In this document: piece after piece, positions 1 to 59,199 of the stretch | Numbering within the stretch: position 1 is the first letter of the stretch | Layout of the letters: each line of letters begins with the position of its first letter | NCBI GenBank assembly: GCA_012517155.1 | Contig: JAAYVN010000010.1 | Span: 1 to 59,199 of the forward strand | Direction of reading: 5' to 3' | Length of the DNA stretch: 59,199 nt | Source of the DNA: Ignavibacteriales bacterium | GTDB taxonomy: Bacteria; Bacteroidota; Ignavibacteria; Ignavibacteriales; Ignavibacteriaceae | Notes under the pieces: generated by a model | What the model saw: only the letters and a program-made list of their open reading frames with translations | The model's database searches: none | What the model was told of the DNA's origin: nothing | Translations under genes and position numbers: made by a program

Positions 1-1
1 C

Positions 2-97
2 GCAATGCTTAAAAAACTCTCCCCCAATTTCGTGCAGTTCTACAAACTCCCCTATCGCAAAATCCACGGCGTCATCACCAGGAACGAAACAAAATAA
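2..97 (+). CDS. C-terminal tail of a gene truncated by the window edge
   Basis: An open frame enters from the left edge and stops at TAA 95-97. The visible 31 residues end in PYRKIHGVITRNETK. C-ending codons (CTC, CCC, TTC, ATC, ACC) match the codon habit of the genes at 0.7-2.9 kb, which is why I read this as a real gene end rather than noise. An internal ATG at position 5 could only give a 31-residue peptide, so a truncated longer gene is more likely. No family can be named from so little. It is followed by more than 500 bases without a gene. Confidence 0.55.
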   Translation, partial: AMLKKLSPNFVQFYKLPYRKIHGVITRNETK

Positions 98-182
98 ATT
101 GCTTAATAACTTGACCTCAGTTTGCATCCATCCTTGCTTTTATCACTACCTCATGAATTACGCCTCTTCCCTTATCTCGCTG

Positions 183-206
183 TTCTGCCAAGCAGGCTGT
201 CGCAAT
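183..206 (+). repeat. Dispersed intergenic repeat, left copy
   Basis: This 24-base block, beginning TTCTGCCAAGCAGGCTG, matches 55371-55394 with two differences. Both copies lie in long non-coding pyrimidine-rich spacers on the same strand, about 55 kb apart. Function unknown; it may be part of a degenerate dispersed element. Confidence 0.55.
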
Positions 207-339
207 AAGCAATTTCACTCGTGACGGTTAGAAACTGTTTTCCCCTTAGAATACTCTTTTACGAATAAATCCGGAAAACTTCTGCTTTTCTCTCTCCCGG
301 CTCCCCCCGGACTTCCAAAAAAAGCACGCCACATTATTG

Positions 340-394
340 TAAAGCCGTGGAAAAGCCGTAGTAAAGCCGTACTAAAGCCGTGGAAAAGCCGTCC
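340..394 (+). repeat. Five tandem copies of an 11-base unit
   Basis: Five consecutive 11-base units starting at 340, 351, 362, 373 and 384 share the core AAAGCCGT, with variation only at the first and last two bases (TAAAGCCGTGG, AAAAGCCGTAG, TAAAGCCGTAC and so on). The array ends about 260 bases upstream of the gene at 657. The near-helical 11-base spacing would place each unit on the same DNA face, so a protein-binding array is possible; replication slippage is the simpler explanation. Confidence 0.8.
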
Positions 395-656
395 TAATTA
401 CCATTCCCCGTCCCCTTCACCTTTCCCCCGGATTGTAACATTTTTCGGCTTTTATCCCTCATCTTTCCCCAAAAAAATTCCCATTCTCCCCCCTCCCCGG
501 TCCCTGGGGTTATCCGGTCACTAAGACATACCTCAGCAAATCAACACCTCAACAAATCAACCCTCATTCCCCGTGCGCAAAAAAATGTCTTGATTTTACC
601 AAAACTTTTCCCAATTTTGTTACATTAAATTTAATTTTTTAACAGGAAAACAGAGA

Positions 657-1685
657 ATGCTGAAAAGAATCTTATTCTTAGCACTAATATCAATCTCCCT
701 AACCGCCAACGCACAAACCGTAATAGGCAAATACGCAGGCGAATTCCTTGCCATCGGCATTGGAGGCAGACCACTCGGAATGGGGGGCGCATTCACAGCA
801 GCCGCCAATGATATCAGCAGCGCTTACTATAACCCCGCAGGACTCGCGCTTATAAATTATCCCCAGATCGCCCTCATGCACGACGAACGCTTCGGCAATC
901 TCGTTAATTACAACTACGGCGCCGTCGCTCTTCCTTACGGACCCGACCTTAGCTTCGGTATTAGCGCTATGCGCCTTGCTGTGGATGGTATCTACGATAC
1001 CCGCAATGCCCTTATTGACTATAACGGCGATGGTACCCTCGATCACCCCAAAGATAGAATTGACTATAGTAAAATAACCGAGTTTAGCAACCAGGACTGG
1101 GCATTCTACCTTACCGGCGCAAAACGAATCTCCGATAACCTCATGCTCGGTGCTAACGTAAAAATAATATCCCGTAGCATTGCCGAATTCAGCGCTTGGG
1201 GCGTGGGCTTCGATGTAGGCGCTCTCTATACTCCAATGGAAAATCTCATGCTCGGCGTAAATGTTCAGGATGTTACCACCACCCTCGTTGCTTGGAGCAC
1301 CGGCAGGAATGAACTTATCAGCCCCACACTTAAAATCGGCGGCGCCTATGGGTACGACGTCATCTGGGGCTTCAGGGTTATGCCCGCACTCGATTTCGAT
1401 ATCCGCTTCGAAAACCGTCAGTTCGCATCTCAGTTTAATATCGGTCCCGTTAGCTTTGATCCACACGCAGGACTCGAAATTGCTTATAAATCCCTCTTCG
1501 CTATCCGCGCCGGTTATAACGACGTAAAACAGTTTACCGTTGGCGCTGGGGTCAAACTCCCTAAACTTAACATTGACTATTCCTTCGCACGCTTTAATAT
1601 GAGCGAAGACGACCGCCTCCCTGATACTCACAGGATTTCTCTTATCCTCACCCTCGAGGAACCCCGCTTTATGAGAGGTGAATAA
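657..1685 (+). CDS. PorV/PorQ-family outer-membrane protein
   Basis: A 342-residue predicted outer-membrane beta-barrel of the PorV/PorQ (UPF0164-like) family. Residues 1-19 form a signal peptide ending in ANAQ. The family signature follows: a Gly-rich segment near residues 30-50 (RPLGMGGAFTA) then NDISSAYYNPAGLA. The rest alternates short strands typical of a barrel, ending in a strand before EEPRFMRGE. In Bacteroidota, PorV shuttles type IX cargo to the attachment complex and PorQ acts at the surface; which role applies here cannot be told from sequence alone. The window encodes five proteins with C-terminal sorting domains that could be its clients. ATG 657 follows an AT-rich leader with a weak Shine-Dalgarno. 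A clear terminator follows at 1709. Confidence 0.85.
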   Translation: MLKRILFLALISISLTANAQTVIGKYAGEFLAIGIGGRPLGMGGAFTAAANDISSAYYNPAGLALINYPQIALMHDERFGNLVNYNYGAVALPYGPDLSFGISAMRLAVDGIYDTRNALIDYNGDGTLDHPKDRIDYSKITEFSNQDWAFYLTGAKRISDNLMLGANVKIISRSIAEFSAWGVGFDVGALYTPMENLMLGVNVQDVTTTLVAWSTGRNELISPTLKIGGAYGYDVIWGFRVMPALDFDIRFENRQFASQFNIGPVSFDPHAGLEIAYKSLFAIRAGYNDVKQFTVGAGVKLPKLNIDYSFARFNMSEDDRLPDTHRISLILTLEEPRFMRGE

Positions 1686-1708
1686 CTTTTTAGATATATT
1701 AAACACTC

Positions 1709-1739
1709 AAAGCCCGTGCCCCGCGCCCGGGCTTTTTTT
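1709..1739 (+). terminator. Intrinsic terminator after the PorV-like gene
   Basis: AAAGCCCG (1709-1716) pairs perfectly with CGGGCTTT (1728-1735) around an 11-base loop, and the stem runs into a T tract (1733-1739). It ends only 12 bases before the next start codon at 1751, so the downstream pair is read either by partial read-through or from a promoter buried upstream of or inside this hairpin. Confidence 0.9.
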
Positions 1740-1750
1740 AATTGATTGAT

Positions 1751-2086
1751 ATGAGACCAAAAAACATAAAACTCCTGAACTCGAAACTTGTTGTCACCTG
1801 GCACGATAACTCCGAAAAGGAACTCAAACTAGAATACATGCGCAACGAGTGCCCCTGCGCCGACTGCAAAGGGGAAACTATCCTCTGGAAAACCTACCGC
1901 CCCGTTCAGCCCAAAAGTACTCACCCCGATATGTACAAAATTAAAGATATCAGGTTCGAGGGTAATTACGGCTTGAGAATTGAATGGATGGACGGTCACG
2001 ATACAGGCATCTACAGCTGGGAATACCTCTCTGAACTTATTCGCGATCAGGAAAGCGGCAAAAAACAGGACTATATACCGCTGTGA
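1751..2086 (+). CDS. DUF971 (GBBH-like N-terminal domain) protein
   Basis: A 111-residue single-domain protein of the DUF971 family, which resembles the N-terminal zinc-binding domain of gamma-butyrobetaine hydroxylase. The cysteine pair in NECPCADCKGE near residues 31-41 and the WxxG/YSWEYL region at the C-terminus are typical. In many bacteria this domain stands alone or accompanies iron-sulfur carrier proteins; its biochemical role is not settled. I chose ATG 1751 over an in-frame TTG at 1742 because ATG is more usual and the protein still begins at the expected RPKNIKL strand. Its TGA overlaps the GTG start of the following methyltransferase gene, so the two are translationally coupled. 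Confidence 0.8.
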   Translation: MRPKNIKLLNSKLVVTWHDNSEKELKLEYMRNECPCADCKGETILWKTYRPVQPKSTHPDMYKIKDIRFEGNYGLRIEWMDGHDTGIYSWEYLSELIRDQESGKKQDYIPL

Positions 2087-2865
2087 TTACCAACGAACAG
2101 TTAAAACAGTTTGCGCGCCTCAAAAATAAACGCCACCGCTATGCGGAAGGAAAATTTATTGTCGAGGGAACCAAACTCGTTAACGAGGGCATAGAATCGT
2201 GGTTCACCTGCGAACTCCTCCTTATGACTCACGAATACGCCTCCGGTGTCAATCCCCCCGAAAGCGAACTGAAAGAACTGACCCGTAAACTACGCCAAAA
2301 AAATATCCGTTTTGAATTAATCAAAAACAAAGAACTTGAAAAACTTACCGATACGGAAAATCCCCAGGGCATAATCGCCCTCTTCTCCATTCCCCCCGTA
2401 AGACCCCTTGCCCATAAAGGAATAATTGTCGCACTCGAGAATATCAGCGATCCCGGTAATGTTGGCACCATACTCCGCAACTGTGACTGGTTCGGAATAA
2501 AAGAAGTGGTTTTAAGCAGAGAATGCGCGGATATTTACAACCCTAAAGTAATTCGCGCCTCAATGGGTTCAATCTTTCACATCAACGTTGCCTCCGGGCA
2601 GCATCTTCCCGCCTATATTGAAAACCTTAAACAGAATGGATACAAAATATTAACCGCTGATATGAACGGGGAAAATATTCACACCGCCCGGATTGACGGT
2701 AAAAAACTCCTCCTCGTACTCAGCAACGAATCTGCCGGTCCCTCCTCCGAACTCCTTGGACTCACCGATATTAAGCTGACCATTCCCCGTTTCGGCAAGG
2801 CAGAATCCCTCAACGTCGCCTCCGCATCCGCCGTCCTGATGGCAAAACTCCGCTCCCTCTTTTAA
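2083..2865 (+). CDS. TrmH/SpoU-family RNA 2'-O-ribose methyltransferase
   Basis: A 260-residue SPOUT-class RNA methyltransferase that transfers a methyl group from S-adenosylmethionine to a ribose 2'-OH of rRNA or tRNA. The N-terminal substrate-binding domain (about 1-95, starting NEQLKQFARLKNKRHR) is followed by the knotted SpoU domain with its three motifs: motif 1 NISDPGNVGTILRNCDWFG near 120, motif 2 SNESAGPS near 213, and motif 3 IPRFGKAESLNVASASAV near 235. Those motifs hold the family's catalytic Arg and the knot. Start is GTG 2083, overlapping the preceding stop by three bases. The precise RNA target cannot be assigned. Confidence 0.9.
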   Translation: MITNEQLKQFARLKNKRHRYAEGKFIVEGTKLVNEGIESWFTCELLLMTHEYASGVNPPESELKELTRKLRQKNIRFELIKNKELEKLTDTENPQGIIALFSIPPVRPLAHKGIIVALENISDPGNVGTILRNCDWFGIKEVVLSRECADIYNPKVIRASMGSIFHINVASGQHLPAYIENLKQNGYKILTADMNGENIHTARIDGKKLLLVLSNESAGPSSELLGLTDIKLTIPRFGKAESLNVASASAVLMAKLRSLF

Positions 2866-3022
2866 TACAAATTTTTTTGTTTGCTAATATAAAAAAAGAT
2901 TTATTTTATAAGCTACATTTCTAAAGAATCTTTTAGATTACGCTGTATCCCGTTCTTCTCTTTTCCTTTGTAGTGTTCATGGTAACAAATTATTTTTCTC
3001 CTATAAAAAAAAGGAGTTGGTT

Positions 3023-6000
3023 ATGAACACGTTAAAATTCTTTTTCTGCTCACTCGTATTTTTTTCTTTCGGGCTTAACGCTCAGTATCTTCTTCCTCCC
3101 GGCATGAATTTAAACACCCCATCCTTTAGCGGAGGCGGAGGCACACCCCCCTCCCCCGAAGCTGTTTCGCTGCTGAGGACATTTCAATCATCAAAACAAG
3201 CCTTTGGATATTCAGTGGCAGATGCGGGGGATCTGAACGGGGATGGCTACAATGATATTCTGATAGGTGCTTACGGCACTTCGCCGGAACCCGGATATGC
3301 TTATATTTATTTCGGAGGTCCTTCTGTTAAACTAATCCCCGACTTAATATTGACAGGAGAATTTGAAACAGATGGTTTTGGCATATCAGTTTCATCTGCC
3401 GGCGATATGAATGCCGACGGGTATGACGATATTGTGGTCGGCGCTTATGATTATGGACTTAAGCAAGGAGCAGCTTATGTTTATCTGGGGGGCGCTGTGA
3501 TGGATAATATTGCAGACAAGAAATTTGAAGGGCAATCTGATTACAGCTATTTTGGATTAACAGTTGCAAGCGCCGGCGACTTTAACGGGGATGGTTATGA
3601 TGATATTGTCATAGGATCTTATTTCGGCGATTATGGAATATCCCAGGCCGGTAATGCAATGATAATATTGGGTGCCGCAACCCTCCATTCCACTTTCGAT
3701 GCAATTCTTTATGGAGAAGCATACGATGATCGCTTTGGCTATTCTGTTGCAGGTGCAGGTGATGTTAACGGGGATGGCTATTCTGATATAATTATTGGAG
3801 CACCTATTCATGACGGTGGCGCCGGGCAAACAGGTGCGGCATATCTCTATTATGGAGGCTCTTCAATAAATACTGTTTATGATAAAAAATATTTAGGCAA
3901 TGCAGCTTACGACCAATTTGGATTTAGTGTTGCCGGTGCGGGGGATGTTAACGGAGACGGTTACTCTGATGTAATATTAGGGGCACCGTTAAACGACTAC
4001 AGCGCTTTATACGCAGGAGCCGCTTACGTATATTTCGGAGGTGTCTCTCCCGACGTTACACCTGATTTTAACTTTTATGGTACCAATTCGAATGATTATT
4101 TTGGTTACAGAGTATCCGGCGGGTGTGATATAAACGGGGATGGATATGATGACTTTTTAATAGCAGCACCCCTCAATGATGCCGGAGAAATAGATGCGGG
4201 GAGGGTTTATTTATTCTACGGTGGTGTAATGCTCGACAATATCCCGGACAATATTTTTTCGGGGGCTGGATCGTATTATTATTTGGGCTACGGAATCTCG
4301 TTTCTTAAAAACGTGGATGGTACCGGCAATAACGAGATCTTGATTTCCAGCTACTCCTTTAAAAAAGTTTATCTTTATACAAATAAAATTAGCGGTCCCG
4401 ATATTCCCGATTTGATTTTCACGGGTGCTGCAGCCGGTGATTATTTTGGGAACTCGGTTGCATCCGCTGGTGATGTTAACGGGGATGGTTATAATGACTT
4501 TATTGTTGGCGCGATTTCCAATGATGCGGGGGGATCGGAGGCGGGAAGGGCTTATCTCTACCTCGGCGGGTCAAATCTGGCATTCTCCAATGTTATTTAT
4601 CTTACCGGGACTACGGGGAATTATCTTGGTTATTCTGTCGCCTCCGCGGGTGATGTTAACGGGGACGGTTATGATGATGTTATCGTCGGAGCTCCATACG
4701 ACCATACTCTGGGAACCGCCTCAGGTTATGCAAACATTTATTTCGGAGGAGCGGTTATGGATGGTACCCCCGACTTAACCCTATGGGGTGCTTACGCAAA
4801 TGCCGCCTTCGGAGCATCTGTTGCTTCAGCGGGGGACGTAAATGGTGATGGATTTGATGACGTAATTGTGGGGGCTTTCGAAAATGATGTCTCCTTTACA
4901 GATGCCGGCGCAGCTTATCTCTATTATGGAGGTAACCCAATGAATAACGTATATGATCAGGCTTTTCTCGGAGAAACTGCCGCAGATAATTTTGGTGTTT
5001 CGGTTGCCCCCGCCGGCGATGTTAATGGCGATGGATATGCGGATATTCTGATCGGGGCTATTTACTACGACTATAATATGATGGCAAATTCCGGAAGAGC
5101 TTATTTATATTACGGCAGTTCTTCAATAGATGCTACCCCGGATTGTTATTTCAATGGAAGTGCCGCAGGGGATTATTTTGGCTTTTCGGTTGCCTCCGCC
5201 GGGGATATGAATGGAGACGGATACAGCGATATTGTAATCGGCGCTTATGCGAATGATGAAAGCAGCGATAACGCGGGTAAAGCAAATATTTATTACGGCG
5301 GTTATCTGATGGACAATATCTCCGATGTTTCAATGACCGGAGAAGCTGCAACAGACTATCTGGGGTGGAGCGTTGCTCCTGCAGGTGATGTAAACGGTGA
5401 CGGTTTTGACGATGTTCTTATCGGCGCACAATATAATCAGGCAGGGGGCTATAGAGCTGGAAGGGTATATTTATTGTTTGGCGGAAAGGAAAAAGATACC
5501 GCCCCTGATATAGTAATGACTGGTCCTCAGACAGATCTTCTGTTCGGTTGCTCAGTTGCATCTGCCGGGGATCTGAACAATGACGGTCTCACGGATTTGA
5601 TTATTGGAGCCAGAATATTTTCAACTAATAAAGGAAGAGTATATCTCTTTCTTTCCTCTGCGCCGGCAGTTGTTCCGCGAATCTTTTCCATAGAGGATAT
5701 CCCGCTTGACCAGGGGGGTGCCGTAAGAGTGAGATGGACAAGAAGCGGTTATGATTCCGAGGGGGAGAACAGAATTGAAAAGTATGTTTTGCAAAGAAGC
5801 AATCCCCCCGGCGCCAAAGGTTTTGTGTGGGATTATATAACGGAAATACCTGCAACCAGGGAAACCGGATATTCCCATATCACTACCACCCTCAGTGATT
5901 CCTCCGTAAGTTCCACAGCCACATATTATTTCCGGGTTGTTGCACGTGGAACGAATAATGACGAGGTCTGGTACTCATCCCCTGTTTCAGGACACAGTGT

Positions 6001-6847
6001 TGATAACCTCCCCCCTGCAGCAGTACAGAATTTTGCGGGCAACGTTGTTGCGGGAAATGTTCAGATGACCTGGAAAAAGAATACCGAAAGAGACCTTTAC
6101 GGATATTATATATACCGGGGCGCGGGTCCGGTTATTGATCCCGAAGTCACTCTTCCTCTTGCAGTGATTCAAACCACAACTTATACTGATAATAGTGTCC
6201 CTCCGGAGGGTGCATATTACTTTATAAGGGCAAAGGATATTAACGGCAATTTCTCATCACTGACTTCCCTTCCGGGAAATCCTCTGCCGGTTGAATTAAG
6301 TTCATTCTCCGGCAAGGTGTCCGGCGGAAGGGTTCATCTCAGCTGGATTACAGCCGTCGAAACAGATGTTTATGGCTTTTCCGTAGAGGTATGCAAAGGA
6401 GAGGAAGCCCTCTGGGAAACTGCGGGATTTGTTGGCGGAAGCGGAAACAGTAACTCGCCAAAGGAATATTCATTTACGGATAATATCTCAACCACCGGAG
6501 AAATTAAATACCGTCTTAAGATAATAAACAACAGCGGACTTTTTGAGTATAGTCCGGAAATAGAAGTTGCGGTTGGTCTGCCGGATGAATTTGCACTGTC
6601 ACAGAACTACCCCAATCCCTTCAATCCGGTTACAACAATTGAATACCGTCTTCCGGAAAGAAGCGAGGTACGAATGATAATTTATGATGCTTCAGGCGTG
6701 GAAGTATCCCGGCTTCTACAGGAAGTACAGGAACCCGGTTATTATACTTTGAAGTTTAATGCCGACAGATTTTCTTCGGGTGTATATTTTCTAAGACTTG
6801 AAGCGGGTAAGTTTACAAGTGTTAAAAAAATGGTGTTGATACGATAA
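3023..6847 (+). CDS. Secreted 14-repeat FG-GAP (integrin-like) protein with sorting domain
   Basis: A 1274-residue surface or secreted protein. ATG 3023 is preceded at six bases by a perfect AAGGAG (3011-3016), which decides the start over an in-frame TTG at 3017. A signal peptide ends near FGLNAQ. About residues 60-870 hold fourteen FG-GAP repeats of roughly 58 residues, each with the calcium-binding loop pattern DxNGDGYxD. The seventh is degenerate (VDGTGNNE). Fourteen equals two seven-bladed beta-propellers. Two fibronectin type III-like modules follow (about 880-1080), then a linker and the C-terminal sorting domain beginning QNYPNPFNPVTT, ending in VKKMVLIR. Such proteins are usually adhesins or matrix proteins; the ligand is unknown. 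Confidence 0.9.
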   Translation: MNTLKFFFCSLVFFSFGLNAQYLLPPGMNLNTPSFSGGGGTPPSPEAVSLLRTFQSSKQAFGYSVADAGDLNGDGYNDILIGAYGTSPEPGYAYIYFGGPSVKLIPDLILTGEFETDGFGISVSSAGDMNADGYDDIVVGAYDYGLKQGAAYVYLGGAVMDNIADKKFEGQSDYSYFGLTVASAGDFNGDGYDDIVIGSYFGDYGISQAGNAMIILGAATLHSTFDAILYGEAYDDRFGYSVAGAGDVNGDGYSDIIIGAPIHDGGAGQTGAAYLYYGGSSINTVYDKKYLGNAAYDQFGFSVAGAGDVNGDGYSDVILGAPLNDYSALYAGAAYVYFGGVSPDVTPDFNFYGTNSNDYFGYRVSGGCDINGDGYDDFLIAAPLNDAGEIDAGRVYLFYGGVMLDNIPDNIFSGAGSYYYLGYGISFLKNVDGTGNNEILISSYSFKKVYLYTNKISGPDIPDLIFTGAAAGDYFGNSVASAGDVNGDGYNDFIVGAISNDAGGSEAGRAYLYLGGSNLAFSNVIYLTGTTGNYLGYSVASAGDVNGDGYDDVIVGAPYDHTLGTASGYANIYFGGAVMDGTPDLTLWGAYANAAFGASVASAGDVNGDGFDDVIVGAFENDVSFTDAGAAYLYYGGNPMNNVYDQAFLGETAADNFGVSVAPAGDVNGDGYADILIGAIYYDYNMMANSGRAYLYYGSSSIDATPDCYFNGSAAGDYFGFSVASAGDMNGDGYSDIVIGAYANDESSDNAGKANIYYGGYLMDNISDVSMTGEAATDYLGWSVAPAGDVNGDGFDDVLIGAQYNQAGGYRAGRVYLLFGGKEKDTAPDIVMTGPQTDLLFGCSVASAGDLNNDGLTDLIIGARIFSTNKGRVYLFLSSAPAVVPRIFSIEDIPLDQGGAVRVRWTRSGYDSEGENRIEKYVLQRSNPPGAKGFVWDYITEIPATRETGYSHITTTLSDSSVSSTATYYFRVVARGTNNDEVWYSSPVSGHSVDNLPPAAVQNFAGNVVAGNVQMTWKKNTERDLYGYYIYRGAGPVIDPEVTLPLAVIQTTTYTDNSVPPEGAYYFIRAKDINGNFSSLTSLPGNPLPVELSSFSGKVSGGRVHLSWITAVETDVYGFSVEVCKGEEALWETAGFVGGSGNSNSPKEYSFTDNISTTGEIKYRLKIINNSGLFEYSPEIEVAVGLPDEFALSQNYPNPFNPVTTIEYRLPERSEVRMIIYDASGVEVSRLLQEVQEPGYYTLKFNADRFSSGVYFLRLEAGKFTSVKKMVLIR

Positions 6848-6896
6848 CCCCCTAATGATTTTGAGTCAGGGGTTAAGCTGTTTTCCGGCTTAACCC
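6845..6896. terminator. Overlapping hairpins between convergent genes
   Basis: GGGTTAAGC (6870-6878) pairs perfectly with GCTTAACCC (6888-6896) around a nine-base loop. The same GGGGTTA segment can instead pair with TAACCCC at 6845-6851, so the two folds exclude one another. The position between the ends of the plus-strand gene at 6847 and the minus-strand gene at 6913 suggests a bidirectional terminator, though neither side has a strong T tract. Confidence 0.55.
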
Positions 6897-6912
6897 TTGA
6901 TTTCTTCAATCT

Positions 6913-8964
6913 TTATTTTATCCAGCCATTATGCTTGAGGAGTTTTTCAACCGCGCCGGTTATCGCAAACTCGGTCTGCCCATGCGGTTTCTTTGCATTC
7001 TCAATAGCTAGTTTGCTTTGCTCCAGCCACTCGTTTGACGGTAGTCTGTTGGAAGTCATTAAATCCAGAGCATCAAGCGCTGTCCGGCTCAGCTTTACCA
7101 GATTCAGTGAGTGGGGTTCAAGTTCTTTGATTATCGGGCTGACCTCCATCAGCTTCACCAGCTCCGCATGATTGCTTTCCCATTTTATAAGCATTCCCCT
7201 TAAAATATCCAATACCGGAGCATCTTTTGTTTGTATATATTTGTCAACCAGCAAATTGAATTCCCTCGCGGTCATGCTCTCGGGTCTGGCAGCGTCAACT
7301 GTTCTGGTGTAAGGAGAGTGTTGAACGTGCACCTTCCCCTGGAAGTGACGGTTGTATATTTTTACCGGTTCAAGAATATCGGCAATTGTTTTTAGTGCTT
7401 TTATATCGTGGTTGTCCGTAAGTCGCCTGAGCATCATTTCATAATTCTTCTGATGAAGCAGTCCGTGTTCCTCGAGTAGAAAGCTCATTCTTTCAAGCCG
7501 TTTGTACATGTCGTCCACATCCCGTACGTAAGCAGGGGACCAGAGTCGCTCTGCAATAACCGCGGTGCGCGGCCATATACGGGACTCTACGGTTTCCAGT
7601 GTAACAAGCTCCGCCCAGCTCGTTGCTTCTCCCCCTAAAATAAATTTCTTTTCCTCTGCACTAAGATTTAATGAATCGGGAATCGGGTCATTAAGATAAT
7701 GAAAACTTGCCGGCTGAACGAGGTCTATGTAATATCCGTTCGATAATATCCCTTGATAACCATGCCGCGCACTTTCAGCAAGGGATTTTATCCCGCGCCA
7801 CGACTGTATCAATATATTCTTGGGCATATCAGGATTAAGAATTTCATCCCATCCCACCATCTTTTTGTTGTACTTATTAAGGATGTCAACTAGTCGCTTG
7901 TTAAAATATGCCTGCAACTCATGATTATCCTTGATATTGTTATCCTTCATGAACTTCTGTATGTTCTTGTTGTTGTCCCATTGTCTTCCATTATTTTCAT
8001 CCCCACCGATATGAAAATATTCATCAGGAAAAAGCGAAGTCATCTCCCCGAAGAATCGGTCGAAAAACTCGTATGTTTTTTCAATAGTCGGATCAAATGT
8101 CGGGTCGAATATTCCCCACCGTCTCTCGATTTTGTATGGTCCCGGCGCACTGGCGAATTCCGGATACGCGGTAAGGAATGCACTTGAGTGCCCAGGAACG
8201 TCAAATTCCGGTATTACTCTTATTCCTCTGTCAGCGGCATACTTTACCAACGCCTTGATCTCTTCTTGAGTATAATATATTCCATCAGAGCCGAGTTCAT
8301 GCAGTTTCGGATAAACTTTACTTTCAACTCTTATCCCCTGATCATCGGAAAGATGCCAGTGGAATACGTTCATCTTGACAGCTGCCATAGCATCAAGATT
8401 TCTCCTGATTAAGTCAAGCGGAAAAAAATGCCGGCTGACATCAATCATTAGTCCGCGCCATGGGAAACGTGGGGCATCTTTAATTTCAACTTCCGGGAAG
8501 AAATAACCTTCGGAGTCTCCTTTCAGCAATTGGAGCAGGGTCTCAAGTCCGTGCATTGCACCCAGATCGGTAACCGCGGAAACAATAATCTCATCATCTT
8601 CAATTTTCAGCGTGTATGATTCATCCTCGCCAACTATAAGTCTCCCCGGTCGCTCCACTTGTATAAAAAGAACGGAATGTTTATTTTTTTCCCTCGGTAT
8701 AACAAAATCCTGTTGTATGAATAGTCCGGTTCTGTTTGCAAGTCTTCTGAGAAAGCGGGAGGCCGCATTGTGTATTCTGGGATCTGCTGTCCCCGTAACG
8801 CAGGCGGCAAATGTGGAGTCTAAAAGAAAGTGTCCTTTGCCAATCTTTATTTCGGAAGGAACCGGCATAAGATTGAATTTATTCTCCTGTGCCTGTACGG
8901 TAAAGGCTGATGTGAGTATTAACAAAACTAATAGAATGATGGTTGCGGGATATTTTGGCGTCAT
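6913..8964 (-). CDS. GH20 beta-N-acetylhexosaminidase
   Basis: A 683-residue exported glycoside hydrolase family 20 enzyme that removes terminal N-acetylglucosamine or N-acetylgalactosamine from glycans, chitooligomers or peptidoglycan fragments. A signal peptide (1-25, ending VQAQ) is followed by the GH20b alpha/beta domain (about 35-165) and the TIM barrel opening with FPWRGLMIDVSRHFF. The substrate-assisted catalytic pair is D322-E323 in FHIGGDEN, and other GH20 blocks are visible (MNVFHWHLSDDQG, RVIPEFDVPGHS, GWDEIL). A C-terminal helical region follows the barrel. It has no sorting domain, unlike the other large secreted proteins here, so it is probably periplasmic. It lies downstream of the signalling operon terminator and is likely a separate transcription unit. 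Confidence 0.95.
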   Translation of the reverse strand: MTPKYPATIILLVLLILTSAFTVQAQENKFNLMPVPSEIKIGKGHFLLDSTFAACVTGTADPRIHNAASRFLRRLANRTGLFIQQDFVIPREKNKHSVLFIQVERPGRLIVGEDESYTLKIEDDEIIVSAVTDLGAMHGLETLLQLLKGDSEGYFFPEVEIKDAPRFPWRGLMIDVSRHFFPLDLIRRNLDAMAAVKMNVFHWHLSDDQGIRVESKVYPKLHELGSDGIYYTQEEIKALVKYAADRGIRVIPEFDVPGHSSAFLTAYPEFASAPGPYKIERRWGIFDPTFDPTIEKTYEFFDRFFGEMTSLFPDEYFHIGGDENNGRQWDNNKNIQKFMKDNNIKDNHELQAYFNKRLVDILNKYNKKMVGWDEILNPDMPKNILIQSWRGIKSLAESARHGYQGILSNGYYIDLVQPASFHYLNDPIPDSLNLSAEEKKFILGGEATSWAELVTLETVESRIWPRTAVIAERLWSPAYVRDVDDMYKRLERMSFLLEEHGLLHQKNYEMMLRRLTDNHDIKALKTIADILEPVKIYNRHFQGKVHVQHSPYTRTVDAARPESMTAREFNLLVDKYIQTKDAPVLDILRGMLIKWESNHAELVKLMEVSPIIKELEPHSLNLVKLSRTALDALDLMTSNRLPSNEWLEQSKLAIENAKKPHGQTEFAITGAVEKLLKHNGWIK

Positions 8965-9052
8965 TTTGTTCTCTTTATTGCTAAAAATTTATTTTAATTG
9001 TTTAAAGATAAGAAAAGAGGGGGAATATTATACTGGAGAAAATAAGTATCGG

Positions 9053-9075
9053 AAAAGGGGGCTTTGTAAGCCCCC
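9053..9075 (-). terminator. Intrinsic terminator of the signalling operon
   Basis: On the minus strand a GGGGGCTT/AAGCCCCC stem (9057-9064 with 9068-9075) with a three-base loop runs into TTTT (9053-9056 read in reverse). It lies 11 bases past the stop of the 38-residue gene and before the hexosaminidase start, marking the operon end. Confidence 0.85.
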
Positions 9076-9086
9076 CGATGTATTCT

Positions 9087-9203
9087 TTAAAACATTGCAA
9101 CTATCAGCAGGTAAACAACCAGCGCCACAATACTGAAACCCATTGTGCCGATAAAAATGTAAAACGCCGTTTTATTTCCTTTATCTTCTTTTTGCATTTC
9201 CAT
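9087..9203 (-). CDS. 38-residue single-pass membrane protein
   Basis: A short frame of 38 residues starting MEMQKEDKGNKTAFY. Residues 1-11 are charged; residues 13-38 form one hydrophobic helix (FYIFIGTMGFSIVALVVYLL) reaching almost to the C-terminus. An AGAGG Shine-Dalgarno lies eight bases before the ATG and a strong intrinsic terminator follows, so the frame has the punctuation of a real gene. It is the last gene of the run that includes the kinase, AAA+, FHA and phosphatase genes. No known family was recognised. It could be a small regulatory or anchoring subunit of that system, but this is inference from position only. Confidence 0.6.
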   Translation of the reverse strand: MEMQKEDKGNKTAFYIFIGTMGFSIVALVVYLLIVAMF

Positions 9204-9269
9204 AAAGATATCCTCTCATAATGTTTAGAAATTACTTAATTAAATTTGAGCGGTATTTAATCTGGATTT

Positions 9270-9620
9270 TTATGGATCTGTATAGAGATATGCCGTAAGG
9301 AAAGTTCGGAATGATATTAACGGACTGAAATCGGTTTTTGCAAGTTGTGAAATTCTTGTGACTTTTACTTTGCTGGGAGAATGGTTAGGTGCATTTCCCG
9401 TCCAGTTAGGAGATTGTGTCTTTTCCGGTTGGAAATTTCTTAACGCGGTCGTGGCACAATCTGCCGGAGGAAGTGAGGTGATGGCAATTTCGTTTTGATT
9501 TGTGGGCTGAACATAATGCGAGGTTTCCCCCGAAAGCATGTTTAAAAGTAAAATAACGGGGAGTAAAAAACCCGCTATCTTCTTTATTCTGAAAAACAGA
9601 TTGGAAATTTTAATAGTCAC
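9270..9620 (-). CDS. Small exported or membrane-anchored hypothetical protein
   Basis: A 116-residue protein of unknown family. It starts with GTG ten bases after the phosphatase stop, so it is almost certainly co-transcribed. The N-terminus is basic then hydrophobic (IAGFLLPVILLLNML, about 15-29), fitting an uncleaved anchor or a signal peptide. The remainder is Thr-, Pro- and Asn-rich and probably disordered, ending FRTFLTAYLYTDP. No catalytic or metal-binding pattern is visible. A frame this long may occur by chance, but the start spacing, the hydrophobic segment and the following small membrane gene support it. Confidence 0.5.
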   Translation of the reverse strand: MTIKISNLFFRIKKIAGFLLPVILLLNMLSGETSHYVQPTNQNEIAITSLPPADCATTALRNFQPEKTQSPNWTGNAPNHSPSKVKVTRISQLAKTDFSPLISFRTFLTAYLYTDP

Positions 9621-9629
9621 GTGCCAAAT

Positions 9630-10379
9630 TTAGCACAATATTGAGATTAAAACAATGCTGATATTATCTTTTCCTCCGGCTTTTTTAGCTTCTTCCAGGA
9701 GAGGATGAGCACCGGTTTCACGGTTCAGTATTGTTTCTATGACTTCATCTGGAAGCATGTCCGTCAGTCCGTCGCTGCACAAAATAAAATTATCGCCTGA
9801 CGAAATAAATGGCGTCATTTCCTTTAAATCAACAAAGACGGCATCCCCGCCCCCTATGGAGTTTAAAAGAATATGGGATTGTTTCCTTTGAATCCCGGAA
9901 ACTTCCGCCAGTGAGTGGTCCTTTGACAGTTGTTTAAGAATTCCGTTCCGGAAACGATAGCATCGGCTGTCTCCAATATTTATAAGGTATACTTTTTCGG
10001 AGTAAAAAAGGAGTCCTACTAAAGTAGCCCCCATTCCTTTCTTGCTGATGTCTTTTTCCCCCTCGTCCATAAATTCTTTGTGGAGTTTTGTGTAGAATTC
10101 TGTAATGGCTTTTGTAAGTTGAGCCTCAGAGAGTCCGTTCTTAAGCAGTTGTACAAATTCTGATGACTTATTGAGAACTAGTTCACTTGCTATCTCTCCG
10201 GCCTGATGGCCCCCCATTCCATCCGAAACAGCGATAAAAAACGGACGGGCATTCGGTTCAATTTCTATCCCGTAGTCATTATCCATTTCCCGGAAATATT
10301 CATTTCCGACAAGCACCATGTCCTGATTAACTTTTCTCTTGATTCCTACATCGCAAACCGCTTCTATTTTGAGCTGCAC
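9630..10379 (-). CDS. PP2C-family Ser/Thr protein phosphatase
   Basis: A 249-residue cytosolic, metal-dependent PPM/PP2C phosphatase of the bacterial Stp/PrpC type. All key motifs are visible: NQD near residue 19, AVSDGMGGHQAGEIAS near 50-66 (metal aspartate), GATLVGLLF, NIGDSRCYRF, CSDGLTDML and GGKDNISIVLI at the end. It probably reverses the phosphorylation made by the kinase encoded upstream at 14471-17449. It sits 16 bases after the FHA gene in the same transcript. The pairing of kinase, FHA protein and PP2C resembles the PpkA-PppA-Fha control set of type VI secretion, but no secretion genes are in the window. Confidence 0.95.
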   Translation of the reverse strand: MQLKIEAVCDVGIKRKVNQDMVLVGNEYFREMDNDYGIEIEPNARPFFIAVSDGMGGHQAGEIASELVLNKSSEFVQLLKNGLSEAQLTKAITEFYTKLHKEFMDEGEKDISKKGMGATLVGLLFYSEKVYLINIGDSRCYRFRNGILKQLSKDHSLAEVSGIQRKQSHILLNSIGGGDAVFVDLKEMTPFISSGDNFILCSDGLTDMLPDEVIETILNRETGAHPLLEEAKKAGGKDNISIVLISILC

Positions 10380-10395
10380 AAACTCTCCTTGTATT

Positions 10396-11112
10396 TTATA
10401 CTCTTACAGTTGCATCGCTATCCGGTGGGGCAGCAATTTGTATTATGAATTCAACATTTGCCAGTACTACCCTGCAGTTGTTGGTTAACTGTGTGGGTTG
10501 ATTTGGCGGAATCCTAATTCCGTTAACCTTAACTCCGTTCGAAGAGTTCAGATCGGTGATCATAAAACCCCGTAGCGGATCTTGTGTTATCTGTGCGTGC
10601 TTCCCGGAGATCTGATTAAGCTTGCCGAATACGTGCGTGAAGTTCCCGGTTTTTCTGCCGATTATATCGCCGTTCTTAAGGTCAATTTTTATTGCAAGTG
10701 TGTTATTTGTAAAAGTCACACAGTCTCCCGCGGATGCTTGAGCGTTGGAGTTATTCCCTGCGTATCCTGACCATTCATCTTCTTGCTGCCCGGTGTTGGT
10801 TTTAGGGGTTAGGGGAGTTGCCGGTTGCCCAGCCTGGGGCACGGGTATGTTCGTTCCCACAAAGTGCTGTTGATATTGTGTCTGGGCTGTTCCGGTTGCC
10901 CCCATTGTGGTTTGACCGGCGCTTGTTTGGGTTACATCTGTTTGCACATTTGGATTAAAAGCTTTTGCGGGAATAAGTTTGCTGCCGTCTTGAGTGCACC
11001 GCTTTCCTTTGCCCGGATTCTTGCAGGCGGGGCATATCAGGATCTCCTCGCCGCACTGGTCGCAGTAAAAGGAGTCGCGCTCTATTTCGTTTTTGCATGC
11101 GGGACATATCAT
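10396..11112 (-). CDS. Zinc-ribbon/FHA protein with C-terminal DATVRV tail
   Basis: A 238-residue phospho-threonine reader. Residues 1-23 form a CPxC...CxxC zinc ribbon (MICPACKNEIERDSFYCDQC) and a second Cys cluster follows (ICPACKNPGKGKRC). A Gln/Thr/Pro-rich linker (about 50-130) leads to an FHA domain (about 135-228) with the conserved GR, SGKHA and SSNGVKVNG elements that contact phospho-threonine. The last six residues are DATVRV, the motif that also occurs in the kinase N-terminal tail. By analogy with GarA/OdhI-type proteins, whose own N-terminal threonine binds their FHA domain once phosphorylated, this tail could be a phospho-switch. The start codon overlaps the AAA+ gene stop by four bases. 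Confidence 0.9.
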   Translation of the reverse strand: MICPACKNEIERDSFYCDQCGEEILICPACKNPGKGKRCTQDGSKLIPAKAFNPNVQTDVTQTSAGQTTMGATGTAQTQYQQHFVGTNIPVPQAGQPATPLTPKTNTGQQEDEWSGYAGNNSNAQASAGDCVTFTNNTLAIKIDLKNGDIIGRKTGNFTHVFGKLNQISGKHAQITQDPLRGFMITDLNSSNGVKVNGIRIPPNQPTQLTNNCRVVLANVEFIIQIAAPPDSDATVRV

Positions 11113-14100
11113 ATGTTAAAATCCTCGGGAATAATTTTATTCAGTATTTCTTTTGTGATATTCGGGTCGTTCAATAGCGGGGTTACCCGGTCACTCTGTT
11201 GCTGCTTTACTTTTCCGAAAATATTGCGGACGGTGCGTGCGTTTGCAAAATTCTCGTCACGGTTTTCATATACTCGGGTAAAGTATTCGGGGAGCATTCG
11301 TTCAACTTCGGGGTCGAGTATCATATCGGCATCTTTGACCATTTTTTTGAATATAAGTACAAGTTCGTCTGGACCGTAATCCGGGAAATTGATCGTTCGG
11401 TTAAAGCGGGATTCAAGACCTGAGTTCATCGAAATGAAGTCGCGCATTTCCTTTGTGTAGCCGGCTGCGATACAGATAAACCTCCCCTTGTCATCTTCAA
11501 GACGTTTTATCAAAGTGTTTATTGCCTCGGAGCCGAAATCCCCCTCCCCACCTGAAGCAAGCGAGTATGCTTCGTCAATGAAAAGAATTCCTCCAAGCGC
11601 CGAGTTAACAACCTTGTCGGTCTGAGTTGCTGTCTGACCAACAAAACCCATTACCAGCTTTGAACGGTCTACCTCGATAAGTTGACCCCTGGGCAGTAAC
11701 CCGATTGCCTTGAAAATATCTGCCACGATTCTTGCAACGGTAGTTTTTCCGGTTCCCGGATTTCCTGTAAATATAAAATGCAGGTCAAGCGAAGATTTCT
11801 CCCCCCCAAGTTCTACTCTTTTTTTCTCCACCTGCAGATAGCTTGCAAGGGAGCGGAGTTCCTTCTTTATATCATTGAGTCCGATAAGTGAATCAAGTTT
11901 TTTGAATATATCATCCATGTTAACTGCTTTTTCCCCCTTCGGCTCAATATCTTCACGGATAAGTATCATCGGGTCAATCGGGGCAGTTGGATTTTCTTTT
12001 AAGATGCGTGCAACTCTCGAGCTTTGTCTCTGAAGTGCTGCCTGCATTATGTTTCTTACTTCCCGCGCATTCCCGAAGTTCTTATCCTTGGCGGCATGAA
12101 CATTCTTGAAAAACTTCCCAATCCATTCATCTGTTTCTGCATCGAGTTTATATTCAGCACCTTTAACCATCTTTCTGAAAATTTCAGCAAGTTCATCCGG
12201 AGTGTAATCGGGAAAGTTGATCCACTTCGTAAAGCGGGATTTAAGTCCGGGATTTGTGTCAATAAATTCGTTCATTTCCTTGGTATAGCCTGCAGCAATG
12301 CAAATGAATTTCCCCTGATCGTCTTCAAGGCGTTTTACCAGGGCATCCACGCACTCCTTGCCGAATGAGGAACCGTCCGAAGTTATGGAGTATGCCTCAT
12401 CGATGAAAAGAATTCCCCCCAGAGCGTCATCCACCACATTGTGGGTTTTTATCGCTGTCTGGTCGGAATAACCGGCAACAAGTTTGCTCTTGTCTACCTC
12501 AACCAGATGGCCGCGCGAGAGGAGCCCGACTGATTTGAATACATCTGCGACAATTCTTGCCACGGTGGTTTTTCCGGTCCCCGGATTTCCGGAAAAAACA
12601 AAGTGGAGATTGAGTCGTGTTTCCTTTCCCCCTGCAGCGGCTTTAAGCTTCTGCATGTTGAGAAAATCAATCAATGATGTAATCTCATCCTTGATTGACT
12701 TCATACCGGTAAGGGCGTTCAGTTTAGCCATTATCTCATCTGTACCAACTTCCTTCTTCTCTTCGTAAGGAATATCTATCGGAAGAATTGTTGTGTATGC
12801 ATCAGGAGTTTTCCTGTCTGCCGGAAGCGAGGAGAGCCTGGACGACTGGCGGATTCTGGTTTCATCGAAGAGGATTCTCATTTCGCGTCCGTTAGCAAAA
12901 GTTTTGGTTCTCCGGTCGTAAAGATCCTTGATAACTTTTGTAGCAAGGTGTTCAGCCTCTTCGGTGAGAATGAATTTCTGTTTCCCGAAAAATCCTTTAT
13001 ATATCTCCATTAATTCATCGGGGGTGTAGTCGTCAATATGAAGTTGTCTGTTGAACCGGCTGCGGAGACCGTCATTAGCCCTGAGGAACCGCTCCATCTC
13101 GGTTTTGTAACCCGCGGCAATAACAATATATTTCCCCCGGTCATCCTCCATACGCTTCATAAGTGTTTCAACTGCTTCCGTGCCGTATTGGTCCTTCGAA
13201 CCACCGTCAGATGCAGGGGTAAGCGCATAAGCTTCATCAATGAACAGAATTCCTCCGGCCGCACGGTCACATGCTGCCCCAACTAATTTGGGCGTTTCTC
13301 CTACAAATTCCGAAACCAGTTTACTTCTGTCAACTTCCACTACATGTCCACTGTCAAGATAGTTTATCGCTGCAAAGATATCACCAAGCTGGCGCGCAAT
13401 GGTTGTTTTTCCTGTCCCGGGGTTTCCGGTTAGGACAATATGTATCCCCATTTTCTCGGCTGGACCTAATCCAAGTTGTTCCCGTTCCTTTGCGGCGGCA
13501 ATATCCTTTGCTATTTCACGTATAGCTTTTTTCACAGATTCCATTCCGATGAAGCCTTCCAGTTCCTTCATCACCTGTTCCAGCGATTTCTCCTCAGGGA
13601 TCTTTCCGACAATATCTTCAGGAAGAACAATGTTGTCGTCCTTGGCTCCTTTTGCTACCCGGGAAAGATAAACCTTGAAAATCTCCTCGGCAACACTTAG
13701 GGAATAATGCGCATTCCCGAAGGTGTCATCCTTGGTTTTGTACGCCTGCTTAAATAATGCCTTTAACCGTTTTGCAGCTTCATCGCTTAAATGGAGGTGG
13801 TAACTGCTTAACCGCGTTTCACAGATTAGGAAAAGTTCGGGATTTGTGAAGTCGGGCAAGCGGAAGAAATATTCGAACCTGTTTCTGATGGAAGGATTTT
13901 TTCTGAGGAATTCTTCAAAACCACTGGGAAGACCGGCAAGTACTACAATCGGATCACAGTCAAAATGTTCCATTTCCGAAAAGAGCTTGTCGAGAAGATT
14001 AATATCTGTTGCGTAACCACCGGGAACAAGTTTCTGCGCATTGTCAATAAACAGTATTCCCCCTTTTGCCTTTTTGATGTTGTTCTGAAAGTCATCCGAG

Positions 14101-14453
14101 AAGTCGGGGTAGTCAACAGCATCCACCCTGTAAACGGTTGGTTTGGTTATTATCTTGTGGCGAAAATATAATTGTTGAAGGACATTCACAAGCTGACTTT
14201 TTCCTGTTCCGGTGTTTCCAATAATCAGTGTGTGAAGGTTAATCTTGGTTTTAGCCCCTGAACCAGACTGGCGCGAGCGGATCGCATTATATATCCCGAC
14301 AATCTTCGAGACTTCGTTTTTTACGGAGGATAGTCCCACCAATGATTCCAGTTCTGTGGTTGCAGCGCTGTAAAGCCCTTCGCCGCATTTTTTGCAGTAC
14401 TTTGCGATGCTTCTGTTCTCACTGCCGCATTTTTCGCATTTAAGAGAGTTCAT
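11109..14453 (-). CDS. Quadruple AAA+ ATPase (CbbX/SpoVK/EccA class) with zinc ribbon
   Basis: An 1114-residue protein. Residues 6-23 form a zinc ribbon (C6, C9, C20, C23). Four AAA+ modules about 280 residues apart follow. Module 1 has Walker A GNTGTGKS (79-86) but a Walker B of LFIDNAQ, in which the catalytic Glu is replaced by Asn138, so it probably binds but does not hydrolyse ATP. Modules 2, 3 and 4 each carry GNPGTGKT (343-350 in module 2) and LFIDEAY. Each has the helical lid and GN/AR sensor segments of the CbbX/SpoVK class, whose members remodel Rubisco or act with ESX secretion. The target here is unknown. It lies 17 bases after the kinase and overlaps the FHA gene, suggesting phospho-control of a remodelling machine. 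Confidence 0.9.
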   Translation of the reverse strand: MNSLKCEKCGSENRSIAKYCKKCGEGLYSAATTELESLVGLSSVKNEVSKIVGIYNAIRSRQSGSGAKTKINLHTLIIGNTGTGKSQLVNVLQQLYFRHKIITKPTVYRVDAVDYPDFSDDFQNNIKKAKGGILFIDNAQKLVPGGYATDINLLDKLFSEMEHFDCDPIVVLAGLPSGFEEFLRKNPSIRNRFEYFFRLPDFTNPELFLICETRLSSYHLHLSDEAAKRLKALFKQAYKTKDDTFGNAHYSLSVAEEIFKVYLSRVAKGAKDDNIVLPEDIVGKIPEEKSLEQVMKELEGFIGMESVKKAIREIAKDIAAAKEREQLGLGPAEKMGIHIVLTGNPGTGKTTIARQLGDIFAAINYLDSGHVVEVDRSKLVSEFVGETPKLVGAACDRAAGGILFIDEAYALTPASDGGSKDQYGTEAVETLMKRMEDDRGKYIVIAAGYKTEMERFLRANDGLRSRFNRQLHIDDYTPDELMEIYKGFFGKQKFILTEEAEHLATKVIKDLYDRRTKTFANGREMRILFDETRIRQSSRLSSLPADRKTPDAYTTILPIDIPYEEKKEVGTDEIMAKLNALTGMKSIKDEITSLIDFLNMQKLKAAAGGKETRLNLHFVFSGNPGTGKTTVARIVADVFKSVGLLSRGHLVEVDKSKLVAGYSDQTAIKTHNVVDDALGGILFIDEAYSITSDGSSFGKECVDALVKRLEDDQGKFICIAAGYTKEMNEFIDTNPGLKSRFTKWINFPDYTPDELAEIFRKMVKGAEYKLDAETDEWIGKFFKNVHAAKDKNFGNAREVRNIMQAALQRQSSRVARILKENPTAPIDPMILIREDIEPKGEKAVNMDDIFKKLDSLIGLNDIKKELRSLASYLQVEKKRVELGGEKSSLDLHFIFTGNPGTGKTTVARIVADIFKAIGLLPRGQLIEVDRSKLVMGFVGQTATQTDKVVNSALGGILFIDEAYSLASGGEGDFGSEAINTLIKRLEDDKGRFICIAAGYTKEMRDFISMNSGLESRFNRTINFPDYGPDELVLIFKKMVKDADMILDPEVERMLPEYFTRVYENRDENFANARTVRNIFGKVKQQQSDRVTPLLNDPNITKEILNKIIPEDFNI

Positions 14454-14470
14454 AGTTTAAAACTTTTTTG

Positions 14471-17449
14471 TTAAAATATCATTTTTATTATTCCCGTAAT
14501 CACTTCGGTTATCGTGAAATATTCTTCATCGTAGTGGAGCAGTATTTCCCAGAGGGCAAGAAGCGCAACGGTTCCTAGAAGTGAGTACTTTAAGATTGTG
14601 AACTTTGCTTTCCGTCTGTTGGCAACATATTGCGTTATTATGTTTTCCCGGGTGCTGATGAATTTTGTGTCCTTGCTGTATGTATACCGGAGCGGTTCAT
14701 ATATCATCGAGTTTTTATCAGACTTATCAAACAACTGACTTTTTACATTCTTGTTGCTGTAGTTGCTTTTAATTATCATGTATATCACATATCCCGCTCC
14801 CGCAGCAATGAGGGGGATAAATACTATTTTGATTCCAATTACAAAGTAAATCACATAATAAAGAACAACACCGGCTATCAGTCCTATTATGGGCCCACCG
14901 ATGCAGCCCGTGCTGAAGTCCATCTGTCCATCCTCCTTCATACCGAGAAAAGTGAAGACGGTGACTATTCCGGCTACCACTACATAATAAAGGAATGGAA
15001 CATTCCAGAAGCCGCCGGGAAGGGGATTTGCGGACATATCAATGACGTATAAAATCAATCCTAGTGCAGCTAAAAGCGGGAAGAGGGCTGCAATGCCAAG
15101 ACCAATCATGAACCGGCGGTCAACAGCTTTGTTTTTGTCGATCAATTTGTAGAGCCGGTTCTTTGCTTCGTTGTATTTTTCGGTGAACTTGTTCTTCGGT
15201 GCTAGTTTAGAAATAAAATCGGTGTACTCGAGCAGTTTATCTTCGTATCCTGCTTTTGTAAAAGGATCTTCATGGAAAAAGACTGAAAGCCATGCATTCA
15301 GGACCGAACCGCTATCGTTAACAGCTTCTTGAATTTTCTTCATAGTATCAGGATCGGCGTCCAGTAGTTCTTTTGGTTCATTAAAATCCTTATCGTTCGC
15401 CGTGTACTGAATATTAGTTCCGAGGGACTTAACTACCTTCATTAGCGCAATGCGGGTATTGTAAACACCGATTTTCTTTTTGTGTTTTTTCATGTCAAAG
15501 CAATAACGGAGAAAGTCGAGTTGATCATCCCAGCGCTTTGCCTGGAAATAGACATGAACATAGGAATGAGCATACTTAAGCCTTTCCGTGTATGTGTCAA
15601 TATTTCTCAGAAGTGCAGCGCCCACCTCCGCTTTTGTATGGCAAAACTGTTCGTCCTCCGAAAAATAACCGCGGTTTTTATCAAGCGAAAAACAGAGCCC
15701 CATAAGTCCCGCATCTTTATCCACCTCTTCATAATTCTTTCGCCAGTATTCAACCCAGTTATACATATTCGCGTCATCTTTATGACGGAACCAGGCGGAG
15801 ATATGTCCTCCATAGATATAGCCCATTCCCTCGTCTTCGTGGTCAATGAGAGCGTCCACCAGTTCCTCTTGGGTGCTGACTATGGTCAGCGTTTTGCCCT
15901 CGTCGTCTTTTTTGTGTTTGAAACGGAAAGGCCTGTCGGGGGCAAGCGAGTAAATAATGTTAAGAAGAGCAACGTCGTCGGAATAATCCTTGTAAAATGC
16001 GAGAAGTTTTTTAGCCTGTTTCGCCTCCCCCTTGCTTGAAAGATAAAGATAAAAACTGTCGTTCTTGTTTTTTAGTTTTTTCTTGTAACTGTCAAAATTA
16101 TTTTCAAACGCTTCTGCGAATTCTTTTATGGAAGTGCACGTTGTTCCGTCAATCGCAGTATATGGCATTTCCGGATCGAGCAGATATGCGGCCAGGTGAA
16201 GTCCTGAGGAAGTGTCCTTCGGATACACCGACTCGACAATATCATCAATTTCCACAGCAAGTTTCTGATTGTTCGATTCCTCAAGCCATTTGGATATTTT
16301 CCCTCTGTATAAATATTTTTCACCGATGTCAGGATACTTAAGAAGCATAGGTGCAAGAGCTTTCGGCGTTTTTGCAATAAGATTTTTCTCGGTATCAAAG
16401 AGGAACGGCTTGTAGTTGGTATCTATTATTTGTTCAATCAGCGGGACATCTTCCCCTTTGAGCCATCGCTCAACCTCATCTGCCCCCCAGCGGTTATCTT
16501 TTTTAACAATAGTGAGTCCTCGGACAAGTTTATTCAAATCAGGGGGAAGGTCGTCAGGAATAGGGATCTTTCCCTCGCTCTTTATTCCCATAAGTGCGAA
16601 TTCGTTTATTCCCTTGAATGGGTTATCACCAAGCCATATAAAAAGGAGGGCAATTCCGAGTGCGTAGTAATCGACTTCTTTTGCAACTATTACTTTCTCC
16701 TTGATGCTTTGATAAAGCTCCGGGGCGGCGAAGTAAGGAGTTCGTGCCTGTCCCGTAAGCTGCATCGTAAGATCATCGTCGAGAAGTGAAGAGATGCCAA
16801 AATCCCCTATAATTATATCCGTGCCGTCGGCATTCTTATAAAAAAGATTTCCGGGTTTTATATCCCGGTGAATGATCCCGTGCTGATGGCAGAATTTGAG
16901 TGCGTTGACGGTTTCCTTTATAATTTGTTTAAGTTTTTTAACGTCCTTTATCGGCAGGTAGTCTTCTACACTCCCGCCGGCTGCAAATTCCATAAGTTCA
17001 AAGAACCGCTCGCTGAAATAACCATAATCAAAAACTTTTATTATATCCTCATGAGTGAAAGACCTGAGTTTTTTTAGCAGGTCTTCCTTCGGGTGCATTC
17101 CGTGTTTATAGAGTTTGAGTACGTACTTGTCTTTTTTGTTGTCCTCAATAAGATAAATACTCGCCTCGCCAGTGTTGAGCGAAATCGTCTTCACCAGTTT
17201 ATATACTTTATCGTTAAGCATGAACGTATCTGTTTCGTCCGAGATAGCATCCTTCAAAGCAGCTGGAATAACCGGTGCGGCTCCAATAATATCGCTTCCG
17301 GTTCTTACGGTTGCATCCGCATCGGTATCCGCCGGCAAAGTGTTAGCGCTTATTTCTCCCCCCGATACCCGCACTGTGGCATCGCTGTTTAAGTCGGACG
17401 GTATGGTATTGCTGTCCGATCTGACGGTTTTATCGTTGTCTTCGATCAT
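14471..17449 (-). CDS. Membrane-bound Hanks-type Ser/Thr kinase with DATVR tail
   Basis: A 992-residue kinase. The N-terminal tail (1-75) is acidic and low in complexity and carries three TVR sites: T8 (KTVRS), T25 (DATVRV) and T47 (DATVRT). The kinase domain (about 82-335) has HRDIKPGN, DFG and an activation segment ending TPYFAAPE. A long helical region rich in Lys, Asp and Tyr (about 340-775) may be a repeat solenoid. Four or more transmembrane helices lie at about 780-895 and one more near 950-965, so the kinase faces the cytosol from a C-terminal membrane anchor. A GGAG precedes the ATG. It should phosphorylate itself and partners in the operon; the TVR threonines are the obvious candidates. 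Confidence 0.9.
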   Translation of the reverse strand: MIEDNDKTVRSDSNTIPSDLNSDATVRVSGGEISANTLPADTDADATVRTGSDIIGAAPVIPAALKDAISDETDTFMLNDKVYKLVKTISLNTGEASIYLIEDNKKDKYVLKLYKHGMHPKEDLLKKLRSFTHEDIIKVFDYGYFSERFFELMEFAAGGSVEDYLPIKDVKKLKQIIKETVNALKFCHQHGIIHRDIKPGNLFYKNADGTDIIIGDFGISSLLDDDLTMQLTGQARTPYFAAPELYQSIKEKVIVAKEVDYYALGIALLFIWLGDNPFKGINEFALMGIKSEGKIPIPDDLPPDLNKLVRGLTIVKKDNRWGADEVERWLKGEDVPLIEQIIDTNYKPFLFDTEKNLIAKTPKALAPMLLKYPDIGEKYLYRGKISKWLEESNNQKLAVEIDDIVESVYPKDTSSGLHLAAYLLDPEMPYTAIDGTTCTSIKEFAEAFENNFDSYKKKLKNKNDSFYLYLSSKGEAKQAKKLLAFYKDYSDDVALLNIIYSLAPDRPFRFKHKKDDEGKTLTIVSTQEELVDALIDHEDEGMGYIYGGHISAWFRHKDDANMYNWVEYWRKNYEEVDKDAGLMGLCFSLDKNRGYFSEDEQFCHTKAEVGAALLRNIDTYTERLKYAHSYVHVYFQAKRWDDQLDFLRYCFDMKKHKKKIGVYNTRIALMKVVKSLGTNIQYTANDKDFNEPKELLDADPDTMKKIQEAVNDSGSVLNAWLSVFFHEDPFTKAGYEDKLLEYTDFISKLAPKNKFTEKYNEAKNRLYKLIDKNKAVDRRFMIGLGIAALFPLLAALGLILYVIDMSANPLPGGFWNVPFLYYVVVAGIVTVFTFLGMKEDGQMDFSTGCIGGPIIGLIAGVVLYYVIYFVIGIKIVFIPLIAAGAGYVIYMIIKSNYSNKNVKSQLFDKSDKNSMIYEPLRYTYSKDTKFISTRENIITQYVANRRKAKFTILKYSLLGTVALLALWEILLHYDEEYFTITEVITGIIKMIF

Positions 17450-17518
17450 CCAAATCTCCGTTTATTATCGTATTGTGTTTATCATTTCAGTAGAAAATGA
17501 GCCGTCCTGGGCGGCGGA

Positions 17519-18439
17519 TCACTTTCCGTAATCAATAATCCATTTGCCCCCCAAGTCGGGACGGGCACAGTCATGCGGGCCGGGATGTACATAATGAACG
17601 TAGTTACATTCCCACATAAGATTACTGGCGGGTTTATTTGCGTTATAGAAACACCGCGCCTGCTGAGGCGTTTCGAACGTCTGATTTTGTGCCGAACTAA
17701 GCTTATTAATCAGTTCCTGTTGTTTCTGTTCAAGCTCTTTTTTTCTGTTGATTGCCGCATCAAGTCTTTTTTTGTCCTCTTCGCTGAAGAGAGGCTTTGG
17801 TTTTGCTGCAGGAGTTGGAACTTCTTTTTTTGTTGAATTTTGTTCTTTCAGAGCCTGAATCTGCAGCAGTATTGCCCTTTTCTCTGCTTTCTCCTGTTCG
17901 GCTTTTAGCTGTTCGGGAGTTTTTATCGGTTCCGGCAACGGAGAGTTCTTTTCTATTTCCGCTTTAATTTTTTCTGCTTCAAACTGAAGACGCAGAAAGT
18001 CCTGTAATACCGGATTTTGTTGGGCTGCCCGAATTGCATTTTGAGCAGATTCGGATAGGGGAGTATTGCATTTTTTACAAAAATCAAAGAAATTCTTAGT
18101 ACCGCACTTCGGGCAGATAATACCCATTGCGGGGTTCCCGCATTCGGGACAAAATGCATCATCCGGTTTAATGGAGGAATAACAGAAGCGGCATTTCCCG
18201 GGAAGCAGCCACTCGCCGCAAGCCTCACAAATATCCGCCCCGGGGTAAGTTAAAGCATTGCAGTTGGGACAATGGTTTCCCTCGATAGAGGCACCGCAGT
18301 CAGCGCAGAATTTATCCCCCTCCGCTATATCAGCCTTACAAGAGGGACATTGTAACTTTTGCTGTTGTTTCTCTTTCTCTTTTGTTTGAGTTTTGTTGAG
18401 AAACTTGTTTTTTGTGAGGTTTTCCCGGGACACAATCAC
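17519..18439 (-). CDS. Multi-zinc-ribbon (DZANK-type) protein with coiled coil
   Basis: A 306-residue cytosolic protein. Residues 30-125 hold five tandem zinc-ribbon-like CxxC pairs (CPSC...CADC, CPNC...CEAC, CRFC...CPEC, CPKC...CKKC). A Glu/Lys/Gln-rich coiled coil follows (about 140-250). The C-terminal 50 residues contain Cys and His (MWECNYVHYVHPGPHDC) that may bind another metal. The frame starts with GTG 18439; no ATG is available near the first ribbon. It precedes the kinase by 69 bases and is probably the first gene of the signalling operon, whose kinase-adjacent AAA+ and FHA proteins also begin with zinc ribbons. A scaffold or adaptor role is inferred. Confidence 0.8.
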   Translation of the reverse strand: MIVSRENLTKNKFLNKTQTKEKEKQQQKLQCPSCKADIAEGDKFCADCGASIEGNHCPNCNALTYPGADICEACGEWLLPGKCRFCYSSIKPDDAFCPECGNPAMGIICPKCGTKNFFDFCKKCNTPLSESAQNAIRAAQQNPVLQDFLRLQFEAEKIKAEIEKNSPLPEPIKTPEQLKAEQEKAEKRAILLQIQALKEQNSTKKEVPTPAAKPKPLFSEEDKKRLDAAINRKKELEQKQQELINKLSSAQNQTFETPQQARCFYNANKPASNLMWECNYVHYVHPGPHDCARPDLGGKWIIDYGK

Positions 18440-18507
18440 TAAGTTTTGTGAAAAAAACTATTATTATATGTATTGTAAAATATATAATTCATTGGTTTTT
18501 TTCAAGC

Positions 18508-18552
18508 AAAAAAGGAATCCGCAATGTGATTTTCTGTTCGGTTCTTGCGGAT
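18508..18552 (-). terminator. Intrinsic terminator after the SulP gene
   Basis: On the minus strand ATCCGCAA (18552-18545) pairs with TTGCGGAT (18524-18517) across a 20-base loop, and a run of six T follows (18513-18508). It is placed a few bases after the SulP stop and separates that unit from the signalling operon. Confidence 0.8.
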
Positions 18553-18557
18553 ATCTG

Positions 18558-20294
18558 TTATTTTCTTTCACCGGAATTTAAATTCTCTTCTCTTTTAACG
18601 TTAGGAGTGAAATCTTTCGAGCGTCCCATCTTCGGAAGACCAAGTATTTCCCGTGCCCGGTCAAGAGCGTCATCAATATTTCCGTAAACGTTTTCCTCGC
18701 CGATTGTATCAATAAATCCGGCATTTACCAGCGCCATAAGAGGTTGAGTGTGAACTCCGGACAACACCAATCTGGTGTCAGTTCTTTTTGCCTCTTTGAG
18801 AGTATCCTCAAGGACATGTATTCCGGTTGAATCTATTGCGGGAACATTTCGCATACGTATAATTCTAACCCTGGGGGGATCTTCCAAAGCTCTCATTGCC
18901 TCTTTGAATTTCTCCGCAGCTCCAAAGAAGAAAGGACCATTGATCTCAAACACCTCGACTCCTTCAGGAACAATCTTTCGCGAAATAGCCATTGTGTCGG
19001 AGGACTCATCGTAGTCATCTGTTAACTCGCGGGTAACCACTCCGACATTTGTTACCATAGCCATTTGACGCATGAAGAGGAATACGGCGAGAACCATCCC
19101 CACTTCGATTGCTATCGTGAGGTCAAATATCACGGTCAGGAAGAATGTGGTAAGAACAACAGCCACATCGCTTTTGGGGCTTTTAAGTATAGAGAGAAAT
19201 GTTTTCCACTCGCTCATATTATAAGCCACGATTATTAAAACTGCAGCGAGAGTTGCCATCGGTATTAGTCGGGCAAGGTGTCCGAAAAAAAGCATAATTA
19301 ATAAAAGCGTAACTGCGTGAATAATACCGGCAACCGGAGTCCGTCCCCCGTTTTTAATATTTGTAGCAGTCCGTGCGATTGCACCGGTTGCGGGAATCCC
19401 TCCGAAAATCGGGGTTACGATATTAGCGATTCCCTGAGCTATTAACTCAACATTGCTTCTGTGACGACCGCCGATCATTCCGTCAGCTACTACAGCGGAA
19501 AGGAGGGATTCGATTGCGCCAAGCAGGGCAATAGTTATTGCCGGCATAATCAGGTTTTTAATTGTCGTAAAATTGATCTGATGAACTTCGGGGGAGGGAA
19601 GTCCTGAATCCAATGTTCCGAAAACACTGCCGATAGTGGCAGTTGGCATCGCGAGGAAATAGACTGCAATGGTGGTAACAATAATTGCAATAAGTGAACC
19701 GGGGATCTTGTGGGTTATTTTAGGCCAGATTATCATGATTAACAGGGAAACCGCACCTATTGCAAACGAGTGAAGATTAATGGTTGAGAATGCACCAAAA
19801 TAAACTATCCACTTTTCGATAAAATCAGAGGGGACATTATGGATATGCAGACCTAAAAAATCTTTAATCTGACTTGAAAAAATTATCACTGCAATTCCGC
19901 TGGTAAAGCCAACCACGACAGGATGAGGGATAAATTTGATCACCGATCCGAATCGTGCGAGTCCCATAATGACCAGCAGGACTCCCGCCATCATAGTAGC
20001 TATTGCAAGCCCCGTAACCCCATAAGTCTGGACGATACCATATACAATTACGATAAATGCCCCGGTAGGACCGCCAATCTGGACGCGGCTGCCCCCCAGC
20101 GCCGAGATGATGAAGCCCGCAATTACCGCCGTGATTATTCCTTTTTCCGGAGATACTCCGGAAGCGATACCGAAAGCAATCGCAAGTGGCAGGGCAACAA
20201 TACCGACAATTATTCCTGCGGATAGATCTTTATAGAATTGTTGCCGGTTATAGTCTTTTAAGACAGTAAATAATTTGGGTGTGAACGGTTTCAT
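18558..20294 (-). CDS. SulP-family inorganic anion transporter
   Basis: A 578-residue inner-membrane SLC26/SulP transporter with about 12-14 hydrophobic segments in residues 20-430. The SulP signature is present near the N-terminus ([20 protein letters not shown], then [18 protein letters not shown] and [14 protein letters not shown]). A cytosolic C-terminal STAS domain (about 440-555) includes [13 protein letters not shown], the loop homologous to the phosphorylated serine of anti-sigma antagonists. Members import sulfate, bicarbonate or dicarboxylates; the substrate cannot be told here. It begins 11 bases after the LipM-like gene stop, so the two are likely one transcript. A terminator follows. 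Confidence 0.95.
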
Positions 20295-20305
20295 AAAAAA
20301 GCCTT

Positions 20306-21037
20306 TTAAGGAGTATCAGATGCCGGTGCAAAATACGAGAAGAAACCCTCACGCAAAGTGTTTAGAAGCCGGGTATAATCGACCTGAGAATTAAGAATAG
20401 TCTCAATTTCAACCGTCTTAGTTTCCAGGTCTTTAGCAACTTTCTGACGATCCTCCATGGGAAGATTCAGGTATCTTGTAATATACTTGTGATATCTGCC
20501 GCAGAGGATTGAACCATGCTGAAGCACAACATTGCCAAGTTTACGCTGAGCACTTCCAATCAGTTTTTTTCCTTCGAATTTCAGCTCGCTTTTTGCTGTG
20601 GTTGCGAAACAGGCTGTGCTGGCAGGGGTTTGATAAATATTTTTGAAATCGGGCTGAGCGATTTCAAGTTCAGTTGCCTGAAGCCGGACATCATATAATC
20701 TCAGCCCGGTCATAAGTGCGTTATTTATTTCCCGGTAAATCTCCGAAGGGGTGAGCCCATGTTCCAGGCGGGTAACCACTGAATAAGTAATTTCCTCACT
20801 ATGCAGAATAGCTCTGCCGCCGGTAGGTCTTTTTACCACGTCAATATCATCCGCAGAAGCACGCAGAATATCAATTTCACCCATATTTTGGTTAGCGCCC
20901 AGAGAAATACAGTATGGAAACCAACGGTAAAGGCGGAAGAAGGAAACTTCCGGAGTGCATTTTTTTGTCAGTTCCAAATCGAAGTCCATATTATACTTTC
21001 CGGTGTTTAACCCGGAATCAATAAATTCCCAAATCAT
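20306..21037 (-). CDS. lipM: Lipoate/octanoate transferase (LipM-like)
   Basis: A 243-residue BPL/LplA/LipB-superfamily enzyme. The core [17 protein letters not shown] (residues 70-86) and the later [11 protein letters not shown] and VVLQHGSIL match the LipM/LplA group. C143, in the ACF context, aligns by eye with the catalytic Cys of octanoyltransferase LipM, so transfer of octanoate from acyl carrier protein to a lipoyl domain or GcvH is favoured over ATP-dependent lipoate ligation. The product would be needed by the PDH E2 encoded at 31908-33563, which has two lipoyl domains. LplA-type lipoate ligase remains the alternative; the C-terminal accessory domain of LplA is absent at this length. 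Confidence 0.85.
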
Positions 21038-21207
21038 AAATCTCTCAAAAAATAGAAAAAATCAAAAAGAAAAATAGGAAACGCAACCGTAGGTACAAAA
21101 TGAGTATCTGGATTTCTCAAATACTGAGGATGGCAGGAAAAACTCAAATACAAAGAGATAAGGATGAAAACGAGGGAAAAAAGTTAAAAAAAAAGAAGAA
21201 CCACTCC

Positions 21208-21228
21208 AAAAATGGGCGTTTCGCCCAT
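21208..21228 (-). terminator. Terminator-like hairpin
   Basis: ATGGGCG (21212-21218) and CGCCCAT (21222-21228) form a perfect seven-pair stem with a three-base loop. On the minus strand it is followed by TTTT. It could end transcription arriving from the NUDIX gene 300 bases upstream. A T tract also lies on the plus-strand side (21240-21247), so it may work both ways. Confidence 0.55.
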
Positions 21229-21491
21229 GGACTGGCTTGGTTTTTTTCCTTAAAATTGCTTCGGGAATTTGGGCAAATTATTTAATGGAAAGAGGGAGAT
21301 AGATGATTTATGACTCTTTTTATCCCGTAATATTACCACGGAAAAAAACCAGTGGGATACCGAACCTGGGGCGGAGGCAGTTTTTTGTGGGAGGTGTGAT
21401 AACACCCTCCGCTTTTCTAATTTTATGAATGGGGAAAAATTATCAAACAATATTTCAAAGTGTTTAGTCAAAACACGCATTAATTTCAGAG

Positions 21492-21514
21492 GCGGCAGGT
21501 ATCAGATCTGCCGC
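21492..21514 (-). other. Hairpin just after the NUDIX gene stop
   Basis: GCGGCAG (21492-21498) pairs with CTGCCGC (21508-21514) across nine bases. On the minus strand it starts about 15 bases past the NUDIX fusion stop codon. There is no T tract, so it may protect the mRNA end or act with Rho rather than alone. Confidence 0.45.
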
Positions 21515-21528
21515 TTGTGATTTCCGGT

Positions 21529-22596
21529 TCAGATTAGGCGATTATCCCTTAATATCTTAAAGTCAGTTTCAAATCCGGGTGTAAAGACGCCTGTTCCCAA
21601 ATCCCTGTTAATTTCTGAAATCTTCCAAAAACGTCCTTCATCCACCTCTTCAGGATTGACTTTGATTTCCCCGTCGTACTTTGTCAGATGAAGAAAAACG
21701 AGCTGAGACTCATTATCGGATTTGATAATGTATTTGCAAACTGCTACAGCTTTGAAGTTTTTAAGCCCGATCTCTTCCTCTGATTCGCGGTTCAAAGCAG
21801 TTTCAATGTTTTCGTTCACAGACACATGTCCGGTTACGGCAGCATCCCATTTCCCGGGTTGAGACGGGCGGTTAAGAGGGCGTTTTTGCAGGAAGAGATG
21901 ATTTTTTTTATTTACCAGCATCAGATGAACTACCGGGTGGAGCATAGAAGGATCTTTGTGTATTACCGTTCTTGGGGCTTTCCCGATAATATTTCCGTCT
22001 TTATCAACCAGCGGAAGCCACTCCTCATTGCGATAGGGAAAATATCTGAACTTTTTCCTCAGAAGTTCAAACATAAAATATCCGGCGAACAGGAGGTACA
22101 GAAGGACGGTGCTAATAAACGACCAGGCTTCTTTGGACATATAGAAGGCAGAATAAGCAACCAGTAAAGTATGTGCAAGAACAATATAGAAAAGCACTTT
22201 TATACCGCGGTTAAATTCCCGGAGTTGTTCTTCTGCAAGATTAATATTTCCCATATACCTCTTAGATGTCAGGGCGAGTATATTGAATTTTGAGAAAGCA
22301 GAAACACCAAGAAGTGCAGCAAGCACAATACCAATAAGGGCAGGCTTTAGTTTGAAAAATAGAGCATTCTCAAGAATATAGGATATTGCCCCGAGAACGA
22401 CTATCAGGAGTGTGTCGAAAAGAGTAAATTTATCGAGGGATTTCTTACGGAAATAAATGAATGCTAATTGAGCTGTTCCAAAAGAGACCGCAACAACAAG
22501 TCCCGCAGCGGTTCCGTAAAGTTCATCAATTAGTATATATACAACCAGGGGGAGAAGACCCGGAAGCAATTTTCTGAAAAGTTCGTATTTTATCAT
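21529..22596 (-). CDS. Multi-pass membrane domain fused to a NUDIX hydrolase
   Basis: A 355-residue fusion. Residues 1-195 hold about six hydrophobic segments resembling the VC0807/septation-protein-A type of small membrane domain (KLLPGLLPLVVYILIDELYGT at the start). Residues 200-355 are a NUDIX domain of the isopentenyl-diphosphate-isomerase-like (YfcD) subgroup, with a complete NUDIX box: G, five residues, E, seven residues, then RESEEEIGL. The enzyme half should cleave a nucleoside-diphosphate-linked substrate or similar at the cytosolic face of the membrane. Substrate unknown. The fusion joins two domains that are commonly separate proteins. It appears to be a single-gene transcript. Confidence 0.8.
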   Translation of the reverse strand: MIKYELFRKLLPGLLPLVVYILIDELYGTAAGLVVAVSFGTAQLAFIYFRKKSLDKFTLFDTLLIVVLGAISYILENALFFKLKPALIGIVLAALLGVSAFSKFNILALTSKRYMGNINLAEEQLREFNRGIKVLFYIVLAHTLLVAYSAFYMSKEAWSFISTVLLYLLFAGYFMFELLRKKFRYFPYRNEEWLPLVDKDGNIIGKAPRTVIHKDPSMLHPVVHLMLVNKKNHLFLQKRPLNRPSQPGKWDAAVTGHVSVNENIETALNRESEEEIGLKNFKAVAVCKYIIKSDNESQLVFLHLTKYDGEIKVNPEEVDEGRFWKISEINRDLGTGVFTPGFETDFKILRDNRLI

Positions 22597-22835
22597 AAAA
22601 ATTATATCAACAAGATATCTAATATAAGCAACTGATAAATATGTACAAATCTTTTAAGGAAACCGGAGTATTTGGATTATAACTCTTTTTTAGTAAATTT
22701 ACCGCTGTGGATTTATTTGTTTCTATTCACCACAGTTCAACTAATGGAACAGGGTTTAGAAATGAGCGTGTGTGGAATTCAGTTGTTTTCTCCTTGGGTA
22801 AAACCACGAGATATAAAATAATTAAAGGAGCCAAT

Positions 22836-23378
22836 ATGCCGGTATATAAAGCTTATTCTCCGACTACCGAAATAAATGGAAAAACAGTGCTGACGGTTGT
22901 TAAGGGGTTGGGGGCATTTCAGTCACTCGGGTTTCACCTGCTTGAAAAATATGGAATTAAGAACCCCGTGACAGATGCCTGGTACCTTCAGCAATCGTGG
23001 TTGAAGGTTCTCAAGGAAATAGAGACCTGGGTTGGAAAAGCAACGCTCAAACAAATCGGTAAAATTATTCCTGAAAATGCCGATTTCCCCACAGATATCG
23101 ATTCAATAAGATCAGCCTTAAAAGCTATTGACACTGCTTACCACCAGAATCACAGGAATGGAGAGGTAGGACACTATACTTATTTGCCAATGGAAGAACG
23201 GACGGTAGTAATGGTTTGCAATAACCCATATCCCTGTCCATTTGATGAAGGACTGATTGAGGCAATGGCGAACAAGTTCAAACCGGAAAGCGTAAAATAT
23301 GTAAGGGTGACCCATTCAGACAAAACCATCTGCAGAATGAAGGGGGGAGACGAATGTACCTATATTGTTTCCTGGTAA
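22836..23378 (+). CDS. V4R/heme-NO-binding-like domain protein
   Basis: A 180-residue single-domain protein. I chose ATG 22836 because an AAAGGAG (22824-22830) lies five bases upstream; an extension back to 22707 has no supporting features. The C-terminal block (HSDKTICRMKGGDECTYIVSW) has the Cys and GGxxCxY pattern of the V4R and heme-NO-binding-like fold, which binds small ligands, zinc or heme. The middle is helical. There is no fused output domain, so a stand-alone ligand sensor or carrier is likely. Exact family assignment is uncertain; the myxobacterial DUF2378-type proteins are an alternative. Confidence 0.55.
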   Translation: MPVYKAYSPTTEINGKTVLTVVKGLGAFQSLGFHLLEKYGIKNPVTDAWYLQQSWLKVLKEIETWVGKATLKQIGKIIPENADFPTDIDSIRSALKAIDTAYHQNHRNGEVGHYTYLPMEERTVVMVCNNPYPCPFDEGLIEAMANKFKPESVKYVRVTHSDKTICRMKGGDECTYIVSW

Positions 23379-23421
23379 ATTGAAATGAATAATTTTAACA
23401 TATAAAATTGCCGAGGTTTGT

Positions 23422-25188
23422 ATGAAAGCAGCAGTACATTTCAAAGGGCTTAATTTTCTCGCACTGATTTTCTTAGTGATTTTTCCGGGAATCAATATTG
23501 CGCAGATTTTGCCACCGGACACATTATTTACAAAAACGTATGGCGGGAGCGGGATAGATTTGGGAACTTGTTTAAGACAAACCAATGACGGGGGGTATGT
23601 AATAACCGGGTACACCCGCTCGTACGGAACTGCTGCGGGAAGGAACATTTTATTGATTAAAACAGATCCGGTTGGAAATCCTGAGTGGATTAAAGGGTTC
23701 GGGGGAAGTGGTGACGATGAAGGAAACTGTGTTCGGCAGACTCCGGACGGCGGATTTGTTATTGCCGGATATACCAAATCATACGGAAGCGGCGGAACGG
23801 ATGTTTTTTTAATGAAAACAGATTCATTGGGGAATGAACTTTGGAACAAACCATTTGGCGGGGCCCAGGATGACGAGGGATACGGACTGGTGATTACAGC
23901 TGATGGTGGATTTCTCATAGCCGGTGCGACATCATCATCGGGAGCCGGAAGCAGGGACGTCTTTCTGGTTAGGACAGATCCGAATGGGAATTTGCTGTGG
24001 ACAAAAACACATGGAGGAATGAGTTCCGACGGAGCGAGAAGCATTGAACCGACATCAGACGGAGGTTATATCATTAGCGGCTGGAGCATGTCATACGGGG
24101 GTGTGCTGGGGAATGCTTGGTTGGTAAAAACAGATTCGGCGGGGAATATGAGTTGGCACAAGAATTTTGGTGGAAGTGATGCGGACAGAGGAATGCATGC
24201 AATACAAACTTCGGATGGGGGATGTGCGTTTACCGGTTATACGGCATCCTCGGGAGCAGGACTTGACGATATGTACTTAGTGAGGACTGATGGATCGGGG
24301 AATGAACTGTGGGTAAAAACATTTGGCGGAACAGGAAGGGATTATGGCAACTCAATACAACAGACAGCCGACGGAGGTTTTCTTATATTGGGATATACGC
24401 TTTCGTTTGGTGCAGGAAGCGAGGACTTTTTCTTGGTAAAGACAGACGCAGCCGGGAATCAACTCTGGTATAAAACTTATGGCGGTTCTGCCTCAGATGT
24501 CGGGAACTCAGTCGGAATTACAGCTGACGGAAGTTTCCTTTTGCTTGGATATACCTTGTCCTATGGGGCGGGAGTGCATGATGTCTGGTTCATTAAACTT
24601 GGAACAGTTATTCCGGTAGAGCTAACTTCGTTTATTGCTTTCGAAGAGGGGAGCGACGTTATTGTAAAATGGACTACAGCCAGCGAGACGAATAATAGGG
24701 GATTTGAAATTGAGAGAAGCAGAAAGAATATGGTTGAAAACAAATCAGCCGGGTGGAAAACAGTTGGTTTTACAGAAGGCATAGGGACTTATGCAGGGGA
24801 AACAGAATACGGCTTCAGGGATAAGAATTTACTTCCCGGCAAATATATATACCGGCTCAGGCAAATTGACTACAATGGAGAGATTGCATACAGCGAAGAG
24901 GTGGAAGTGGAAATTTCACAAGCAGGGAAACTCGCACTTTATCAAAACTATCCCAATCCATTTAATCCGGTAACCATGATAAGTTTTTCGGTCCCCGTAA
25001 AAACTTTGGTAACATTAAGCGTTTATGATCTTCTGGGTAAAGAAATTGCGGTTTTGTTAACAGAAGTAAAAGAACCGGGAGAATATGACGTGCAGTTTAA
25101 TGCCGAAAAACTTGCTGCGGGTGTTTATTACTACACACTTATCTCCGGGGATGAGCGATTGACACAAAAGTTAATACTCTTAAAATAA
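23422..25188 (+). CDS. Secreted seven-repeat beta-propeller protein with sorting domain
   Basis: A 588-residue secreted protein. A signal peptide ends near GINIAQ. Residues 30-390 hold seven repeats of about 50 residues built as KTFGGSGxDxGNxxxQTxDGGFxIxGYTxSYGAG then DxxLxKTDxxGNxxW, a pattern seen in many Bacteroidota surface proteins and expected to fold as a seven-bladed propeller. A linker with VELTSFIAFEEG and a beta-sandwich (about 400-500) precede the sorting domain starting QNYPNPFNPVTM and ending LTQKLILLK. Ligand or substrate unknown; there are no catalytic motifs. Probably exported by type IX secretion. Confidence 0.85.
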   Translation: MKAAVHFKGLNFLALIFLVIFPGINIAQILPPDTLFTKTYGGSGIDLGTCLRQTNDGGYVITGYTRSYGTAAGRNILLIKTDPVGNPEWIKGFGGSGDDEGNCVRQTPDGGFVIAGYTKSYGSGGTDVFLMKTDSLGNELWNKPFGGAQDDEGYGLVITADGGFLIAGATSSSGAGSRDVFLVRTDPNGNLLWTKTHGGMSSDGARSIEPTSDGGYIISGWSMSYGGVLGNAWLVKTDSAGNMSWHKNFGGSDADRGMHAIQTSDGGCAFTGYTASSGAGLDDMYLVRTDGSGNELWVKTFGGTGRDYGNSIQQTADGGFLILGYTLSFGAGSEDFFLVKTDAAGNQLWYKTYGGSASDVGNSVGITADGSFLLLGYTLSYGAGVHDVWFIKLGTVIPVELTSFIAFEEGSDVIVKWTTASETNNRGFEIERSRKNMVENKSAGWKTVGFTEGIGTYAGETEYGFRDKNLLPGKYIYRLRQIDYNGEIAYSEEVEVEISQAGKLALYQNYPNPFNPVTMISFSVPVKTLVTLSVYDLLGKEIAVLLTEVKEPGEYDVQFNAEKLAAGVYYYTLISGDERLTQKLILLK

Positions 25189-25222
25189 AAGTGTGTTTCA
25201 GAATTAATAAAATTGATAAATT

Positions 25223-25630
25223 ATGGAGCAAAAATTATTAGGTGATTCGAAAATTTACCCTTCTTCAGAAATGCTTAAGGCTATACTCGGAAGAAGTTAT
25301 GCCGCATACGAAGAACTTCGCAAGGTTTTAAGTAGTGCGGAGTGGGGTCTGAACTACGAGTGGAGATACTATAACGATTACAAATCCTGGCTTTGTAAGG
25401 TTACTCGTAAAAAGAAAACAGTGTTTTGGCTTTCCGCATGGGACAAATATTTTAAAATAAGCATCTACTTTACAGAGAAAACGATAGGTGGAATTCCGTC
25501 ATTACAAAGCGGGGGGGTAATTCCGAAAAAGGCGAAGGGCAAATTTGTCCCGGTAATTTATGATATTAAAACGAAGAAACAAACCAAGGAGGTAATAACC
25601 ATTGCCCGCTATAAAATGAGGCTAAAATAA
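25223..25630 (+). CDS. DUF3788 family protein
   Basis: A 135-residue cytosolic protein of the DUF3788 family. The typical block is WRYYNDYKSWLCKV followed by KKKTVFWLSAWDKYFKISIYF, near residues 49-85. Function unknown. The gene starts 34 bases after the propeller gene and may be co-transcribed with it. A G7 run lies at 25511-25517. No membrane or signal segment is visible. Confidence 0.8.
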   Translation: MEQKLLGDSKIYPSSEMLKAILGRSYAAYEELRKVLSSAEWGLNYEWRYYNDYKSWLCKVTRKKKTVFWLSAWDKYFKISIYFTEKTIGGIPSLQSGGVIPKKAKGKFVPVIYDIKTKKQTKEVITIARYKMRLK

Positions 25631-25706
25631 GAAACGCCTGATATTTTTACTCCTCTAAACGAAATCTCCAATCTGTGATACAAATCAGACCCATCGTTCT
25701 TTCCCC

Positions 25707-25737
25707 TTGACTTTTTTATAAATTATCTTTATGTTTG
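25707..25737 (+). promoter_or_regulatory. Bacteroidota-type promoter of the lipoprotein gene
   Basis: TTG at 25707-25709, a 20-base spacer and TATGTTTG at 25730-25737 match the Bacteroidota consensus TTG-N19/20-TAnnTTTG. It lies 69 bases before ATG 25807, which also has an AAAGGAGAG ribosome-binding site. No start-site data are available. Confidence 0.65.
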
Positions 25738-25806
25738 CACATCGAATAAACGAATTGCTGATTTTTTCAAAAATTTAGCGCTGTAAAAAAAATAAAAGGA
25801 GAGAAA

Positions 25807-26205
25807 ATGAAAACCAAGCGAATTTCATTGCTTGCACTTGGTCTGCTCGCGCTTATAGTTTTGCCTTTCATTGCAGGATGCGGGGCGAAGACTAATGATA
25901 TAGTTGAAGTTAGTTATGTTGAAAAGAAAGAGATTGATGGTTCAACTATGAGGGTGTACGCCTTTCAAGTAAAGAATTTTATTGATAACAGGATGATCTG
26001 GGGAGAGTTGGAAGAATTCTCGAGAATGCAAACTTATAAACCGGGAGATAATACGGTGATTTATTTTTTTGAAAAAAAAGAAGCCATTCCCGATTTAACA
26101 AAAACAGGGATCAATTTGACCGAAGAATGCAAAAAATCCTGCATTGCCGGATTCTGGAAGTATCCGGACGGGACGCAGGTTTTTACTCCATTCCCGTTCT
26201 CATAA
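25807..26205 (+). CDS. Small lipoprotein, function unknown
   Basis: A 132-residue predicted lipoprotein. The N-terminus is basic then hydrophobic and ends in a lipobox IAGC, with C25 as the lipidated residue. The mature part (about 107 residues) is mixed alpha/beta with two closely spaced cysteines (EECKKSC). No family recognised. It has its own promoter, a strong AAAGGAGAG Shine-Dalgarno, and is followed by a structured non-coding stretch and a terminator (26233-26345), so it is probably a single-gene unit. Confidence 0.75.
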   Translation: MKTKRISLLALGLLALIVLPFIAGCGAKTNDIVEVSYVEKKEIDGSTMRVYAFQVKNFIDNRMIWGELEEFSRMQTYKPGDNTVIYFFEKKEAIPDLTKTGINLTEECKKSCIAGFWKYPDGTQVFTPFPFS

Positions 26206-26232
26206 ATCAAGTAAGGAATATACACTTCTGAG

Positions 26233-26277
26233 TTATTAAGCATTGTTTATAGTAGTTTCCGCCACTATGCTTAATAA
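26233..26277 (+). repeat. 11-base perfect inverted repeat, possible RNA element
   Basis: TTATTAAGCAT (26233-26243) pairs perfectly with ATGCTTAATAA (26267-26277) around 23 bases. An alternative inner pairing, ATAGT with ACTAT (26264-26268), would compete with it. It lies between the lipoprotein stop and the terminator at 26304 and is followed by an unused AAAGGAGGT. It could be a 3' UTR structure or a small RNA. Confidence 0.55.
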
Positions 26278-26303
26278 TACCAAAGGAGGTACTAACAATC
26301 TCG

Positions 26304-26345
26304 AAGAGCGAATTAATCTATATGGTTTAATCCGCTCTTTTTTTT
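26304..26345 (+). terminator. Intrinsic terminator upstream of the M6 protease gene
   Basis: AGAGCG (26305-26310) pairs with CGCTCT (26333-26338); after one mismatch a further ATTAA/TTAAT pairing extends the stem. A run of eight T follows (26338-26345). It ends the lipoprotein transcript or a short RNA that includes the inverted repeat at 26233. Confidence 0.8.
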
Positions 26346-26429
26346 GTTTATATACCCGCTAAACAAGTACTTGGTCACTAAGTTATTATTGTGTAATTTA
26401 TAAATTATTTTTTTTAATTTATATCCAAT

Positions 26430-28949
26430 ATGCGTTTATACCAGATCATAGTTATAGTCTTTATTTCAGCGGTGATAATACGAGGTCAGGGGGGAGATCA
26501 TCCCGGCACATTGAACACGATTTCCATACTGATAAAGTTCTCGGGAGAGGGGGAATTTTCACAACCGAGATCGTATTTTGAAAACATGTTCAACCATCCA
26601 ACAAATGCATCGCTATACACCTATTATCTTGAGGTGTCTTATGGGAAGCTAAGTACGATGACGACTATCTATCCACAGGTAGTTAATCCATCAACGAATT
26701 TAAGCTATACTTTTCCAAAGCCAAGAGGGTATTTTCAGCCGTACAGCGGCTCAAACCCGACAGGTTATAGAACAACCAGAGAAGCGAGGTTGAGGGAACA
26801 TGAGATCCTGGATAGTGCGGTCAGCGCAGTTGCGGGACAGATTGATGATAGCACGAATTTTGACTTTAATAATGACGGGTACACGGATAATGTAATGTTC
26901 ATTTTTAAAGGTTCTTCGGGCGCCTGGGGTGATGTTGGACTGTGGCCCCACAGCGGGGTTCTTGACAGTTATGATGTGAGAATTAACGGGACAAGAGTTT
27001 ATCATTACTCCTTGCATCTTGAAACATCGGTAAACGTTTACACCTTTTGTCATGAAACTTTTCATGTGTTTGGTGCTCCGGATCTTTACAGATATTTTAA
27101 CTCGGGGTCACCGGTGGGATCGTGGGATTTGATGTCGAGTGGAAGTGTACACATGCTATCCTACATGAAACATAAGTACACAAGCGGGGATTGGATAAGC
27201 GATATACCGGTAATCAGCAAATCGGGTACATATACATTAAATCCGGTTACATCCCCTGCAAACAATTGTTACCGGATAAATTCGCCATACACGGAAGATG
27301 AATTTTTTCTTCTTGAATACAGGAGAAAAACGGGTTTATTTGAAAGCGGGGTTCCGGGGAGCGGGTTAATTGTTTACAGGGTGAATACAAAGGCGGGAGA
27401 TGGCAACGGAGCGGGTCCGCCGGATGAGATTTATATATTCAGATATAATGGGACACCAACAAGCTGGGGATCATCGAGTCAGGCCAACTTTTCTTCATCC
27501 ATCGGACGCACAGCTATTAATGATTTCACAACGAATCCAAAGAGCTTTCTTTCTGACGGTTCTCCGGCAGGAATTAATATAAAAAATATTGGGACAGCAG
27601 GAGAGACTATAACCTTTGAGGTTAAGATTGTGGATTGTGATTTTGTGTATCCGGAAAACCTGACATCGTTTGTCGTTGGAGCCAATATTGAGTTGGAGGT
27701 AGAGGTAAGGGACACAGCAGACATTGTGGCGGTTGAATTCTACAGGGACAGCGTGTTGCTGGGATCGGCAATGGGGGTCCCCTTCAGAACCAAATGGATG
27801 ACTACCAACACTTGCCTTGGAGGACATACGTTAAGGGCAAAAGCAATTAGCAGTTCAGGAGTTTATAAGGAAGACAGCCTCACGGTTTTTATTACGCAGG
27901 GGGAACCGGTGGTTTTGCTCGGAGGGATTGAGGATTCGGTGACCATCGGGATGGGAGACAGCGTGAAGATACCGGTAAGCGTGATAACTTCAGGGGCGAA
28001 AATCGAGCGGGTGGAATATTATCTTGATTATGAGTTAATACACACGCAGTTTAGTGAACCATATGAAGTGATCTGGAAAGCTGACAGTATTGATTATGGC
28101 TGGCATACATTCAGGATAGAGGCGCATGACACTTCGGGAGAAATGGACTACGCTGAAGCAGACTTTAAAGTGGTAAAATATCTGGTAAGAGAAGGATTTG
28201 AAGGAGAGTGGGTGCCCCAGGGCTGGCAGGTAAATTCTCAGGTATGGGGATGGCACTTATCGGGAAAAGGTGCGTTCGATGGGGAACAATGTGCGGCTAC
28301 GAGAAACTATCATGCAATGGGAGAAGCCATACTGGAAACCCCAGAGATGCTGATTGAGGAAGAAGGGAATTTAGAATTCTACTGGCTTGACAGATCTCTT
28401 GACATTACATCACCACTTATTGCTGGTTACGATACGACTTATTGCGAAATTTTAGTAAACAGCGGGGGGTGGGTTAAATTAAGAACGCTTTCCACGGATA
28501 TGGTGCAGACATATTATCAGAAAGAAAGCATAGATCTTGCTCAGTATGAGGGGCAATTGGTAAAATTCAGATGGAGGGATATTTCTGATGAAAGCCTGGA
28601 AACACAGGGAACAGCATTAGACAACATCAGAATTGTGACGATACCAAAACCTACGGGGGTAAAGTCAGGAGAGGAACAAATCCCGGTTGGATACTCACTA
28701 AGTCAGAACTATCCAAATCCGTTCAATCCAACCACGCTGATAAGGTATAGTCTGGGGGAGAGTGGGAGAATAAATTTGCGGATTTTCGACATTCTGGGAA
28801 ATGAAATTGCGGTTTTGGTGGACCGAGAAGAGACTGCCGGGGCGCACGAAGTAAGTTTTGATGGGTCAAACCTGGCAAGCGGAGTCTATTTTTACAATTT
28901 ACGTGCAGGGGAATTCAACGAAACGAGAAAGCTGATGCTCTTGAAGTGA
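26430..28949 (+). CDS. Secreted M6-type metalloprotease with sorting domain
   Basis: An 839-residue secreted zinc protease related to immune inhibitor A. A signal peptide (about 1-20) leads to the catalytic domain with H208-E209-x-x-H212 in CHETFHVFGAPDLY, the M6 signature including the third ligand region. Two Ig-like modules follow (about 410-570, with VEVEVRDTADIVAVEFYRD and a second similar copy), then a jelly-roll or MAM-like module (about 580-745). The sorting domain starts QNYPNPFNPTTL and ends NETRKLMLLK. ATG 26430 has no obvious Shine-Dalgarno, as is common in Bacteroidota. It would degrade extracellular protein; the substrate is unknown. Confidence 0.9.
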   Translation: MRLYQIIVIVFISAVIIRGQGGDHPGTLNTISILIKFSGEGEFSQPRSYFENMFNHPTNASLYTYYLEVSYGKLSTMTTIYPQVVNPSTNLSYTFPKPRGYFQPYSGSNPTGYRTTREARLREHEILDSAVSAVAGQIDDSTNFDFNNDGYTDNVMFIFKGSSGAWGDVGLWPHSGVLDSYDVRINGTRVYHYSLHLETSVNVYTFCHETFHVFGAPDLYRYFNSGSPVGSWDLMSSGSVHMLSYMKHKYTSGDWISDIPVISKSGTYTLNPVTSPANNCYRINSPYTEDEFFLLEYRRKTGLFESGVPGSGLIVYRVNTKAGDGNGAGPPDEIYIFRYNGTPTSWGSSSQANFSSSIGRTAINDFTTNPKSFLSDGSPAGINIKNIGTAGETITFEVKIVDCDFVYPENLTSFVVGANIELEVEVRDTADIVAVEFYRDSVLLGSAMGVPFRTKWMTTNTCLGGHTLRAKAISSSGVYKEDSLTVFITQGEPVVLLGGIEDSVTIGMGDSVKIPVSVITSGAKIERVEYYLDYELIHTQFSEPYEVIWKADSIDYGWHTFRIEAHDTSGEMDYAEADFKVVKYLVREGFEGEWVPQGWQVNSQVWGWHLSGKGAFDGEQCAATRNYHAMGEAILETPEMLIEEEGNLEFYWLDRSLDITSPLIAGYDTTYCEILVNSGGWVKLRTLSTDMVQTYYQKESIDLAQYEGQLVKFRWRDISDESLETQGTALDNIRIVTIPKPTGVKSGEEQIPVGYSLSQNYPNPFNPTTLIRYSLGESGRINLRIFDILGNEIAVLVDREETAGAHEVSFDGSNLASGVYFYNLRAGEFNETRKLMLLK

Positions 28950-29017
28950 TATTCAGGGAAGTACGTATTCAGGGGCAACTCAGACCCAACTTAGAGGCAA
29001 CTCTTCTAGAAGGGGCG

Positions 29018-29047
29018 GAAGGGGAGCAGAAGGGAAGGGTAAAAGAG
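29018..29047 (-). repeat. Dispersed purine/pyrimidine tract, inverted copy
   Basis: This purine-rich tract, containing GCAGAAGGGAAGGG, matches the reverse complement of 55641-55676 with one mismatch and one small gap, and weaker similarity continues to about 29075. Both copies are in spacers. The opposite orientation suggests a mobile or recombining element rather than chance base composition. Confidence 0.5.
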
Positions 29048-29194
29048 AAAAAAGTCCGGAGGGGGTTGCAGAGAACGCTGGAAAAGAGTGAAAAAAGGGT
29101 GAAAATTTTATTTTTATGGAAAATAAGGTATTTTTGAACATTATTTGATAGAAATTGTTTTAAATTAGAAATATTATATTTACAAGGATTAAAA

Positions 29195-31888
29195 ATGGCA
29201 ATTGATAAGATAATTCCGAAAGAGATCGAGGAAATAGAGAATGAAGAGTGGCTCTATTCGCTAGACTACGTTTTGCAAAACTGGGGTCCTGAAAGAGTAC
29301 TTGAAATATTAAAACAATTACAAATTAGGGCGCATAAATGGGGGGTTCAAATACCTTTTACCGCAAACACTCCCTACATAAACACCATTCCGAGAGAGAA
29401 ACAACCGCCTTATCCGGGTGATCGTGAGATAGAAAGAAGAATTAAGAGCATTGTCCGGTGGAATGCAATGGCGATGGTGGTTCGGGCAAATAAAATTGAG
29501 AATGGTATAGGGGGGCACATATCTACATACGCTTCTGTAGCCACGCTTTTAGAGGTTGGTTTTAACCATTTCTTTAAAGGAAAGGGGGATGGACACGAAG
29601 GAGATCAGATATTTTTTCAGGGACACGCATCCCCGGGAATATATGCGCGGGCATTCCTTGAGGGAAGGCTTTCGGTTGAGCAGTTAAACAATTTCAGAAG
29701 AGAACTGAACCCGAAGGGAGGATTAGCTTCATATCCGCACCCCTGGCTGATGCCGAATTTCTGGGAGTTCCCGACGGTTTCTATGGGGTTGGGGCCAATA
29801 ATGGCAATATATCAGGCTAGATTTAACCGGTATCTGGAAGACAGAGGACTTAAAGATACAAGCAGTTCAAGAGTATGGGCATTTTTGGGAGACGGAGAAA
29901 CGGATGAGCCAGAAGCGCTTGGCGCAATAACCCTTGCATCAAGAGAAAAACTGGACAACCTGACTTTTGTAATTAACTGTAACCTGCAAAGACTTGATGG
30001 GCCGGTAAGAGGTAACGGAAAAATAATACAGGAATTAGAGGCTGCTTTCAGAGGAGCGGGATGGAATGTTATTAAGGTTATTTGGGGAAGCGATTGGGAT
30101 CCGTTGCTTGAAAAAGACGTAAAGGGGAAGTTGGTTAAGCGAATGGGAGAAGTGGTTGACGGACAATACCAGAAGTATTCTGTTGAGGGGGGGGATTATA
30201 TAAGGAAAGAATTTTTCGGGGTTGAACCCGATCTGCTTGAAATGGTAAACACGCTTACGGATGAGCAAATACGAAAGATGAAGCGAGGGGGACATGATCC
30301 CGAGAAAGTTTACGCAGCAATCAAACAGGCAACCGATCACAAGGGGCAGCCGACAGTTATTCTTGTAAAGACGATAAAGGGATACGGGTTGGGTGAAAGC
30401 GGAGAAGGAAAAAACATAACCCATCAGCAGAAAAAATTAAACGAAGATGAATTAAAAGAGTTCAGAACACGATTCGGAATACCAATTTCGGATGACGAGG
30501 TTGCAAAAGCACCGTTTTATAATTTGCCGGAAGATAGTGCGGAAATAAAGTATCTTAAGGAGAGAAGAGAAAAACTGGGTGGACCCGTACCGCAGAGAAA
30601 AGTTGACACAAGACCCATAAAAACTCCACCGGAAGAAATCTTTGAAGAATTCTATCAGGGGACAGAGGGACGAGAAGTTTCGACGACAATGGTTTTTGTA
30701 AGAATTCTTGCCAAACTGTTAAGGGATAAGGAAATCGGAAAACTTATAGTTCCGATAGTGCCTGATGAGGCAAGGACATTCGGAATGGAAGCAATGTTCA
30801 GACAGATAGGTATTTATTCTCATGTGGGCCAACTTTATGAGCCGGTTGATAAGGAATCATTGCTTTATTACAAAGAAGCGAGAAACGGACAGATCCTGGA
30901 GGAAGGAATAACCGAGGCGGGATCAATGTCGAGTTTCATTGCGGCGGGGACAGCATATTCAACGCACGGCATCAATATGATACCGTTCTTTATCTACTAC
31001 TCTATGTTTGGACTGCAAAGAATCGGCGACTTGGTCTGGGCGGCAGCAGATATGAGAACTAAAGGATTCCTGATTGGAGGAACGGCGGGAAGAACAACAC
31101 TTGCCGGGGAAGGCTTGCAGCATCAGGACGGAAACAGTCACTTGCTGGCTTATCCGGTTCCAACGCTTGTGACGTATGATCCAGCATTTGCTTATGAACT
31201 GGCAGTAATTATCAGGGATGGTATAAGGCGGATGTACGAAGAGCAGGAAAACATATTTTACTATATTACGGTTATGAACGAGAACTATCCGATGCCAACG
31301 TTACCGCAGGACACCGGACTTTCTTCGAAACAAGTGAAGGAAGGCATTCTTAAGGGGATGTACAAATTCAAGACAGTCGGAAAAATCAATGCAAAGTTGA
31401 GAGCTAATTTACTTGGAAGCGGAACTATTCTGAATGAGGTAATAAAAGCGGCAGAAATACTTAATGAGAATTACAGTGTGGCAAGTAACATTTACAGTGT
31501 AACGAGCTACAAGGAATTGAGAAGAGAAGCTTTGGAAGCAGAGAGACAGAATTTACTGAATCCGGAAAAAGAAGAGGTGATTCCTTATGTGGCCGGCATA
31601 ATAGACAACGATGGCGTGATAGTGGCGGCTAGTGATTACGTAAAAACAATTCCAGACTCAATTTCAAAATGGCTACCGAAGAAACTTTATACACTTGGGA
31701 CCGATGGATTCGGAAGGAGCGAGGCACGAAGAGAGCTAAGAGACTTCTTCGAAGTCGATGCAAAGCATGTTGTTATAACAACCTTATTTGCGTTATTTAA
31801 GGAAGGAAAAATAAAAGCAACTGTCCTTAATAAAGCTTTCAAGGATCTTGACATAAACCCGAACAAACTTAATCCGATGGTATCATAA
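29195..31888 (+). CDS. aceE: Pyruvate dehydrogenase E1 component (homodimeric type)
   Basis: An 897-residue, full-length AceE-type E1 that decarboxylates pyruvate with thiamine diphosphate and passes the acetyl group to the E2 lipoyl arm. The thiamine-binding motif starts at GDGETDEPE (about residue 232) and ends with NCNLQRLDGPV (about 260-270). The N-terminal part (WLYSLDYVLQNWGPERVLEIL) and the transketolase-like C-terminal half match the single-chain E1 rather than the alpha/beta split type. It opens an E1-E2-E3 operon; E2 begins 20 bases after its stop. The leader at 29145-29182 is AT-rich and has a weak promoter-like TATATTTA. A G8 run occurs at 30187-30194. Confidence 0.97.
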   Translation: MAIDKIIPKEIEEIENEEWLYSLDYVLQNWGPERVLEILKQLQIRAHKWGVQIPFTANTPYINTIPREKQPPYPGDREIERRIKSIVRWNAMAMVVRANKIENGIGGHISTYASVATLLEVGFNHFFKGKGDGHEGDQIFFQGHASPGIYARAFLEGRLSVEQLNNFRRELNPKGGLASYPHPWLMPNFWEFPTVSMGLGPIMAIYQARFNRYLEDRGLKDTSSSRVWAFLGDGETDEPEALGAITLASREKLDNLTFVINCNLQRLDGPVRGNGKIIQELEAAFRGAGWNVIKVIWGSDWDPLLEKDVKGKLVKRMGEVVDGQYQKYSVEGGDYIRKEFFGVEPDLLEMVNTLTDEQIRKMKRGGHDPEKVYAAIKQATDHKGQPTVILVKTIKGYGLGESGEGKNITHQQKKLNEDELKEFRTRFGIPISDDEVAKAPFYNLPEDSAEIKYLKERREKLGGPVPQRKVDTRPIKTPPEEIFEEFYQGTEGREVSTTMVFVRILAKLLRDKEIGKLIVPIVPDEARTFGMEAMFRQIGIYSHVGQLYEPVDKESLLYYKEARNGQILEEGITEAGSMSSFIAAGTAYSTHGINMIPFFIYYSMFGLQRIGDLVWAAADMRTKGFLIGGTAGRTTLAGEGLQHQDGNSHLLAYPVPTLVTYDPAFAYELAVIIRDGIRRMYEEQENIFYYITVMNENYPMPTLPQDTGLSSKQVKEGILKGMYKFKTVGKINAKLRANLLGSGTILNEVIKAAEILNENYSVASNIYSVTSYKELRREALEAERQNLLNPEKEEVIPYVAGIIDNDGVIVAASDYVKTIPDSISKWLPKKLYTLGTDGFGRSEARRELRDFFEVDAKHVVITTLFALFKEGKIKATVLNKAFKDLDINPNKLNPMVS

Positions 31889-31907
31889 TCCGGGAAAGAG
31901 GAAAAAA

Positions 31908-33563
31908 ATGAAAGAATTTAAATTACCTGAGCTAGGCGAAAATATCACCTCAGCATCTGTTTTGAAAGTTAATGTAAAATCCGGCGACTATATTGAATTA
32001 GATCAGACGGTTTTAGAGATAGAGACGGACAAAGCAACTATAGAAGTTCCGAGTACTGTAAGCGGTAAAATTGTTGAGGTGTTGATTAATGAGGGAGACA
32101 AAGCAGAGGTGGGGGCTGTGTTGATAAAAGTGGAAGAGTCCGGAAGCAATTCAGAGACTGCTACCACGGTAATTACTCCGCTGGCGACGGAACCACAAAA
32201 ACAAACAGAAGAGAATAAAGAAGATTTAACTCAAGAGAAGGAAGCTGCGTCAGGAAGGGTAGATTTCATACTGCCGGAACTTGGAGAAAATATTTCGGCA
32301 GCTGATATTCTAAAACTTCTGGTTAATGTGGGAGACTTTATTGAAAAAGAACAAAGTGTTCTGGAAATTGAAACTGACAAAGCAACGATAGAAGTCCCCA
32401 GCACGGTAACCGGTAAAGTTACAGAGATATTTGTAAAAGAGGGTGAAAAAGCGAAAGTCGGGAGTGTAATACTCCAAGTTGAAGGGACAGGAAAAACCAC
32501 AACTAAGACCGAGATACCGAAGCGGCCTAGTATACCTCTTGAAGAAACAAAAAAAGTAGAGAAACCGGTTCAGCCAGTTGCAGAAAACAAACCGATAGTA
32601 ATTGCTGACTCGCAACCGCCAATATCAAAGAACGCAGCACCAGCAGCCCCTTCGGTGAGAAGACTTGCAAGAGAAATTGGTGTTGATATCAACCGGGTGC
32701 CGGGAAGCGGGCCTGGAGGGAGGATATCTTTAGATGACGTTAAGGCATACTCCAAGAAACTGCACAAGGCAACAAGATCTGCACAGTTAGGTGGATCGGA
32801 AGTTCTTGCGGGGGGAAGAGTTGGAATGGGGTACCTGCCATTGCCGGACTTCACGAAGTTTGGAAATGTTGATGTTAAACCAATGAGCAATATCAGAATT
32901 AAAACGGCTGATCATCTGAGTTATGCCTGGCAGATAATTCCACACGTCACACAATTTGATAAGGCGGATGTGACAGATCTTGAGGAGTGGAGGAAACAAT
33001 ATTCGGCTTACTTTGAAATTAAAAAATCCAAATTGACCGTAACCGCGATGCTGGTTAAGATAATAACATCAGCGCTTAAAGTCTTTCCGCAATTCAACTC
33101 CAGTATTGATATGGAGAAGAAAGAAATTATTTACAAGAATTATTATAACGTTGGAATAGCAGTTGACACAGAGCATGGTTTGATGGTACCGGTGATTAAG
33201 AATACTGACAAACTTAACATTTTCGAGATCTCTCAGGAGTTAACCACAATAGCGGAGAAAGCGAGAAACAGAAAAGTTTCACTTGATGACTTGCAGGGAG
33301 GGTGCATAACGATTACCAATCTCGGAGGAATTGGCGGCAACGGATTTACGCCAATAGTCAATTCACCTGAAGTGGCAATACTCGGAGTCTCCCGAAGTTC
33401 TTACGAGCAGGTTTATATTAACGGCAAGTTTGAAACCAGATTAATGCTGCCTTTATCGCTTTCGTATGATCACCGAATAATAGACGGTGCAGACGGTATA
33501 AGATTTTTAAGGTGGATTATTGAGGCGCTACAAAACCCCATGAAGGTCTTGATAGAAGGATAG
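31908..33563 (+). CDS. aceF: Dihydrolipoamide acetyltransferase (PDH E2)
   Basis: A 551-residue E2 that forms the core of the pyruvate dehydrogenase complex and transfers the acetyl group to CoA. Two lipoyl domains (about 1-80 and 116-195) carry the modified lysines K42 and K158 in ETDKATIEVPS. An E1/E3-binding domain follows at about 244-282 (SVRRLAREIGVDINRVPGSG). The catalytic domain (about 320-551) contains H522 in SYDHRIIDGADG. Lys/Thr/Pro linkers separate the parts. AceF of enterobacteria commonly has three lipoyl domains; this one has two. Lipoylation could be started by the LipM-like enzyme at 20306-21037. Confidence 0.97.
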   Translation: MKEFKLPELGENITSASVLKVNVKSGDYIELDQTVLEIETDKATIEVPSTVSGKIVEVLINEGDKAEVGAVLIKVEESGSNSETATTVITPLATEPQKQTEENKEDLTQEKEAASGRVDFILPELGENISAADILKLLVNVGDFIEKEQSVLEIETDKATIEVPSTVTGKVTEIFVKEGEKAKVGSVILQVEGTGKTTTKTEIPKRPSIPLEETKKVEKPVQPVAENKPIVIADSQPPISKNAAPAAPSVRRLAREIGVDINRVPGSGPGGRISLDDVKAYSKKLHKATRSAQLGGSEVLAGGRVGMGYLPLPDFTKFGNVDVKPMSNIRIKTADHLSYAWQIIPHVTQFDKADVTDLEEWRKQYSAYFEIKKSKLTVTAMLVKIITSALKVFPQFNSSIDMEKKEIIYKNYYNVGIAVDTEHGLMVPVIKNTDKLNIFEISQELTTIAEKARNRKVSLDDLQGGCITITNLGGIGGNGFTPIVNSPEVAILGVSRSSYEQVYINGKFETRLMLPLSLSYDHRIIDGADGIRFLRWIIEALQNPMKVLIEG

Positions 33564-33591
33564 AGACAAATAACAATTAAGAAAAAACAAA

Positions 33592-35007
33592 ATGGATAAA
33601 ATAAATTTAGTAGTTATAGGTGCAGGACCCGGTGGATATGCAGCAGCATTTTTTGCGGCTGATTTGGGAATGAATGTTACGCTTGTTGACGCAGAAAAAA
33701 ATCCGGGGGGAGTATGTCTTTACAGAGGCTGCATTCCTTCGAAGGCATTGTTGCATATAGCCAAATTATTGAACGAGGTAAAGGAAGCAAAAGAATGGGG
33801 GATTGAATTTGGCGAACCCAAAATCGATTTAGATAAACTTAGAGACTTTAAGAATAAAGTTGTCGGGAAATTAACAGGCGGGCTTGGAGTGTTATCAAAG
33901 CAGAGAAAAATAAATTTTATACAAGGCCGTGCTTCTTTTGTTAATTCAGCCTCAATCATGGTAGAGAAAGCAGATGGCACAAAAGAAGAGATAAAATTTG
34001 ACAAGGCAATTATAGCTACCGGATCAGTGATAGCAACTATTCCCTCTCTTGTAGTTAACAGTCCAAGATTGCTTAATTCAACATCCGCTTTGGATTTGCC
34101 TGCAATACCAAAGTCGTTGCTGGTTGTCGGGGGAGGTTATATAGGACTGGAACTTGGTTCTGTATATGCGGCACTTGGAACGAAAGTATCGGTTGTTGAG
34201 GTGCTGGACGGACTTCTTCCGGGGGCGGACAGGGATATGGTGATGTTCCTTCAGAAGAAGTTGCAAGGTTCGTTTGAAAGAATAATGTTGCAATCCAAAG
34301 TGATAGAAATTAAAGAAGTGGAAGACGGGCTTGCAGTCAAGATAGAATCCAAGAATGGGTCAACGGAGGAAATAATTTACGATTATGTACTAATGTCTAT
34401 CGGAAGAAAACCGGAAACCCGAGGACTTGGGCTTGAGAATACTAAAGTCATGATAAATGAACGGGGTTGGATTGTGGCAGATGAAACCTTAAAGACAAGT
34501 GATCCGAACATATATGCGATCGGTGATATTGTGGGAGAACCGATGCTTGCGCACAAAGCCTCGCATGAAGGAAGGGTAGCCGTTGAGTCAATCGCAGGAC
34601 ACAAGGTTGCGTTTGAACCCAAAGCCATTCCGGCAGTAGTGTTTACGGATCCGGAGATTGCCTGGGCGGGGATGACAGAAAATCAAGCAAAGCAGAAAGG
34701 GATAAAATACGAAGTGGCGAAATTCCCATGGGCGGCAAGCGGAAGGGCGACAACTCTGGACAGAAGCGATGGAGTTACAAAAATAATAGTTGAGCCGGAT
34801 ACCGAAAGAATTTTAGGGGTTGGGATTTGCGGACCCGGAGCAGGAGAATTGATAGCAGAAGGAACATTAGCTATCGAAATGGGGGCCAATCTTACAGATT
34901 TAAAACTCACTATTCATCCGCATCCAACATTGAGCGAAACATTGATGGAGGCGGCGGAAGTGTTTTTCGGTCACTGCACACATCTTTACAGACCAAAGAA
35001 AACATAA
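33592..35007 (+). CDS. lpdA: Dihydrolipoyl dehydrogenase (PDH E3)
   Basis: A 471-residue flavoenzyme that re-oxidises the dihydrolipoyl arm of E2 with NAD+. The N-terminal FAD-binding motif (GAGPGGYAAAFFAADLG) is followed by the redox disulfide C42 and C47 in GGVCLYRGCIPSK. The NAD-binding motif is VVGGGYIGLELGSVYAALG, and the C-terminal interface carries HPHPTLSETLMEAAE with the catalytic His-Glu pair. No lipoyl domain is fused to it. It sits 28 bases after E2 and completes the three-gene complex. It could also serve other 2-oxoacid dehydrogenases or the glycine cleavage system. Confidence 0.97.
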   Translation: MDKINLVVIGAGPGGYAAAFFAADLGMNVTLVDAEKNPGGVCLYRGCIPSKALLHIAKLLNEVKEAKEWGIEFGEPKIDLDKLRDFKNKVVGKLTGGLGVLSKQRKINFIQGRASFVNSASIMVEKADGTKEEIKFDKAIIATGSVIATIPSLVVNSPRLLNSTSALDLPAIPKSLLVVGGGYIGLELGSVYAALGTKVSVVEVLDGLLPGADRDMVMFLQKKLQGSFERIMLQSKVIEIKEVEDGLAVKIESKNGSTEEIIYDYVLMSIGRKPETRGLGLENTKVMINERGWIVADETLKTSDPNIYAIGDIVGEPMLAHKASHEGRVAVESIAGHKVAFEPKAIPAVVFTDPEIAWAGMTENQAKQKGIKYEVAKFPWAASGRATTLDRSDGVTKIIVEPDTERILGVGICGPGAGELIAEGTLAIEMGANLTDLKLTIHPHPTLSETLMEAAEVFFGHCTHLYRPKKT

Positions 35008-35038
35008 ATATTTTTTATTAAATATAAAGGCAAAAGAG

Positions 35039-35467
35039 ATGGCAACAAAAAAAGCTTATGTAAAGCAAATTAAGGGAATCAGTTTTGCGGGGAAGACAGA
35101 CTCAAATCATTGGATAACAATGGACGGGCCGGAAGAACTCGGCGGAAGCAATGCCGGAGTGCGTCCAAAAGAATTACTACTCCTTGGCCTTGGGGGCTGT
35201 ACAGGTAGTGACGTGGTAAGTATTCTTAAAAAGAAACGGGTTCCGCTGGAAGATTTTGAAATTAACATTACCGCAGATACACAGGAGGAGCATCCTCAGG
35301 TATTTACTAAGATCCATGTAGAGTATGTTCTTTACGGAAAAGATTTACCCGTGGCAGATATAGAAAGAGCAATTGATCTCTCACAAAATAAATATTGCAG
35401 CGTAACAAAGATGCTTGAGAAAGCTGCGGTTGTAACCCATTCTTACAGGTTGGAGGCAGGCAAGTAA
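35039..35467 (+). CDS. OsmC/Ohr-family protein
   Basis: A 142-residue OsmC-type thiol peroxidase-like protein. The two family cysteines are in GGCTGSDVVSIL near residue 56 and KYCSVTKMLEKAA near 121. Members reduce organic hydroperoxides, often using lipoylated proteins as electron donors. That is notable here, because the gene lies 31 bases after the lipoamide dehydrogenase gene and downstream of the lipoyl-bearing E2, so a peroxide defence fed by dihydrolipoyl groups is plausible. The next gene starts one base after its stop. Confidence 0.9.
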   Translation: MATKKAYVKQIKGISFAGKTDSNHWITMDGPEELGGSNAGVRPKELLLLGLGGCTGSDVVSILKKKRVPLEDFEINITADTQEEHPQVFTKIHVEYVLYGKDLPVADIERAIDLSQNKYCSVTKMLEKAAVVTHSYRLEAGK

Positions 35468-35468
35468 G

Positions 35469-36305
35469 ATGTGGAAAACGGTTTTTCTCTGGATCCTTGC
35501 CATTATCTTAACAGTAGCTTCTGCATATTATCAAAGACTGACAGGACCCACATATCCTATTGAGGAGAGTAAAACACTAGGGACAACCAGTTTTACGTAT
35601 AAACTGGAAAGAAGTCACTCCACTTCATCCGATTATTTAGTAACAATTCCAACCAATAATCCGACTCTTGAAGGAATACTAAGTTGGAAGAGATTCAAGA
35701 CAAACGACGACTGGAATGTTGTTAAAATGGAATATGTGGCGGGTAATCTTACCGGAGTTCTTCCGAAACAACCATCCGCAGGCAAACTTGAGTACAGAGT
35801 CAGACTAACTTACAACAATAAAGAGTTAGCTCTTAACAATGGTGAATCGATAGTGATACGTTTCAAGGGGGATGTTCCAGCATGGATACTTATTCCCCAT
35901 ATTATAACTATTTTTCTCGCAATGCTCTTTTCTTTGCGCACTGGATTTGAGGCTTTTAGAAAGAACAGCAGATTAAAGAACAAAACGGCGGTCACTTTTG
36001 TGACCCTGGTTATCGGCGGGCTTATATTCGGACCATTAACACAGTTGTATGCATTTGGAGCTCTGTGGACGGGTTTCCCGTTCGGGTATGATCTTACGGA
36101 CAACAAAACATTGATTGCGTTTGTTTTCTGGTTGTTTGCATTGATCGCGGTAATAAGGGAAAAAAAAGAGAGATTGTTCGTGGGTATAGCTGCCGTAGTT
36201 ACTTTGGTGATTTTTCTGATTCCGCACAGTCTTCTGGGTTCAGAATTAGATTACAACAAACATGACAGAGAAAATAACAGGATCGAAAATATAGAGACAA
36301 AATAA
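35469..36305 (+). CDS. Membrane protein of unknown function
   Basis: A 278-residue protein. A signal-anchor (about 3-21) is followed by a soluble, beta-rich extracytoplasmic part (about 25-135) and then four to five transmembrane helices (about 137-255), ending in a charged tail. It starts one base after the OsmC stop, so it is translated with it. No family name can be given with confidence; similar membrane proteins with an N-terminal periplasmic domain occur as conserved hypotheticals in Bacteroidota. No enzymatic motif is visible. Confidence 0.7.
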   Translation: MWKTVFLWILAIILTVASAYYQRLTGPTYPIEESKTLGTTSFTYKLERSHSTSSDYLVTIPTNNPTLEGILSWKRFKTNDDWNVVKMEYVAGNLTGVLPKQPSAGKLEYRVRLTYNNKELALNNGESIVIRFKGDVPAWILIPHIITIFLAMLFSLRTGFEAFRKNSRLKNKTAVTFVTLVIGGLIFGPLTQLYAFGALWTGFPFGYDLTDNKTLIAFVFWLFALIAVIREKKERLFVGIAAVVTLVIFLIPHSLLGSELDYNKHDRENNRIENIETK

Positions 36306-36347
36306 TAATATTTATAATTTATATTCAACAAATAATCGGAGATGGCA

Positions 36348-36701
36348 ATGTCTAATCAGGTAATCGGGCACGTAGAAATACCGGTAACAAATTTTGATAA
36401 AAGCGTTAAATTCTATAACGCTGTTTTCGGGTGGGAACTAAAACCGTTCGGAAACGGATACTATTTACACAATAGTCACAGGGGAATGACAGTCGGATTA
36501 AGAAAGGTTGATGCGGTAGACAAAGGGAACTGCACGATTTTTCACATAAGCGTTGAAGATATTGACGCGACATTAAAAGTGGTTAAAAAGCAAAAGGGGA
36601 CAGTGCAAAGGGCAAAAACAATAATTCCAGTATATGGCTATTACGCCCTTATAAGTGATCCCGATGGTAATACAATCGGGGTTTACCAGGGTAATTATTA
36701 A
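36348..36701 (+). CDS. VOC (glyoxalase/bleomycin-resistance fold) protein
   Basis: A 117-residue vicinal-oxygen-chelate protein. It opens with VIGHVEIPVTNFDKSVKFYNAVFGWE and ends PDGNTIGVYQGN, the two halves of the paired beta-alpha-beta module. I prefer ATG 36348 to ATG 36342 because GGAG (36338-36341) then lies six bases upstream rather than touching the start codon. Substrate unknown; members range from glyoxalases to dioxygenases and binding proteins. It ends the PDH-OsmC run and is followed by a terminator. Confidence 0.85.
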   Translation: MSNQVIGHVEIPVTNFDKSVKFYNAVFGWELKPFGNGYYLHNSHRGMTVGLRKVDAVDKGNCTIFHISVEDIDATLKVVKKQKGTVQRAKTIIPVYGYYALISDPDGNTIGVYQGNY

Positions 36702-36704
36702 ATA

Positions 36705-36742
36705 CGGAATCAAACCGGGGTATAAGATTCCGACGAGTTTTT
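36705..36742 (+). terminator. Terminator after the PDH-OsmC-VOC operon
   Basis: CGGAATC (36705-36711) pairs with GATTCCG (36726-36732) across 14 bases, and TTTTT follows at 36738-36742. It starts three bases after the VOC stop codon. The five-base gap before the T run makes it weaker than the best terminators here. Confidence 0.55.
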
Positions 36743-36769
36743 GCTTATTATTTATCCTTTGGGAGAGAA

Positions 36770-38116
36770 ATGAAAACACACCACAAACTTAACAAAGCTA
36801 AAGCGTCCGGTATCCTGCGTCTTCTCTTTTTCCTTTTGCTAATAATCGGATGGCAGAAGGTCTATCCGCAGGACTCCACATATCAAAAAATCATGCGAAT
36901 GATCGATTCGGTGTCCACAGACAGTCTTGTTAAGCACATAAAAGTTCTTGAAAATGCAGGCGGACACACTAGCAGAGTTAATTTTACACCGGGAAATGAT
37001 TCTGCCGCAAACTATATACTTAAAACATTTCAGGAAATGCCACATCTCAGTTCCGTAACCACAGACACATTTTTTATAACCAGTGCGGTTGCTCCATACA
37101 ATACAAAGCCAATGTTCAACTTTGAGGCAACGATACAGGGGAAATACAATCCTGATAAGATATTCATAATTGGAGCGCACTATGACTGCTCAGGAAGTAG
37201 AATGGGGAGTCAGGTTTGGCAGTCTCAGTGGAATACTATGAAGGTGCCGGGAGCAGATGATAATGCGACAGGGGTTGCGGCGTTATTCGAGATTGCAAGA
37301 ATACTATCAGATCCGGCAAACGGTTTCAACAATGCATACACAGTAAAATTTGTTGCATTTGGCGCAGAGGAATCGGGTCCTGCATATTCCGGGGCGCATC
37401 ACGGCAGTATCAGTTATGCAAAGAAATGCAAGTTGAATAACCAGCAAATACAAGGAATGGTGTCGGTAGACATGATAGGATTTAATGAAAATCATGACTA
37501 TCAGGCTATAGTATCCAACACAACCTCGCAATATTTTGCACAGAAGTTTTATGAAGCAAACACACTTTTTAACACGGGATTAATACTTAACTCTCCGCCA
37601 TTTGTAAATGCAACCTACAGTGATCATGCGTCCTTTTGGGATGAGGGATACAAGGCAATTCTGCTGATTGAAAACGCCCCCCCCTGGAACAGCAATAATT
37701 ATTATATAGCCAATCCGTTTTATCATACAACCAGCGACTCATTTCACACATTAAACATGCCGCTGGTAACTAAAGTAACAAAGTGGGTTCTTGGAACTAT
37801 GGCGGCGTTTTCATCACCACTTACCAACACAGACGATGTAACCCCTGCACCAAGTGAATGTGTGCTATACCAGAACTACCCAAATCCCTTCAATTCATCG
37901 ACCATTGTCGGTTATCAGATACCAGGTAAAGCAGTAATATCGTTAAAAGTCTACGATATACTTGGAAAAGAGGTGGCGGTTTTGTTCGAAGGAGAGCAGG
38001 AAGACGGCAGACATGAATTGTTATTTGATGCTTCCGGGCTGGCAACAGGCATATATTATTTAAAACTAACGGCAGACAGTTTTACCTCCGTAAAAAAAAT
38101 GATATTTCTAAAGTAA
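36770..38116 (+). CDS. Secreted M28 family metallopeptidase with sorting domain
   Basis: A 448-residue secreted zinc aminopeptidase-like enzyme. The signal peptide has a long basic N-region and ends near YPQ (residue 34). Co-catalytic metal ligands of clan MH are visible: H137 and D139 in GAHYDCSGS, D in PGADDNATG (about 162), the catalytic EE in FGAEESG, D in SVDMIGFN, and H in SDHASFWDEG. A sorting domain starts at QNYPNPFNSSTI and ends VKKMIFLK. A GGGAGAG lies just before the ATG. A C8 run at 37677-37684 sits in the coding sequence. It would trim peptides outside the cell. Confidence 0.93.
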   Translation: MKTHHKLNKAKASGILRLLFFLLLIIGWQKVYPQDSTYQKIMRMIDSVSTDSLVKHIKVLENAGGHTSRVNFTPGNDSAANYILKTFQEMPHLSSVTTDTFFITSAVAPYNTKPMFNFEATIQGKYNPDKIFIIGAHYDCSGSRMGSQVWQSQWNTMKVPGADDNATGVAALFEIARILSDPANGFNNAYTVKFVAFGAEESGPAYSGAHHGSISYAKKCKLNNQQIQGMVSVDMIGFNENHDYQAIVSNTTSQYFAQKFYEANTLFNTGLILNSPPFVNATYSDHASFWDEGYKAILLIENAPPWNSNNYYIANPFYHTTSDSFHTLNMPLVTKVTKWVLGTMAAFSSPLTNTDDVTPAPSECVLYQNYPNPFNSSTIVGYQIPGKAVISLKVYDILGKEVAVLFEGEQEDGRHELLFDASGLATGIYYLKLTADSFTSVKKMIFLK

Positions 38117-38134
38117 TGAATAACCATAATATTT

Positions 38135-41113
38135 ATGGATAAAAAGGAATTATTAAAAAAAGAAGATCAGTTTGGAAAACGAATAAACAAGTTCCAAAAA
38201 CTGATGCAATACAAAGTGAGGGATATTCTTCTTGTATCGAGTATGTACGACAACTATCTGTTTGAGGAAGACGGGAGGTTGTATGAATTGATCCGTGAGG
38301 AATATCAGGTGTTAAATCTGAGTCATGCTCCGGAGATTACTGCCGTAACCACCGCATACGATGCACTTGAACTGCTTGCCGGGGAAAGAAGTTTTGACCT
38401 GATAATAACCACTCTTCACATAGAGGACATGCACGTTCTTAAATTTGCCCAAATGATAAGAGAAACGGGGATAAACACACCGATAATTCTATTGGCATAC
38501 GACAATCTGGAACGCAAAGAAATTGTAACCAACTACGACACATCAATTTTTGACAGAATATTTATTTGGCAGGGTGATTACAAGTTGCTTATAGGTATGG
38601 TTAAGTATCTCGAAGATAAATTAAACGTTGAACATGATACTAAAGTAGCTGGCGTACAATCAATAATTTTAGTTGAGGATAATGTTAAATTCTATTCATC
38701 ATATTTACCGCTTGTCTATACTGAGATTCTCAAGCAATCACAGCGTTTGATATCCGAGGGGGTGAACCTTACTCACAGATATCTGCGAATGAGAGCCAGA
38801 CCAAAGATTTTACTTTGCACAAACTACGAAGAGGCATGGGACTGCTTTGAAAAGTATAAGGATTACATTTTGGGAATCATTACCGATGTAAATTTTAGCA
38901 GGAACAAAGTAAAGGACCCCGAGGCGGGATTAAAATTTGCAGCGGCGGTGAAACAAGAAGTGACCGATATTCCAATTTTGCTTCAATCGAGTCAGGCTGT
39001 CTATGCAAATAAGGCGAAAGAGTTAGGAGGATCATTTGTCCTGAAAGGATCGCCAAGATTACTGCACGAGTTGAGAGATTTTATGCTTTCTAAATTCGGT
39101 TTCGGAGACTTCATATTCCAGCTTTCTGATGGGAATGTTGTAGGTATTGCAAGTAATTTAAATCAGCTGGAAGACGAACTTCAAAGGGTGCCCGAGGAAA
39201 GCATACTTTATCATTCGGAAAGAAATGATTTTTCAAGATGGCTTAAAGCAAGAACAGAATTCTGGCTTGCGCACAAGTTAAGACCAAGAAAAGTATCCGA
39301 CTTCAATTCGGTAAAAGAATTGAGAAATCTGTTAATAAATTCGCTCAGAGAGTACAAACTGCTTCGTCAAAGAGGAGTTGTTACAGATTTCATAAAAGAG
39401 TCGTTTGACGCCAATAACAGTTTTGCTCGGATTGGAGGGGGGACGCTTGGGGGAAAAGCCCGGGGTCTTGGATTCACCAATCACCTGCTTGCAAACTTCG
39501 ACATCAGAGATAAAATTCCCGGAGTGGAAATATTCGTTCCATCAGCGGTTGTGGTGGCTACGGATGTCTTTGATCAATTTATGGAGGACAATAATCTTTT
39601 CAACTTCGCAATGAACGAACCGGATGATGAAAAGATAATCAGAAGATTTCTTGAAGCGGAATATTTCCCTATCGAGATAATTGCCAAACTTAAAGAATTT
39701 CTGGAAATAAACCATATTCCGCTTGCCGTCAGATCATCAAGTTTACTGGAAGATTCACAGTTTCAACCGTTTGCGGGAGTGTATCAGACATATATGATCC
39801 CGAACAGCAATGAAAATATAGAAATTCGATTGCAGGAACTTCTAAATACTATCAAGTGCGTGTATGCTTCAACTTTCTTTCGAAGTGCAAAAGATTATAT
39901 GAAAGCTACTAATTATCGGCTTGAAGAAGAGAAGATGGCGGTAATAATACAGCGATTAATAGGGGCATATCATGGCAGAAGTTTTTACCCCGACTTCTCA
40001 GGAGTGGCTAAATCTTATAATTTTTATCCGGTTTCTCCGCAAAAGTCATCTGATGGGATAGTCCATGTAGCACTTGGACTGGGGAAGATAGTTGTTGAAG
40101 GGGGGAATACAGTTCGTTTTTGTCCGAAGTATCCAAAACATTTACTGCAATTCTTCTCAACCAAAGAAACAATCAAAAATGCTCAGCAAGAGTTTTATGC
40201 ATTAGACCCGGATGAATCGTATGATTTAAATAAGCACCTCACACCCGACACGTTAATAAAGTCATATCCTTTGGACAAGGCAGAAAAGGATGGGACACTT
40301 TTTTACAGTGGTTCAACATATTCATCAGAAAACGATGCGGTTTACGACGGATTATCACGCGAGGGCAGAAGGGTTGTTACTTTTGCGCCGATATTAAAGC
40401 AGAAAGTCTTTCCGCTTCCCGAGGTGCTTGATATGCTGCTCGATCTGGGAAGCTGGGGAATGGGTACGCATATCGAAATGGAATTTGCGGTAAACATGAA
40501 TGTGCCACACAAGGAACCCAAACAATTTGCAATATTACAAATGAGGCCGCTAGTTATAGGACTGGAAAGCGAATCGATAAGTATAAGCGATTATGAACCC
40601 GAGGAAGTTGTATGTTCAAGCAATCAGGTACTTGGGAACGGGGCTAGGAAGGATATTACTGATGTTGTTTTTGTGGATATAAATAAATATGACCGAAGTA
40701 AAAGCAAGGAAGTAGCCGCAGAAGTCAGTAGGCTAAACGCAAAACTTGTAAACGAGAAGAAGCCATATATATTAATGGGAGTAGGGCGATGGGGAAGTTT
40801 TGATCCATGGCTTGGAATTCCCGTTACTTGGGATCAGATTAGCGGGGCAGGGGTAATTGTTGAATCCGGCTTCAAGGACTTCATAGTTTCACCTTCGCAG
40901 GGTTCTCATTTTTTTCAGAACATAACATCGTTCAGAGTGGGATATTTTACCGTTAATAGTCTTGCAAAATCGGGCACATTAGATTGGGATTGGTTGAATA
41001 AACAAACCGCTTATGAAGAACTTGAGTACACAAAGCATTTGCGATTCTCCTCCCCGCTTACGGTAAAAATAAACGGGAGGGAAAATCTTGGGGTTATCCT
41101 AAAACCGGAATAA
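38135..41113 (+). CDS. Receiver/pseudo-receiver fused to a PPDK-type ATP-grasp domain
   Basis: A 992-residue cytosolic fusion. The first receiver-like domain (about 28-165) lacks the phospho-acceptor Asp (DLIITTLHIED instead of the usual ITD). A second (about 172-330) keeps LVEDN and IITDVNF and so could be phosphorylated, though it has an insert of about 30 residues. The C-terminal half carries pyruvate-phosphate-dikinase/PEP-synthase N-terminal elements: GGGTLGGKARGL (about 430), LAVRSSSLLEDSQFQPFAGVYQT (about 530) and QMRPL (about 810). The swivelling phospho-His and PEP/pyruvate domains of a complete PPDK are missing, so it cannot be a normal PEP synthase. It lies next to, and converges with, the partner-switching operon, seven bases apart. 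Confidence 0.85.
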   Translation: MDKKELLKKEDQFGKRINKFQKLMQYKVRDILLVSSMYDNYLFEEDGRLYELIREEYQVLNLSHAPEITAVTTAYDALELLAGERSFDLIITTLHIEDMHVLKFAQMIRETGINTPIILLAYDNLERKEIVTNYDTSIFDRIFIWQGDYKLLIGMVKYLEDKLNVEHDTKVAGVQSIILVEDNVKFYSSYLPLVYTEILKQSQRLISEGVNLTHRYLRMRARPKILLCTNYEEAWDCFEKYKDYILGIITDVNFSRNKVKDPEAGLKFAAAVKQEVTDIPILLQSSQAVYANKAKELGGSFVLKGSPRLLHELRDFMLSKFGFGDFIFQLSDGNVVGIASNLNQLEDELQRVPEESILYHSERNDFSRWLKARTEFWLAHKLRPRKVSDFNSVKELRNLLINSLREYKLLRQRGVVTDFIKESFDANNSFARIGGGTLGGKARGLGFTNHLLANFDIRDKIPGVEIFVPSAVVVATDVFDQFMEDNNLFNFAMNEPDDEKIIRRFLEAEYFPIEIIAKLKEFLEINHIPLAVRSSSLLEDSQFQPFAGVYQTYMIPNSNENIEIRLQELLNTIKCVYASTFFRSAKDYMKATNYRLEEEKMAVIIQRLIGAYHGRSFYPDFSGVAKSYNFYPVSPQKSSDGIVHVALGLGKIVVEGGNTVRFCPKYPKHLLQFFSTKETIKNAQQEFYALDPDESYDLNKHLTPDTLIKSYPLDKAEKDGTLFYSGSTYSSENDAVYDGLSREGRRVVTFAPILKQKVFPLPEVLDMLLDLGSWGMGTHIEMEFAVNMNVPHKEPKQFAILQMRPLVIGLESESISISDYEPEEVVCSSNQVLGNGARKDITDVVFVDINKYDRSKSKEVAAEVSRLNAKLVNEKKPYILMGVGRWGSFDPWLGIPVTWDQISGAGVIVESGFKDFIVSPSQGSHFFQNITSFRVGYFTVNSLAKSGTLDWDWLNKQTAYEELEYTKHLRFSSPLTVKINGRENLGVILKPE

Positions 41114-41120
41114 GGGACTG

Positions 41121-41459
41121 TTAAGAACCAAAGGAAGCTTCAGCCGCTTCTGTGGTATCGTATAATTCAAAGATCGCTGTAAACCCGGCAATTTCAAACA
41201 CTTCCTTAATATGTCTTTTCAGGTTAGCAAGTTTTATTTTTCCATCCTTTGCTTTCACCTTTTTTGCTCCGACCAGAAGAACACGAAGACCCGCACTGCT
41301 TATATAATCAAGTTCCGCACAATCGATTATAAAATTATAATTATCATCGTCTATTAACCTAAGCAACTTGTCCTCAAGGTTGGGCGAAGTGACCGAATCA
41401 AGTTTCCCTTTAAGAGAGAGAAAAGTTATTTCCCCCCTTTTATTCGCATTTATTTCCAT
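41121..41459 (-). CDS. STAS-domain anti-sigma factor antagonist (RsbV-like)
   Basis: A 112-residue STAS protein of the SpoIIAA/RsbV type. The phosphorylation loop reads DYISSAGLRVLL, with S55 matching the conserved target serine. In such systems the unphosphorylated protein binds the RsbW-type kinase and frees its partner. The gene follows the RsbW-like gene with no gap, the usual arrangement of kinase and substrate. No sigma factor gene is in the window, so the final output is not visible. Confidence 0.93.
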   Translation of the reverse strand: MEINANKRGEITFLSLKGKLDSVTSPNLEDKLLRLIDDDNYNFIIDCAELDYISSAGLRVLLVGAKKVKAKDGKIKLANLKRHIKEVFEIAGFTAIFELYDTTEAAEASFGS

Positions 41460-41903
41460 TTAGCTTTCCTTTATAGTTTTTAATTTCTTTTTTAGAGTAA
41501 GGACGTTCTTATCTTCACGGCGCTCGTAGTGAAGTTCATCCATAAGTTTTTTAACCAGATGTATCCCGAGACCACCGATTTGTTTTTCCTCCAGAGGGAG
41601 ATCAAGATCAACCTCCTTTTTCTCGAGGGGATTAAATTTAACTCCATCATCAACTAATCTTATAATAACAAACTTGGAATCATCCTCCCCCTCAAGCCAC
41701 AAATCAACCGTGATCAGATGAGAATCATTATCGTTATATCCATAAGAAATGATATTAGTAAGAAGTTCATCCAGAGAAAGTTCAATCGCATTCTCCACAT
41801 CAAAGGAGAGAGGGATATTCGAAGAGCACTCTTCGATGATGGAAATCACCCTTGCAATTTCCTTCAGATCATTAGTGATCTGAAGCGATGCAACTTGTGT
41901 CAT
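41460..41903 (-). CDS. RsbW-like serine kinase / anti-sigma factor
   Basis: A 147-residue GHKL ATPase of the HATPase_c_2 type. ELSLDELLTNIISYGY (N box), VDDGVKF (G1) and KQIGGLGIHLVKKLMD (G2) are visible. It should phosphorylate the STAS protein encoded directly after it and bind a sigma factor or another target. It overlaps the phosphatase gene by four bases, so kinase and phosphatase are translationally coupled. Confidence 0.93.
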   Translation of the reverse strand: MTQVASLQITNDLKEIARVISIIEECSSNIPLSFDVENAIELSLDELLTNIISYGYNDNDSHLITVDLWLEGEDDSKFVIIRLVDDGVKFNPLEKKEVDLDLPLEEKQIGGLGIHLVKKLMDELHYERREDKNVLTLKKKLKTIKES

Positions 41904-43069
41904 TCGGGGTTCCGATATTTAATGGAAAGAATAGTAATATCATCCGACTGGGGAACACCAGTTGAATAAAATTCCACATCTTTATTCACAGCATCAACAA
42001 CATCTTTTAGATCCTTGCCGCAAAGTTGTTTCAATAGTTCAACAAGTCTTTCCTCGGAATAGAGATCATCTGCGGCATTAAACGCTTCGGTTACCCCATC
42101 CGTAAACATAAAAATAGATTCCCCGGGTTCAAGTTTCACCGAATTGCTTTTAAACTCATAATCTTCAAGCGCGCCAAGAACAATGCCGCCGGTTTTTTCT
42201 ATTTCACTGATTTCACCATTGGTCCTCATTAGGTAAGGGGGATTGTGTCCCGCATTGCTGTATTCCACAACCCCGGTTCGGATATTCAGGATTGCATAAA
42301 AAACCGTAACGAACATTGACGAAACACTCTCATTACAAAGCAGGTTATTAACGTACGACATACATTCACCTGCTCCAATCCCTTTAAGAGCAGTGGCGCG
42401 GATGAGAGTGCGGCTCACGGCCATGAAGATAGCCGCCGGCACACCTTTTCCGGAAACATCGCCGATAACAAAACCCAGCCGATCTTTGTCAATCATAAAG
42501 AAATCATAGAAATCACCCCCCACTTCCTTGGCCGCATTCATACTTGCGTAGATGTCAAACTCCTTTATATCCGGAAAAGGAGGAAATGTTTTCGGAAGAA
42601 TTGCAAGCTGGATATTTCTTGCCACGCTAAGATCGTGTTGAATGGAGAGCAGCAGGTCATGTTCTTTAAGCGCCTGTTTTAATATGGACAGTTGCTCGAT
42701 TGTTTTATTAATCGTCATCTCCATGTCGTTAAAGTCGACTGGTTTGGTAAGGAAGTCAAATGCCCCGCGGTTCATTGCGGTTCTTATATTGTCCATATCG
42801 CCATAGGCTGAAACCATAACCGTTTTAATGGTCGGTTTTTTCAGCTCATTAATTTTTGAAAGGAGAGTAAGCCCATCCATTTCCGGCATGTTAATATCGC
42901 TAAGGACAAGAGAAATATCCGGATGTTCAAGCAGCTTGGCAAGGGCTTCCAGTCCATTGCGTGCAAATACAAAATCATACTCTCCGGCTCTTATCTGTCT
43001 TCTGAATTTTTGTTTTATCAAAGATTCCAGATCGGGTTCATCATCCACGACCATAATTTTTTCGGGCAT
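41900..43069 (-). CDS. Response regulator with PP2C (RsbU/SpoIIE) phosphatase output
   Basis: A 389-residue protein. A receiver domain (1-125) has the acidic pair D9-D10, the phospho-acceptor D58 in LVLSDINMPEMDG and the switch Lys in LTKPVDF. A helical linker (about 125-165) joins it to a SpoIIE-type phosphatase domain (about 185-385) with AKEVGGDFYDFF, FVIGDVSGKGVPAAIFMA, and FTDGVTEA. Phosphorylation of the receiver should control dephosphorylation of the STAS protein. Two bases separate it from the stand-alone receiver gene, to which its receiver is clearly related. Confidence 0.95.
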   Translation of the reverse strand: MPEKIMVVDDEPDLESLIKQKFRRQIRAGEYDFVFARNGLEALAKLLEHPDISLVLSDINMPEMDGLTLLSKINELKKPTIKTVMVSAYGDMDNIRTAMNRGAFDFLTKPVDFNDMEMTINKTIEQLSILKQALKEHDLLLSIQHDLSVARNIQLAILPKTFPPFPDIKEFDIYASMNAAKEVGGDFYDFFMIDKDRLGFVIGDVSGKGVPAAIFMAVSRTLIRATALKGIGAGECMSYVNNLLCNESVSSMFVTVFYAILNIRTGVVEYSNAGHNPPYLMRTNGEISEIEKTGGIVLGALEDYEFKSNSVKLEPGESIFMFTDGVTEAFNAADDLYSEERLVELLKQLCGKDLKDVVDAVNKDVEFYSTGVPQSDDITILSIKYRNPE

Positions 43070-43071
43070 TT

Positions 43072-43470
43072 CTACTCCATCATTAAATTGTTGTTAGCAT
43101 TATTAAACTCATGCATTGCTGCTTTAAGTTCCTCAAAGTCAATTGGTTTGGTAAGATACTTGTCAGCACCGTATTCCATTGCCAGGCGATGTTTGTTTTC
43201 ATCGTCATAAGCGGTTATCATAAAAACAGTAAGCCGGGGGATCTCGGCTTTCAGAATTTTAAGCAGCTCAAGACCGTTCATGCCGGGCATATTAATGTCA
43301 GAAAGAATCAGAACGAGCTCTGGACGGTGAAGACCCTTGATATATTCAATGGCTTCCTCTGCCGAATGGACAAAGTAAAATTCAGCCTGTTCGGCGTTTA
43401 TCTCCTTTTTAAACTTTTGTTTAAACAGCGAGACAATATCAATTTCGTCATCAACAACAAGTACCTTCAT
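43072..43470 (-). CDS. Single-domain response regulator
   Basis: A 132-residue stand-alone receiver. D7-D8, the acceptor D58 in LILSDINMPGMNG, T/S in MITAYDDE and the Lys in LTKPIDFEEL are all present. It has no output domain. It resembles the receiver of the next gene (both start LVVDDExDxxSLxKQKF), pointing to duplication. It may act as a phosphate sink or shuttle between the sensor kinase encoded ten bases upstream and the phosphatase. Confidence 0.95.
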   Translation of the reverse strand: MKVLVVDDEIDIVSLFKQKFKKEINAEQAEFYFVHSAEEAIEYIKGLHRPELVLILSDINMPGMNGLELLKILKAEIPRLTVFMITAYDDENKHRLAMEYGADKYLTKPIDFEELKAAMHEFNNANNNLMME

Positions 43471-43480
43471 TTTACCATCC

Positions 43481-46117
43481 TTAAAGATTTTTAGGAATTG
43501 TAATTATAAACTCGGCGAATTCCCCCTCTGTAGATTCAACCCTTAGCTCTCCGCGGTGCTCCTGTACAACAATATCGAAACTCAGAGAAAGCCCCAGTCC
43601 GGTACCCTTGCCTGTGGGTTTCGTAGTAAAGAATGGGTTAAAAATTTTATCAAGGTTTTCTTTTGAGATACCTTTCCCGTTATCACGGATTCGTATTTCT
43701 GCTTTATTGCCAAGATCTTTGGTGGAAACCTTAACAACCGGATCAAAGGAATCGCCTCTTTCTTTTTTCTTTTCATGTGTAGAATAACAGGCGTTGTTAA
43801 CGGTATTAAGAAACACCCGGCTTATGTTCTGCGGAACAACATTTATAGGGGCAAGCGAGTTGTCGTAATCAGATTCAAGTTTGATATTAAAGCTTGTATC
43901 TTGAGCTCGCATACCGTGATAAGCTAGACTTACATATTCCGCAAGCAAGGCGTTGATATCAGTCTTTTGCATTTCACCCGATTTCCCTCGTGAGTGAAGT
44001 AGCATACCCTTAACAATGCTGTCTGCTCTGCGTCCGTGTTCATTAATTTTCTTACAATTTTGATTAAGATCACCGACTATTTCAATTAGATATTCATAGT
44101 CTTCCTTTTTAAAACGCTGGACCTGTTTTTCGATTTCCTCTTTTATCTCATCAGTAAGCCCCACGCTCAGGTCGGCAAAGTTGTTAATAAAATTAAGCGG
44201 ATTTTTAATTTCATGGGCAATACCTGCAGTAAGCTGTCCAAGAGATGCCATCTTTTCAGCTTGAATAAGTTGAGCCTGCGTATCCTTAAGTTCTTTGTTA
44301 GCTTTGCGGATTTCTTCATACGAAGCCGCATTCGAGATCGCAATTGCAACATAGTTCGCAAGGTTGCTGAAAATATCAAAATCTTGCCGGCTATATGCAT
44401 TTTTCTTAAAACTTTGAGCTGAAATAACCCCGATCAATCTGTCCTCAACTACCAACGGGAGATATATTAAAGAAGATATATACTCGCCTGCTTTCGGAGC
44501 AGCTCTGAAGGGAACGTATTTAATAAACTCGATGTCAACATCATTCATAAAAACTGGTTTCTTATGTCGTGCGCACCAAACAGGGAAGCGGTTTTTCTCT
44601 TTCATCGATACAGAAAAAAGATCCAGACTTTGGGATTTCTCCATCGAGAGAATACAGTCAAGGCGCTCTTCCTTTTCATTATTTATCATAATAATAAATA
44701 CCGATGCATCTAACAGGGAATTAACTGCGGAGTAAACAATTTCCCTGATGTCAGATATTTTAAGCGTGGAAGTAATTTTTCTTCCCAGTTCGCTTAAGGT
44801 TTTAATATTGTTGAACGACTTATCAAGTTCTTCATTTTTTTCTTTAAGTTCAACCGTTCTCTCCTCAACCTTGTCCTCCAGGTTCTGGCTATATTCTTCC
44901 AGTTTAATATTGGATTCCTTCAGATTTTCTGAAGTAACTCGGAGATCGTTGATTGTTTTGGAAAGCCGGTCCCTCATATTCCTAAAAGCACCGGACAGAG
45001 TGGCAATCTCGTCTTTATACTTAACGGGCGGAATATGCGCTTCGAAATTACCCATCGTCAAATCAACTGCAGCATTAGTCAAACCGGCAAGCGGTTTAGT
45101 TATTGATTTAGAAATGAGCACTATAATTAACAGAATAACCAAAGTACCGGAAAGACCAAAAAGAAATACATTCATAAAGAGATTATTAACGTCTGCCATC
45201 ATTTCATCAACCGGATAAACAACGCCAAGCGACCATCCGTTAACTTTGATTGGAGCATAGGAAAGCCAGCTCTTTTTGCCCGTTGCAACATTGGTGTACT
45301 CAACCTCGGCAAAACTCTCTTTCCCTCGAATCATCTGTCTTCCCACTTCTCGCAGAACCGCAAAGTTATTCTCTTCGGCAAGACTGAAAATAGACTCGTT
45401 CATTATCATGGATTTAATCGGATGGGTAACAATTTTCCCGGTTTTGGAAATCAGGTATGCGTAACCCGTTTTATAGATTTTAATAGATGAGACAATTTCG
45501 TGCAGCCATTCCAGGGATATATCCGCAGTAAGCACACCAATAAAGGTTTTCGCTCCGTTTCTCTCCGTAAAAACAGGACAGGAATAAGTTGCCATCAGAA
45601 TATTGCCCCCCCCTTCATCAAAATAAGGTTCTGTCCAATAAGGGGCTCCCAATTCCTTGGTTATCTGATACCAGTCCATGATAAAATAATTATATTCTGC
45701 ATTCCCCAGGTACATCAGCTTTACATCATCACCGGACTTATAGAAATAAGGTGAGAAATAGAAAGAATCCTTTTTAACATAGTAAGGTTCAAAAGCTAAA
45801 GCCATCCCAAAAACCTCGGAATTGTTTTTTACCATAACCTGCATCAGTTGCATTGCTTCTTCAATACTGAGATCGTGATGCATTATAACCTCGGCAAGAT
45901 TTGAGGGGATCTTTTGAACTGATAAAAGCACGGCTTCAATTTGGCTTACTGTTTGACGTGTTAGATTCTCCGCATTTGCTGTGATGTTTTTCTTTATGAT
46001 GGTTGCAGAAGAATTATACATATAGGTATAAATAACGGCGAGTACAAGCGTAATTGACAAGAAAATCAGAATTGCCATTCTGAAAGCAAGTCCCCGGTTC
46101 CTTAATGGATTCTTCAT
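43481..46117 (-). CDS. Cache-HAMP-GAF sensor histidine kinase
   Basis: An 878-residue membrane kinase. TM1 (about 10-31) and TM2 (about 312-335) enclose a large periplasmic dCache-type sensor (GAPYWTEPYFDEGGGN, FIGVLTADISLEWL). HAMP, coiled coil and a GAF domain (about 425-590) follow. The HisKA phospho-site is in LTAGIAHEIKNPLNF, and the HATPase domain has RDNGKGIS and GKGTGLGLSLS. It should phosphorylate one or both receivers encoded downstream. Its start overlaps the substrate-binding-protein gene by four bases. A G8 run occurs on the coding strand at 45606-45613, inside the Cache domain. Confidence 0.95.
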   Translation of the reverse strand: MKNPLRNRGLAFRMAILIFLSITLVLAVIYTYMYNSSATIIKKNITANAENLTRQTVSQIEAVLLSVQKIPSNLAEVIMHHDLSIEEAMQLMQVMVKNNSEVFGMALAFEPYYVKKDSFYFSPYFYKSGDDVKLMYLGNAEYNYFIMDWYQITKELGAPYWTEPYFDEGGGNILMATYSCPVFTERNGAKTFIGVLTADISLEWLHEIVSSIKIYKTGYAYLISKTGKIVTHPIKSMIMNESIFSLAEENNFAVLREVGRQMIRGKESFAEVEYTNVATGKKSWLSYAPIKVNGWSLGVVYPVDEMMADVNNLFMNVFLFGLSGTLVILLIIVLISKSITKPLAGLTNAAVDLTMGNFEAHIPPVKYKDEIATLSGAFRNMRDRLSKTINDLRVTSENLKESNIKLEEYSQNLEDKVEERTVELKEKNEELDKSFNNIKTLSELGRKITSTLKISDIREIVYSAVNSLLDASVFIIMINNEKEERLDCILSMEKSQSLDLFSVSMKEKNRFPVWCARHKKPVFMNDVDIEFIKYVPFRAAPKAGEYISSLIYLPLVVEDRLIGVISAQSFKKNAYSRQDFDIFSNLANYVAIAISNAASYEEIRKANKELKDTQAQLIQAEKMASLGQLTAGIAHEIKNPLNFINNFADLSVGLTDEIKEEIEKQVQRFKKEDYEYLIEIVGDLNQNCKKINEHGRRADSIVKGMLLHSRGKSGEMQKTDINALLAEYVSLAYHGMRAQDTSFNIKLESDYDNSLAPINVVPQNISRVFLNTVNNACYSTHEKKKERGDSFDPVVKVSTKDLGNKAEIRIRDNGKGISKENLDKIFNPFFTTKPTGKGTGLGLSLSFDIVVQEHRGELRVESTEGEFAEFIITIPKNL

Positions 46118-47091
46118 GGCTGTTTCCCCTCCGGATTTTTGTAAAAAGAAGTATAAGGAGGAGTGTCTTTAATAAGTCCGTTTTCCCGCAGTACGTCTCC
46201 TACAAAATTATAATCCTTTTCACTGAGTATAGTATTTATCTGCTTGTTTTTGCCGAGCATTAGATCCTTAAACCGGTTAAGCATCCATCGCTGGTGGGCA
46301 AAATTATAAGGCACCTTTGCCTTGCGCATATGTTTTTGAACCACAGCAATAGTTTCGTTCATATTATTAAAAGCGTATAGCCATCCCTCGAGAGTTGCCT
46401 TCACAAATGAATCGCACAGATCTTTATTTTTGTTAAAGAAGTCCTCCGAAACATAAAGCCCCTCTTCGGGAAAATTCAAACCATAATCGGCAAAAAAGAA
46501 AGCGACTAGTTCATCCTCATTGTATCCGCTGTTAATAATCGAATGGAATTCGTTATACCACATTGCGCATGTAATCTGTACACCATCCATCAGGAATAGA
46601 TTGATTGAACTTGCCTGCGGAACGACCTTGACGTTCAGGCCATACTTTTTAAAGAAAGCATTAGGTTGAAGTACAAAATCCCCCCCCCAAAGACTCACCT
46701 TAAGTCCGTCCATATCCTTTGGCTCTCGGATACCGGAAGATTTTTTAGCCACAAGCATAAGTGCGGATTTATTGATCATTTGGGCAATATTAATAATCTT
46801 TACCCCCGCGGCTTTCAACTGGATTGCGTTTGTTAGCCAAAGCGAGGCGATATCCGCTTCTCCTTTTTTAATCACTTCAGATGAGGGTTTATTCGGTCCT
46901 CCGTGTATGAATTCAAGGTCAATACCGTATTTCTTATATATGCCTTTTTCCATAGCCATATAATAACCGGAAAATTGAGCTTGTGGAAGCCAATGGGAAA
47001 TAAATGAAACCTTGCGGAGTTCACCGGAACTCCCCGGCGATGAGGCGATGAGGAGATTGAAAAAAAACAACAGGAGTACAAACGTTCTCAT
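46114..47091 (-). CDS. NMT1/THI5-like periplasmic substrate-binding protein
   Basis: A 325-residue exported binding protein of the SsuA/THI5 (NMT1) group. The signal peptide (about 1-22) is followed by LPQAQFSGYYMAMEKGIYKKYGIDL, the family hallmark, and GEADIASLWL. Relatives bind pyrimidine precursors, sulfonates or nitrate-like ligands for ABC import, but no permease or ATPase gene is nearby. Because it overlaps the Cache kinase gene, I infer that it presents its ligand to that sensor. A G9 run lies on the coding strand at 46680-46688, encoding LWGGD. Confidence 0.9.
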   Translation of the reverse strand: MRTFVLLLFFFNLLIASSPGSSGELRKVSFISHWLPQAQFSGYYMAMEKGIYKKYGIDLEFIHGGPNKPSSEVIKKGEADIASLWLTNAIQLKAAGVKIINIAQMINKSALMLVAKKSSGIREPKDMDGLKVSLWGGDFVLQPNAFFKKYGLNVKVVPQASSINLFLMDGVQITCAMWYNEFHSIINSGYNEDELVAFFFADYGLNFPEEGLYVSEDFFNKNKDLCDSFVKATLEGWLYAFNNMNETIAVVQKHMRKAKVPYNFAHQRWMLNRFKDLMLGKNKQINTILSEKDYNFVGDVLRENGLIKDTPPYTSFYKNPEGKQP

Positions 47092-47214
47092 AAATCTTAT
47101 ATTTTTTTACTGTAAATAATCAAAACCAATAAATCTTAATATAAACATCTAAAAATAATTGAAACAAAGAGAAAAACCAATAAAAAAACTTAATATATTC
47201 CAATATAAAAGGTT

Positions 47215-48129
47215 TTAGATGCTCCTCTTATCCTCATTCAAATTCACAATAACCTTCTGATCGGAGCAGATACTGGTCTCAAGTTGAATAGTGGGGTGAT
47301 TAATTCCAAAGCGTTTCTCAAGCCGGAGCCCGATTTCCATAACAATACTATGCTTGTCACTAATCAAACCATCATCCACAACAATGTGGGCACTGAGCGC
47401 ACGAAACCTGGAAGAAAGACTCCATATATGCAGGTGATGAACACTACAAACCCCATTGATTGATTTGATTTCATTCACAACATCATTCACATTGATTCCT
47501 TTAGGAGTACCTTCCGTAAGTATATTAACCGTTTCCAGAATAATATCCCAGGCAGACTTGATAACGAACGAGCCAATGGCAATTGAAATAAGGGGATCGA
47601 GAAAGAACCACTCGAAAAAGTAAATTAGTCCCCCCGCAACAATAACCGCAAGGGAATTCAAGGCATCCGTAACAAGGTGCAAATATGCGCTTTTAATGTT
47701 CAAATCCTTATGAGCATCATGCTTGAGCAATAGAGAAGAAATAAAATTCACAACAAACCCAATCCCGGCAATAATCATTATCCAGAGACCCGGAAGAGGG
47801 GAGGGGGTTGAAATTCGGTCGATTGCCTCATAAATTATATATCCCCCTACAACCACAAGCGAAACTGAATTTACTAAAGCCACAAGAATTTCAATTCGTA
47901 GATAACCAAAAGTCTTTTTGTGGTTCGAATCCCAACCCATAATCCTGGATGCTATATAACTTAGTATAAGCGCAAACACATCGCTTATATTATGAAGAGC
48001 ATCGGAAATAAGCGCAAGACTGTTAATTAAAATACCGGCAAGAAACTCTGCAATCGAAATAAACGAATTAAGCAGAATAGCAATGGCAAGATTTCGGTTT
48101 GAGGAAACTTTTGAATTGTGATAATGCAT
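47215..48129 (-). CDS. Cation diffusion facilitator (Zn/Co/Cd exporter type)
   Basis: A 304-residue CDF family metal/proton antiporter. Six hydrophobic segments span about 12-205. Metal-site residues are visible in TM2 (SDALHNISDVFALI: Asp, then HxxxD) and TM5 (HLVTDALNSLAVI: H and D). The C-terminal cytosolic domain includes VHHLHIWSLSSRFRALSAHIVVDD, the dimerising ferredoxin-like fold. It is likely to export zinc or another divalent cation. It follows the channel gene by 11 bases, so the two are probably co-transcribed. Confidence 0.95.
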   Translation of the reverse strand: MHYHNSKVSSNRNLAIAILLNSFISIAEFLAGILINSLALISDALHNISDVFALILSYIASRIMGWDSNHKKTFGYLRIEILVALVNSVSLVVVGGYIIYEAIDRISTPSPLPGLWIMIIAGIGFVVNFISSLLLKHDAHKDLNIKSAYLHLVTDALNSLAVIVAGGLIYFFEWFFLDPLISIAIGSFVIKSAWDIILETVNILTEGTPKGINVNDVVNEIKSINGVCSVHHLHIWSLSSRFRALSAHIVVDDGLISDKHSIVMEIGLRLEKRFGINHPTIQLETSICSDQKVIVNLNEDKRSI

Positions 48130-48140
48130 AAACTATCCTG

Positions 48141-49046
48141 TCAATCCGTTTTTCCTGACTCCTTATTTCTAAGCATATCCAGCAAAATATTAACCTCTGA
48201 AAGCTTTGCCTCAATGGAATTAAATAACTCCTGGTCAGAATTTTTATTCTGTCGTGCTTGATTATTCTGAGCCACTATATTCATCCTGTTAACAATAATT
48301 CCGATAAAGAGGTTTAGAATAACCATTGCACCCACTAAAATAAAGGTAACAAAATAAATAACCGCTATTACCGGCTGTGGATTCGATACCCGTTGAATCC
48401 CGGGTAAATTATAATATCCGAACAGGTCGCTTCCGTACATCTGAATCTTTAGTAGCTCTGGCCAGTCTTCCCCCGTAACAACCTGAAACAGCGTCAGGAA
48501 CGAGGTCTGAAGATTGCCGAAGTGAATAGGATCATTCGAACTGAATAGAATAACTCCCACAACACCATAAACATAAAAAAGAATTAGCATTAGAATAGAA
48601 ACATAAGCCATTGATGGGAGACTGTCGATAAGTGTTTCAACAAGGACTTTGAGTGATGGAAAACGACTGAAAATCGTGAAAATCCGAAACACACGCGCAA
48701 GTCTGAAAATACGAAGGATCAGAACGGCGTTCGCAGTATTATCGTTTGATTGAAGAACAAAGGGGATAATGCTGGCAACTATGATAAAAAAATCAAATAA
48801 ATTCCATCCGCTCTTGAAATAATTAAAAGGTTTAGGTGAATGAGCATAAATACTTATGATTACTTCCAGGGAGAAAAAGAGTATAACAGTAAGTTCAAAG
48901 AAGTGGAAGAAAGAGAAATATCGGGTATGAAGTTCGGTGTCCGTTTCAAATCCAATGACAACCGAAGAAAGGATTATAACCCAAACTACAAGTGTATCAA
49001 ACCAGTTTCTTTCATGGTCGCGTATTTTATCTAATAAATTATTCAT
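48141..49046 (-). CDS. Voltage-gated ion channel (six-TM, bacterial Nav/Cav-like)
   Basis: A 301-residue single-repeat cation channel. S1-S3 occupy about 10-100, S4 has arginines every third residue (LRIFRLARVFRIFTIFSRF, about 108-127), then S5, a pore loop and S6 (about 145-260). The filter region TGEDWPEL has acidic residues and resembles calcium-channel filters more than the LESW of NaChBac, so calcium or mixed permeability is possible. A C-terminal coiled coil (LFNSIEAKLSEVNILLDML) could assemble the tetramer. I chose ATG 49046; an upstream GTG at 49076 would add ten residues. Confidence 0.9.
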   Translation of the reverse strand: MNNLLDKIRDHERNWFDTLVVWVIILSSVVIGFETDTELHTRYFSFFHFFELTVILFFSLEVIISIYAHSPKPFNYFKSGWNLFDFFIIVASIIPFVLQSNDNTANAVLILRIFRLARVFRIFTIFSRFPSLKVLVETLIDSLPSMAYVSILMLILFYVYGVVGVILFSSNDPIHFGNLQTSFLTLFQVVTGEDWPELLKIQMYGSDLFGYYNLPGIQRVSNPQPVIAVIYFVTFILVGAMVILNLFIGIIVNRMNIVAQNNQARQNKNSDQELFNSIEAKLSEVNILLDMLRNKESGKTD

Positions 49047-49109
49047 GATTTCCGGAAAATAAATTAATATCACCACAAATTTAACACAATAGGGGAAAAC
49101 ATGAAATTA

Positions 49110-49148
49110 GCAAACGAGAATCATTTGCCCGTTTGCATGGTTTTTTTT
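49110..49148 (+). terminator. Terminator-like hairpin in the leader of the SpmAB-type gene
   Basis: GCAAACG (49110-49116) pairs with CGTTTGC (49130-49136) across 13 bases, followed after four bases by eight T (49141-49148). No plus-strand gene precedes it, since the upstream gene is divergent. It is therefore either an attenuator in the leader of the gene at 49200 or a terminator for a short RNA. Confidence 0.5.
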
Positions 49149-49159
49149 AATTTACGTTT

Positions 49160-49207
49160 ATGAATAATTTAATTCTCAATACCTCTTTGGGCGGGCTTAG
49201 TGCTTAA
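49160..49207 (+). CDS. Possible 15-residue leader peptide
   Basis: ATG 49160 opens a 15-codon frame (MNNLILNTSLGGLSA) whose stop at 49205-49207 overlaps the GTG start of the SpmAB-type gene at 49200. It lies just after the terminator-like hairpin. The overlap would allow translational coupling. There is no clear Shine-Dalgarno, and the frame may be chance. Confidence 0.25.
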   Translation: MNNLILNTSLGGLSA

Positions 49208-50834
49208 TTATATCTGGACTTTTCTGATATTCCTCGGTCTTGCAGCTGCCATCTCTACTGATGTGGCAAATAAGTTCAGCGACCGACACCGTAATGGAAA
49301 ATCCGTTGAACTGATTGCATTCTTTCCCAACCAACCGGCAATCAAATCCGGCGATCTGCTCAGCTTTCAAGCCGTAATGTCCGCACAATTTTATAACAAA
49401 ACATACGGCGATTCGATTACCGGGGACATCAGGTTCTCTGTTAAAACAAAATATTTGCCGAATCAATGGACTTCAGCAGTTTTGCTAATCCCGGAGAATG
49501 CTCCTCTTGTTATTAAGGAAATTGCGAAATCAACGGGAGAGGATAATGATATTGTCGCAAAACTTTCATATGTGCCCGGTGGAATAACTGGGATAAATGT
49601 TGTTTTCGAAGAGGTGAATTATTATAAAATGAAAGAAGTTACAAATAGTGCTCTTGGATATGCGGATACTGCGGTTACTATTGCTATAGGACTTATTGGT
49701 ATTATGGCAATGTGGTTGGGAATTATGAAAATTGCGGAAGAGAGCGGAGTGATCAATTCGTTTGCTCGGTTACTCAGACCAGTAACCAGGTTTCTTTTTC
49801 CGGATGTCCCTCATGATCATCCGGCTATCGGCTCGATTGTTATGAATCTTGCCGCAACAATACTCGGTCTGGGCAATGCAGCCACACCCTTGGGGATTAA
49901 AGCGATGGAGGACTTAAATTCTCTTAATCCTGATAAGGGGGTTGCAACAAACGCAATGTGTACTTTTCTTGTCCTTAATACTGCCTCCTTTGCGCTTATG
50001 CCCACTACTGCTATCGCACTTCGCGCAGCAGCCGGAAGTCCCAAACCGGCAATCATTATCGGAACTACAATGTTCGGTTCTTTTATTGCAACGATGGTGG
50101 GGATTATAGCGGTAAAGGTGTTTGAAAAATTTTCCGGCAATAAAGAAACACCCGGAAATGAAATAAAAAACAAACTGCGCGTAAAAAAAATCATCATCCC
50201 GGTAGCCGCAATAGCCTCTTTTCTGGTTTTGTATCTTATAGGATTTTTCCGGTTGTTAGGCTCCCTTTTTTCGTTTATGAGTTTTGATTTTCTCCGGACG
50301 GGTATCGAAATTATCTCAACTCTGGCAATTCCTTCAATGATCGTCGGGTTTGTGGCACTTGGTTTCTGGAAAAAAGTAAAAGTGTACGAAACTTTTATTG
50401 AAGGGGCTAAAGAGGGATTCAATGTCGCGGTTATGATTATTCCTTATCTCGTGGCTATACTAATGGCAATCGGGATTTTCAGGAGTGGCGGGGCAATGAA
50501 TTGGCTTGTTCAAATTCTTGCTCCGGTTACGGATCTTATCGGTATGCCGGCCGAAGCCCTTCCCATGGCTCTGATGAGACCCCTTTCAGGCAGTGGCTCG
50601 CTTGGAATTATGGCGGAGATTATTGCAGTCCATGGTCCCGATTCCTTTATTGGAATTCTTGTATCCACTATGTATGGCAGTACAGAAACCACTTTTTTTG
50701 TCCTTGCGGTTTACTTTGGGGCAGTAAATGTTAAAAATACAAGGCACGCCCTTCCTGCCGGATTGATCTCTGATCTTGCCGGATTGCTTGCAGCACTTTT
50801 GATTGTCAGACTCCTTTACCCTGCCGGGCTTTAG
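49200..50834 (+). CDS. SpmA-SpmB type nucleoside-recognition (Gate) membrane protein
   Basis: A 544-residue membrane protein joining two Gate domains that in Bacillus are the separate proteins SpmA and SpmB. Residues 1-22 form a first helix; 25-140 are a non-membrane insert; the first Gate domain follows with NLAATILGLGNAATPLGIKAMEDL, the second with LMRPLSGSGSLGIMAE and STMYGSTETTFFVLAVYFG. The related nucleoside transporters suggest a transport or gating role, but the substrate of this family is unknown. There are no other sporulation genes here, and fused versions are common in non-sporulating Bacteroidota. Start is GTG 49200; an in-frame stop lies 43 codon positions or fewer upstream, at 49170, limiting extension. 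Confidence 0.85.
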   Translation: MLNYIWTFLIFLGLAAAISTDVANKFSDRHRNGKSVELIAFFPNQPAIKSGDLLSFQAVMSAQFYNKTYGDSITGDIRFSVKTKYLPNQWTSAVLLIPENAPLVIKEIAKSTGEDNDIVAKLSYVPGGITGINVVFEEVNYYKMKEVTNSALGYADTAVTIAIGLIGIMAMWLGIMKIAEESGVINSFARLLRPVTRFLFPDVPHDHPAIGSIVMNLAATILGLGNAATPLGIKAMEDLNSLNPDKGVATNAMCTFLVLNTASFALMPTTAIALRAAAGSPKPAIIIGTTMFGSFIATMVGIIAVKVFEKFSGNKETPGNEIKNKLRVKKIIIPVAAIASFLVLYLIGFFRLLGSLFSFMSFDFLRTGIEIISTLAIPSMIVGFVALGFWKKVKVYETFIEGAKEGFNVAVMIIPYLVAILMAIGIFRSGGAMNWLVQILAPVTDLIGMPAEALPMALMRPLSGSGSLGIMAEIIAVHGPDSFIGILVSTMYGSTETTFFVLAVYFGAVNVKNTRHALPAGLISDLAGLLAALLIVRLLYPAGL

Positions 50835-50900
50835 TTCAAAAAACTTTATAAATGTAAATCTCAAAGTAACCATTGAGATATATATTTCCTGATAATTCCG

Positions 50901-50908
50901 TATTTTTG
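50901..50908 (+). promoter_or_regulatory. valS: Possible -7 element of the valS promoter
   Basis: TATTTTTG fits the Bacteroidota TAnnTTTG element and lies 36 bases before the valS start. No TTG at the ideal distance is visible; the nearest, at 50873, is 25 bases away and within a small inverted repeat ATCTCAA/TTGAGAT (50858-50879). Low confidence. Confidence 0.3.
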
Positions 50909-50943
50909 TATGTTATTTTATAATTTTTAGAGAAATCACCGAA

Positions 50944-53586
50944 ATGTCAGAAATTCCAAAAGCGTATAATCCCTCATTAATCGAGGATAAATGGTATAAA
51001 ATATGGCTGGATAATAATATTTTCCATTCAGAAGTTGATAAGAGTAAAGAACCCTTCACCATAGTAATTCCCCCGCCTAATATTACCGGCAGTCTTACAA
51101 TGGGGCATATTCTTAATAATGCCCTTCAGGATATACTTATCCGGATGAAGCGAATGCAGGGCTTTAATGCCTGCTGGGTACCTGGCACCGATCACGCTTC
51201 AATAGCCACCGAAACCAAGGTCATGAAACACCTTAAGGAAAATGGAATTGACAAACATGCTATCGGAAGGGACGAATTCCTTAAATATTGCCGCGATTGG
51301 AAAGACAAATACGGCGGAATTATTATTCAACAACTAAAGAAACTCGGTGTTAGCTGTGACTGGGAACGTGAACGCTTTACTCTGGATGACGACTATTACC
51401 GCGAGGTTATCTCCGCTTTTGTTAATTTGTATCAGGAGGGGAAAATATATAAGGGATACCGCTTGGTTAATTGGGATCCCGCTAGCAAGTCCGCTATCTC
51501 AGATGAGGAGGTGATTTATAAAGCCTCGAACGGAAAACTCTGGTATTTGCGCTATCCCCTGAAGGATTCGGATAAATACCTTGTGGTTGCAACTACCCGT
51601 CCGGAAACAATGCTGGGGGACACTGCCGTTGCAGTTAATCCTCACGACGAACGCTATAAAAAATATATTGGAATGAAAGTAATTCTTCCCCTTGCCAACA
51701 GGGAAATTCCTGTTATTGCAGATCATTATGTTGATAAAGAATTTGGTACCGGCGTGGTTAAAGTTACCCCCGCTCACGATTTTAATGATTACGATATGGG
51801 CCGGCGCCACAATCTCGAGATGATAAATATTTTCAGACCCGACGCGGTTACAAATGATAATGTTCCGGAATCATACAGAAATCTTGACAGATATGAAGCA
51901 CGCAAACAGGTGGTTGCGGATCTTGAAGCTGCCACTTTGATGGACAAAATAGAGGACTACCAGAATAATGTCGGTTATTCAGACCGCGGTGGAGTTCCAA
52001 TCGAGCCTTACCTTTCGGAACAGTGGTTTATGAAAATGGACGAACTGGCTAAACCGGCTCTGGATGTGGTGCTCGAAGGGAAAATTAATTTCCACCCCGC
52101 CCACTGGACAAAAACTTATGAACACTGGATGGGGAATATCAGAGATTGGTGCATTAGCAGACAACTATGGTGGGGACACCGCATACCCGTTTGGTATTGT
52201 GATGACAAAACAACCAGACTTTGTAAAAATCCCATTGTTTCCGTTGAACCCGTTGAAACTTGTCCTCATTGCGGGTCTAAAAATCTTTACCAGGATGCGG
52301 ATGTACTTGATACATGGGCTTCAAGCTGGCTTTGGGCACACGGAGTCTTTAGAACAAAAGAGGAGAAAAATTATTATCATCCCACCAGCGTTCTTATTAC
52401 CGCTCCCGATATTATCTTTTTCTGGGTTGCAAGAATGATTATGGCAGGTCTTCATTTTGAAAAGGCTATTCCGTTCAGGGATGTCTATTTCACAAGTATC
52501 ATCAGGGATATTCAGGGAAGAAAAATGAGCAAGTCTCTCGGCAATTCTCCCGATCCTCTTAAAGTGATAGAGGACTACGGGGCAGACGCACTCCGTTTCA
52601 CCGTTATCTACCTTGCTCCCCTTGGACAGGACGTCCTTTTCAGCGAGGATAAGTGTGAAATAGGTAGAAACTTCGCCAACAAAATCTGGAATGCGGGGAG
52701 ATTTCTCTTGATGAATGCCGGGACTGTTAAAATAGATCAAACTGCCGAAAATCTCCACCTTGACTTTGTTGATAGCTGGATCGAATCACGGTTTAATACT
52801 TCGCTGAAACAGTTCATCAACTCGATGGATAAATTTGAAATCAACAATGCTATAAAAATCATTTACTCGCTTGTATGGAATGATTTCTGTGATTGGTACA
52901 TAGAACTGATAAAAAACCGACTCTATTCAGGAAGCGATGAGGTTAAAAGTGCTGTACTTACCCGCGCTCTGAATATTTTTGAACGACTCCTTAAGTTGGT
53001 TCACCCCTTCATGCCTTTTATTTCGGAAGAACTTTGGCATCTTGCTGGCGACAGGGATCAAAACTCATCAATTTCCACCGATCCCTTCCCCTCTGTTGAA
53101 CTGGAAAGAATTAACGAGGAAGCAGAAGAAGAAATGCAATTTATAATGGATATCATTACCTCCATAAGAAACATCCGTGGCGAAATGAATATCCCCCCTT
53201 CCAGACAGCTTGATATCAGACTAAAGACTTCGAAGGATATTGGAAAAAGAATTGACTATGTTAAAAAACTGGTGAAAGCAAACACTATTGAAGTTGCCCC
53301 GGTTCTTGAAAAGTTTTCCGCCTCCGCTTCAGCCGTAATTAAGGATTGTGAAATATTTGTATCTCTGGAAGGATTGATTGACTATGAACTCGAGAAAAGC
53401 AGGATCCTTAAGGAAATAGAAAAAATCGGGAATTCGCTGGAAGGAGTAGGAAAAAAACTTTCCAATCAGAATTTTGTGGCAAACGCACCTCCTGATATCG
53501 TTGCCAGGGAAAGACAAAAACAAAGTGATTGGGAAATTAAACTCGAAAAGTTGAAACAATCTCTCAATGAAATAACTGGAAATTAG
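50944..53586 (+). CDS. valS: Valyl-tRNA synthetase
   Basis: A complete 880-residue class I synthetase that charges tRNA-Val. The HIGH-type motif appears as PPPNITGSLTMGH (about 47-59), the editing (CP1) domain includes VATTRPETMLGDTAVAV, and the KMSKS motif starts at K527 in GRKMSKSLGN. A Cys pair (ETCPHCGSKN) marks the zinc knuckle. The anticodon-binding domain and a C-terminal coiled-coil arm (ELEKSRILKEIEKIGNSLEG) complete the usual layout. Codons strongly prefer C or T in third position, unlike the PDH genes on the same strand. A GTATCA-TCGG-TGATAC hairpin (53593-53608) lies just past the stop. Confidence 0.98.
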   Translation: MSEIPKAYNPSLIEDKWYKIWLDNNIFHSEVDKSKEPFTIVIPPPNITGSLTMGHILNNALQDILIRMKRMQGFNACWVPGTDHASIATETKVMKHLKENGIDKHAIGRDEFLKYCRDWKDKYGGIIIQQLKKLGVSCDWERERFTLDDDYYREVISAFVNLYQEGKIYKGYRLVNWDPASKSAISDEEVIYKASNGKLWYLRYPLKDSDKYLVVATTRPETMLGDTAVAVNPHDERYKKYIGMKVILPLANREIPVIADHYVDKEFGTGVVKVTPAHDFNDYDMGRRHNLEMINIFRPDAVTNDNVPESYRNLDRYEARKQVVADLEAATLMDKIEDYQNNVGYSDRGGVPIEPYLSEQWFMKMDELAKPALDVVLEGKINFHPAHWTKTYEHWMGNIRDWCISRQLWWGHRIPVWYCDDKTTRLCKNPIVSVEPVETCPHCGSKNLYQDADVLDTWASSWLWAHGVFRTKEEKNYYHPTSVLITAPDIIFFWVARMIMAGLHFEKAIPFRDVYFTSIIRDIQGRKMSKSLGNSPDPLKVIEDYGADALRFTVIYLAPLGQDVLFSEDKCEIGRNFANKIWNAGRFLLMNAGTVKIDQTAENLHLDFVDSWIESRFNTSLKQFINSMDKFEINNAIKIIYSLVWNDFCDWYIELIKNRLYSGSDEVKSAVLTRALNIFERLLKLVHPFMPFISEELWHLAGDRDQNSSISTDPFPSVELERINEEAEEEMQFIMDIITSIRNIRGEMNIPPSRQLDIRLKTSKDIGKRIDYVKKLVKANTIEVAPVLEKFSASASAVIKDCEIFVSLEGLIDYELEKSRILKEIEKIGNSLEGVGKKLSNQNFVANAPPDIVARERQKQSDWEIKLEKLKQSLNEITGN

Positions 53587-53643
53587 TATCGGGTATCATC
53601 GGTGATACTCGAAAGAATGTAATTTTTACAAGGTTGTAAATAA

Positions 53644-55299
53644 ATGCTTAAAAGAATAAATGTATTGATTTTCTTTCTTTCTTTAATACTGTCTGCTCAA
53701 CCAATCAACTGGAGCGATATTACCCAGCAGTATGCTCTTCCAACCGGAGTAAAACTCTTCGCCGGCACACGCGAAAATCCTAAACTTAAGGTTTGGTATT
53801 TTGACGTTGATTTTAATTCTCCAAATGTAGCAATAAAACCATATCTCACTCCCATCGGCAAAGAGGGGCTGATTCCTTTTATCCAAAGATTCTCAGCTAT
53901 TGGTGGTATTAACGGCGGCTTCTTTGATCCTGCTGGCAATACATCCTATTCGGCACTCGTTACTCCGGGAGTGCTTCATGCAAAGAATATTCAAAGCGTT
54001 GTAAGGGAGGGCAAAACTTATCTCCTAACCCGAAGCTTTTTCGGATTTAACGACACACGCGAAGTCACTATTGACTGGATATATCATTTTGGTAATCGTC
54101 CTGTGGATATTTATAGATATAACGCCCCCACGCAAAATGCTCAGGGAACTCCTGCTCCCAGTCCAAGTCCAACCACGGGCAAACCTTACTTTGAACTGCT
54201 TGCCGGTATTGGAGGCGGACCCACGCTGGTAAAAAACTCACAGGTAAATATCACTTACACCGAAGAGGTCTTCTGGGGTTCGGGTGTTGGACTTGCTAAT
54301 GGCGATCCGCGGACAGCAGTTGGTTTTACTTCCGGTAATCACATAATAATGCTGGTGGCGGATGGAAGGCAACCGGGGATTAGTGAGGGTCTGAGTCTAA
54401 CGGAGCTCGCCCAGGTCATGGTCAGTCTTGGTTGTGTTGAGGCAATGAATCTGGATGGCGGAGGCTCTTCTCAGTTAGGTGTGGGGAATTCTTTGATAAA
54501 TAAACCCGAAGGGGGCACTTATCAGCGTCCCATTCCTACTATGCTTGCAATAGTCAAATCCGATTCAATTCCTCTTTTACCGCCGGTCTTTTATAATAAA
54601 AAAATTGATACCGAAGAGTCCGGCTGCACTGTCACGGGAAACTGGCAGAACTCTAACATCAGCGGATTTTGGGGCTCTTCCCCTGCAATTTATTCTAATA
54701 GCGGCGACGGATCTGCCACGGTGACTTACCAACTGAATCTTCCTAAAATGGGGACATATGATATCTTTGCTTGGTGGACAGCCGCTTCAAATCGTGCGTC
54801 AAACACTCCCTTTTATGTTTACCATAAAAATGGTGCGGATACCCTCCGCCTTAATCAGAGCATTAACGGAACTATGTGGAATAAAATTGGTACCTTTGTG
54901 TTTAACGGGACTGAGATGGATAAGATTGTTGTATCAAACTTCGCCGAAACTGGTAAAGTCGTAATTGCCGACGGTATAAGAATACTCTCGGGTGACTCCA
55001 CCCTGACTGATATCAAACCGGATCTGTTCCAATCGCGGTCTTTCAGGCTCCACCAGAATTATCCTAATCCCTTTAATCCCAATTCGGTGATCAGATACAA
55101 TTTGCTCGCAAAGAGCAAAGTCAATTTAGGAGTATATGACCTTCTTGGCAGAGAGATTGCAAAACTTGTGAATGAGGAACAGGAAGCTGGGGAATATGAA
55201 GAAATATTTGACGGCAGCAAACTGTCAAGTGGAGTCTATCTTTGCCGTATCATCGCAGGTGATTTTGTAAATACGATAAAAATGATGCTGGTTAAGTAG
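53644..55299 (+). CDS. Secreted phosphodiester glycosidase (NAGPA-like) with sorting domain
   Basis: A 551-residue secreted protein. The signal peptide (1-18, ending LSAQP) is followed by a NAGPA/DUF2233-type phosphodiester glycosidase domain (about 40-305) with the signatures IGGINGGFFD, GDPRTAVGF and MNLDGGGSSQL. Bacterial relatives are linked to cell-wall or exopolysaccharide phosphodiester cleavage. A Golvesin-like beta-sandwich follows (about 320-450: SGFWGSSPAIYSN, YDIFAWWTA, VVIADGIRIL). The sorting domain starts QNYPNPFNPNSV. It begins 57 bases after valS and may be read with it or separately. The exact substrate is unknown. Confidence 0.9.
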   Translation: MLKRINVLIFFLSLILSAQPINWSDITQQYALPTGVKLFAGTRENPKLKVWYFDVDFNSPNVAIKPYLTPIGKEGLIPFIQRFSAIGGINGGFFDPAGNTSYSALVTPGVLHAKNIQSVVREGKTYLLTRSFFGFNDTREVTIDWIYHFGNRPVDIYRYNAPTQNAQGTPAPSPSPTTGKPYFELLAGIGGGPTLVKNSQVNITYTEEVFWGSGVGLANGDPRTAVGFTSGNHIIMLVADGRQPGISEGLSLTELAQVMVSLGCVEAMNLDGGGSSQLGVGNSLINKPEGGTYQRPIPTMLAIVKSDSIPLLPPVFYNKKIDTEESGCTVTGNWQNSNISGFWGSSPAIYSNSGDGSATVTYQLNLPKMGTYDIFAWWTAASNRASNTPFYVYHKNGADTLRLNQSINGTMWNKIGTFVFNGTEMDKIVVSNFAETGKVVIADGIRILSGDSTLTDIKPDLFQSRSFRLHQNYPNPFNPNSVIRYNLLAKSKVNLGVYDLLGREIAKLVNEEQEAGEYEEIFDGSKLSSGVYLCRIIAGDFVNTIKMMLVK

Positions 55300-55370
55300 C
55301 TGATCCCGCCCAATAATTAACATAGGATAGTTCGGGATTTCGCCATGGACTCAATAAGTTTATTGGTTTA

Positions 55371-55394
55371 TTCTGCCATGCAGGCTGTTGCAAT
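55371..55394 (+). repeat. Dispersed intergenic repeat, right copy
   Basis: Matches 183-206 with two differences in 24 bases. It is followed, as is the left copy, by a pyrimidine-rich tract some 100-300 bases further on. This order suggests a degenerate longer element shared by the two spacers. Confidence 0.55.
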
Positions 55395-55466
55395 GAAGAC
55401 CATTTGAATTTTCTCTGTGGTCTAAGAGGGTGTTTCCGACGAAGTCGGACTCTGTGATCGCCGTTT

Positions 55467-55484
55467 ATCCCGATATATCGGGAT
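55467..55484. repeat. 18-base perfect palindrome
   Basis: ATCCCGATATATCGGGAT is fully self-complementary. It could be a dimeric repressor site, a hairpin in RNA, or part of a dispersed palindromic repeat; related CCCGA/TCGGG pairs lie at 55303-55338. Confidence 0.7.
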
Positions 55485-55640
55485 GTTAAACCTTAAAAAC
55501 TCGCCTAAATTTATGCTTTTAAAAATATTGTACTCAATATTTTCCCCCTATCTTTAAGTATTTTCTGGTTCTGCAACACCCTGCGGGGGGATTCTGCCCT
55601 CAGTCTTCCCCCCTTAGATTCTGGAACCGTCCGGATTCAG

Positions 55641-55676
55641 CCTCTTTTCTCCCTTCCCTTCTGCCCCCCTTCCGAA
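55641..55676 (+). repeat. Dispersed pyrimidine tract, direct copy
   Basis: A tract containing CCCTTCCCTTCTGC that is nearly the reverse complement of 29018-29047; similarity continues over neighbouring TCCGGA and GGAACC segments. A looser relative lies at about 268-318. Confidence 0.5.
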
Positions 55677-55720
55677 CCTTCATCCTTAAAAGAAAAACGC
55701 TGTTTTTAGCCCATTTTCGC

Positions 55721-55760
55721 ACTTTGACAAAATATACACAATTTTGACATTTTATACATA
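55721..55760 (+). repeat. Two 20-base direct repeats
   Basis: Two adjacent 20-base units (55721-55740 and 55741-55760) match at 15 positions, both reading TTTGACA, three A or T bases, TATACA. The exact 20-base spacing (about two helical turns) would suit cooperative binding of a regulator. They lie 370 bases upstream of the last gene, so a direct role in its promoter is uncertain. Confidence 0.6.
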
Positions 55761-56130
55761 AAGCCCCTATAACTTGCCTCTGCCTTGCCTTTAACTTGCC
55801 TTAAATTTTCCCCTTATAACTTCTGTCCTCCGTCTTCTGTTTTCCGTCCCCCGGGTAAACCCTTCAACAACTCAAAACCTCACCTGTCCCGCTTACGTAA
55901 ACAAAATCAATATTTCCAACCTTCGACTTTCCCCCGTTTCAGGCGAAAGACATTTTGTAAGAAATCCTAAAATTATTCTTATATTAACAAACAGGAATTT
56001 GTTTTACAGTTTGAGTTTAATAGATTGTAAGAAAACAAATATTACTTTATAAACTGAAACAAAATCTTATTAAAAGCCGTCACTAAACAATAGAGTTAAT
56101 TATAAAGTCAAAACATTAATTGGAGTTATA

Positions 56131-59100
56131 ATGATTCGGTTAACAGTTGTTATTATATGTTTGCTTATTCGGATATCCAACACGCAAAACAACAATTATT
56201 TTCAGAAAGCAGAGCATATTCCATTAGCAGTCATAAACTGGGGAGGGTACCTAAGCTATGACTATAAAATGATAGACTCAATGGGGGCAGATGCACTGGT
56301 AGTATCAGACTTAACGCCTGCGTTGTACGATCACATAAAAAACGGAGCCCCAAATCTTAAGCTTATTCCATATACAACTGGGACATTAACAAATGACCTT
56401 ATATGCCAGTATTCGGAAGGAATGTATAATGAATGGGGTGTAGTAGACGATAGTATTGAAGGGAAATATCAGTTTGGAAATGACCTAAGCAAAATTGAAA
56501 TAAGTGGAGATACAGTAAAAACAAAAACCAATGCAGGGATGGGAGAGATTATCTACGGACCCGGTGAATGGTTTACTCCTCAATTCACCCGGAAGTCATT
56601 TTTCAGGGGTTATCCGCAGCAAAGCAAATTTTTACTTGGTGATCCGGGTTATAGAACGATAGAGTATAATTGTGACTTTAAATTAAAAATAGGGAGGGAC
56701 CCATATTATCAGCAGGATACTCTTGTCCCGGTGGAGGATAATAAAACTGTTGTTTGCACACTAAGGGTGGGTTACAGGGGTGAGGGAGGAGGTGACTTTA
56801 TCCCGGTAGAGGAAAAAACGCTTTTGATGGAAAATTTCAGAGAGTACGATGAATGGAGTGATTTTTCATTTGATAGTTCTTACACCTGGATAAATACTCA
56901 AACAACCGAAAAAGAAGTTTTCATTGGCAATACGGAAGCAACAAGAGACTATCAGTTGAGAACAGAAATTCAGATAAAATTTTCCGGTTATCAATACGTC
57001 AATCTATATGTCTGCAAAATCGTAAATTATGACTTGGATAGGGGGAAATCGTTAATGACAACCACAAATTTTAATAATAATATCAAGTACATAACAGAAA
57101 ACATAAAACCAGATAGCAGCGGATATATATATACTAACGGAAGTTATGACAGCACAGTAATAAGCTGGTATGCAGTAGACGAGCCCGGATCATTTGATAA
57201 TTTTGCGGTAATAAAAAAGATAGACTCTCTGATGAATGCAGCCTCGAACGGAAAAAGGAGGCTGTATATAACTCATGCGGGTATATTCAATGGTGCCGTA
57301 GGTAATAATATTAAAGTACATAAAGCATTATTAGAGAGGACGGGAGGAGCATTTTATCCCACATTACAGAACTATATAATGGAATCACCTTATCAGTCTC
57401 TAAACCAGGGTATAACGAGTCCTCCCTATCGTTCGTTAGACACATGTAACTGGGCAAATATTGCCCACTTCATAGTCAATATAGAGCAATTCGCCAAATA
57501 TGATTCAATCAACGGATATACAAAACCATTCGGATTAATGCTTCAGACAGGGAAATGGGATTCGATATTATTAAGATCCCCAACAATTCCGCAGTTTCTC
57601 TATATGGCCAATATGGGTCTTATGTACGGAGCAAAGTTATTGGCATTAAACAATTATTTCCATTCAGACGAGAATCCGGATTTGACTTCATTATATAATT
57701 TAAGCACATCGGTTTATTCCGGTCTGTGGAAAACAACAAGGGATACACTGTCTCCCCGGTTAAAAGGATTACTCGGGAAAACCTTGAAAAATCTATATCA
57801 ATCAGGTCAGATAACAGGAATAGATGCGAAAAACAGCGGATCTTATACAGTTAATAGCGGAAAAGTCTTATACATAAAGACACAAGATAACTCAACTGCG
57901 AAATGTTCATTGGATGTTGGATTTTTTACCGGCACTACCCCCAATGATGCTAAAGATTATTTTTATCTGGTTAACAGGCATTATAGTGAAATAAATAATA
58001 TAGAGATCGGTTTTAAATCATTAAACAATTATAACAACTGGACACTAAAGAACTATGTTGACAGCTCGGCGACGACGATCGTTAAAGATGCAAATAATCG
58101 TGGTATTCACAATGACACAATTTTACCGGGAGACGGGATGCTTTACAGTTTGGCTCCAACAGTAAAGTACGGGGGAGAAATCGACAGCAACGAGACACTA
58201 ACCTCAGAAACACTCACCGAAAACGACCTGACAATAAATTCGGGAAAAACCTTAACGGTCGTGGGAACGTATAACTGTTATAAGAATATTATGGTAAACT
58301 CAGGTGGCAAATTGGACTTAAGACCGGGCTCGACATTGAATTTCTATAACGGAGCCAAACTGATAGTGAATGGCTCACTTATAGCCAAAGGAAAGAACTA
58401 TAACGATAGTCTTATTACAATAGACTTCCAGAGCCCTGATGCTACAAGCCTGAACAGTGTTCAACTTAATCCGGGAAGTATAGACACGATAAGCTATTGT
58501 TTAATACAAAATGGTTACTATGGAATAAAGGCGGATTCCGTGGAAGCGCATATTTCCGATAATGAAATAACAGATTGTGTGGACGGAATATATGTAACCG
58601 ACAGCGGGTATATGGTTAACGAGAGTGAAGGAATGAGAATTGATAATAATAATATTCACAAGAATGCAGAAAACGGGATAAGTTTGTCCAACTCATTTCC
58701 GCTGATCCAGGGAAACATAATAACCCGGAACTCAACCGGGATCTATTGTGAAGATAACTCCGGCCCATTGCTGTGTAATCTGTATGATGTGGGATTAAAT
58801 AATATATTAGAAAATGACAATGGTTTATACAGTTATGATTCATCACCGTTATTAGGATCCGAGGCATCAGAATTCTACGGATATAACGCAGTGGTAGGAT
58901 ATAAGGGAGCAGAGAACGAAGTATTCGCAATGGGTGGGAGCTATATAATTGGAGAGAACTGCTGGTGGGGGGAATATCCACCGGAAAAGAGTCATTTTTA
59001 TAAGGATAGCACAAGTTCATTCGACTACGATCCGGCTTTAGATTATAATCCGGTTGGGGGAAGTAGTAAGGTCAAGCAGGAAGAAGATGTAACGATAGAC

Positions 59101-59199
59101 CCGGAAAGCAATATTCAGAGAACTGAGGGAAACCCCGGACTAACAACAAAAGATAAATACGCATCTGCAATAAAGAAGTTCGTTACCGGGGACAAAATA
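56131..59199 (+). CDS. Large secreted protein with beta-helix, cut at the window end
   Basis: An uninterrupted frame from ATG 56131 to the window end: 1023 codons with no stop, so the gene is 3'-truncated. GGAG lies six bases before the ATG. The N-terminus is hydrophobic (LTVVIICLLIRIS), fitting a signal peptide. Residues 25-560 look like an alpha/beta enzyme-like region with an AVINWGGY start and WYAVDEPGS near 350, reminiscent of TIM-barrel glycoside hydrolases, but no family is certain. From about 690 there is a beta-helix: a capping stretch (INSGKTLTVVGTYNC, NSGGKLDLRPGSTLNFYNGA), then NosD-like turns (NEITDCVDGIYV, NNNIHKNAENGISL, NIITRNSTGIYC). A sorting domain would be expected beyond the edge. 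Codons favour ATA, AGA and GGA, unlike valS. Confidence 0.8.
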   Translation, partial: MIRLTVVIICLLIRISNTQNNNYFQKAEHIPLAVINWGGYLSYDYKMIDSMGADALVVSDLTPALYDHIKNGAPNLKLIPYTTGTLTNDLICQYSEGMYNEWGVVDDSIEGKYQFGNDLSKIEISGDTVKTKTNAGMGEIIYGPGEWFTPQFTRKSFFRGYPQQSKFLLGDPGYRTIEYNCDFKLKIGRDPYYQQDTLVPVEDNKTVVCTLRVGYRGEGGGDFIPVEEKTLLMENFREYDEWSDFSFDSSYTWINTQTTEKEVFIGNTEATRDYQLRTEIQIKFSGYQYVNLYVCKIVNYDLDRGKSLMTTTNFNNNIKYITENIKPDSSGYIYTNGSYDSTVISWYAVDEPGSFDNFAVIKKIDSLMNAASNGKRRLYITHAGIFNGAVGNNIKVHKALLERTGGAFYPTLQNYIMESPYQSLNQGITSPPYRSLDTCNWANIAHFIVNIEQFAKYDSINGYTKPFGLMLQTGKWDSILLRSPTIPQFLYMANMGLMYGAKLLALNNYFHSDENPDLTSLYNLSTSVYSGLWKTTRDTLSPRLKGLLGKTLKNLYQSGQITGIDAKNSGSYTVNSGKVLYIKTQDNSTAKCSLDVGFFTGTTPNDAKDYFYLVNRHYSEINNIEIGFKSLNNYNNWTLKNYVDSSATTIVKDANNRGIHNDTILPGDGMLYSLAPTVKYGGEIDSNETLTSETLTENDLTINSGKTLTVVGTYNCYKNIMVNSGGKLDLRPGSTLNFYNGAKLIVNGSLIAKGKNYNDSLITIDFQSPDATSLNSVQLNPGSIDTISYCLIQNGYYGIKADSVEAHISDNEITDCVDGIYVTDSGYMVNESEGMRIDNNNIHKNAENGISLSNSFPLIQGNIITRNSTGIYCEDNSGPLLCNLYDVGLNNILENDNGLYSYDSSPLLGSEASEFYGYNAVVGYKGAENEVFAMGGSYIIGENCWWGEYPPEKSHFYKDSTSSFDYDPALDYNPVGGSSKVKQEEDVTIDPESNIQRTEGNPGLTTKDKYASAIKKFVTGDKI

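Follow-up and report, generated by a model that had tools for sequence, protein, structure and literature searches.

The operon lies at positions 9053–18439 of the window, by which we mean the whole stretch of 59,199 nucleotides of Ignavibacteriales DNA that was analyzed. ORF calls and their spacings confirmed seven consecutive genes on the minus strand, the strand on which all the operon features and motifs located below also lie. The first gene, ZNR (17519..18439), encodes a multi-zinc-ribbon protein of 306 aa. It is followed by KIN (14471..17449), a 992 aa Hanks-type Ser/Thr kinase with a helical middle and C-terminal membrane segments; AAA (11109..14453), which has an N-terminal zinc ribbon, recognized by eye, and four CbbX/SpoVK-type AAA+ modules; FHA (10396..11112), in which zinc ribbons, a linker, an FHA domain, and a C-terminal tail succeed each other; and PP2C (9630..10379), a Ser/Thr phosphatase of 249 aa. 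Two small ORFs lie beyond PP2C: one of 116 aa (9270..9620) without a match in Pfam, PADLOC, or NCBIfam, and a hydrophobic one of 38 aa (9087..9203), read from the sequence and without a Pfam match. The tight spacing claimed in the original prediction was borne out, with gaps of 69 bases between ZNR and KIN, 17 between KIN and AAA, and 16 between FHA and PP2C, a 4-base overlap of AAA and FHA (−4), and gaps of 9 bases between PP2C and the 116 aa ORF and 66 between the two small ORFs. A terminator had also been placed on each side of the operon. Both elements are visible by eye, as a terminator-like hairpin 3′ of the operon (GGGGGCTT-ACA-AAGCCCCC-TTTT, 9053..9075) and as a weaker, long-loop stem (ATCCGCAA/TTGCGGAT, then a T run; 18508..18552) between the SulP gene and ZNR, but neither appears in the output of a consensus terminator scan.

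The first five genes (ZNR, KIN, AAA, FHA, and PP2C) are a conserved cassette. We found 16 loci in total, 14 of which contain all five genes (the window, G006, G053, G016, ACE_BAC35 [L060], G050, G049, L065, L066, L067, G422, G444, G657, and G838) and two of which (G720 and G435) are fragments cut by contig ends. Conserved linkage in related genomes was the check set beforehand, and the presence of the five genes together in 14 loci provides it. Among the 13 complete loci that lie on one contig, the order ZNR-KIN-AAA-FHA-PP2C is found in 12, and the single exception is L065 (KIN-AAA-FHA-PP2C-ZNR); the G049 cassette is split across two contigs in a way that is compatible with the common order. 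An initial scan of contigs with a single protein as the query gave no matches. Additional loci were found with one member as the query (AAA, the C-terminal half of the kinase, or ZNR), and every strong match that we mapped had the remaining cassette genes beside it as far as the contig extended. The small ORFs fared differently. In the five loci compared, the 116 aa ORF has no counterpart 3′ of PP2C, where the following proteins differ, and it is probably outside the system. Both it and the 38 aa ORF, which had been counted as parts of the machine, were rejected as cassette members for lack of conservation in the other loci, where only the first five genes are kept. The earlier description of a self-contained, phospho-regulated remodeling unit thus holds for its linkage, its CbbX-class AAA+ protein, and its zinc-ribbon proteins, but not for the inclusion of the small ORFs.

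The cassette is distributed sparsely. A search with AAA of 59 genomes (the window's own and 58 relatives) returned copies starting in the N-terminal ribbon in five relatives, and each of these neighborhoods contained the same genes on one strand (over two contigs in G049). When the first AAA module was compared with a public genome collection, nine loci were recovered, five of which had already been found (100% identical proteins) and four of which (L060, L065, L066, and L067) were new. The loci of the five relatives are labeled Ignavibacteriaceae, Melioribacteraceae, Ignavibacteria, or Ignavibacteriae, L060 is labeled Ignavibacteriaceae, L066 Prevotellaceae, L067 Bacteroidales, and L065 uncultured bacterium. 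A profile of the C-terminal half of the kinase matched 6 of 395 genomes in a sample of the phylum, the window's own genome included. The ZNR profile matched 9 of 391 genomes in a sample of the class, seven strongly and two through weak, short matches; in the order around G422 it matched 13 of 393, of which four matches were strong, eight were weak and short, and the fifth actual copy stands at a contig end and was confirmed by the adjoining kinase and AAA genes. Trees of AAA, PP2C, and ZNR have many weak forks and long branches, and each groups G016 with ACE_BAC35 and L065 with G838.

Several loci contain additional genes, and the flanking genes vary from locus to locus. A SUKH (SMI1/KNR4)-like gene lies between ZNR and KIN in G050 (L045 3288-4082) and in G049 (L069 4665-5198, below the Pfam cut-off) and 3′ of PP2C in G053 (L043 10445-10966); the three carriers belong to one family. 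Other insertions are a WG-repeat ORF (L065), additional ORFs (G838), and an AAA fragment (G444). Of 106 flanking proteins, at most three shared any one Pfam family. In L067 and G444, PP2C is followed by two homologous genes (L067 14814-16119 and L119 16930-18395; 33% and 29% identity), the first encoding a DUF1963 protein, and the pair are possible accessory genes. A DDE transposase gene (L122 17166-18602) directly upstream of the G838 cassette hints at mobility. A short ORF preceding the G444 cassette (L119 6532-6792) is similar to the C-terminal portion of one that follows the G657 cassette (L120 16309-17214), with 38% identity over 68 residues. IMG/VR yielded one weak match (25% identity, L124), and the 250 matches in plasmid records were all below 60% identity, the best 20 of the 250 being at 26%–31%.

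Pfam bears out the predicted domain content, namely a kinase, a PP2C phosphatase, an FHA domain, the zinc ribbons of ZNR, and four AAA modules that have AAA_lid_6 matches. KIN matches Pkinase (1.9e-31) and has the catalytic loop HRDIKPGN and hydrophobic segments near residues 782–872 and 952–970. The loop was recognized by pattern in 15 of the 16 kinases, and the sixteenth reads HMDMKPKN; in G838 the kinase ORF is without a membrane segment and the neighboring ORF has one. An AF2 model of the C-terminal half of the kinase (mean pLDDT 85.1, 7 sequences) is mainly helical. A Foldseek search with it found nothing in the PDB at E 0.001 or better, and the best score in a second fold comparison (Z 7.3) fell in a long-helix region, where the tool itself warns of common arrangements. 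The helical and membrane-spanning half is a candidate sensor. ZNR matches DZR/Zn_Ribbon; several zinc ribbons are followed by a middle region that is helical and charged and by a C-terminal domain of the W.C..H..P..C..P..GG.W type, and the protein has residues conserved over 11 loci. Its AF2 model (mean pLDDT 72.7, 9 sequences) likewise matched no PDB entry at E 0.001. FHA matches the FHA family (3.7e-13) and, under the Pfam cut-off, a DZR ribbon (1.9e-05). Its binding residues in the window are GR, SGKH, and SSNG; across the loci, GR and [SN][ST]NG are present in 14 of 14 and S-x-x-H in 13 of 14. PP2C matches its Pfam family (8.7e-13) with the aligned motifs SDGMGGH, GDSR, SDGL, and GGKDN.

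A kinase, a PP2C phosphatase, and an FHA protein encoded together are also the constituents of the threonine phosphorylation pathway of type VI secretion (PpkA, PppA, and Fha/TagH), as outlined in PMC3953482, and EccA of type VII secretion belongs to the same AAA clade as the cassette protein, so we considered whether the cassette is a remnant or a remote control module of such a secretion system. We searched 12 carrier genomes, the four carriers known from named records being outside this set, and found neither the T6SS sheath family PF05591 (0 of 12) nor the WXG100 family of T7SS substrates (0 of 12); among 14 control genomes, PF05591 was matched in E. coli and WXG100 in B. subtilis and T. 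maritima. PF17541, which we take to be the Bacteroidota-type T6SS family (TssC), matched none of the 12 carriers and none of the control genomes. The FHA protein scored 22.1 bits against the TagH model TIGR03354, for which the cut-off is 120.25. A T6SS or ESX control module was therefore rejected on the absence of PF05591 and WXG100 from the carriers searched; we consider this explanation highly improbable, and the original claim that this is not a T6SS or ESX locus holds. The cassette further departs from the T6SS pathway in placing the candidate docking array on the kinase itself, in having an FHA protein with zinc ribbons, and in adding a tandem CbbX-type AAA+ protein to the operon.

The AAA+ proteins of the different loci have three to six modules. 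All six sequences compared share C6, C9, C20, and C23 of the N-terminal ribbon, and in the window each of the four modules has an AAA_lid_6 match over the cut-off. The first module is degenerate in most loci. In the window (13599-14453, ribbon included) Walker B reads FIDN in place of FIDE, and the same replacement of the catalytic Walker B Glu by Asn is found in 10 of the 16 first modules (the window, G006, G053, G016, ACE_BAC35, G050, G049, L065, L066, and G422). Neither Walker motif was recognized in the first module of L067, the Walker B pattern had no match in those of G838, G444, G657, and G720, and Walker B is intact (GGIVFIDEV) in that of G435. Each window module scores best with the NCBIfam model for SpoVK and below every equivalog cut-off: 114, 236, 263, and 275 bits against SpoVK TIGR02881 (cut-off 422.95), at most 210.3 against CbbX TIGR02880 (459.25), and at most 217.7 against EccA TIGR03922 (466.65). 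The whole protein exceeds these cut-offs (SpoVK 866.6, EccA 679.6, and CbbX 659.8 bits) because four repeats are summed. The SpoVK/CbbX/EccA clade is described in PMC10659427, in outline, as dedicated chaperones with narrow targets. The cassette protein shares the AAA_lid_6 modules with this clade and has SpoVK as its best-scoring NCBIfam model, and it differs from the clade as characterized there in having three to six modules per chain, an N-terminal zinc ribbon, a degenerate first module, and a fixed linkage with kinase, FHA, and PP2C genes. Tandem modules alone are not the novelty, because the same genome encodes a three-module paralogue: a 1309 aa protein (contig C22, L005 6395-10324) with CbbX/SpoVK-type modules. 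By eye, the paralogue has a TPR-like N-terminal part, and its gene lies near an apparent DNA polymerase I gene; long AAA proteins like it gave matches in many of the relatives searched.

The best scores against the SpoVK model, the dedicated chaperone role attributed to its clade, and the membrane segments of the kinase would all fit a chaperone that serves one enzyme of the cell envelope, as has been proposed for SpoVK and MurG, with the kinase only tuning its activity. Against this, the flanking proteins include no Pfam family present in more than three of the 106, and the cassette is missing from most of the genomes sampled, unlike an envelope housekeeping factor. We regard an envelope chaperone as rather improbable.

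A role in biological conflict was also considered. The kinase might sense infection and the AAA+ protein act on a phage or host protein, and the fast-changing threonine codes described below would insulate the system or let it escape interference. The patchy occurrence of the cassette (6 of 395 genomes in the phylum sample with the kinase profile) among differing neighbors is in line with this idea, as are the SUKH-like genes in or beside three loci (two with matches over the Pfam cut-off and one with a match under it), the match of the kinase domain to MADS mad6, and a weak match of PP2C to PDC-M21C. We scanned the 106 flanking proteins, which come from 13 loci, against PADLOC and examined the best 25 of the 38 families matched. 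The matches include a type II methyltransferase (2.4e-48), mad3 (4.6e-48), PDC-M37B, and PDC-S01, with one or two proteins each, and also DolB; each model was matched by four of the 106 proteins at most. Matches were placed for 20 of the 106, and these placements comprise single genes in L060 (two) and L120 (one) and an ATPase gene in L043. Contig L120 has a gene for the candidate defense protein PDC-S01 (L120 18462-19787, 5.8e-61) about 2.4 kb downstream of the G657 cassette. Within the cassette, however, the PADLOC matches of the kinase and AAA proteins are confined to common domains, the kinase scores 80.8 bits against the MADS6 (MAD6) equivalog model (cut-off 460), and no nuclease or toxin family is among the Pfam matches listed. 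ZNR and FHA matched no PADLOC model, and a known PADLOC defense system was rejected for this reason. Because of the patchy distribution and the defense-like matches in some flanks, a defense role keeps a place among the explanations, and we judge it unlikely. The GTPase-centric conflict systems with kinase-PP2C-vWA triads sketched in PMC7159879 resemble the cassette in combining a kinase that has a zinc ribbon or TM helices with a neighboring PP2C gene; as far as that description goes, the cassette has FHA and a CbbX-type AAA+ protein in place of their other components. No vWA, MoxR, or GTPase family, by which a ternary or GTPase-centric conflict system would be recognized, was among the Pfam matches listed for the six operon proteins (for AAA, the best 25 of 67).

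The original prediction overlooked three features that hold most of the mechanistic information: the kinase has a threonine-repeat tail, FHA has a copy of the tail motif, and the first AAA module is degenerate. The N-terminal tail of the window kinase (17225..17449) contains three threonine motifs, DNDKTVR (17420-17440), NSDATVR (17369-17389), and DADATVR (17303-17323), and the FHA protein ends in the matching motif DSDATVRV (10399..10422). Repeated threonine motifs in a low-complexity tail were recognized by eye at the N terminus of 12 of the 16 kinases. In the window's order the motif is DxDKT[VI]R, and all seven FHA proteins of that order have it at the C terminus. There are 27 matches to the pattern [DE].T[VIL]R in the N-terminal tails of the seven kinases, one per FHA protein at the C terminus (seven of seven), and none in the seven ZNR, seven AAA, and seven PP2C proteins of the order; three more matches were found in other ORFs of the first 11 neighborhoods (135 ORFs in all). 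At the DNA level, D-x-[DE]-K-T-[VI]-R gave 20 matches in five other carrier genomes and one with the reversed control, and the 20 sites comprise 15 in kinase tails, four at FHA C termini, and one elsewhere (G049 contig 74). In these five genomes the motif is almost confined to the kinase and the FHA protein. A looser pattern, applied to the window's own genome, matched 11 times, three times in the operon and eight times in short frames or within unrelated ORFs; as the reversed control gave 10, the looser pattern alone is not specific there.

In other lineages, different motifs are repeated in the kinase: DKTL[KRS] seven times in G444, a GTQR type seven times in G657, E[PS]T[RKH]K six times in L066, QGTA[VA] (PQGTAV) 10 times in L067, and DGTD three times in G720. 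In L065, G838, G435, and G422 there are one or two matching sites, and a repeat is not clear. A PQGTA pattern matched the L067 genome 13 times (10 in the kinase tail, one in the FHA linker, and two in short frames), and the reversed control matched it twice. We counted exact triplets in shuffled tails and took a repeat as supported unless the observed number was attained in over 5% of the shuffles. It was supported in 9 of the 16 tails and was not singled out in the other seven (the window, G006, ACE_BAC35, L065, G838, G435, and G422), a count in which DKT and DAT sites are scored apart because it uses exact triplets.

In the 14 loci in which an FHA protein was present for comparison, the contig-end loci G720 and G435 being outside this set, that protein usually has a motif like the one in the kinase, and it can change where the kinase repeat changes. 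The L067 FHA linker contains IPQGTAVSPQ; DKTKKL terminates the L065 FHA protein, against KKTKR and DKTQK in the kinase; DKTERV terminates the G838 FHA protein, against EATER in the kinase; and in G657, SSTLRG in FHA corresponds to SSTIRP in the kinase. The match is weak in L066, G444, and G838, and in G422, where the kinase has one DDKTI, a matching motif is absent from FHA. We compared the best threonine-centered window of each kinase tail with that of each FHA linker or tail in eight divergent loci, the window representing its order, and permuted the partners. In this exploratory test, which was devised after the pattern had been seen, covers eight loci, and uses statistics that ignore phylogeny, 12 of 40320 permutations reached the observed kinase-FHA sum. 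Substitution of other members of the order for the window gave 12 to 17 of 40320, four other window widths gave 27 to 124 of 40320, and omission of the window and L067 gave 12 of 720. The same permutations showed no signal with the control partners ZNR (39052 of 40320), PP2C (23730), and AAA (37417). These results support covariation of the kinase tail and the FHA motif, as judged from the sequences.

The covariation could also arise if the motif in the FHA tail is simply the consensus site of the kinase and the FHA domain reads a different partner, without docking on the kinase. A shared kinase site would likewise place matching motifs in both proteins, and GarA-like proteins are an example of control through phosphorylation of a protein's own tail. 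Like GarA/OdhI-type regulators, in which an FHA protein has a phosphorylatable tail threonine, the cassette FHA protein has a tail motif that could be phosphorylated; unlike in those regulators, the kinase carries repeats of the motif, and the two vary together. The repetition in the kinase tail (10 copies in L067 and seven in G444) is more easily explained as multivalent docking, and throughout the window's order (seven loci) the motif is lacking in ZNR, PP2C, and AAA, which would be the nearest other substrates. For these reasons we doubt that the motif is a consensus site alone.

The reading that we prefer, and consider somewhat more probable than its negation, is that the five proteins constitute a phospho-switched remodeling machine with a docking array on the kinase tail, an FHA reader, an AAA+ remodeler, and a PP2C reset. 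A kinase with a threonine array, an FHA reader with the same site, and a PP2C would make a closed switch. That FHA proteins can dock in this manner has a precedent in the T6SS of Agrobacterium, in which, according to the account in PMC3953482, Fha binds a phosphothreonine of the inner-membrane component TssL. In the machine we propose, a signal would be sensed by the helical and membrane-spanning C-terminal half of the kinase, which would then phosphorylate its own tail array and so create several docking sites for the FHA protein. The kinase would also phosphorylate the matching site of the FHA protein, and this might lead to FHA self-association or to competition with the tail, as a feedback. 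Clustered FHA protein, acting with ZNR and by means of its zinc ribbons as putative adaptors, would recruit and activate the tandem AAA+ protein near the membrane. The degenerate first AAA module might be structural or regulatory, later modules would hydrolyze ATP and remodel one dedicated target, and PP2C would reset the switch. The AAA+ protein is a candidate effector of the kinase switch, and no target candidate recurs beside the cassette.

We also advance, more tentatively and at slightly less than even chances, a bolder idea about the code itself: the expandable docking array of the kinase and its FHA reader, which bears the same address, would drift together, so that the phospho-code is self-addressed and private to each lineage, and the array would nucleate a membrane-associated assembly that switches an AAA+ protein of three to six modules. 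We infer the phosphorylation, the binding, and the target. If the idea is correct, the cassette represents an unnamed class of bacterial signaling machine. It belongs to a known kind, the switch of Hanks kinase, FHA protein, and PP2C, here joined to a tandem AAA+ remodeler. We searched the literature, in which subscription journals were thinly covered, and found no description of this gene combination; a figure legend in PMC10659427 refers to operons of this AAA clade with zinc-binding domains, and that figure may depict a related operon.

The writer, the eraser, the reader, the reader site, and the candidate effector machine are contained in one compact set of five genes, and because all parts are encoded together, full reconstitution of a bacterial phosphothreonine switch could be feasible. 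The lineage-specific motifs offer a natural test of coevolution between a kinase, its docking array, and an FHA reader, and the cassette may show what tandem CbbX/SpoVK-type AAA+ proteins do.

Elsewhere in the window, the products of two genes (3017-6847 and 23422-25188) each bear a Por secretion C-terminal sorting tail, and FG-GAP repeats are also present in the first. These sorting tails suggest that the organism may possess a type IX secretion system.
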